In this document: in pieces, positions 1 through 25,367 of the stretch
How positions within the stretch are numbered: position 1 is the stretch's first letter
How the letters are laid out: each line of letters begins with the position of its first letter
IMG/VR virus record: IMGVR_UViG_3300030333_008834
Span: 295 to 25,661 of that record
Strand: one strand, 5' to 3'
DNA: 25,367 nt
Source of the DNA: a virus
The notes under the pieces: generated by a model
Told to the model about the DNA's origin: nothing
Database searches by the model: none
The model's input: only the letters and a program-made list of their open reading frames with translations
Made by a program: the position numbers and the translations under genes

Positions 1-322
1 TACTGTAATGATAGTCTCTATCTTCTATTTGATCTCCAGAAGCGTTAAATTGACATCCACTTATATCAACTATATTAGAATTAAAATTATCATTACTTTT
101 TTGCAATTTTATGTGAATTAAAGGCTTGTCATATGCACCACCTGTACCAAACTGGTAAATAGTTGCTAAATAAAAATTAAATTTGTAAATAAAGTTATTA
201 CTTAAACTACCTGATACTGCGCACCTGGAACCTGTAATCTCTGTATACGTAACTGATATTGTTTGCCTTGCAGGTGCATCTTCTACTTTGTTCAAAAAAA
301 ACTTGTTAATATTATACGTCAT
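1..322 (-). CDS. Probable virion-associated protein, C-terminal part cut by the window edge
   Basis: An open frame starts at ATG 322-320 (MTYNINKFFLNKVEDAP...) and runs off the window edge without a stop, so about 107 N-terminal residues are visible. It starts one base after the stop of the upstream gene, with GGTGAAATAAA before the ATG as a modest ribosome site. The visible protein is rich in Ser, Thr, Asn, Ile and aromatic residues in alternating patterns, which suggests beta structure. It has no signal peptide or membrane segment. I do not recognise the family. Its tight coupling to the next gene, which is similar in composition, suggests both are tail, fibre or decoration components; that is inference. 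Confidence 0.7.
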   Translation of the reverse strand, partial: MTYNINKFFLNKVEDAPARQTISVTYTEITGSRCAVSGSLSNNFIYKFNFYLATIYQFGTGGAYDKPLIHIKLQKSNDNFNSNIVDISGCQFNASGDQIEDRDYHYS

Positions 323-323
323 T

Positions 324-806
324 TTATTTCACCGAATATATTGAAACATGAGGACAAGAGCCGACGCCTTCACTGGAAGAAGCATTATACGTTCTACCAA
401 TTATAAACTCAGTAACACTATTGTAAGCTCTGCCAGCTAGCCTTATTTTTCTTTCACCAGTCCATGTATCTATAGAAAATATCCAGTGATAAGTATTCCA
501 AAGGTAATCATAGCTAGATGACCAAGAACCACACATTAACTTAGTTCCATCGATATTTGTCCAGGAGGAGCCATTATCTGACGAATATTGGAGTCTAGAG
601 CAAGAATAGGAGCCTGCAGCGTCAGGATCCCATGCTGTTGTTAAACTACATTCATATATAACCTTGCTGTATCCTTGTGTAGGTGTATATGTTACTTCTG
701 TTCCTGGATAATACTCTATTGACGTGCTTATTTGTTCTTTAGTAAAAGAAGTGTCAGCATTATGTACATAATTTGAAATGTTTTCTGTATTAATTAGATA
801 ACTCAT
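324..806 (-). CDS. Hypothetical beta-rich protein, possible virion structural protein
   Basis: 160 residues, starting MSYLINTENISNYV. The protein is dominated by Ser, Thr, Tyr, Trp and Gly, with short alternating hydrophobic stretches (for example the SYSCSRLQYSSDNGSSW region around residues 66-82). This is typical of beta-sandwich or fibre-like phage proteins. No catalytic motif, coiled coil or membrane segment is visible. It is followed after one base by the truncated gene at 1-322, so the two are probably co-transcribed. A divergent AT-rich region separates it from the plus-strand pair starting at 958. The structural role is inferred from composition and context only. Confidence 0.7.
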   Translation of the reverse strand: MSYLINTENISNYVHNADTSFTKEQISTSIEYYPGTEVTYTPTQGYSKVIYECSLTTAWDPDAAGSYSCSRLQYSSDNGSSWTNIDGTKLMCGSWSSSYDYLWNTYHWIFSIDTWTGERKIRLAGRAYNSVTEFIIGRTYNASSSEGVGSCPHVSIYSVK

Positions 807-828
807 AATCTCTTTACTTGTTTTTAAT

Positions 829-836
829 TATAAATA
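829..836 (+). promoter_or_regulatory. T4-type late promoter octamer TATAAATA
   Basis: An exact match to the T4 late-promoter octamer lies on the plus strand in the 151-nt divergent gap, about 120 nt upstream of the ATG at 958. T4-like phages use this element with the gp55/gp33/gp45 system for virion genes. The surroundings are very AT-rich, so a chance match is possible. Confidence 0.45.
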
Positions 837-877
837 TGTTTTTAAGGAATGTCTTGGACAGAACTTAACAAAGTATT

Positions 878-889
878 AATTTATAAATT
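878..889. promoter_or_regulatory. Palindrome AATTTATAAATT, possible bidirectional late promoter
   Basis: A perfect 12-bp palindrome that contains TATAAATT (one mismatch to the late octamer) on both strands. It lies about 70 nt from both the minus-strand start at 806 and the plus-strand start at 958. It could serve either gene, or it may simply reflect AT-rich sequence. Confidence 0.3.
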
Positions 890-957
890 TAATGTTTTTA
901 ATTTGTCAAAATCAGTTAATATTTAATTAACACAAAAGCAATACATTAAGGATTACA

Positions 958-1005
958 ATGAAAACAAAAGATCTTTTAAGAGAGTGGAAGTCTTTTTTAA
1001 ACGAA
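958..1005 (+). other. Capsid-targeting-like leader peptide, copy 1
   Basis: Codes for MKTKDLLREWKSFLNE, with predicted cleavage after E16 (LNE|T). It is nearly identical to the leader at 3343 and similar to that at 17550. Assignment as a capsid-targeting sequence is by analogy with T4 internal proteins and Alt. Confidence 0.5.
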
Positions 1006-3327
1006 ACAAGTGTTGTTTCTTTGTCACAGCTTAGAAAAGAAATGCTTGACAACGAAGCTTATACAGACGACGATGTAAAATCTTTAGAAGAGTTCTGGAG
1101 AAATCCATCACATCAATTTCTTTCAAAATATTCTCAGGTTATTAGAAACAGCATAACTAGTCAAGAACCTATCTTGCACGCTTTAGAAGATATAAAGCTA
1201 CATTATCATAAGTTATACCAGATGGCTTCGCTTGAGACAAAAAGAGCAATAGCTTTAGGTGATATATCTGTTGAAGACTTGCGAAAACAACTAGACAAAA
1301 ATTCTAAATTTAATTCTAGGGAAGTTAGGCAACAGTGTCAGTATCAAAACGAAAGACCTGTTGTTGGCAGCTATCAAGACTTCGATGTAGTATACAGTAA
1401 CTCTGACTGGATTGTAATTGAACCAAAGACTATTAAAGGATCAATTGCATGGGCGCATGGCAAGCCAGATGGTAGCGAAGAAAAAGTCACAAGTAGAAGA
1501 GTTGGATGGTGTACTGGAGTCAACACAGCAAACAACATGTTCCCAAACTATGCTGGAAACCTTCATATGTTTTATGTTATAAACGCAAATTATGAAAATG
1601 ACACATCTAGTAATAGAAAGTTATGTTTATCTTTTGTAATAGTAGACGGCGAAGTAAAACTTGAAAACAAAGGTGGCTCAACAGTTAATGCAAGAAACCA
1701 AGCAATATCTGAAGGTATGTTAAATAGAATAAAAAGGGAAAATTTTTATAAAGTCATACTTCAAAAGCTTAAAGGAAGAAAAGAAACATCTTTCAGCGAA
1801 GTCTACAAAAAGGCTTCAATCTCTCAAATCTTAAGATCGCTTGCTCAAATGAAGTCACAAAATATCGACAAAGGTGTAATTGAATCTGAAGTAAAGAGTT
1901 ATATAACACATACAGACGATCCTGAGGTTTTGAGTTATTTTTATGAAAATCCAGTTGGTGACGTTGTTAAAATAGAAACATTAAACAGATTATGCAAGAA
2001 AGACTCTGGCAACAACTTTGAGGAAGTAATAGAAAAAGTTTTAAACAGTAACAACATGAAAGACATGAGTTATGTAGCCACTAATTCATATAATCAGTCA
2101 TTAATAGATTATTTTTTAAATCATAACGATATAAGTGTAAAAGCACTTATAATAGACAATATAAACGTAATGAAGGATAAGGAACATTTTAAAAATAGTA
2201 CTCTATTAAAAATTATAAAAGAATTACTTGCAGGCGACTTAAGTGACAGCAAAAAATCTTTTGCGCTGGTTAAATGTTTATCTTACATTAATAGAGGAAC
2301 TCTAGATGTGAGTAACTTATCTTACAAAAATTTAAAAGACATTTTGCTAAACATTGGAAAAAATTTAGGATCCGAATTCGGGCCAAACGTTCGTGTATTT
2401 AACATGTTTGAAGTAATAGAGAAAATAAAGTCGTCCTATAGAGAAGATTTTTTAACAGACATCTATTTGTGGTTTTGTTTTATTAGAGATAATTTGTTAA
2501 AAGGCGTAAACGTTAAAATTTATTTTAAATCAATACTAGAAGAAGACAATCTTCCCAAAACAATAATTAACGAACTTGTAGAGTTGTGTGTAAAGTTAAT
2601 TAGTAACATAAAAGAAGAATCTAAAAAAAATGGAGGTATAGAAGAATTAGTTGCATCTATTATTTGTAATAGAGAAATTACGAATAGCCAATATTCTCAA
2701 ATAATAGATGCAGTATCAAAATCACAACATGATGATTCTACTGTTGCACTTTTTTCATTTGCTGTCAAAAAAAGAAATAATCAACTATCTTTAGATCTGT
2801 TCAATATCTCAAATGAGAAAGCAAAAAAAAGGATGTCTGTAATAGGAGAAGATGTACTAGGTGAAGACTGTCCCAAGGAAATCTTAGACTTTATAAAACA
2901 AAGTCCTATGACAACTAGTCGACTTTTTAGTAGCAAGACTTCTAATTTAGACTTTCAGCAATTTAAGCAAAAAGCTTTAGAAGTAGACTTTACAGATATG
3001 GCCAAAGACCTAGAAAATATCGAAGCAATAGACAACATAGATGAATATGATTACTTTTTATATCAATTCCCAGAAACATTTGCATGTGAAGATAATCCGG
3101 TCGAAATGTATAATCTGCTTAAGTCAAAAGGTATTGATATAAAATTTGATGGAAGTATTTTTAATAAAATGTTTGAAGACATAATGGGATGGGGTTACGA
3201 ATCTCTTGATCAAATGTTTAACTATCCGGAGCCTGGACATTACCATTTTGCCGACTTATTTCAAAAAAGATCTACTCAAAACGAATCAGTAATAAGACAA
3301 TATATAAGATCTGTTTTAAACAGTTAA
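958..3327 (+). CDS. Large protein with capsid-targeting-like leader, WCT-type core and helical tail
   Basis: 789 residues. Residues 1-16 (MKTKDLLREWKSFLNE) form a basic amphipathic leader ending in L-N-E, which matches the (L/I)xE cleavage rule of T4-type prohead proteases. Residues about 20-120 are mostly helical. Residues about 120-247 form a conserved core with RQQCQYQN, DWIVIEPKTIKGSIAWAHGK, GWCTG (C185), NLHMFY, KLCLS and KGGSTV. The remaining 500 or so residues look like degenerate alpha-helical repeats, ending in IRQYIRSVLNS. The start is supported by AAGGATTACA-ATG and by the identical leader on the next gene. The core is homologous to the downstream gene at 3343. I do not recognise the core family, and no ADP-ribosyltransferase, kinase or nuclease motif is evident. 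The opposite strand from its neighbours and the upstream TATAAATA fit late expression. Packaging into the head and injection is inference. Confidence 0.85.
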   Translation: MKTKDLLREWKSFLNETSVVSLSQLRKEMLDNEAYTDDDVKSLEEFWRNPSHQFLSKYSQVIRNSITSQEPILHALEDIKLHYHKLYQMASLETKRAIALGDISVEDLRKQLDKNSKFNSREVRQQCQYQNERPVVGSYQDFDVVYSNSDWIVIEPKTIKGSIAWAHGKPDGSEEKVTSRRVGWCTGVNTANNMFPNYAGNLHMFYVINANYENDTSSNRKLCLSFVIVDGEVKLENKGGSTVNARNQAISEGMLNRIKRENFYKVILQKLKGRKETSFSEVYKKASISQILRSLAQMKSQNIDKGVIESEVKSYITHTDDPEVLSYFYENPVGDVVKIETLNRLCKKDSGNNFEEVIEKVLNSNNMKDMSYVATNSYNQSLIDYFLNHNDISVKALIIDNINVMKDKEHFKNSTLLKIIKELLAGDLSDSKKSFALVKCLSYINRGTLDVSNLSYKNLKDILLNIGKNLGSEFGPNVRVFNMFEVIEKIKSSYREDFLTDIYLWFCFIRDNLLKGVNVKIYFKSILEEDNLPKTIINELVELCVKLISNIKEESKKNGGIEELVASIICNREITNSQYSQIIDAVSKSQHDDSTVALFSFAVKKRNNQLSLDLFNISNEKAKKRMSVIGEDVLGEDCPKEILDFIKQSPMTTSRLFSSKTSNLDFQQFKQKALEVDFTDMAKDLENIEAIDNIDEYDYFLYQFPETFACEDNPVEMYNLLKSKGIDIKFDGSIFNKMFEDIMGWGYESLDQMFNYPEPGHYHFADLFQKRSTQNESVIRQYIRSVLNS
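1321..1515 (+). repeat. Duplicated core segment, copy 1
   Basis: Codes for 65 residues (122-186) that match residues 120-184 of the next gene at 60 of 65 positions. The DNA differences are mostly synonymous third-position changes. The homology extends more weakly on both sides, so this is the best-conserved part of a tandem gene duplication. Confidence 0.85.
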
Positions 3328-3342
3328 AGAAAGAATACAATT

Positions 3343-3390
3343 ATGAAAACAAAAGAAATTTTAAGAGAATGGAAGTCTTTTCTAAACGAA
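3343..3390 (+). other. Capsid-targeting-like leader peptide, copy 2
   Basis: Codes for MKTKEILREWKSFLNE with predicted cleavage after E16 (LNE|S). Only two conservative substitutions separate it from copy 1. Confidence 0.5.
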
Positions 3391-4899
3391 AGCCGTATTA
3401 TTCCGAGATCTGAATTGGTCGAAGTAATGTCAAACGTCGACGCATATGATCAAAATGATATTGATAAATTTAAAAATGCATGGGAAAAAAATCAATTTTA
3501 CTCAAAATATACACATGTTTTTTTAAACGATCTACAAAAAGGTGAACCTTTAAGTCATATTTTATCAACAATTAATTTGCACTTTAACAAAGTCTATCAA
3601 TCTGCTGGACCACAAACTAAATCTAAAATCGCTAGTGGTGAATACACTTGTGACGATCTAAGAAAAGAGTTAGACCAAAGATCTAGTTTTAACAAAAGTG
3701 AAGTCAGGCAACAGTGTCAGTATCAAAATGGAAGGCCTGTTGTTGGCAGCTATCAAGATTTTGACGTTGTATATAGTAACTCTGATTGGATTGTAATTGA
3801 GCCAAAGACTATCCAGGGATCGATTGCATGGGCACATGGAAAACCAGACGGTAGTGAGGAAAAAGATGAGAACAGAAGAGTTGGTTGGTGCACAGCAACA
3901 ACATCAGGAAACAACATGTTCCCAAACTATGCAGGAAATTTGCATATGTTTTACTTTATCAGTGGTGACTACGAAACAAACAGTTCAGCAAATAGAAGAC
4001 TTTGCTTGTCATACACGGTAAATAACGGTAATGCGGTCTTAGAAGAAAAAGGAGGATCAACTGTTGATGCTGATAATGCTTTCTTGCAAATAGAAAAAAT
4101 TAACAGTATGATTGATAAAAGCATACTAGACTTAATTGAAGATAGAGTACAAAACAGAAAAGAAACATCATTTACAGAAATATACTCTAGAGCATCAGTA
4201 GGTCAAATCATACGTCAAGTAAGACAAATGAAAGAGCAAGGAATTAATCAAGAAACAATTAACAACGAAATTTCAAGCTATTTAAAACATACAAACAATA
4301 AAGAAGTAATTGATTATATTATAAGTGAGTACAAAGATCAAGAAGCATATATAGCGCCATTAGAAGACGAGGGTCCTATCCCGTGTCGTATTTTTGAAAG
4401 AGACGATATAGAAGAGCTAGATAAAAAAACAAATATAATAAATCAACTTATTTCTAGTTATGAGAATCATAAAGGGTTAGGTCAGGTTTTCACAACTATG
4501 ATCTTTGTCACAACTGAAGAAGGGAAAGATATCTTTGACAAAAGCATTAAAAACAAAATGATGCAAATTGCAAAGAGTACAAACGCAAGCAACATTACTA
4601 ATGCTCTTGTAGAACTTGTTTTAGTAAATCATTGGCACGATTTTTTAGACTTTAACGACATTGCAGATTTAATTAGTATCAATGACGATGATGTTTCTCG
4701 AGCAATACTTCAGACATTCCCCATTTCAGAATATCCAGGTCACCCTAGATATAAAGAGATATTAAAAACAATAAAAACCAAAATATATCCTGCAGCTGAT
4801 GATTATTTTAAGCGTAAAATTCTCCAGAATCACAGCTACGTTTTTCACACTTTTGAAAATACGACTTTAAAAAGATATATTAAAGAGATTTTATCTTAA
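3343..4899 (+). CDS. Paralogue of the 958-3327 protein, capsid-targeting-like leader plus WCT-type core
   Basis: 518 residues, starting 15 nt after the previous gene. The leader MKTKEILREWKSFLNE (residues 1-16) differs from its neighbour's at only two positions and again ends in L-N-E. The core, residues about 118-247, carries RQQCQYQNGRPVVG, DWIVIEPKTIQGSIAWAHGK, GWCTA and KGGSTV. Homology to the neighbour continues to about residue 320 (RKETSFTEIY...). After that the helical C-terminal part is different and about 300 residues shorter. The last residues (LKRYIKEILS) resemble the neighbour's C-terminus, so both ends and the core are kept while the middle diverged. The stop overlaps the convergent minus-strand gene by 4 bp. 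Function unknown; a packaged, injected effector or internal head protein is a working hypothesis. Confidence 0.85.
   Translation: MKTKEILREWKSFLNESRIIPRSELVEVMSNVDAYDQNDIDKFKNAWEKNQFYSKYTHVFLNDLQKGEPLSHILSTINLHFNKVYQSAGPQTKSKIASGEYTCDDLRKELDQRSSFNKSEVRQQCQYQNGRPVVGSYQDFDVVYSNSDWIVIEPKTIQGSIAWAHGKPDGSEEKDENRRVGWCTATTSGNNMFPNYAGNLHMFYFISGDYETNSSANRRLCLSYTVNNGNAVLEEKGGSTVDADNAFLQIEKINSMIDKSILDLIEDRVQNRKETSFTEIYSRASVGQIIRQVRQMKEQGINQETINNEISSYLKHTNNKEVIDYIISEYKDQEAYIAPLEDEGPIPCRIFERDDIEELDKKTNIINQLISSYENHKGLGQVFTTMIFVTTEEGKDIFDKSIKNKMMQIAKSTNASNITNALVELVLVNHWHDFLDFNDIADLISINDDDVSRAILQTFPISEYPGHPRYKEILKTIKTKIYPAADDYFKRKILQNHSYVFHTFENTTLKRYIKEILS
3700..3894 (+). repeat. Duplicated core segment, copy 2
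   Basis: Counterpart of 1321-1515. The same 65-residue block has five amino-acid differences, three of them clustered just before RRVGWCT. Confidence 0.85.
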
Positions 4900-5114
4900 C
4901 TCAAGATATTAATTGTAATATCTTTTGAGTCATCAAAATCAACTGTTTCAATTCTGTTATTAAAAACATAAGTTACCAATCCGGGATCAGTCTTAAAATA
5001 CATATCTTTTATTATTCTGAGAACAAGACAGTTTTCTTTAATCACATTGCCACATAAGTATATGTTGAAAAGATCACCTTTAGCTAACATTCTTCCATCT
5101 TTAGAATTCTGCAT
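4896..5114 (-). CDS. Small hypothetical protein, SH3-like barrel candidate
   Basis: 72 residues. The ATG at 5114 lies about 10 nt after GGAGA in the 3' end of the preceding gene, and the frames overlap by 14 bp. The pattern GDLFNIYL...NCLVLRII...GLVTYVF...ETVDF suggests a small all-beta barrel. It resembles the 73-residue protein at 6272-6493 and the 89-residue protein at 8304-8573 (shared shape N-C/V-L-hydrophobic-K/R-I followed by a second strand). Its end overlaps the convergent plus-strand gene by 4 bp. Function unknown. Confidence 0.65.
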   Translation of the reverse strand: MQNSKDGRMLAKGDLFNIYLCGNVIKENCLVLRIIKDMYFKTDPGLVTYVFNNRIETVDFDDSKDITINILS

Positions 5115-6321
5115 ATATTTTTGGATCTCCGCTTCGTATTGTTATATTTGAATTATTAGTCAACATAAGATTACATATATTATTTGGCGGAATATCATAA
5201 AACTTTACAATGTTGAATAAATCATCATAAACAAAGTCTAAGTTTTCTCTTAATTTTGTTATGCCGTTAAATATATGCAGATCATTAGACGATAAAACAG
5301 GACCAATTCTACAAACAATCTCTGAAATTATTGCAGAAAAAGCTGTTAATACTTGATTTGCAGTAATAGAAAATGAATATTCATTTGGATTTTGATTAAT
5401 TGCATTACCACTTATTTGATTTAAAACGCTTGTGTCTGCATTGTCAACTGCTAAAGAATACAAAGTAATACAAGGACTATTTGAAGTAGAATAATAGCAA
5501 TCATTTACATCTCTATTTCTCAAGACATTTCTAACATAATTGATTGAGTTGCTCCCACCTTCATTTGGACTGCCATCTGAAACCATTATAATGTAGTAAG
5601 CTTCATTGTCAGATCTGTCAATTAGCTCTTTTGACTTTTGTAAGGGTCTAACAAAATTTGTACCTCCGTCAGGATTACTGTTGTTAACAATAGAAAGCAC
5701 TCTTTGATCGTGGTTTGAACCTTTTGATATTTCCGTAAAGTTGATAACATCAGAGTTGTAAAGAATAACAGAGTAATCTAGGTCATAGTTTTGTGCAACA
5801 AAAGTTTGTACTGCTGACTTTAGCTGTGCAATTCTATTTCCTTGCATAGATCCTGAGAAGTCTAAAAGTAAAACAACAGCAGCATCAATTTTTTGAACGT
5901 CGTGATTTTCTTCTTCTATTTCTACAGAAGATGAATCTGTAGCTTCTACACCATTTACAATATAGTCTGAAGTTATGGTGAACTTTCTTTTGCAAGGTGT
6001 AGTACTACAATCTAGACCTCTATCTATGCAACTAAATTGTGATTGATTATTTACAAAATCCAGATTACAACCTAGTCCTTCAATATTATTACAAAACCTT
6101 TCAGCGTCATTTGTATATATAATATCCATGCCTATAGACATAGCACATGTGTCTAGTAGCTGTCTTTCATCTGACAGCTGTTTATAACCGCCACCAATTT
6201 GTATTGTTAGGAAAGCTAATCCTGCTAAGACTGCAGATATCATGCAGACAATAAGTGCTGCAAATCCTTTTTTATTTTGATTTTTTTGCGTATACACAAT
6301 AATCTTCGCTTTGAAAGTCAC
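5101..6321 (-). CDS. TadG/TadE-like membrane protein with von Willebrand A domain
   Basis: 406 residues from the GTG at 6321; a GTG at 6297 (residue 9) is also possible and reduces the overlap with the upstream gene. Residues about 19-41 (KKGFAALIVCMISAVLAGLAF) form one membrane helix, followed by YKQLSDERQLLDTCAMSIGMD. This is the layout of TadE/TadG-type Flp pilus proteins. A von Willebrand A domain spans about 145-340 with a complete metal-ion-dependent adhesion site: D154-x-S156-x-S158 (LLDFSGSM), T221 (DGGTNF) and D249 (MVSDGSPN). Several cysteines (77, 85, 98, 105, 110) between helix and domain could form disulfides if exported. In bacteria such proteins act in pilus assembly or surface adhesion. 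A phage copy could be a membrane or surface protein made in infection; that role is inference. Confidence 0.75.
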   Translation of the reverse strand: MTFKAKIIVYTQKNQNKKGFAALIVCMISAVLAGLAFLTIQIGGGYKQLSDERQLLDTCAMSIGMDIIYTNDAERFCNNIEGLGCNLDFVNNQSQFSCIDRGLDCSTTPCKRKFTITSDYIVNGVEATDSSSVEIEEENHDVQKIDAAVVLLLDFSGSMQGNRIAQLKSAVQTFVAQNYDLDYSVILYNSDVINFTEISKGSNHDQRVLSIVNNSNPDGGTNFVRPLQKSKELIDRSDNEAYYIIMVSDGSPNEGGSNSINYVRNVLRNRDVNDCYYSTSNSPCITLYSLAVDNADTSVLNQISGNAINQNPNEYSFSITANQVLTAFSAIISEIVCRIGPVLSSNDLHIFNGITKLRENLDFVYDDLFNIVKFYDIPPNNICNLMLTNNSNITIRSGDPKIYAEF

Positions 6322-6493
6322 AATTATATACAGAACCTTCTATTAAGAACTCTGCCTTATTATTATTAATCTTTATCAAGAGACAATTAAGAAAAGTAGT
6401 CTTGATATTAAATGGTTGGTTGTATTGATGACATAAGTCGTATAACGATCCTATGTTTTCTTTACAAATACATTCTTTTGCTTTCTTATACAT
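6272..6493 (-). CDS. Small hypothetical protein, SH3-like barrel candidate
   Basis: 73 residues (MYKKAKECICKENIGSLYDL...). It overlaps the nuclease gene upstream by 8 bp and the von Willebrand gene downstream by about 50 bp, or about 26 bp if that gene starts at 6297. The segment NCLLIKINNNKAEFLIEG followed by VYNCDF resembles the 72-residue protein at 4896-5114. It has four cysteines but no CxxC pair typical of zinc ribbons. Function unknown. Confidence 0.55.
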   Translation of the reverse strand: MYKKAKECICKENIGSLYDLCHQYNQPFNIKTTFLNCLLIKINNNKAEFLIEGSVYNCDFQSEDYCVYAKKSK

Positions 6494-7244
6494 TTTTCTT
6501 CTTAAGATATATTAAATGTCTAGTCCCTAAGTAGTTCTTGTTTTCTATATTGTCAATTGACCAATAGTGACCACTTTGCTTTATTTTAGTATAAAACTCA
6601 TGCATAAGCATTACATCAATATTAAGGCCATCTGCTTTTAAAATATCAGCTGCTAATAGGTTCGTATTAAACTTTCTGTCTCGCCTAATTGCTTTTAGCT
6701 CAACATATCTATCTTCATCTGGATGATAGAAATCAGGCGTATACTGCTTATCTCTTCCGTCATAACCTACAGTAAATGTTTTATGTTCATAAACGTAAGA
6801 TTTGCCAGTTGCCTCACACCATCTTGCATAGTCTGCTTCAAGTGAAGACTTAAAAAAGTAGTGATTTGGCAAATCGTGTCTAAATCCACATCTACCTGAT
6901 GATGGTATTTCATGTAGACCACTACTTTGTGCTTTGTTTTGGCAATCCTTGCTGCAATACATTGTTTCTCTACCAACAGCTTTGTAATACTCAGTTCCAC
7001 AATAGTCGCAATTTAACTTTACTCTTTCTTTTTTGTTAACCTTAAGATAACAAGCTCTGGAGCAGTATTTAGACCCTCTTTTAGACTTAAAGTCTGTTCC
7101 ACAACACTCGCACTTCTTAATTGTATATTTTTTGCTTGCACTGTCCTTGCAAGCTTTAGAGCAAAATTTTGAGTTTTTTGCTTTTGATAATGGAAGTTTA
7201 TATTCTTTGTTACAAGCTTGACACTTTAAATTTACGCTAGGCAT
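6486..7244 (-). CDS. Endonuclease with three zinc ribbons and a PD-(D/E)XK domain
   Basis: 252 residues. The N-terminal half has three successive four-cysteine ribbons: C8/C11/C28/C32, C45/C48/C61/C65 and C79/C82/C97/C101, each ending in the C-S-x-x-C form. The C-terminal half fits a PD-(D/E)XK nuclease: E136 in SSLEADYARW, D171 in QYTPDFYHP, and E182-x-K184 in YVELKAIRR. This combination is typical of free-standing phage endonucleases, including homing types, where the ribbons bind DNA. AAAGGAGATATGTT-ATG gives a strong ribosome site. It could be a mobile homing nuclease or a DNA-processing enzyme. No intron or disrupted gene is visible next to it. Confidence 0.75.
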   Translation of the reverse strand: MPSVNLKCQACNKEYKLPLSKAKNSKFCSKACKDSASKKYTIKKCECCGTDFKSKRGSKYCSRACYLKVNKKERVKLNCDYCGTEYYKAVGRETMYCSKDCQNKAQSSGLHEIPSSGRCGFRHDLPNHYFFKSSLEADYARWCEATGKSYVYEHKTFTVGYDGRDKQYTPDFYHPDEDRYVELKAIRRDRKFNTNLLAADILKADGLNIDVMLMHEFYTKIKQSGHYWSIDNIENKNYLGTRHLIYLKKKNV

Positions 7245-7265
7245 AACATATCTCCTTTAACCATA

Positions 7266-7293
7266 AATATATGACGATAAAGAAAGTATGCAA
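7266..7293 (-). promoter_or_regulatory. Possible sigma70-like promoter for the nuclease gene
   Basis: On the minus strand TTGCAT, a 16-nt spacer and TATATT lie just upstream of the strong ribosome site of the gene starting at 7244. The spacing equals that of the GTGTAAA-type promoters elsewhere in the window, but the -35 differs. Confidence 0.35.
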
Positions 7294-7309
7294 CGCAAAT
7301 CAGTTGATT

Positions 7310-8302
7310 TTAACTTATCTTTGGAAAGTGCTTGAGTAAATCTATTCCTAATTCTTTAGCTTCGTCTAAGTATTTAAGCGGATTATAATCACTGTTTGTA
7401 GAAGCAATTGATATCCAGGACTGCATAATTCCTAATTCTAAAGATCTGGCCCTAGTAATACCTGTCTGGTTTTTAAACTTTTGCTTACTTAGTCTATGAT
7501 TTCCAAGATAATCAGTGTCTGGATGCCACTCAATAACGTCATCCAAAGTTGACTCAGTTACTTTCTCTATAAGCGATATGATTTCTGAAGTGTTTAGAGG
7601 ATTTTCAGCAGTAATGTTAAAGTGATCATTTCTGGTGCTACTATTGATAAGTTTAACTACACTATAACAGAAGTCTTCTACATGCATATAGTCTTTAATC
7701 TTGTCTGGATCTAGAAACATATCAATATTTTTAACATTATTCTTTACAGCATACAAAGACTTTGCAATAAGAGAGTTCATGTCACCTACTCCGCCGTAAG
7801 CAAACAAAGGTCGAACAACTAACCAATCTTTAGCATTGTTTCTTACAAACATCTCACCTGCATACTTTTGTATAGCGTAGTCTGTTCTTGGAAAAATAAC
7901 ACTTTCTTCAGTAATGTCGCAATCCTGATAGAGAAAAGTATCATAAATCACTGTTGTGCCAGTGTATACTATAGTGACGCCTGAAATGTTTGCTGCTTCA
8001 GTAATCTTTTTTGTACCTAAAACATTAGTCATAACAGACTCGTCTGGATTAAGTGCTACAACATCTGTTCCTACAACAGCTGCATTATGAACAATAACGT
8101 CTAAGTCCAAGTCGTCAAACAAAGAAACCCAGTCATCTATACTGTTTCTATGTACACAAACCTCACAGCTTTCAGTAAAAGCCATGTATTCGTTTGCATA
8201 AACTGAGTTATCTAAAGAAACAAATGTGTTTCCTTGACTTTCAATCTCTTTTGCAAGATTAACTGCAATAAAACCTTTTTCGCCCGTAATTCCAATTCTC
8301 AT
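7310..8302 (-). CDS. NAD-dependent epimerase/dehydratase (extended SDR family)
   Basis: 330 residues. I place the start at the ATG at 8302 (MRIGITGEKGFIA), not the in-frame ATG 21 bases upstream, because AAAAGGAAATAAA precedes it and this avoids overlap with the previous stop. Motifs are the Rossmann glycine pattern GxxGxxG at residues 4-10, VIVHNAA near 70-75, and the catalytic Y142-x-x-x-K146 (DYAIQKYAGE). Extended SDR enzymes oxidise or epimerise nucleotide sugars using bound NAD. In phages they modify host surface sugars, make sugars for DNA glycosylation or decorate virions. The substrate cannot be read from the sequence. Confidence 0.85.
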   Translation of the reverse strand: MRIGITGEKGFIAVNLAKEIESQGNTFVSLDNSVYANEYMAFTESCEVCVHRNSIDDWVSLFDDLDLDVIVHNAAVVGTDVVALNPDESVMTNVLGTKKITEAANISGVTIVYTGTTVIYDTFLYQDCDITEESVIFPRTDYAIQKYAGEMFVRNNAKDWLVVRPLFAYGGVGDMNSLIAKSLYAVKNNVKNIDMFLDPDKIKDYMHVEDFCYSVVKLINSSTRNDHFNITAENPLNTSEIISLIEKVTESTLDDVIEWHPDTDYLGNHRLSKQKFKNQTGITRARSLELGIMQSWISIASTNSDYNPLKYLDEAKELGIDLLKHFPKIS

Positions 8303-8303
8303 T

Positions 8304-8573
8304 TTATTTCCTTTTAGTATCATTAAAATAGATGTTTGTATGTTTTTGCTGTGTTTTAATAGCTTTTACGGTATTTTTTTTACTGTCAAAAACTTCAAAA
8401 GACTTGTTTTTTTCATCAACTTTGATTATTAAAACATTGTGATAGTATATACTGGTATTATAATAAGAAGAAGAAACATTTACACAGACTAAGTCTCCGA
8501 TATTAGCTTGATCTAACAAAAATATATTGGTTATAGTATACATGTTTTCTATTTGACAGCATTCTCTTCTCAT
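8304..8573 (-). CDS. Small hypothetical protein, SH3-like barrel candidate
   Basis: 89 residues from the ATG at 8573; an internal ATG at 8543 is also possible, as neither has a strong ribosome site. The core NIGDLVCVNV...HNVLIIKVDEKNKSFEVF...NTVKAIK reads as five or six short beta strands, the usual shape of small phage barrel proteins. It resembles the products at 4896-5114 and 6272-6493. It ends one base before the epimerase start. Function unknown. Confidence 0.6.
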   Translation of the reverse strand: MRRECCQIENMYTITNIFLLDQANIGDLVCVNVSSSYYNTSIYYHNVLIIKVDEKNKSFEVFDSKKNTVKAIKTQQKHTNIYFNDTKRK

Positions 8574-8582
8574 GTTTATATG

Positions 8583-9380
8583 TTAACCAATAACCTGTCT
8601 AGACTCAACCCAATGAGTAGTACGCTTATCAGGAGTCTGATCTTTAGTGACTATATGTCCGTTATAATCTTTCTGTCTACCGTAAACAACAAATCCTTCT
8701 GATGCATTGCCTTCTTCGCCGCTAAACGTATAATAAGACTTTATTGTGGCACCCTGTTCTTGATAAGACTTATTTATAACATAAATTATAGCGAGTCTTA
8801 AAGTCACGAGGTTGACGTCTGTTAAATTTTTTACTTGAGCATATGGATTTATACGTGAATACCATAAAGATTCAGCCTTGATATAATTTCCAACCCCAGA
8901 AATAACATTTTGATTCATTAAGACGTCACATATATTTTTGTTGTTTTTCTTTCTTAGAATACTCAAGAATTCTTTAGGAGTAGGAGGATTAAACAACATG
9001 TCAGGACCGATAGAAGAAAGCTTTTTATTTAGATCTTCCTTAGACTTTATCTGAAAGGTTCCAAAATTTCTTATATCATTAAAACACAAAACTGAATCTT
9101 TTGTTGTAGTTATCTTTATTCTGGTATGTTTAGTTTCTACATTGTTCCAAGATCCTGTCATCCCAAGAGTGTTAAAGACTACTTTTTCGCCCAAATCAAA
9201 CCATATAAACTTACCTTTGCAATTAAAGGATAGAATTTTAAGGCCAATTAAGCTTTTTAAATTTTCTATTGGCTTTTTAGTATATCTTCCGCTTAAAACT
9301 GAAATGTTTTTGATTGTTTGATTTTGATAATAGTCGTTTAGTTTATCAACAAAAAGCTTTACTTCGGGTCCTTCAGGCAG
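8583..9380 (-). CDS. nei-like: Fpg/Nei-family DNA glycosylase, zincless, with apparent CTG start
   Basis: 265 residues if translation starts at the CTG at 9380-9378. This gives (M)PEGPEVKLF, the catalytic N-terminus of the Fpg/Nei family, where Pro2 is the nucleophile and Glu3 assists. AGGAAA lies 6 nt upstream, and the CTG comes one base after the previous stop. No ATG, GTG or TTG exists at that position; starting at the TTG at 9194 would lose 62 residues including the catalytic end. Other motifs are CKGKFIW (residues 54-60, family lysine), LGMTGSW, RNFGTF, the helix-two-turn-helix region NQNVISGVGNYIKAESLW and a C-terminal DKRTTHWVESRQ hairpin. The four zinc cysteines are missing, so it resembles the zincless-finger branch (NEIL1/mimivirus type). 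It excises oxidised bases from DNA. Confidence 0.85.
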   Translation of the reverse strand: MPEGPEVKLFVDKLNDYYQNQTIKNISVLSGRYTKKPIENLKSLIGLKILSFNCKGKFIWFDLGEKVVFNTLGMTGSWNNVETKHTRIKITTTKDSVLCFNDIRNFGTFQIKSKEDLNKKLSSIGPDMLFNPPTPKEFLSILRKKNNKNICDVLMNQNVISGVGNYIKAESLWYSRINPYAQVKNLTDVNLVTLRLAIIYVINKSYQEQGATIKSYYTFSGEEGNASEGFVVYGRQKDYNGHIVTKDQTPDKRTTHWVESRQVIG

Positions 9381-9381
9381 T

Positions 9382-9597
9382 TTAATTTTCCTTATTTTGA
9401 GAAGATTCTACTCGATCTACTTCTGGATGATCATCCTCAGTGTTTGCTGAGTTTTTGTCTACACCTTCTTTTGGCAAGGTTGCATCATGAATTTTATTTC
9501 CAAGTCTCTCTTGATCAAATGCAATCAATAACTGCATAATTGGATGTGCAACAATATTATGAAATGCATAACTCTTAAAAATGTCTTTAATTTTCAT
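9382..9597 (-). CDS. Small conserved-looking phage protein, unknown function
   Basis: 71 residues (MKIKDIFKSYAFHNIVAHPIMQLL...). The first 45 residues include FHNIVAHPIMQLL and GNKIHDATLP, a compact motif I associate with small phage proteins of unknown role. The last 25 residues are acidic, hydrophilic and probably disordered. It overlaps the end of the preceding gene by 11 bp and stops one base before the glycosylase start. The downstream AGGAAA for the glycosylase lies in its last codons, so the two are probably translationally coupled. Confidence 0.65.
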   Translation of the reverse strand: MKIKDIFKSYAFHNIVAHPIMQLLIAFDQERLGNKIHDATLPKEGVDKNSANTEDDHPEVDRVESSQNKEN

Positions 9598-9904
9598 TTA
9601 GTACCTTTATAATGTCTAGGTCAGTAAAGCCATATATTTTTTTATTAGAAGATATACCAGTATAACTGCCGTACGGGAAGTCATGTGAGTTAAACTCTAA
9701 AGGTATAACATAGACAGAAGAAAACTCAAATCTGTCGTAAATTTCTAACAAGTATGACTTTGTAAAAATAAATCGTCTATAGACATCTAGGTTGCACAGT
9801 TCTTCATACTTTGCTTTTTTATAGTGCTTTGTGTCTTTAAACGACCAAAATTTATTTGGAACTTTACTCGATTGCGTCCGAATACGGCTCAATTGGCAAC
9901 TCAT
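9587..9904 (-). CDS. Hypothetical protein, start uncertain
   Basis: 105 residues from the ATG at 9904. A TTG at 9913 gives 108, and no good start lies after the upstream stop at 9864, so about 40 bp overlap with the deoxyribosyltransferase gene is unavoidable. The body is Lys/Tyr/Phe-rich (KFWSFKDTKHYKKAKYEELC, then YVIPLEFNSHDFPYGSYTG). No recognised domain, signal or membrane helix is present. Its position between nucleotide and repair genes does not assign a role. Confidence 0.55.
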   Translation of the reverse strand: MSCQLSRIRTQSSKVPNKFWSFKDTKHYKKAKYEELCNLDVYRRFIFTKSYLLEIYDRFEFSSVYVIPLEFNSHDFPYGSYTGISSNKKIYGFTDLDIIKVLNEN

Positions 9905-10313
9905 CACTTTCAATAACTCTGTCTAGATATTCTTCAAGCTGCTCAAAAGAAGTACAAACCTTAATACCACTTCTTGCTAACATTAGATTAAACTTAGCAC
10001 CTTCTGGAAGACCTGCACAGAAATATACGATTGGCTTGTCAAATGCAAATGCAAATCCTGCTTCCCAAATAGTACCAATATCCTTATCACGTGTATTTAC
10101 TAGCAAAAAGTCTGATGTCTTAATGTGATGAAGATTTCCATCGAACGTTTCATCTTGAACTTCCTTTGGAGCATTAGGTGGACAAACAAAAATTCTTCGT
10201 GGGGACGCAAGATCAAAGTAGTCTGATCTTTCATCAAAGATTTGCTCAAGTCGTGTTAGTTCTTCTGCTTGTACTGGATTAAACCAACCGCTAGCTAGGT
10301 AAATCTTTTTCAT
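9864..10313 (-). CDS. Nucleoside 2-deoxyribosyltransferase-like protein
   Basis: 149 residues. Family features are the N-terminal KKIYLASGWF strand and loop, D68 in KTSDFLLVNTRD, and the active-site block DIGTIWEAGFAFAFDKPIV with the predicted catalytic E84. These enzymes transfer 2-deoxyribose between bases, or hydrolyse deoxynucleosides or their monophosphates. Phage copies are usually placed in nucleotide salvage. AAAAGGAATATACAC-ATG gives a clear start. It follows the divergent ThyX gene by 76 nt, so the two may be co-expressed. The substrate is not predictable, and a role in making or removing a modified nucleotide is speculative. Confidence 0.8.
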   Translation of the reverse strand: MKKIYLASGWFNPVQAEELTRLEQIFDERSDYFDLASPRRIFVCPPNAPKEVQDETFDGNLHHIKTSDFLLVNTRDKDIGTIWEAGFAFAFDKPIVYFCAGLPEGAKFNLMLARSGIKVCTSFEQLEEYLDRVIESDELPIEPYSDAIE

Positions 10314-10330
10314 GTGTATATTCCTTTTTA

Positions 10331-10392
10331 TAAATGTTTTTTTAAAATGACTTAATCTGTAAATGTTTTTCTAAAATTGTAACTGTTTTTTA
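10331..10392. repeat. Short AT-rich direct repeats between ThyX-like and deoxyribosyltransferase genes
   Basis: TAAATGTTTTT(T/C)TAAAAT occurs at 10331 and 10360 (period 29), with a shorter AACTGTTTTTTAA at 10381 at the end of the ThyX-like gene. It might be a regulator site or a weak termination region. No stable hairpin is evident. Confidence 0.4.
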
Positions 10393-11373
10393 ACCCTTTG
10401 AAAAGCTACTTCGAACATTTTCAATAGCAACTACGTCTTCATTCCAAAGTCGCGTAAATATCTTTTGCTCACCGCTTGATCGACCATTGATCTCTTCACG
10501 ACGACACTGATAAATTGCATCATTCTCGTTAAATTCGAAGAGGTCATTCTTTGGTTCTGGATGATAAAGGTTTGTACCTCGAGAAGTAAACGAACCATCA
10601 GGTAACTCTACACGGAAGGTACGAACATAATGCATATCAGGCCTGCTAAAGTCTAGACAAGTTGCAACTTCTGGAATACAATCAACGACTAAGCGAGCAA
10701 TCTTTGTAGCCATAATGTTGTCAACCTCAGGCTGAATTTGAACATCTTGACGTTGCTTAATAAATCCAATTAGGTCCTTAAGATTAAACCTAGCAATATA
10801 GAAAGTTTCCATACACTTTGGAAGAATAACACGCGCATCCATCATTGAAACGACCTTGCTATCAACCATATCAGAATATAACTGCTTTGCTTGTGCTACC
10901 AACTCAGTATACCTAAAATAGAAATCATTAGGCGTAGTATTGCAGTTTTCAATGGACTCTGGAATCAAAGCATTATCATTCCTAAGATCTCGATCACCCG
11001 TGCATTGTGCTGCAAATGAACCAGCACGATGTCGAATAAGATGTGTCACAGTTTGTGTATCAATACCACTAATCTTAAAAGTAAAACCTAGACACTCCAT
11101 AGGAGTTGGTAGAGCTCTAAAGTTAAGAACATCGATAAGGTTTTCTGACGCCTCTTCTGGTGTAGCGTTATCAAACAAAACCTCGTCAGGATGATCAGCC
11201 CATGTTGCCTTTGTCATGTTCCATGCAATCTTTTGTGCTTGCTCACGAGTTGGTCCATCTACTAACTCAATTGTAAGAGATTCAAGATTATTAATAAAGT
11301 TAGTAACAGGTACTTGATCAAACTTAAGGTCCATAGGAAGTTGAACTGGATCGAGGTCGTTGTTAATTGGCAT
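10390..11373 (-). CDS. Divergent ThyX-like flavin-dependent thymidylate synthase homologue
   Basis: 327 residues, longer than typical ThyX (about 220-250) because of extra N- and C-terminal segments. The ThyX fold is suggested by FTFKISGIDTQTVTHLIRHR followed by RVILPKCMETFYIARFNLKDLIGFIKQR and a QPE segment. The signature RHRx7S is altered: R114-H-R116 is followed by AGSFAAQ then C124, and the usual NExSxRY is replaced by AAQCTGDRD. So the flavin and dUMP loop has changed. A canonical ThyX lies at 13518-14216. AAGGAACATTAA-ATG marks the start, preceded by a GTGTAAA-type promoter. The gene looks richer in GC than its neighbours. It may be a ThyX paralogue with altered substrate (for example another pyrimidine C5 transfer) or a repurposed enzyme. 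Family is fairly sure, activity is not. Confidence 0.75.
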   Translation of the reverse strand: MPINNDLDPVQLPMDLKFDQVPVTNFINNLESLTIELVDGPTREQAQKIAWNMTKATWADHPDEVLFDNATPEEASENLIDVLNFRALPTPMECLGFTFKISGIDTQTVTHLIRHRAGSFAAQCTGDRDLRNDNALIPESIENCNTTPNDFYFRYTELVAQAKQLYSDMVDSKVVSMMDARVILPKCMETFYIARFNLKDLIGFIKQRQDVQIQPEVDNIMATKIARLVVDCIPEVATCLDFSRPDMHYVRTFRVELPDGSFTSRGTNLYHPEPKNDLFEFNENDAIYQCRREEINGRSSGEQKIFTRLWNEDVVAIENVRSSFSKG

Positions 11374-11407
11374 TTAATGTTCCTTTCAATATATTTCTTA
11401 TATTGAA

Positions 11408-11436
11408 ATTATAGGTCCATTTTTTAAATTTTACAC
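11408..11436 (-). promoter_or_regulatory. Promoter GTGTAAA-N16-TATAAT, upstream of the ThyX-like gene
   Basis: Minus strand: GTGTAAA at 11436-11430, 16-nt spacer, TATAAT at 11413-11408, 35 nt before the ATG at 11373. It has the same two elements and spacing as the sites at 14242-14270 and 25050-25078. Confidence 0.6.
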
Positions 11437-11443
11437 CATTAAG

Positions 11444-11839
11444 TTAAAATTTGTTTGGGTGCATTATATTCAGAAAATCTTTAAGCTTCTGAAGTTGGTT
11501 GGGCTTTGTAAAGTTGTCGCTGATAAGGTTTATTATGATGCGCGTCTCTTCAGGTGGCATCAGCAAATCAGTTTCCAAAACTAAAATAAAATAAGCAATT
11601 AAAGGAATTGTAAGTGCCATCTGTGATTCTGTTGCACTTGAGTCTTGCTTGTCATCGCTAAGAAGATCATTTCTAAACTCCTCTATTGAAGAAAATATAT
11701 TTGACCAGTTTGTAGGCATCTTTGAAGCTTTTTCAAAAATCTCGCTTACTTCCTGCGCAATATTTTCTCTATCCTTTTTTTCTACTTCATCGTTTTCAAA
11801 AAGGTTCTTGAAAACCTCAGTTAACTGGTGTTTGTTCAT
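11444..11839 (-). CDS. Hypothetical helical protein
   Basis: 131 residues with a very good ribosome site (GAGGATAAAA-ATG) inside the end of the preceding gene (23-bp overlap). It is predicted mostly alpha-helical, with an acidic N-terminal half (NLFENDEVEKKDRENIAQEVSEIF). A hydrophobic stretch at about residues 75-95 (LTIPLIAYFILVLETDLLM) could be a buried helix or a single membrane segment. No family recognised. Coupling to the 227-residue gene suggests a shared process. Confidence 0.65.
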   Translation of the reverse strand: MNKHQLTEVFKNLFENDEVEKKDRENIAQEVSEIFEKASKMPTNWSNIFSSIEEFRNDLLSDDKQDSSATESQMALTIPLIAYFILVLETDLLMPPEETRIIINLISDNFTKPNQLQKLKDFLNIMHPNKF

Positions 11840-12500
11840 TTTTATCCTCGTATGTTAATTCATATAGAGATTTCAAGACATGTTTGCTGTCTTTATCTAC
11901 GTAATTATTTTGTATACATTTATCTATGCTTTGATTAAAACTTAAATTATTGTTTTTAGAATACAAAAAAACGGACTCGTAGTCCGCATGTGTTTTTGAA
12001 GCAACAAAGTCTTCATCATCAATATCTAAATGAAATACATTTCTACAGATAGCAAATTGTATTTCTTTAATTAAGATATGCTGTAGTTTTTGTTTTAAAT
12101 CTTCTACTTGAGTAATATTAGCAGACATATTGGCTTCTAGTTCAACAATACCTTCATCAAACGTATCTTTGTTGTAGTAGTATCTTGCTTTATCATAAGT
12201 TATACTGAAGTCTTTAAGTTCTGTATTTATGTTTATTAACATGTCAATAGTAAATTCTTCACACAGACTTAAACTATGTCCAAAATCTATTTTATGTTTT
12301 CTACTTAATATTAGATTATAATTTGAAGATGCATCAACATAAAGTATATTGTAGTCAACTATAATTGTTAACTGGAGTTGTTTTGCTGCACCTAGTACAA
12401 AATATATATCGCTTAGAATAGTATCCCATATTAGCTTAAGATAATATGATGAGCTAAATTCTTTTTTTGAGTACAATTTTAGCTCATCATAGATAAACAT
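11817..12500 (-). CDS. Hypothetical protein
   Basis: 227 residues, start supported by AAAAAGGATATTAGC-ATG. It begins MFIYDELKLYSKKEF and mixes beta-like segments (LQLTIIVDYNILYVDASS) with helices (QVEDLKQKLQHILIKEIQF). No catalytic motif, signal peptide or membrane segment is convincing. It lies between the all-alpha dUTPase-like gene, with a 1-nt gap, and the 131-residue gene it overlaps. It belongs to the nucleotide-metabolism operon by position only. Confidence 0.65.
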   Translation of the reverse strand: MFIYDELKLYSKKEFSSSYYLKLIWDTILSDIYFVLGAAKQLQLTIIVDYNILYVDASSNYNLILSRKHKIDFGHSLSLCEEFTIDMLININTELKDFSITYDKARYYYNKDTFDEGIVELEANMSANITQVEDLKQKLQHILIKEIQFAICRNVFHLDIDDEDFVASKTHADYESVFLYSKNNNLSFNQSIDKCIQNNYVDKDSKHVLKSLYELTYEDKNEQTPVN

Positions 12501-12501
12501 G

Positions 12502-12879
12502 CTAATATCCTTTTTGTATCCTCTTTCTAATTATCTCGTCTTTCTTGTTGAACGCGTCATAAAATTCGTCGACATCAACACCCATCAAGATCATAAGTGA
12601 GTAAAAGTAATTAAAAGCATCAACAATTTCTTCAAGAAACTCTTCCCGATTAATTTCAGGCATGTCGGTATCTCGATGTGGTTTCCAGTTTTTAAGATGA
12701 CCGAGTGCTTCAAACATCTCTTCAACACCTTTTAAGGCAGTCTCTCTTAGCATTACTTGACTCTCTTTCTTGCTAATATCAACTGGCCAACTTTGATAAG
12801 TGTTAGGATATTTTTCTTTAATAAGCTGCATGAAAGTTTCTCGCTTATTAAAAAGATCACTTAGTCTATCAATACTCAT
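12502..12879 (-). CDS. All-alpha NTP pyrophosphatase, dimeric dUTPase/dCTPase type
   Basis: 125 residues. The metal-binding pattern of the MazG/dimeric dUTPase superfamily is complete: E54-x-x-E57, then 26 residues, then E84-x-x-D87 (VEEMFEAL and EEIVDAFNYF). The WK after the first helix and the C-terminal YDAFNKKDEIIRKRIQKGY resemble dimeric dUTPases, which end in a K-x-x-x-N-x-K-R pattern. T4 gp56 (dCTPase/dUTPase) belongs to the same fold class. It would hydrolyse dUTP, or dUTP and dCTP, to monophosphates and feed ThyX with dUMP. A trimeric dUTPase at 20023-20535 duplicates the function with an unrelated fold. GAGGACTAA-ATG couples it to the upstream gene. Which nucleotide it prefers is unknown. 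Confidence 0.75.
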   Translation of the reverse strand: MSIDRLSDLFNKRETFMQLIKEKYPNTYQSWPVDISKKESQVMLRETALKGVEEMFEALGHLKNWKPHRDTDMPEINREEFLEEIVDAFNYFYSLMILMGVDVDEFYDAFNKKDEIIRKRIQKGY

Positions 12880-13098
12880 TTAGTCCTCAACTTCGTCTTG
12901 AGTTTGTGAAACTGCATTGTGCAGCATTTTTTGAATTTGATCTTCAAATACATCTAGATATTCTTGCTCAACAAGCAGCATTCCGTCTTCTTCCCTAAGT
13001 GTTACCATTCTAAGGTGATCAATAACATCTGTTCCAGTAAGAATCGCTACTTGCACTAGCTTAGCAATATGTCCAATTGTATTGTCGTGTAGTCTCAT
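12880..13098 (-). CDS. Small conserved-looking phage protein, unknown function
   Basis: 72 residues (MRLHDNTIGHIAKLVQVAILTGTDVIDHLRM...). The first half is a helix-rich, well-ordered segment resembling short proteins of T4-like marine phages. The tail is acidic (SQTQDEVED). AAAGGAAAAAA-ATG is a strong start. Its stop directly abuts the start of the dUTPase-like gene (TAAATG), so the two are probably translationally coupled. No catalytic motif is visible. Confidence 0.7.
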   Translation of the reverse strand: MRLHDNTIGHIAKLVQVAILTGTDVIDHLRMVTLREEDGMLLVEQEYLDVFEDQIQKMLHNAVSQTQDEVED

Positions 13099-13107
13099 TT
13101 TTTTCCT

Positions 13108-13476
13108 TTACACCACTAAAGGTGATTTTTGAATTTGATTGTTAATGACATCACTGTCATGTTCCATAACTTTTATTATATCAACACCTTCAACTTTTTT
13201 TAAAGATTTTACTACAGTCATAAACTTATCTTTTTCTTCAATGAATGCAGGAATATAAGAAACGTTAAGCTCAATAAGTCTATGCCCGTAAGATGTAACA
13301 ACGTCTGAAATGGGGCGTGTTTGTCTTACAGTCACAATGCCTGGTAATGCTCTCATATCTGTCATTATATCAAGAACCGTAGGGTCATCTCTATCTTCAA
13401 TGTTAATTCTACATCTAACAAGCATATTAACTAAATCGCTGTGTCTCTCTAAGAGTAATCCAAATTTTTTATTCAT
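13108..13476 (-). CDS. Hypothetical protein with ferredoxin-like alternation
   Basis: 122 residues. The order RCRINIEDR (strand), DPTVLDIMTDMRALPG (helix), IVTVRQTR (strand), HRLIELNVSYIP (strand), KDKFMTVVKSLKKVEGVD (helix), IIKVMEHD (strand) fits a beta-alpha-beta-beta-alpha-beta ferredoxin-like domain, as in ACT or small regulatory domains. No ligand-binding motif was identified. GAGGTAGTTAATT-ATG supports the start. It stands between ThyX and the dUTPase-like gene, so a regulatory or structural role near nucleotide metabolism is possible but unproven. Confidence 0.7.
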   Translation of the reverse strand: MNKKFGLLLERHSDLVNMLVRCRINIEDRDDPTVLDIMTDMRALPGIVTVRQTRPISDVVTSYGHRLIELNVSYIPAFIEEKDKFMTVVKSLKKVEGVDIIKVMEHDSDVINNQIQKSPLVV

Positions 13477-13517
13477 AATTAACTACCTCGTTTAGAGTTA
13501 AATATGCTTGTTATAGT

Positions 13518-14216
13518 CTATGTGTTTAAGTCGATATAGCTTTTAATAGTTTCAGGCCATATTTCTAAAATGATATCCCTCATCCTTTCAGCTAAAACTT
13601 GAATTTCCCGTTGTGCTCCTTCATGTGTTCTTAAGTCAATAAACTTTAAAATATTATTAAGATTAGCAGTCGCATAATATTCCGTGTATAAGTTTTGTGG
13701 TAAAACCATTCTTGCCTGCTCTCTGGCTACTCCACTTTCAATCATAGAGTTATATAAAGAAACTGAGTTTGACATATGATGCTGAACTGCTTCGTCACAA
13801 AGTCTACTCTCTAAATCAATAGGATATGCAGAAACAACTGGATTAATTAGCTCATTAATATTAGAAGCTTGTCGATTCGACTTGTGTTGAGTCCTATATT
13901 GATTAGGTACATAAAACTCTAGGTTTTCCCCTGTATACCTCCTAGAAATTTCGTTGTAAGACCACGTTCGATGTCTGTGGTGTTGACTTCTAACAAAAAG
14001 AGGAACCTTGATTCTAAAGGTTGCAATGTTATGCTCTAGTGTCGAGGTGTGCTTATGCTTAATAAGATAAGAAATTAACTTTCTATCCTTTTCATCTAAC
14101 TCACTCTTTTGAACGCCAAAAGAAACTCTAGCTGAGTTTACAACAGTGATGTCGTCGCCCATGTGTTGGACAAGTTCAATTTTACCAATATTATCGCCAT
14201 ATAAAAAGTGTGTCAT
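13518..14216 (-). CDS. thyX: Flavin-dependent thymidylate synthase ThyX
   Basis: 232 residues, normal length. The ThyX signature RHRx7S is intact at R81-H-R83 to S91, followed by RRY (RHRTWSYNEISRRY). ARMVLPQNLYTEYYATANLNNILKFIDLR matches the second conserved block, and AQREIQVLAERM the third. It makes dTMP from dUMP using methylenetetrahydrofolate, FAD and NADPH. Start: AAAGGAGCTATTAAT-ATG, 26 nt after the -10 of a GTGTAAA-type promoter. It works downstream of ribonucleotide reductase and the dUTPases in this window. A divergent homologue at 10390 lacks the signature, so this is the enzyme expected to supply thymidylate. Confidence 0.95.
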   Translation of the reverse strand: MTHFLYGDNIGKIELVQHMGDDITVVNSARVSFGVQKSELDEKDRKLISYLIKHKHTSTLEHNIATFRIKVPLFVRSQHHRHRTWSYNEISRRYTGENLEFYVPNQYRTQHKSNRQASNINELINPVVSAYPIDLESRLCDEAVQHHMSNSVSLYNSMIESGVAREQARMVLPQNLYTEYYATANLNNILKFIDLRTHEGAQREIQVLAERMRDIILEIWPETIKSYIDLNT

Positions 14217-14241
14217 ATATTAATAGCTCCTTTATAGAAAA

Positions 14242-14270
14242 ATTATATTAATATATGACAATATTTACAC
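14242..14270 (-). promoter_or_regulatory. Promoter GTGTAAA-N16-TATAAT upstream of thyX
   Basis: Minus strand: GTGTAAA at 14270-14264, 16-nt spacer, TATAAT at 14247-14242. It lies in the 64-nt gap between the amidase stop and the thyX start, and is preceded by a G as in the ThyX-like promoter (GGTGTAAA). Confidence 0.6.
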
Positions 14271-14280
14271 CAAAATTTAA

Positions 14281-15075
14281 TTATACAATTTCATCATCTA
14301 AATGCATATAAAGCTTTTCAGCCCAAGGAATAACGTCCCACTTTTTAGCTGAAATGTTATGGTGGCCTACAATACTGTATTGAGTTGCTTCTTTATTACT
14401 CATTACCTCTAAAGACTTGCATACAGGCTTCTCAATAAGACCAGTTGCTTCTCTTAAAGACTGCAAGAACTGTGCACAAACTTCAGCAAATTCATCACCA
14501 ATCATTACTAGCTTTCTACCTTTAACTCTTGGATCAGGAATTTTACAAACGCTAAGCTCAGCATCAGGATACCACTTTTGAGTCTTTTCCCAATACTTTG
14601 GCTCAGGATGCATGCAAATATCAACTCCGATAGAAGGTTTATTAAACTTACCTGCATGATAAGCTACTAAGCCTGTATCTAAGCACTGCAAGATTTCATA
14701 TTCACCTGTCTTATGATTTCTACCAATTAAGAAATGTGATGAAACGTGACGACCTCTTGCAAGGTTAAATACGTTATAACAGTGTCTGCTATTTAAACCA
14801 CCCCAGTGCACACAAATAGTTTCTGGATCTTTTTTTCTAGGATACCAGTTTTTTGTACCATCATCAAGCTCATATAGTGGAGCAGACCAGTCAATATCAA
14901 GAGGTGAATCAATAGGTACTACTTTTCCCATGTGAATAATAACAGGTGACTCAAAATAAGCTTTGACAGCTCTATGAGTTGCTGGGCCATACACTCCGTC
15001 TGCTGCAACACCTACTTCCTGCTGTAAAGATGTTACATAATCTGGATCTTTATTTATCGATCTAAATTGTTCCAT
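14281..15075 (-). CDS. Endolysin: N-acetylmuramoyl-L-alanine amidase with peptidoglycan-binding start
   Basis: 264 residues. Residues about 12-42 (VTSLQQEVGVAADGVYGPATHRAVKAY) look like a short peptidoglycan-binding repeat. The rest is an Amidase_2 (T7 lysozyme/AmpD) domain: H90 in TICVHWGG, HFLIGR near 114-119, SIGVDICMH near 148-155 and GHHNISAKKWDVIPW at 237-251, giving predicted zinc ligands H90, H238 or H239, and D247. It cuts the amide bond between N-acetylmuramic acid and L-alanine at lysis. No signal peptide or membrane arrest segment is present, so a holin elsewhere is expected. AAAGGAAAATATCTA-ATG supports the start. T7 lysozyme also inhibits host RNA polymerase; nothing here tests that. 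Confidence 0.88.
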   Translation of the reverse strand: MEQFRSINKDPDYVTSLQQEVGVAADGVYGPATHRAVKAYFESPVIIHMGKVVPIDSPLDIDWSAPLYELDDGTKNWYPRKKDPETICVHWGGLNSRHCYNVFNLARGRHVSSHFLIGRNHKTGEYEILQCLDTGLVAYHAGKFNKPSIGVDICMHPEPKYWEKTQKWYPDAELSVCKIPDPRVKGRKLVMIGDEFAEVCAQFLQSLREATGLIEKPVCKSLEVMSNKEATQYSIVGHHNISAKKWDVIPWAEKLYMHLDDEIV

Positions 15076-15112
15076 TAGATATTTTCCTTTCTATGTTTTA
15101 ATATAATACATA

Positions 15113-15715
15113 TTAAATTAGATCAATATCTATTGAAACTACTCCCTTTAGATTTGGTACTCTTAGATGTTGTACAATATTATGTTCTTTTGCTTCTTCA
15201 GCATCTAAGAACCAATCAGCATGGCCTTTGTCATGAATTAAATCCGTGAAATAAGATTCTGGCTTTCCACAATTTTCAGACATCATCTGATATACTTTTT
15301 TATTGAGACGCTCAGATTCTCTGACATCTGACTTTAGTTCTTCAATTTTTCCAAATGCTGCTGAAGACACGTCGTGAATCATCATCGTAGAGTCTGGATC
15401 CATAAATCTCAAATCATCAGCACCAAAGGATGCTAATAATGCACCGCAAGACATAGCTTTACCTCTAACAATTGTAGCAACAGGAAGCTTTGAGTGCTTA
15501 ATTGCAGAAATCATCGACATAAGAGAATATACTTCACCGCCAAAAGAGTCAATAATAACTGGGATAACTTTTTGTCCAGTATTGTGTGCAAGACTAATAG
15601 CAGCTCCAAAAGCTGAAGCAGATTCCTCTGTAAATTCATTGACTGTAATGATTATTGGCTCGTGCTTTAGTTCTAAGGTCTTAATTAGTGAAGGCACCTC
15701 AGTTAGAAAATTCAT
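15113..15715 (-). CDS. ClpP-like serine protease
   Basis: 200 residues, the usual ClpP length. Triad candidates align with E. coli ClpP in spacing: S89 in RGKAMSCGALLASFG, H114 in TMMIHDVSSA (25 residues later) and D162 in DLIHDKGHADWFL. VIIDSFGGEV (residues 53-62) is the substrate-strand glycine motif and WFLDAEEAKEHNIVQ the usual C-terminal block. No partner ATPase is in the window. Start: AAGGACAATAC-ATG. In some phages ClpP-fold proteases mature the capsid. Here it sits between endolysin and thioredoxin, away from any capsid gene, so it may instead process host proteins or form hybrid proteolytic complexes. A T4-type S77 prohead protease is expected elsewhere if the leader hypothesis holds. 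Confidence 0.88.
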   Translation of the reverse strand: MNFLTEVPSLIKTLELKHEPIIITVNEFTEESASAFGAAISLAHNTGQKVIPVIIDSFGGEVYSLMSMISAIKHSKLPVATIVRGKAMSCGALLASFGADDLRFMDPDSTMMIHDVSSAAFGKIEELKSDVRESERLNKKVYQMMSENCGKPESYFTDLIHDKGHADWFLDAEEAKEHNIVQHLRVPNLKGVVSIDIDLI

Positions 15716-15726
15716 GTATTGTCCTT

Positions 15727-15969
15727 TTATAGATTTCTAAGTGTTTCAATAGTTTGTGATCCCATCTTTCTAGCTACTTCTTTGTCTTCTTCTAACTTAA
15801 CAAAAGTAGGAACGTTCATAATTTGATGTTTGACAGACATATCTGTGTCTATAGTAATATCAACAATTTCAATATTTAGCTCTTCCTTAATACTGTCTGA
15901 CAACATTGTTTTCATTTGTCGACATGGACCGCACCAAGGTGCACTAAAAAATAGTATTTTATTCATCAT
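15727..15969 (-). CDS. Thioredoxin
   Basis: 80 residues, shorter than bacterial thioredoxin (about 105) and closer to phage T4 NrdC or glutaredoxin in size. Active site W-C-G-P-C in FSAPWCGPCRQM (C13 and C16 with the first Met), and the cis-proline segment MNVPTFV. AAAAGGAGATA precedes two adjacent ATG codons (ATGATG), so the first residue is ambiguous by one. It probably reduces the ribonucleotide reductase encoded just upstream (NrdB) and at 18201 (NrdA, with the C-terminal C-x-x-C). Confidence 0.9.
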   Translation of the reverse strand: MMNKILFFSAPWCGPCRQMKTMLSDSIKEELNIEIVDITIDTDMSVKHQIMNVPTFVKLEEDKEVARKMGSQTIETLRNL

Positions 15970-15987
15970 TATCTCCTTTTGATATCT

Positions 15988-16017
15988 ATTATATAACTAA
16001 GGAGTAATAATTTACAA
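15988..16017 (-). promoter_or_regulatory. Possible promoter TTGTAAA-N17-TATAAT upstream of thioredoxin
   Basis: Minus strand: TTGTAAA at 16017-16011, 17-nt spacer, TATAAT at 15993-15988, in the 58-nt gap after nrdB. It is one base off and one spacer longer than the exact GTGTAAA-N16-TATAAT sites. Confidence 0.45.
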
Positions 16018-16027
16018 GCATTATTCT

Positions 16028-16990
16028 TTAAAAAGAGTCCCAACCCCAATCATCTCCGCTCATACCATCAGCATTGTAATCAGTTACTGTTCCTTCAAAG
16101 AAGTTTTTAAAGCTATCTCCATTAACAATCCAGTCTAACCACTTTAAAGGATTATCTTTTACGCCAAAGTTAGGCTTAAGACCCAATTGAATTAGTCGCC
16201 TATCTGCAAGATATCTGATGTATTGCTTAACTTCTTCCTTGGTTAAGCCATCAATATTGCCCATTTCATAAGCTAAATCAATAACCTTGTCTTCAAGATT
16301 AACTGCATCTCGATACATTTGGTAAACATCTTTTTTGAATTTATCGTTGACAATTCTCGGGTGTTCTTTGAGATACTCTCTAAATAGCTGTGTCATGCCT
16401 TGAACGTGCATTGTTTCATCTCTAATACTCCACTCTACAATTTCACACATTCCCTTCATTTTACCAAAGCGCTGATAGTTTAAAAGCATTACAAATGCGC
16501 TAAATAAACTCATTCCTTCATTGCATGCAGACTGCGCGAGAGCAAGACCCAAGCCCTTCTTTGTTGATACATCGTTGTTTTGCATAAACTCGATTTTATT
16601 TCTCAACTCTTCATACTCTAAAAAAGCCTTGTATTCTTCTTCAGGCAAGCCAAGCGTATCATTGAGCAGAGCATAACTACGTTGATGCGTGCCTTCACGA
16701 TTTGCAAAACTTAATAGCATACTCCTAATTTCATTATTTTTAAATTTAGGAATAAACAGATCACAATAATTACCACCAACCTGTACGTCAGATTGTGTAA
16801 ATAGTCTTAGTATCTGCGTGATGTGACTTTTTTCTTCTGAAGAAATCTTGCCACCTTTCCATTGATTAACATCCTCAGCAAGCTTTGCTTCCCAACTTCC
16901 CCAGTGAATTTTTTCATGTGATTCCGCAATTTCCATTGCCCATGCGTATTTAAATGGTTTGTATGTTTTATTGTACTTTAAAAGCGACAT
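16028..16990 (-). CDS. nrdB: Class I ribonucleotide reductase beta subunit
   Basis: 320 residues. Diiron ligands fit the class I pattern: D68 (FTQSDVQV), E99-x-x-H102 (NREGTHQRSY), E158 (ACNEGMS) and E192-x-x-H195 (RDETMHVQG). Y106, four residues after H102, is the expected radical tyrosine. The C-terminal tail (DDWGWDSF) is acidic and aromatic, as needed to dock on NrdA. Its stop overlaps nothing, and its start abuts the Nudix stop (TAAATG, after GGAAAG). With NrdA at 18201-20012 it reduces ribonucleotides to deoxyribonucleotides. The two subunits are split by the Nudix and plus-strand HAD genes, an arrangement worth noting. Confidence 0.95.
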   Translation of the reverse strand: MSLLKYNKTYKPFKYAWAMEIAESHEKIHWGSWEAKLAEDVNQWKGGKISSEEKSHITQILRLFTQSDVQVGGNYCDLFIPKFKNNEIRSMLLSFANREGTHQRSYALLNDTLGLPEEEYKAFLEYEELRNKIEFMQNNDVSTKKGLGLALAQSACNEGMSLFSAFVMLLNYQRFGKMKGMCEIVEWSIRDETMHVQGMTQLFREYLKEHPRIVNDKFKKDVYQMYRDAVNLEDKVIDLAYEMGNIDGLTKEEVKQYIRYLADRRLIQLGLKPNFGVKDNPLKWLDWIVNGDSFKNFFEGTVTDYNADGMSGDDWGWDSF

Positions 16991-17494
16991 TTACTTTCCT
17001 AAGGCCTTTCTTATGTTTTCTTTTACCGTTGGTACAAATTCGTACTTATCTAGTTCATCAATACTAATCCACTTGTAGTCAATAGACTCTGAAAAGCCTA
17101 ACTCTTGACTTATTGGCAGTAGAGATTCTCTTTCTTTTTTACTTTTTATTGTTTCAGGAAGCTTATTGTTATTGCGTATTTTTGTTACAAAAGTTTCTAA
17201 AACCCAGCCTCCTCCATCATTAATAGAAACTCTAATCAAATTATTATTTGCTAAGTCAATAGAAGTTTCTTCTAAAGCTTCTCTTTTAGCAGCAATTTCT
17301 GGTGTTTCTTTTTTATCAATGCCACCGCCTGGCAAGTTCCATTTGCCTGGCATCCAAGGAGCTGTTAAGCCTCTTTGAAGAATTAGAGCTTTATCGTTTC
17401 TAATAATAACAACTGCAGCTGTGTCAGGAATTAAATTTTCTTGTATTGTTTTTAAATAGTTTTCTGTGTAAATTCTAAAATATTCGTATGACAT
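16991..17494 (-). CDS. Nudix hydrolase
   Basis: 167 residues. The Nudix box is at residues 57-79: G57-x5-E63-x7-R71-E72-A-L-E75-E76-T-S-I. All metal-binding glutamates are present, with Ser in place of the usual Gly near the end. It is preceded by APWMPGKWNLPGGG. Nudix enzymes hydrolyse nucleoside diphosphates linked to X, such as oxidised dNTPs, ADP-ribose, NADH or capped RNA. Location next to nrdB suggests dNTP pool cleaning, but the substrate is not readable from sequence. The start is the ATG at 17494 in the divergent 55-nt gap with the HAD gene. Confidence 0.88.
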   Translation of the reverse strand: MSYEYFRIYTENYLKTIQENLIPDTAAVVIIRNDKALILQRGLTAPWMPGKWNLPGGGIDKKETPEIAAKREALEETSIDLANNNLIRVSINDGGGWVLETFVTKIRNNNKLPETIKSKKERESLLPISQELGFSESIDYKWISIDELDKYEFVPTVKENIRKALGK

Positions 17495-17508
17495 AACTTA
17501 ACCTCTAT

Positions 17509-17536
17509 ATTATAGTTATAAGTAAATATTTTACAA
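17509..17536 (-). promoter_or_regulatory. Possible promoter TTGTAAA-N15-TATAAT upstream of the Nudix gene
   Basis: Minus strand: TTGTAAA at 17536-17530, 15-nt spacer, TATAAT at 17514-17509, 14 nt before the ATG at 17494. Close to the exact sites but with a shorter spacer. It overlaps the plus-strand late-like octamer. Confidence 0.4.
17517..17524 (+). promoter_or_regulatory. Late-promoter-like octamer TATAAGTA upstream of the HAD gene
   Basis: One mismatch to the T4 late octamer TATAAATA, 25 nt before the ATG at 17550. It is the only plausible plus-strand promoter in the 55-nt gap. Confidence 0.35.
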
Positions 17537-17549
17537 AAGGAATTTAAAT

Positions 17550-17606
17550 ATGAAAAGAAAAGATTTTAAGATTATCGTGGAAAATTGGAATAAATATCTA
17601 AACGAG
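17550..17606 (+). other. Capsid-targeting-like leader peptide, copy 3
   Basis: Codes for MKRKDFKIIVENWNKYLNE, with predicted cleavage after E19 (LNE|S). It shares MKxK, a central W and (F/Y)LNE with the other two leaders but is otherwise diverged. Confidence 0.45.
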
Positions 17607-18218
17607 AGTCTAAAAGAATATTCTGAGCTTCATATGTATGACTTTGACGATACTTTATTTAGAAGTCCATTACCGCCAAATTGGTGGTATAAAGATTATG
17701 ACGTTTATTTGCAATGGGATCAGGAAAACCCACCTATAAAGTCTGAAGGAGTATTAGAAGATTGGGACACTAGCCCTCAAAGTTTAGGACCACCATTTAT
17801 GGAAAAGAATCCCAGCATTGACAGTGGACTTTGGAAAAAAGAAATAGTACAATCAGCAATAAAGTCACAAAATACAGATTTTGTTTTTAACATGTTTTGT
17901 ACAGGGCGCGAAAATATCCTTAAAGATCATATAAAGGAAATGATGGATGCTGTTGGTTTAACATTTGACGATGACAAATATTACTTGCAACCTGACGCTA
18001 GAAATACTGCAATCTTCAAAGTCAATCAAATAACAAAAGTTCTAGATAGATATCCTTCTATAAAAAGAGTAGTAATATGGGAAGATAGTACAACTAATCT
18101 AGAACAAATAGAAAACCTTTGTAATAATAGAGGAATAGAATTTGTTGGACACAGAGTTCCAAAAAACCCATTTAAGATTACAATGTCAAAAGAAGAGTAT
18201 TTATCCTTGACAGCTTAA
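17550..18218 (+). CDS. HAD-superfamily phosphatase (Swiss-army-knife RNA-repair-like) with capsid-targeting-like leader
   Basis: 222 residues. Residues 1-19 (MKRKDFKIIVENWNKYLNE) form a basic amphipathic leader ending in L-N-E, like the leaders at 958 and 3343. The HAD motifs follow: D31-x-D33-x-T35 in YDFDDTLFRSPLPP, T118 in FCTGR, K157, and E178-D179 in VVIWEDSTTN. FRSPLPPNWW, the FCTGR block, FKVNQITKVLDRYPS and IWEDS match the HAD_SAK_1 consensus (proposed RNA-repair phosphatases, some fused to nucleic-acid ligases or kinases). ACAAAAGGAATTTAAAT-ATG is a strong start. It is alone on the plus strand between nrdA and Nudix, and overlaps nrdA by 18 bp convergently. A packaged phosphatase acting early on host or damaged RNA is a hypothesis. 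Confidence 0.85.
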   Translation: MKRKDFKIIVENWNKYLNESLKEYSELHMYDFDDTLFRSPLPPNWWYKDYDVYLQWDQENPPIKSEGVLEDWDTSPQSLGPPFMEKNPSIDSGLWKKEIVQSAIKSQNTDFVFNMFCTGRENILKDHIKEMMDAVGLTFDDDKYYLQPDARNTAIFKVNQITKVLDRYPSIKRVVIWEDSTTNLEQIENLCNNRGIEFVGHRVPKNPFKITMSKEEYLSLTA

Positions 18219-20012
18219 ACATTCATCGGGATCTGTATAGTCTTTCAACTTATCTTGTTCAACCTTTTGACTGACCTTTTCAGCAGCAGCACCTGCGTTT
18301 GTTCTTAAGTAGTAGAGGCCTTTAAGATTCTTTTTCCAAGCTCTAATATGAACTGCATTTACAATAGATTTACTAGTTCCTGCTGGAAAGAACAAGTTAA
18401 CACTTTGACTTTGACATACGAATTCCTGTCTATCACTAGCATGATCAACAATCCATCTTTGGTCAAGCTCAAACGCTGTTTTAAACACTTCTTTGTGCCA
18501 GTCTGAAAGGAATCCTAATTGCTGTACTGATCCTTCACTTAAGATAATAGAAGTCCATTGGTCGTCAATCCATTTTTGTCTTTGATCTTCGTCTATATCC
18601 GTACTATATTCAGTTAGTACTTTTTCTAGTTGAGGATTCTTTACAAGATAAGATCCAACTCTTGTTCTATGTGTATATGCGTTTGATTTCCATGGCTCAA
18701 TAGACGGTGATGTTCCTGCAATAATAGAAGAGTTTGCATTAGGCGCAATTGCTAAAAGATGAGAGTTTCTTACACCATGACCAACTGCATCAGGACATTC
18801 TCCTTTGGTCTGTGCTAACTCTATTGTACGCTGTTTTGCTTTTTCTTTGATATTGTTAAATATATCCTTATTCATACCAATAGCAATGCCAGACTCAAAC
18901 GGTACATTTTTTGACTGTAGGTATGCATGGAAGCCCATTGCACCTAAACCTAAGCTTCTTTCGTTTCTTGCAGACTCAATTGCTCTAGAAAGACTAGAAG
19001 GTGCATTTTCTATAAAGTACGAAATTACATTATCTAAGTACTCAATTAAATCGCCTACAATTTGAGTATCTTTCCATTCGTCATATTTTTCTACATTTAA
19101 AGAGCTCAAACAGCAGACTGCACTTCTTTCTTTAGAAGTAGCCAAAACAATCTCATTACAAAGATTAGATCCGTTAATCTTAAGACCCAGGTCTTTTTGA
19201 AATTGTGGTAAGTGTCTATTTGCTTCATCGATAAAAGTAATATAAGGTTCACCAGTTCTAAATCTTACTTGAATAATTCTTTGCCAGAGTTGTCTTGCTG
19301 AAATTGTTTCTCTAACTGTTTTGTCGTCTGGGTCAACTAGATTCCAATCATCATTATTAATTACAGCATTCATGAAATCATCTGAAATGTTAACTGCATT
19401 ATTTAAGTTAAAACATTTTCTATTGACATCACCACCTGTTGGAACTCTTAGATTTAAGAACTCAAGAATATCTGGGTGTGACACGTCCATATATGCTGCA
19501 TATGATCCTTTTCTGGTCTTACCTTGTCGATATGCAGTCATATCAGAGTCAACTGTTTTAAGAAAAGGAATAGGACCTGGAGCAATAGAGCTGTTTGACC
19601 TAATTGAGGACCAGTGTCCTCCTACACCGCCACCTTTTACTGACATCCAACGAAGCTCATCCGTATGTGATATAAGTCCTTCTAAGGAATCATCTACATA
19701 AGTCAAAAAGCAAGATATGGGTAATCCAAGAGACTTCTTAATTGAACTTGGTGCATTCGACAAAATAGGAGAGCTAAACATAAACCATCCTTGCGATGCA
19801 TAATCATATATCCTTTGCGCTAGATCAAGACCTTCTTCACCAATCTTGCTTGAGTCATCAGTTGAAAATGCTACAGCAGCCCGAGCAAAGCTTTCCTGTG
19901 GAGAGTCTTCGCTGTCTAACATGTAGTAGTCTCTTAAGAGATTCTTAGAGAACTCTGTTAGTTTATTATCTCTACTCAAATCAATATTAATACCGTAGCA
20001 CTGTTTAATCAT
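18201..20012 (-). CDS. nrdA: Class I ribonucleotide reductase alpha subunit
   Basis: 603 residues, shorter than E. coli NrdA (761). The protein starts directly in the alpha barrel region and shows no N-terminal ATP-cone, so dATP feedback inhibition at that site is not expected. Catalytic residues: C101 (ISCFLTYVDD) and C300 (AVCCLSSLN) as the disulfide pair, N283/C285/E287 in SNLCNEIV, and the radical-transfer tyrosines in GLYYLRT (567-568). The C-terminus CLSCQG carries the C-x-x-C (598/601) reduced by thioredoxin. Good start: AAAGGGAAAAAA-ATG. It reduces ribonucleotides with NrdB (16028-16990). The stop overlaps the plus-strand HAD gene by 18 bp. Confidence 0.95.
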   Translation of the reverse strand: MIKQCYGINIDLSRDNKLTEFSKNLLRDYYMLDSEDSPQESFARAAVAFSTDDSSKIGEEGLDLAQRIYDYASQGWFMFSSPILSNAPSSIKKSLGLPISCFLTYVDDSLEGLISHTDELRWMSVKGGGVGGHWSSIRSNSSIAPGPIPFLKTVDSDMTAYRQGKTRKGSYAAYMDVSHPDILEFLNLRVPTGGDVNRKCFNLNNAVNISDDFMNAVINNDDWNLVDPDDKTVRETISARQLWQRIIQVRFRTGEPYITFIDEANRHLPQFQKDLGLKINGSNLCNEIVLATSKERSAVCCLSSLNVEKYDEWKDTQIVGDLIEYLDNVISYFIENAPSSLSRAIESARNERSLGLGAMGFHAYLQSKNVPFESGIAIGMNKDIFNNIKEKAKQRTIELAQTKGECPDAVGHGVRNSHLLAIAPNANSSIIAGTSPSIEPWKSNAYTHRTRVGSYLVKNPQLEKVLTEYSTDIDEDQRQKWIDDQWTSIILSEGSVQQLGFLSDWHKEVFKTAFELDQRWIVDHASDRQEFVCQSQSVNLFFPAGTSKSIVNAVHIRAWKKNLKGLYYLRTNAGAAAEKVSQKVEQDKLKDYTDPDECLSCQG

Positions 20013-20022
20013 TTTTTTCCCT

Positions 20023-20535
20023 TTAATCTGAACTGCCGACGCTTCCGTCTTTTCTCTTCGCGCCTTCTGTAAGACTTAAATATTCTTCTTCACTAACGAT
20101 GTTGAACTGGTTGTCACACTTAATTACAACTATTTGAAAAGGCAGTTTAGATCCCTCTTCTACAACATAATCTTCGTTTCCAATATTAACACAATTTACA
20201 AAAACTTCGCCCGTATAACCTGCATCTATAACACCCGCTCTAACCTTTAGAGAAGTCTTAGTAATTGACCCTCTTTCTTGAATCAAAGCAACGTAGCCAA
20301 CAGGCACATCGATCTTTATTCCTGTAGGAATAAGGGTCTTAAACTTTTGCTTTTCATAATGCGAAATGAGTGTTGCGTTTCTATATGAACCTGGAACTAC
20401 ATTAATAGTTTTACCACAATTGTATAAGTCTAAACCTGCACTTTCTCCATTATATGCAGGTGTGTAGTCTTTTACATCAACGTTTTTACTCTCAAGAATA
20501 CTCTTTAATGAATCCAAAATAAGAATATTAGTCAT
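20023..20535 (-). CDS. dut: Trimeric dUTPase
   Basis: 170 residues. All five trimeric dUTPase motifs are visible: AGLDLY (33-38), ERGSI (87-91), GVIDAGYTGE (101-110), LPFQIVV (131-137) and the C-terminal RKDGSVGSS (161-169) that closes over the active site. It hydrolyses dUTP to dUMP and pyrophosphate, keeping uracil out of DNA and supplying ThyX. The start overlaps the helicase end by 8 bp, with GAGGTAAATAG upstream. A second, unrelated dUTPase-type enzyme at 12502-12879 overlaps in predicted function. Confidence 0.95.
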   Translation of the reverse strand: MTNILILDSLKSILESKNVDVKDYTPAYNGESAGLDLYNCGKTINVVPGSYRNATLISHYEKQKFKTLIPTGIKIDVPVGYVALIQERGSITKTSLKVRAGVIDAGYTGEVFVNCVNIGNEDYVVEEGSKLPFQIVVIKCDNQFNIVSEEEYLSLTEGAKRKDGSVGSSD

Positions 20536-21901
20536 CTTTTCTATTTACCTCTTTCCACTTCTCGCGGAGCTTTTCTTTCATTGAACTATTGTCTTGTGCT
20601 ACTGCTTCGTTTAAGGTCATTGAAGTTTCATCTAAAATTTCAAACTTTGACTTAGCAGTATCAATATTAATTGGAAATAACAAGCCATCACGACCTGCAC
20701 GATTTTTAGCAACAAAAATTCTTCCAGTACCTTCAGACTTTTCCATAGGCTTTCTACTAATTGAAAGGACTACATCAGCAACCTGAGCCTTACCATATGA
20801 TTCACCAAGGTTTTCTAGGCCTACGACGTCAGATTTTGATGAATCCTTATTTGCCTGCGATGCTGTCCAAATAGGAATGTTAAGCTCAACAGCTAGATTT
20901 CTTAACTCTGTATAGATTAGCTTTAACTCATGACGTAAAGAATCATAAGCACGTGATGACTTCATTACATCTGCATAGTCAACAGTAACTAGACTTGGCC
21001 TAAATCCTTTAAGAGTTAGCTTTTCAATATGATTCCTTAAGGTCATAACTGATGCAGAGCCTGTAGGATACTCTTTAATAATTAGCTTGCCTAGTTCCAT
21101 TTGGCGATATTTGTCAATTACTTCATTTTTTCTTTCAATAATTTCATTACTTGGAATATCACATAGGTTGGAGTCATACCTTTTACCTGTGTCATGTTCA
21201 GACAACTCAAACGTATAGTGAATTACATTTTTACCTGCAAGCATTGCAGCACAACCCATTGCAACTAAGAAGTGAGATTTACCAACACCTGTATTAGCAG
21301 CAATAACACCTAACTCGCCACGTCCTAGACCACCTCTTAAAATATCTTGTGCATCAATACGGTTTAAACCAGTTGGACATACCTGCCTGTTAATTTGAAC
21401 AAATCGAGCTTCAATGTCATCAAAGAAGTTGTGACCAGCAGTATTGGGCATACCAACTGAAATGGCTTCTTTCATAATGTTTATAACAGACTCGTACTTT
21501 TCAGTTTGGATTAGTTCAACACTTTGTTCGAGTGCTTCTCTAAATGCTTGCTTTTTACAAAACTCTAAAGACTTATCTTTTACATATTGCAAGTCACCAA
21601 CATCAGGATTAGTCTTCATTCGGTGAAGATACTCTATAATTTGATCTCTAAGAACAGACTCTTTTGTTTTTGAGAGATCTTCCTTGATGATTGTAATTAG
21701 AATAGTAAGAGTAGGAAAAGTCTTGTATTTGTTATAGTAAGAGAAGTACTTTTCACAAAGATAAGAGAGATATTTGAGATCAAAGTATTCTGGATCAACG
21801 ACCTCAATCATTTGAGCAGACCACGTTGTGTCTGTTAACATGCTTTGGAAAACTTTTTCTTGAAAAGCTTTGCCAAACTTAGAAAAGTTTTTTTGACTCA
21901 T
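20528..21901 (-). CDS. Replicative DNA helicase, DnaB/T4 gp41 type
   Basis: 457 residues. A helical N-terminal domain (about 1-160) is followed by a RecA-type motor. The Walker A is ANTGVGKS (202-209, K208), the catalytic glutamate is in YTFELS (E232), the Walker B is LVTVDYADVM (D308) and the sensor-like segment is PIWTASQANKD (344-353). It has the size and layout of T4 gp41 and should unwind the fork 5' to 3', working with a primase not present in the window. Stop and start overlap with the upstream exonuclease by one base (TAATG), suggesting translational coupling. The downstream dUTPase start lies within its end. Confidence 0.93.
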   Translation of the reverse strand: MSQKNFSKFGKAFQEKVFQSMLTDTTWSAQMIEVVDPEYFDLKYLSYLCEKYFSYYNKYKTFPTLTILITIIKEDLSKTKESVLRDQIIEYLHRMKTNPDVGDLQYVKDKSLEFCKKQAFREALEQSVELIQTEKYESVINIMKEAISVGMPNTAGHNFFDDIEARFVQINRQVCPTGLNRIDAQDILRGGLGRGELGVIAANTGVGKSHFLVAMGCAAMLAGKNVIHYTFELSEHDTGKRYDSNLCDIPSNEIIERKNEVIDKYRQMELGKLIIKEYPTGSASVMTLRNHIEKLTLKGFRPSLVTVDYADVMKSSRAYDSLRHELKLIYTELRNLAVELNIPIWTASQANKDSSKSDVVGLENLGESYGKAQVADVVLSISRKPMEKSEGTGRIFVAKNRAGRDGLLFPINIDTAKSKFEILDETSMTLNEAVAQDNSSMKEKLREKWKEVNRKDD

Positions 21902-22866
21902 TAAAGATTATTCCTTAAACAAGAGTTGAGTGAAATTAAAAATGTATGTATATTAAAAAAATTCAAACCTTCACGATTCATAATTTTGATAAGGTTCATT
22001 TTATTTACTGTGTGTTCTTTATTATCAAATTGATGATTGATTTTTTTGATTTGATTTGCACTTAGCATTGCAGAGTCCAAATACATTAGCTTCCAATTTT
22101 TTTGTAGCTGTGCCTTACAATTAATTATATCATCAAAGATTCTTATTTTACACCCAGAATTAACTTTATTTTGAGCCTCACTAATTATATCATGTATTGA
22201 AGATTCTTTTAACTGGATCAATTCTGGAAATCGTTTGACCATTGTTTTAATGCCTGCACCCTTTACGCCTTTTATACCATCACTTACGTCCCCTGCAAAG
22301 CATCTAACAAGACAAAAATTTGAAGCAGGCACGTTCCATTTTTCTAATATATATTTTTCATCAATCAATTGTTTCTTGTTAGGCGACCATATTTTTGTTG
22401 TTTCGTCTACAAGCTGATAATAATCCTTGTCTGACGTTACAATTATACTTTGCTGGTCATTTTTTTTTGTTTTGACAAGATAAGAAATTACATCATCTGC
22501 TTCACAATCATTAACATAAATTTGAGTAACAGGTGTTTCATAAAGAATCTCTATCAAAGTTTTTAATTGATCGTCCCTATTTTCAACAGTATCAGGTATC
22601 TCCTTGTAATATTGACTTCTATTAAGTCTAACAGGTCTTCTACCTTCTTTGTAGTTAGGATCAATATTACGTCTTCTTAAAGATCCTCCACCTTCCCACG
22701 CAACAACTATCTTTTGTGGATTGAACTTAGCTGATAGGTGTTCTATGTTTCTTAAAAAGCCTATAGTTCCGCCACAAAGATGACCGTTTAAAGACTTTTT
22801 AGGGTTTGCAGCGAAATGACGCATAAAAACATTTAATCCGTCAATGTAAACTATAGGCTTTTCCAT
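21901..22866 (-). CDS. rnh: 5'-3' exonuclease / flap endonuclease (T4 RNase H-like)
   Basis: 321 residues, similar to T4 RNase H (305). Metal-binding acids: D9 (VYIDGLN), E122/D124/D125 (NDCEADDVISYL), D146/D148 (TSDKDYY), D193/D196 (GDVSDGIKG). The helix-three-turn-helix is at GDVSDGIKGVKGAG (192-205). It removes RNA primers and flaps from lagging strands. Neighbours are UvsX upstream (1-nt gap) and helicase downstream (1-base overlap), a typical T4-like replication cluster. GAGTTAAT before the ATG is a weak ribosome site, so translation probably depends on coupling. Confidence 0.92.
   Translation of the reverse strand: MEKPIVYIDGLNVFMRHFAANPKKSLNGHLCGGTIGFLRNIEHLSAKFNPQKIVVAWEGGGSLRRRNIDPNYKEGRRPVRLNRSQYYKEIPDTVENRDDQLKTLIEILYETPVTQIYVNDCEADDVISYLVKTKKNDQQSIIVTSDKDYYQLVDETTKIWSPNKKQLIDEKYILEKWNVPASNFCLVRCFAGDVSDGIKGVKGAGIKTMVKRFPELIQLKESSIHDIISEAQNKVNSGCKIRIFDDIINCKAQLQKNWKLMYLDSAMLSANQIKKINHQFDNKEHTVNKMNLIKIMNREGLNFFNIHTFLISLNSCLRNNL
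22124..22153 (-). promoter_or_regulatory. Possible internal promoter GTGTAAA-N17-TATAAT inside the exonuclease gene
   Basis: Minus strand: GTGTAAA at 22153-22147, 17-nt spacer, TATAAT at 22129-22124. It lies in coding sequence about 220 nt before the helicase start. It has exact boxes, but one extra spacer base and a coding location make chance more likely. Confidence 0.3.
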
Positions 22867-22867
22867 A

Positions 22868-24070
22868 TTAACTCAACTGTTTAAATGCTTCTTCGTGAAT
22901 ATCCATTACTTGCTTTGCAACCTCTTCTATTTCTGAGTAGCTTTCAGGATCAATGTCTGGATCATCTGTACTGTTTTTCCTGATCATTACTCTCTCAAGC
23001 AATGCATCAATATAAGGTCCATACTCAGGATGATCTATAATTGATTGAAAGTCTGCTTTATAAAACTTCTTTTCAATAATTTCCTCTCCTTGCTTATCCC
23101 AGACATGAAGTGTCTTCCAAGCTCCTGTGCCTCCTACTTGGATAGTGTTGCCATCAATGACCTCGGAGCCATGCTTCCTTAATAAATCAAATACTTGTTC
23201 ATGCTCTTTAATTCCAATACCAAAGTGGATTTCAAAGTCACACTTTCTAAAAGGAGCAGAAACCTTGTTCTTGATTGTTTTTGCTGAAACGTTTATTCCA
23301 ATTGGTTCCTTATCTTTATTAAGAATTTGAGAACCAGCACCTAACTTGATACGAACTGAACTGTGAAAAGGTATTGCCATTCCACCGGGTGTAGTTGTCG
23401 GATCACCGTACATTACACCGACCTTTGTTCGAATTTGATTTAAACATACAAACAAAACCTTTTCGTTTGCAATAACACCATTGATCTTTCTCATTCCCTT
23501 CGAGATAGCTCTTGCTTGCAAACCAATTGATTCTTTATCGTAGTCACCTGTGAGCTCTGCTTTAGGTGAAGTAGCTGCTACAGAGTCCCAAATAATTGTT
23601 ACTGGGACATCCTTGTCCATTGCTTTTGCCTTAATAATTGTGCTCTCTGCAATAGACAAAACATCTTCAGTACAGTGTGTATCAACATATACAAATCGCT
23701 TAGTAATGTCAACACCTAACAGTCTTAGGTTTTCAACACTTGTTGCGTTTTCCGTATCAATATAAACTACAATTCCACCCATATTTTGAGTAGACTTTGC
23801 AATTTGAGTAGCTATATGAGACTTTCCAATAGATGGTGGACCAAAAATCTCAACGATACGACCTTCAGGAAGACCACCTTCTTTTTGATTTGAGATAATA
23901 TAGTCTAGTTGCTTTGAACCAGTGCTAATCCATCTACTTACGTGTGTTGGCGACTCATCAGTGCTTAGGTTATATGCAACCCTTGTGCCTCTTTCTTTGT
24001 TCAGTGACTTAATAAGGTCAACTGTAAAATCATCTAATTCTTCTTTTTTCTTCTTTTTAGGCCTTGCCAT
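22868..24070 (-). CDS. uvsX: RecA/UvsX-type recombinase
   Basis: 400 residues. Walker A GPPSIGKS (77-84, K83), the region VVYIDTENA with the catalytic-type glutamate, VTIIWDSVAATSPKAEL (Walker B plus following loop), and VLFVCLNQIRTKVG with the L2 glutamine and the following PTTTPGGMAI loop. The very basic start (ARPKKKKKEEL) and a long acidic C-terminus (DDPDIDPESYSEIEE) match phage recombinases. It forms filaments on single-stranded DNA coated by the gp32-like protein from the gene just upstream, and drives recombination-dependent replication and repair. Start: TTTAAAGGAATCTAA-ATG. Confidence 0.93.
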   Translation of the reverse strand: MARPKKKKKEELDDFTVDLIKSLNKERGTRVAYNLSTDESPTHVSRWISTGSKQLDYIISNQKEGGLPEGRIVEIFGPPSIGKSHIATQIAKSTQNMGGIVVYIDTENATSVENLRLLGVDITKRFVYVDTHCTEDVLSIAESTIIKAKAMDKDVPVTIIWDSVAATSPKAELTGDYDKESIGLQARAISKGMRKINGVIANEKVLFVCLNQIRTKVGVMYGDPTTTPGGMAIPFHSSVRIKLGAGSQILNKDKEPIGINVSAKTIKNKVSAPFRKCDFEIHFGIGIKEHEQVFDLLRKHGSEVIDGNTIQVGGTGAWKTLHVWDKQGEEIIEKKFYKADFQSIIDHPEYGPYIDALLERVMIRKNSTDDPDIDPESYSEIEEVAKQVMDIHEEAFKQLS

Positions 24071-24100
24071 TTAGATTCCTTTAAATACAGGTGTGCTGCA

Positions 24101-24117
24101 GCCTCTTTTACAGAGAC
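24101..24117 (-). promoter_or_regulatory. Short hairpin in the ssb-uvsX intergenic leader
   Basis: The minus-strand RNA can form GUCUCU-GUAAA-AGAGGC, a 6-bp stem including one G-U pair and a 5-nt loop, about 30 nt before the uvsX ATG. No U-tract follows, so it is not a standard terminator. An RNA stability or processing role is possible. Confidence 0.3.
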
Positions 24118-24157
24118 CTTGTTTTTAGTTATAGATTAAAGCTTTTTGACTTATTGA

Positions 24158-24964
24158 TCAGAGATCGTCAAGACTCGCAAATGCATCATCTAAGCTCTTG
24201 TACTTTGAAGAGATTGCATCTGGTGAGTTTGCATCAGTAGTTTGTGAAGATGAACTGCTTTGTCCACCAAAGTTACTTGAGCCTCCACGTGTAGTTTCTG
24301 GCTTTTCATCATCACCATTGAGCCAAGCATTAATAATTCGCTCTAGTTCATCGTAAGATTTGAGATCAAAGAGATCATTTACATCTGGGATGTTGTCAAG
24401 CCATTGCTTTGATTGAGTATTGTTCTCTGAAAGAGGTGATGACTTGCCTCGAGGCCGTACATCTGTCGTAGCATATTGTTGACCTGGACTCTTTGTACAT
24501 GTAATGCGGACGTCACGACCATCATGTGGATCTGTAATGTCACCGTAATCCTCATCAATCATGTAGTTAAGAAGAGTTTGGTAAACGTTCTTTCCAAATG
24601 CCCAAATTCGTACGCCGCGATCTTCCTCACCACGAACAACAACAGGAGCATAACATCGCATCTTTGGGTAAAGCTTCTTTGCTAGCTCGTAAGACTCCTT
24701 GCTTGCTTCGTCACGGAGCTTTGTAATGAGCTCTTGAAACGGATCAGGCTTGTTAAACTGGTAAGGAGCAAGAAGACCACGATTGTTTCCAATGTTGTAG
24801 TAGAACATAAGCTCCTTGAAAGGTTGTCCATCATTGTCAGGATAAGCAAGTAGACGAACAGTTGTCTCTGTTCCCTCTTCGGGACGCCACATGATGTTCT
24901 TCTTTGAGTTCTGACCAGAGAGTTGACCAAGCTTCTTGCGGATTGCATCTAGATCGATTGCCAT
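24158..24964 (-). CDS. gp32-like: Single-stranded DNA-binding protein, T4 gp32-like
   Basis: 268 residues (T4 gp32 has 301). The order fits gp32: a short basic N-terminal part (LDAIRKKLGQL), an OB-fold core about 25-200 (VRLLAYPDNDGQPFKELMFYYNIG, RCYAPVVVRGEEDRGVRIWAFGKNVY), a Gly/Ser/Gln-rich linker and an acidic tail (SLDDAFASLDDL) that recruits partners. The T4 zinc ligands (H-C-C-C) are absent; only C104 and C156 remain, so it is probably zinc-free. Codon use looks more GC-rich than its neighbours, as expected for an abundant protein. Start: CAAAGGAAAAATCA-ATG. The leader (24965-25079) holds a promoter and a predicted pseudoknot, suggesting self-regulated translation. Confidence 0.88.
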   Translation of the reverse strand: MAIDLDAIRKKLGQLSGQNSKKNIMWRPEEGTETTVRLLAYPDNDGQPFKELMFYYNIGNNRGLLAPYQFNKPDPFQELITKLRDEASKESYELAKKLYPKMRCYAPVVVRGEEDRGVRIWAFGKNVYQTLLNYMIDEDYGDITDPHDGRDVRITCTKSPGQQYATTDVRPRGKSSPLSENNTQSKQWLDNIPDVNDLFDLKSYDELERIINAWLNGDDEKPETTRGGSSNFGGQSSSSSQTTDANSPDAISSKYKSLDDAFASLDDL

Positions 24965-25005
24965 AATTGATTTTTCCTTTGTATTGTTTTAAATGTTTAA
25001 TTTTT

Positions 25006-25051
25006 TAATTGGTTAATTTTTAATGTTGATATCGACCAATTACATCGATAT
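25006..25051 (-). promoter_or_regulatory. Predicted H-type RNA pseudoknot in the ssb leader (translational operator)
   Basis: Minus-strand RNA. Stem 1 is AUAUCGA (25051-25045) with UCGAUAU (25035-25029), 7 bp. Stem 2 is UAAUUGG (25042-25036) with CCAAUUA (25012-25006), 7 bp. Loop 1 is 2 nt (UG) and the last loop about 15 nt of A/U-rich sequence. About 40 nt of A/U-rich, unstructured RNA with UUAAA repeats follows, up to AAAGGA and the AUG. This is the plan of the T4 gene 32 operator. Stem 1 overlaps the -10 box of the promoter here, so only read-through transcripts would carry it whole. Confidence 0.5.
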
Positions 25052-25078
25052 TATAGTCTATAAATTTTAAATTTACAC
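25050..25078 (-). promoter_or_regulatory. Promoter GTGTAAA-N16-TATAAT upstream of ssb
   Basis: Minus strand: GTGTAAA at 25078-25072, 16-nt spacer, TATAAT at 25055-25050. It starts right after the stop of the 81-residue gene. The expected start site is near 25043, giving a leader of about 80 nt. Confidence 0.6.
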
Positions 25079-25079
25079 A

Positions 25080-25325
25080 TTAAAGTAAATTATTTTGTTC
25101 AACATATTCTATTAGCTCAGAAGCAGCAGAATTGTTGTAGTTTTCATTACCTTTGCAGGTATAGTATCTAATAGATCTGGCAGGAGTTATTTCATCTAAA
25201 CCTTTCTCTATTAATGTCGGATCATTAGCTTGTAATCCTTGCAAAATGTTTTGACACATTCTCTCAAATTGATTGGGGCTGAAAAATGTTCTAAGGTTTC
25301 TTCTTAAGTTGCCTGTGCTATTCAT
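25080..25325 (-). CDS. Small hypothetical protein
   Basis: 81 residues (MNSTGNLRRNLRTFFSPNQFERMCQNIL...). Predicted mostly helical: FSPNQFERMCQNILQGLQA, then a basic central part (ARSIRYYTCKGNENY) and a C-terminal helix (ASELIEYVEQNNLL). No recognised domain. The ribosome site is weak (TTAGTTAGATAC-ATG). It lies upstream of ssb, and its transcript could read into the pseudoknot leader. Bases 25326-25367 beyond it hold no feature I can support. Confidence 0.6.
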   Translation of the reverse strand: MNSTGNLRRNLRTFFSPNQFERMCQNILQGLQANDPTLIEKGLDEITPARSIRYYTCKGNENYNNSAASELIEYVEQNNLL

Positions 25326-25367
25326 GTATCTAACTAACTTAAATAAGACTGTAGGGAATCCTAGCTT

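What the first reader, a model, noticed from the sequence alone, without database searches (positions are those of the whole stretch)
24965..25079. gp32-type pseudoknot operator in the ssb leader
Two interleaved 7-bp helices (AUAUCGA/UCGAUAU and UAAUUGG/CCAAUUA) with a 2-nt first loop can form a classic H-type pseudoknot. It is followed by about 40 nt of A/U-rich unstructured RNA with UUAAA-like repeats and then the ribosome site. T4 gene 32 uses the same plan: gp32 nucleates at a pseudoknot and spreads over the start site to repress its own translation. The primary sequence is unlike T4's as far as I can tell, so this would be a diverged or convergent case.
Basis: partly seen in the sequence, partly recalled or inferred. 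Interest (0 to 1): 0.75.

Follow-up and report, generated by a model that had tools for sequence, protein, structure and literature searches.

The report
Conserved RNA knot before phage ssb
In a group of uncultured, mostly marine phages the messenger RNA in front of the single-stranded-DNA-binding protein gene can fold into a small knot laid out like the one with which phage T4 shuts off its own gene 32, and related phages keep the knot while changing its letters, although here its first strand lies inside a promoter.

Summary
The pseudoknot is real and is conserved. It is the only tight 7+7-bp H-type pseudoknot on either strand of the window. It ends 41 nt before the start codon, against 39 nt in T4. 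The gene it precedes encodes a gp32-family SSB (Pfam PF08804; Foldseek top hits RB69 and T4 gp32 cores). In relatives, stem 1 changes sequence but keeps pairing (0/500 and 0/1000 permutations reach the observed value). Stem 2 has three two-sided compensations. The tract after it carries UUAAA units about twice as often as dinucleotide shuffles, as in T4.

First, a promoter (TGTAAA-N16-TATAAT) abuts stem 1; its predicted start, the 7th nt after TATAAT, means RNA from it would lack the 5' strand of stem 1, so the knot could form only in read-through RNA. Second, stem 1 belongs essentially to one clade, whereas stem 2 is more widespread.

Best reading: a T4-like, SSB-nucleated translational operator acting on upstream-initiated mRNA. 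SSB binding and repression are inferred, not shown. It shares no RNA sequence with T4: a new variant of a known kind.

The parts
24158..24964 (-). ssb: gp32-family single-stranded-DNA-binding protein, 268 aa
   Evidence: Pfam PF08804 gp32 E 3.8e-10; PHROG 1192/224 SSB; AF2 model (mean pLDDT 54.5) matches RB69/T4 gp32 cores, Foldseek E about 2e-7
25045..25051 (-). 5' strand of stem 1 (AUAUCGA); overlaps the last two bases of the -10 box and the -6..-2 region
   Evidence: sequence; covarying pairing with 25029-25035
25043..25044 (-). loop 1 (UG); 25043 is also the predicted +1 of the local promoter
25036..25042 (-). 5' strand of stem 2 (UAAUUGG)
25029..25035 (-). 3' strand of stem 1 (UCGAUAU)
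25013..25028 (-). loop 3, 16 nt, A/U-rich
   Evidence: S2 loop length varies widely among relatives
25006..25012 (-). 3' strand of stem 2 (CCAAUUA); ends 41 nt before AUG
24981..25005 (-). unstructured A/U-rich tract with UUAAA units
   Evidence: fold 0.0 kcal/mol; UUAAA enriched in relatives, 33 vs 16.8 in dinucleotide shuffles, 0/1000
24975..24980 (-). Shine-Dalgarno-like AAAGGA
   Evidence: sequence
25050..25077 (-). promoter TGTAAA-N16-TATAAT; predicted transcription start about 25043
   Evidence: motif 8x in window vs 0.13 expected; kept in ssb and thyX leaders of relatives; C/A initiator at the 6th/7th nt after TATAAT in 19/21 distinct spacers

Best explanation
The ssb leader carries an H-type RNA pseudoknot followed by a UUAAA-rich unstructured tract and the ribosome-binding site. 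Most likely it is an autogenous translational operator: surplus SSB nucleates at the knot and spreads cooperatively over the A/U-rich tract to block ribosomes, as gp32 does in T4. Shown here: the structure can form, it is kept by compensatory change, and its layout equals T4's. Inferred: SSB binding and repression. Because the 5' strand of stem 1 lies in the -10 and -6..-2 region of a local promoter, the complete knot should form only in mRNA read through from upstream genes. Promoter-initiated mRNA should begin at (A/G)UAAUUGG or (A/G)CAAUUGG and keep only the stem-2 hairpin at its 5' end.
For: Knot present and unique in the window. S1 pairing in 33 distinct leaders: mean -2.0 vs -0.45 kcal/mol when 3' arms are permuted, z -9.3, 0/500; within the S1-bearing clade alone -2.87 vs -0.78, 0/1000. 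On 13 aligned leaders 94.5% of cells pair, four S1 pairs have two-sided changes, and sliding the partner by 1-3 columns drops pairing to at most 43%. S2: three pairs with two-sided changes (UA->CG in L022, AU->UA in L010/L020, UA->AU in L151), 1/500 shuffles. U.G and G.U intermediates in S1 (L012, L046, L019) favour pairing at the RNA level. The register of S1 shifts by 1-2 nt between relatives, which fits pairing better than a fixed protein operator. 3' end of the knot to AUG: median 37 nt over 51 leaders, 41 in the window, 39 in T4. UUAAA units present in 26/27 distinct tracts. gp32 fold. A pattern scan of 2.9 million viral contigs found the promoter-plus-stem-2 motif only before ssb genes. 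Upstream gene co-directional in all leaders examined, stop codon close to the promoter. T4 mechanism: PMC3014915, PMC535899.
Against: No binding or expression data. S1 is absent from about 13 of 33 distinct leaders, which keep only S2. The conserved promoter predicts a start inside the knot, so the main transcript may never contain S1. S2 is nearly invariant in sequence, so its covariation rests on three changes. Related sequences inflate permutation statistics, and replication template switching can create covarying arms without selection (PMC8794818, found, abstract only). The two closest cultured relatives (Microcystis phage Mel-JY01, Flavobacterium phage immuto) show no knot better than shuffles.
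Confidence: 0.57

Rival explanations
1. 5'-end mRNA element. The functional unit is the stem-2 hairpin at the extreme 5' end of the promoter-initiated transcript; it stabilises the mRNA against 5'-end-dependent decay or marks it. S1 is a minor addition in one clade.
For: S2 is kept in nearly all leaders with or without S1. The predicted start (n7) places S2 within 1-2 nt of the 5' end. The TATAAT-to-AAUUGG distance is almost always 8 nt.
Against: It does not explain S1 covariation (0/500, 0/1000), the UUAAA enrichment or the roughly constant distance to AUG.
Confidence: 0.2
2. DNA-level operator. The inverted repeat straddling the start site is a repressor or activator site at the promoter.
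For: The arms flank the predicted +1 exactly, between -10 and about +15.
Against: Arm sequence and spacing change between close relatives, and U.G/G.U pairs occur in S1. S2 arm spacing also varies widely.
Confidence: 0.08
3. The knot is an operator for another repressor (a RegA-like protein, a host factor) or a ribosome standby/enhancer element, not for the SSB itself.
For: Only structure and position are shown; no SSB-RNA data exist.
Against: The gp32-fold protein, UUAAA tract and 40-nt spacing together match the one known precedent.
Confidence: 0.1
4. Mutational artefact: AT-rich sequence plus template switching keeps homogenising an inverted repeat with no function.
For: Template switching is known to create and maintain hairpins (PMC8794818). 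A non-conserved inverted repeat also follows the thyX promoter of the window and its nearest relative.
Against: S1 is present in most members of one clade, occurs together with S2 and the tract, and includes wobble pairs and register shifts; S2 compensations are independent of S1.
Confidence: 0.05

Closest known systems
Phage T4/T2/RB69 gene 32 leader pseudoknot operator (McPheeters 1988; Shamoo 1993; Holland 1999; PMC535899; PMC3014915)
   Same: gp32-fold SSB gene downstream; H-type knot with short L1 and adjacent stems; knot ends about 40 nt before AUG (39 in T4, 41 here); UUAAA-rich unstructured tract over the SD.
   Different: No RNA sequence similarity found; stem 1 and L3 longer (L3 16 nt vs about 6-7 nt); 5' strand of S1 embedded in a conserved promoter; S1 limited mostly to one clade; S1 sequence varies freely while S2 AAUUGG/CCAAUU is nearly fixed; binding untested.
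E. coli rpsO (S15) pseudoknot operator (mentioned in PMC3014915; details recalled)
   Same: Autogenous translational control through a leader pseudoknot.
   Different: Unrelated protein and RNA; that knot lies at the ribosome site, not about 40 nt upstream followed by a cooperative-binding tract.
T4 gene 43 (DNA polymerase) hairpin operator (PMC3014915)
   Same: Replication protein represses its own mRNA from a leader structure about 40 nt upstream.
   Different: Hairpin, no pseudoknot; different protein family.

Membership tests
T4-type gene 32 pseudoknot operator | Lies in the leader of a gp32-family SSB gene | tested here: met
   PF08804 E 3.8e-10; Foldseek to RB69/T4 gp32 cores about 2e-7
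T4-type gene 32 pseudoknot operator | H-type pseudoknot with L1 of 1-3 nt and adjacent stems | tested here: met
   conserved with compensatory changes in relatives
T4-type gene 32 pseudoknot operator | Knot ends about 40 nt upstream of AUG | tested here: met
   window 41, T4 39; median 37 in 51 leaders
T4-type gene 32 pseudoknot operator | Unstructured A/U-rich tract with UUAAA/UAAA units over the ribosome site | tested here: met
   0.0 kcal/mol; 33 UUAAA vs 16.8 in shuffles
T4-type gene 32 pseudoknot operator | Recognisable RNA sequence homology with T4/T2/RB69 | tested here: not met
   blastn of the leader against 50,697 phage records: no T4-like hit among those listed; no Rfam match
T4-type gene 32 pseudoknot operator | The whole knot is present in the mature mRNA | tested here: inconclusive
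   Local promoter predicts a start inside the knot; read-through from the co-directional upstream gene is plausible but not shown
T4-type gene 32 pseudoknot operator | The SSB binds the knot and represses its own translation | not testable with these tools
   needs binding and translation assays
T4-type gene 32 pseudoknot operator | RNase E cut just 5' of the knot (-71 in T4) | not testable with these tools
   described for T4 in PMC3014915

The most novel reading that the evidence does not exclude
Promoter choice decides whether ssb mRNA can be autoregulated. The -10/start region doubles as the first strand of the pseudoknot, so RNA from the local promoter escapes SSB-nucleated repression while read-through RNA, perhaps made at another stage of infection, is subject to it.
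Probability: 0.3. Interest if true: 0.75.

Novelty: new variant of a known kind. Interest (0 to 1): 0.6.

Why it matters
[quoted passage not shown] Here is a separate, broad family of phages with its own covarying knot in the same place before a gp32-fold SSB too diverged to be matched to gp32 by sequence in the PDB. It supplies a natural set of knot variants for testing how a sequence-nonspecific ssDNA-binding protein recognises one RNA. It also raises the question of how a promoter and an RNA operator can share bases.

Tried and rejected
Exact S1 hairpin of the window in IMG/VR: no match. Rfam at gathering and permissive thresholds: nothing. blastn of the leader against cultured phages: chance hits only. 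phmmer/hmmsearch of the SSB against the PDB: only chance hits, none to gp32; the fold comparison found gp32. Knot in Mel-JY01 and immuto leaders: not above shuffles. The scan also missed a good S1 in L048 because of an A.A mismatch, so counts of S1 are conservative. The idea that upstream gene content predicts S1 was checked and only loosely holds. The thyX inverted repeat as a second instance of the same device was rejected: it is not conserved beyond the nearest relative. The AF2 model has low confidence (mean pLDDT 54.5), so only the fold match is used.

Full report
What is there. The window is most of a 25.7-kb viral contig. The gene in question (24964-24158, minus strand) encodes a 268-aa SSB: Pfam gp32 E 3.8e-10, PHROG SSB families. 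An AF2 model from an 11-sequence alignment has low confidence (mean pLDDT 54.5), but its six best PDB matches are all RB69/T4 gp32 (Foldseek E about 2e-7 to 5e-6). Sequence searches of the PDB found no gp32. The neighbours downstream are a UvsX/RecA-like recombinase, a 5'-3' exonuclease and a DnaB-like helicase.

Observation. S1 AUAUCGA/UCGAUAU (25051-25045 / 25035-25029), L1 UG, S2 UAAUUGG/CCAAUUA (25042-25036 / 25012-25006), L3 16 nt. It is the only 7+7-bp tight H-type knot on either strand of the window. A hydrogen-bond-score scan gives 32 vs 17.7 +/- 6.6 in shuffles, 0/100, and recovers the T4 gene 32 knot as positive control, ending 39 nt from AUG against 41 here.

Comparative evidence. 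163 relatives were found in IMG/VR in the first scan and the best 80 kept; three more scans added further loci, many of them the same contigs. Leaders were aligned by the motif TATAAT-8 nt-(A/G)ATTGG. S1 arms change wholesale but stay complementary: AUAUCGA/UCGAUAU, GUAGA/UCUAC, GUUGA/UCGAC, GAUCA/UGAUC, GUUA/UAAC, GUCU/AGAC, UGGC/GCCA. With 3' arms permuted among 33 distinct leaders, mean hairpin energy falls from -2.0 to -0.45 kcal/mol (z -9.3, 0/500). Within the S1-bearing clade alone it falls from -2.87 to -0.78 (0/1000). On a 13-leader alignment 94.5% of cells pair, four S1 pairs show two-sided changes, and slid partners pair in at most 43% of cells. S2 is nearly invariant but shows three pairs with two-sided changes (1/500 shuffles), and its best stem is longer than in shuffled downstream sequence (7.5 vs 5.7 pairs, none of 500 shuffles as high).

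Distribution. A maximum-likelihood tree of 50 SSBs puts 23 of the 26 S1-bearing rows in one supported clade of 25 (95/94; two members, L018 and L022, without S1). A separate hairpin occurs in L059/L061/L064. The S1 labels were assigned by me and by eye, some with 3-5 bp only. Outside that clade most leaders keep the promoter and S2 but not S1. A pattern scan of the whole IMG/VR collection for TATAAT-N8-RATTGG-N(9-38)-CCAATTA returned 88 stretches; in the listing of the new loci every match with the upstream TGTAAA element lies before an ssb gene, and no match without it does.

Position and tract. The knot's 3' end lies a median 37 nt from AUG in 51 leaders. The tract between knot and SD is unstructured (0.0 kcal/mol in the window) and has UUAAA units in 26 of 27 distinct tracts, 33 in all vs 16.8 in dinucleotide shuffles (0/1000), 4.6 per 100 nt against 1.8 in thyX leaders of related phages. 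These are the features described for T4.

The promoter twist. TGTAAA-N15-18-TATAAT occurs 8 times in the window against 0.13 expected (some of these lie inside genes). It is kept in nearly all S1+ and S1- ssb leaders and before thyX in relatives. In 21 distinct 8-nt spacers the 6th base is C in 19 and the 7th is A in 19 and G in 2, the expected -1/+1 initiator at the expected distance from a -10 box. RNA from this promoter therefore probably starts at about 25043 and lacks the 5' strand of S1. Since S1 covaries and contains U.G/G.U pairs, it is probably made as RNA at least part of the time, which requires read-through from upstream. The upstream gene is co-directional with its stop codon close to the promoter in the leaders examined. 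Read-through itself has not been shown.

Mechanism, with status. Shown by sequence: both helices can form, are kept by compensation, and sit in a T4-like layout before a gp32-fold SSB. Inferred: the knot forms in read-through mRNA; SSB nucleates there and spreads over the UUAAA tract; promoter RNA escapes or is handled through S2 alone. Rivals are a 5'-end stability hairpin (S2), a DNA operator, another RNA-binding regulator, and template-switch homogenisation (PMC8794818 abstract).

Membership. All sequence-level features of the T4-type operator that I could test are met except RNA sequence homology. SSB binding and repression could not be tested, and presence of the whole knot in mRNA is inconclusive. 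I therefore describe it as working like the T4 operator and as a new, probably independent variant, not as a proven member.

Limits. Loci include near-identical contigs; permutations do not remove shared ancestry. MAFFT alignments of short A/U-rich leaders are only safe in the anchored part. No cultured host or transcript data were available. The literature library holds only open-licence papers, so prior reports of gp32 leader knots in other phages may have been missed.

Noticed in passing
window 25077, 17535, 16016, 14269, 11435 (minus strand): A phage-wide promoter class TGTAAA-N15-18-TATAAT, 8 hits vs 0.13 expected; kept before ssb and thyX in relatives.
   Followed up: partly
window 11385-11407: Inverted repeat TTCAATATA-AGAAA-TATATTGAA directly after the thyX-like gene's promoter and touching its SD; present only in the window and nearest relative L337.
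   Followed up: yes
L059, L061, L064 ssb leaders: Two mutually exclusive helices: CAGUCGCC/GGUGGCUG and GGUGGCUG/CAGUUACC (changed consistently in L064); could be a switch between read-through and promoter RNA. Seen by eye only.
   Followed up: no
L070-L079 ssb leaders: More distant relatives lack the knot but have a strong hairpin at a similar place (e.g. GUGGUUAAUACCAC) followed by a conserved AAUUUGACCAUUAAA-like stretch before the SD.
   Followed up: no
upstream of ssb in relatives: The gene just upstream of ssb is swapped between a ~490-aa ORF and a small basic ORF ending SVQWYLK-like, only loosely tracking S1.
   Followed up: partly
window 958-4899 (+): Two paralogous ORFs (789 and 518 aa) starting MKTK(D/E)(L/I)LREWKSFLNE; the ORF at 17550 has a similar N-terminus.
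   Followed up: no
window 5101-6321 (-): 406-aa ORF with an apparent N-terminal membrane segment and a VWA-like motif (DFSGSMQG), unusual next to phage nucleotide-metabolism genes.
   Followed up: no
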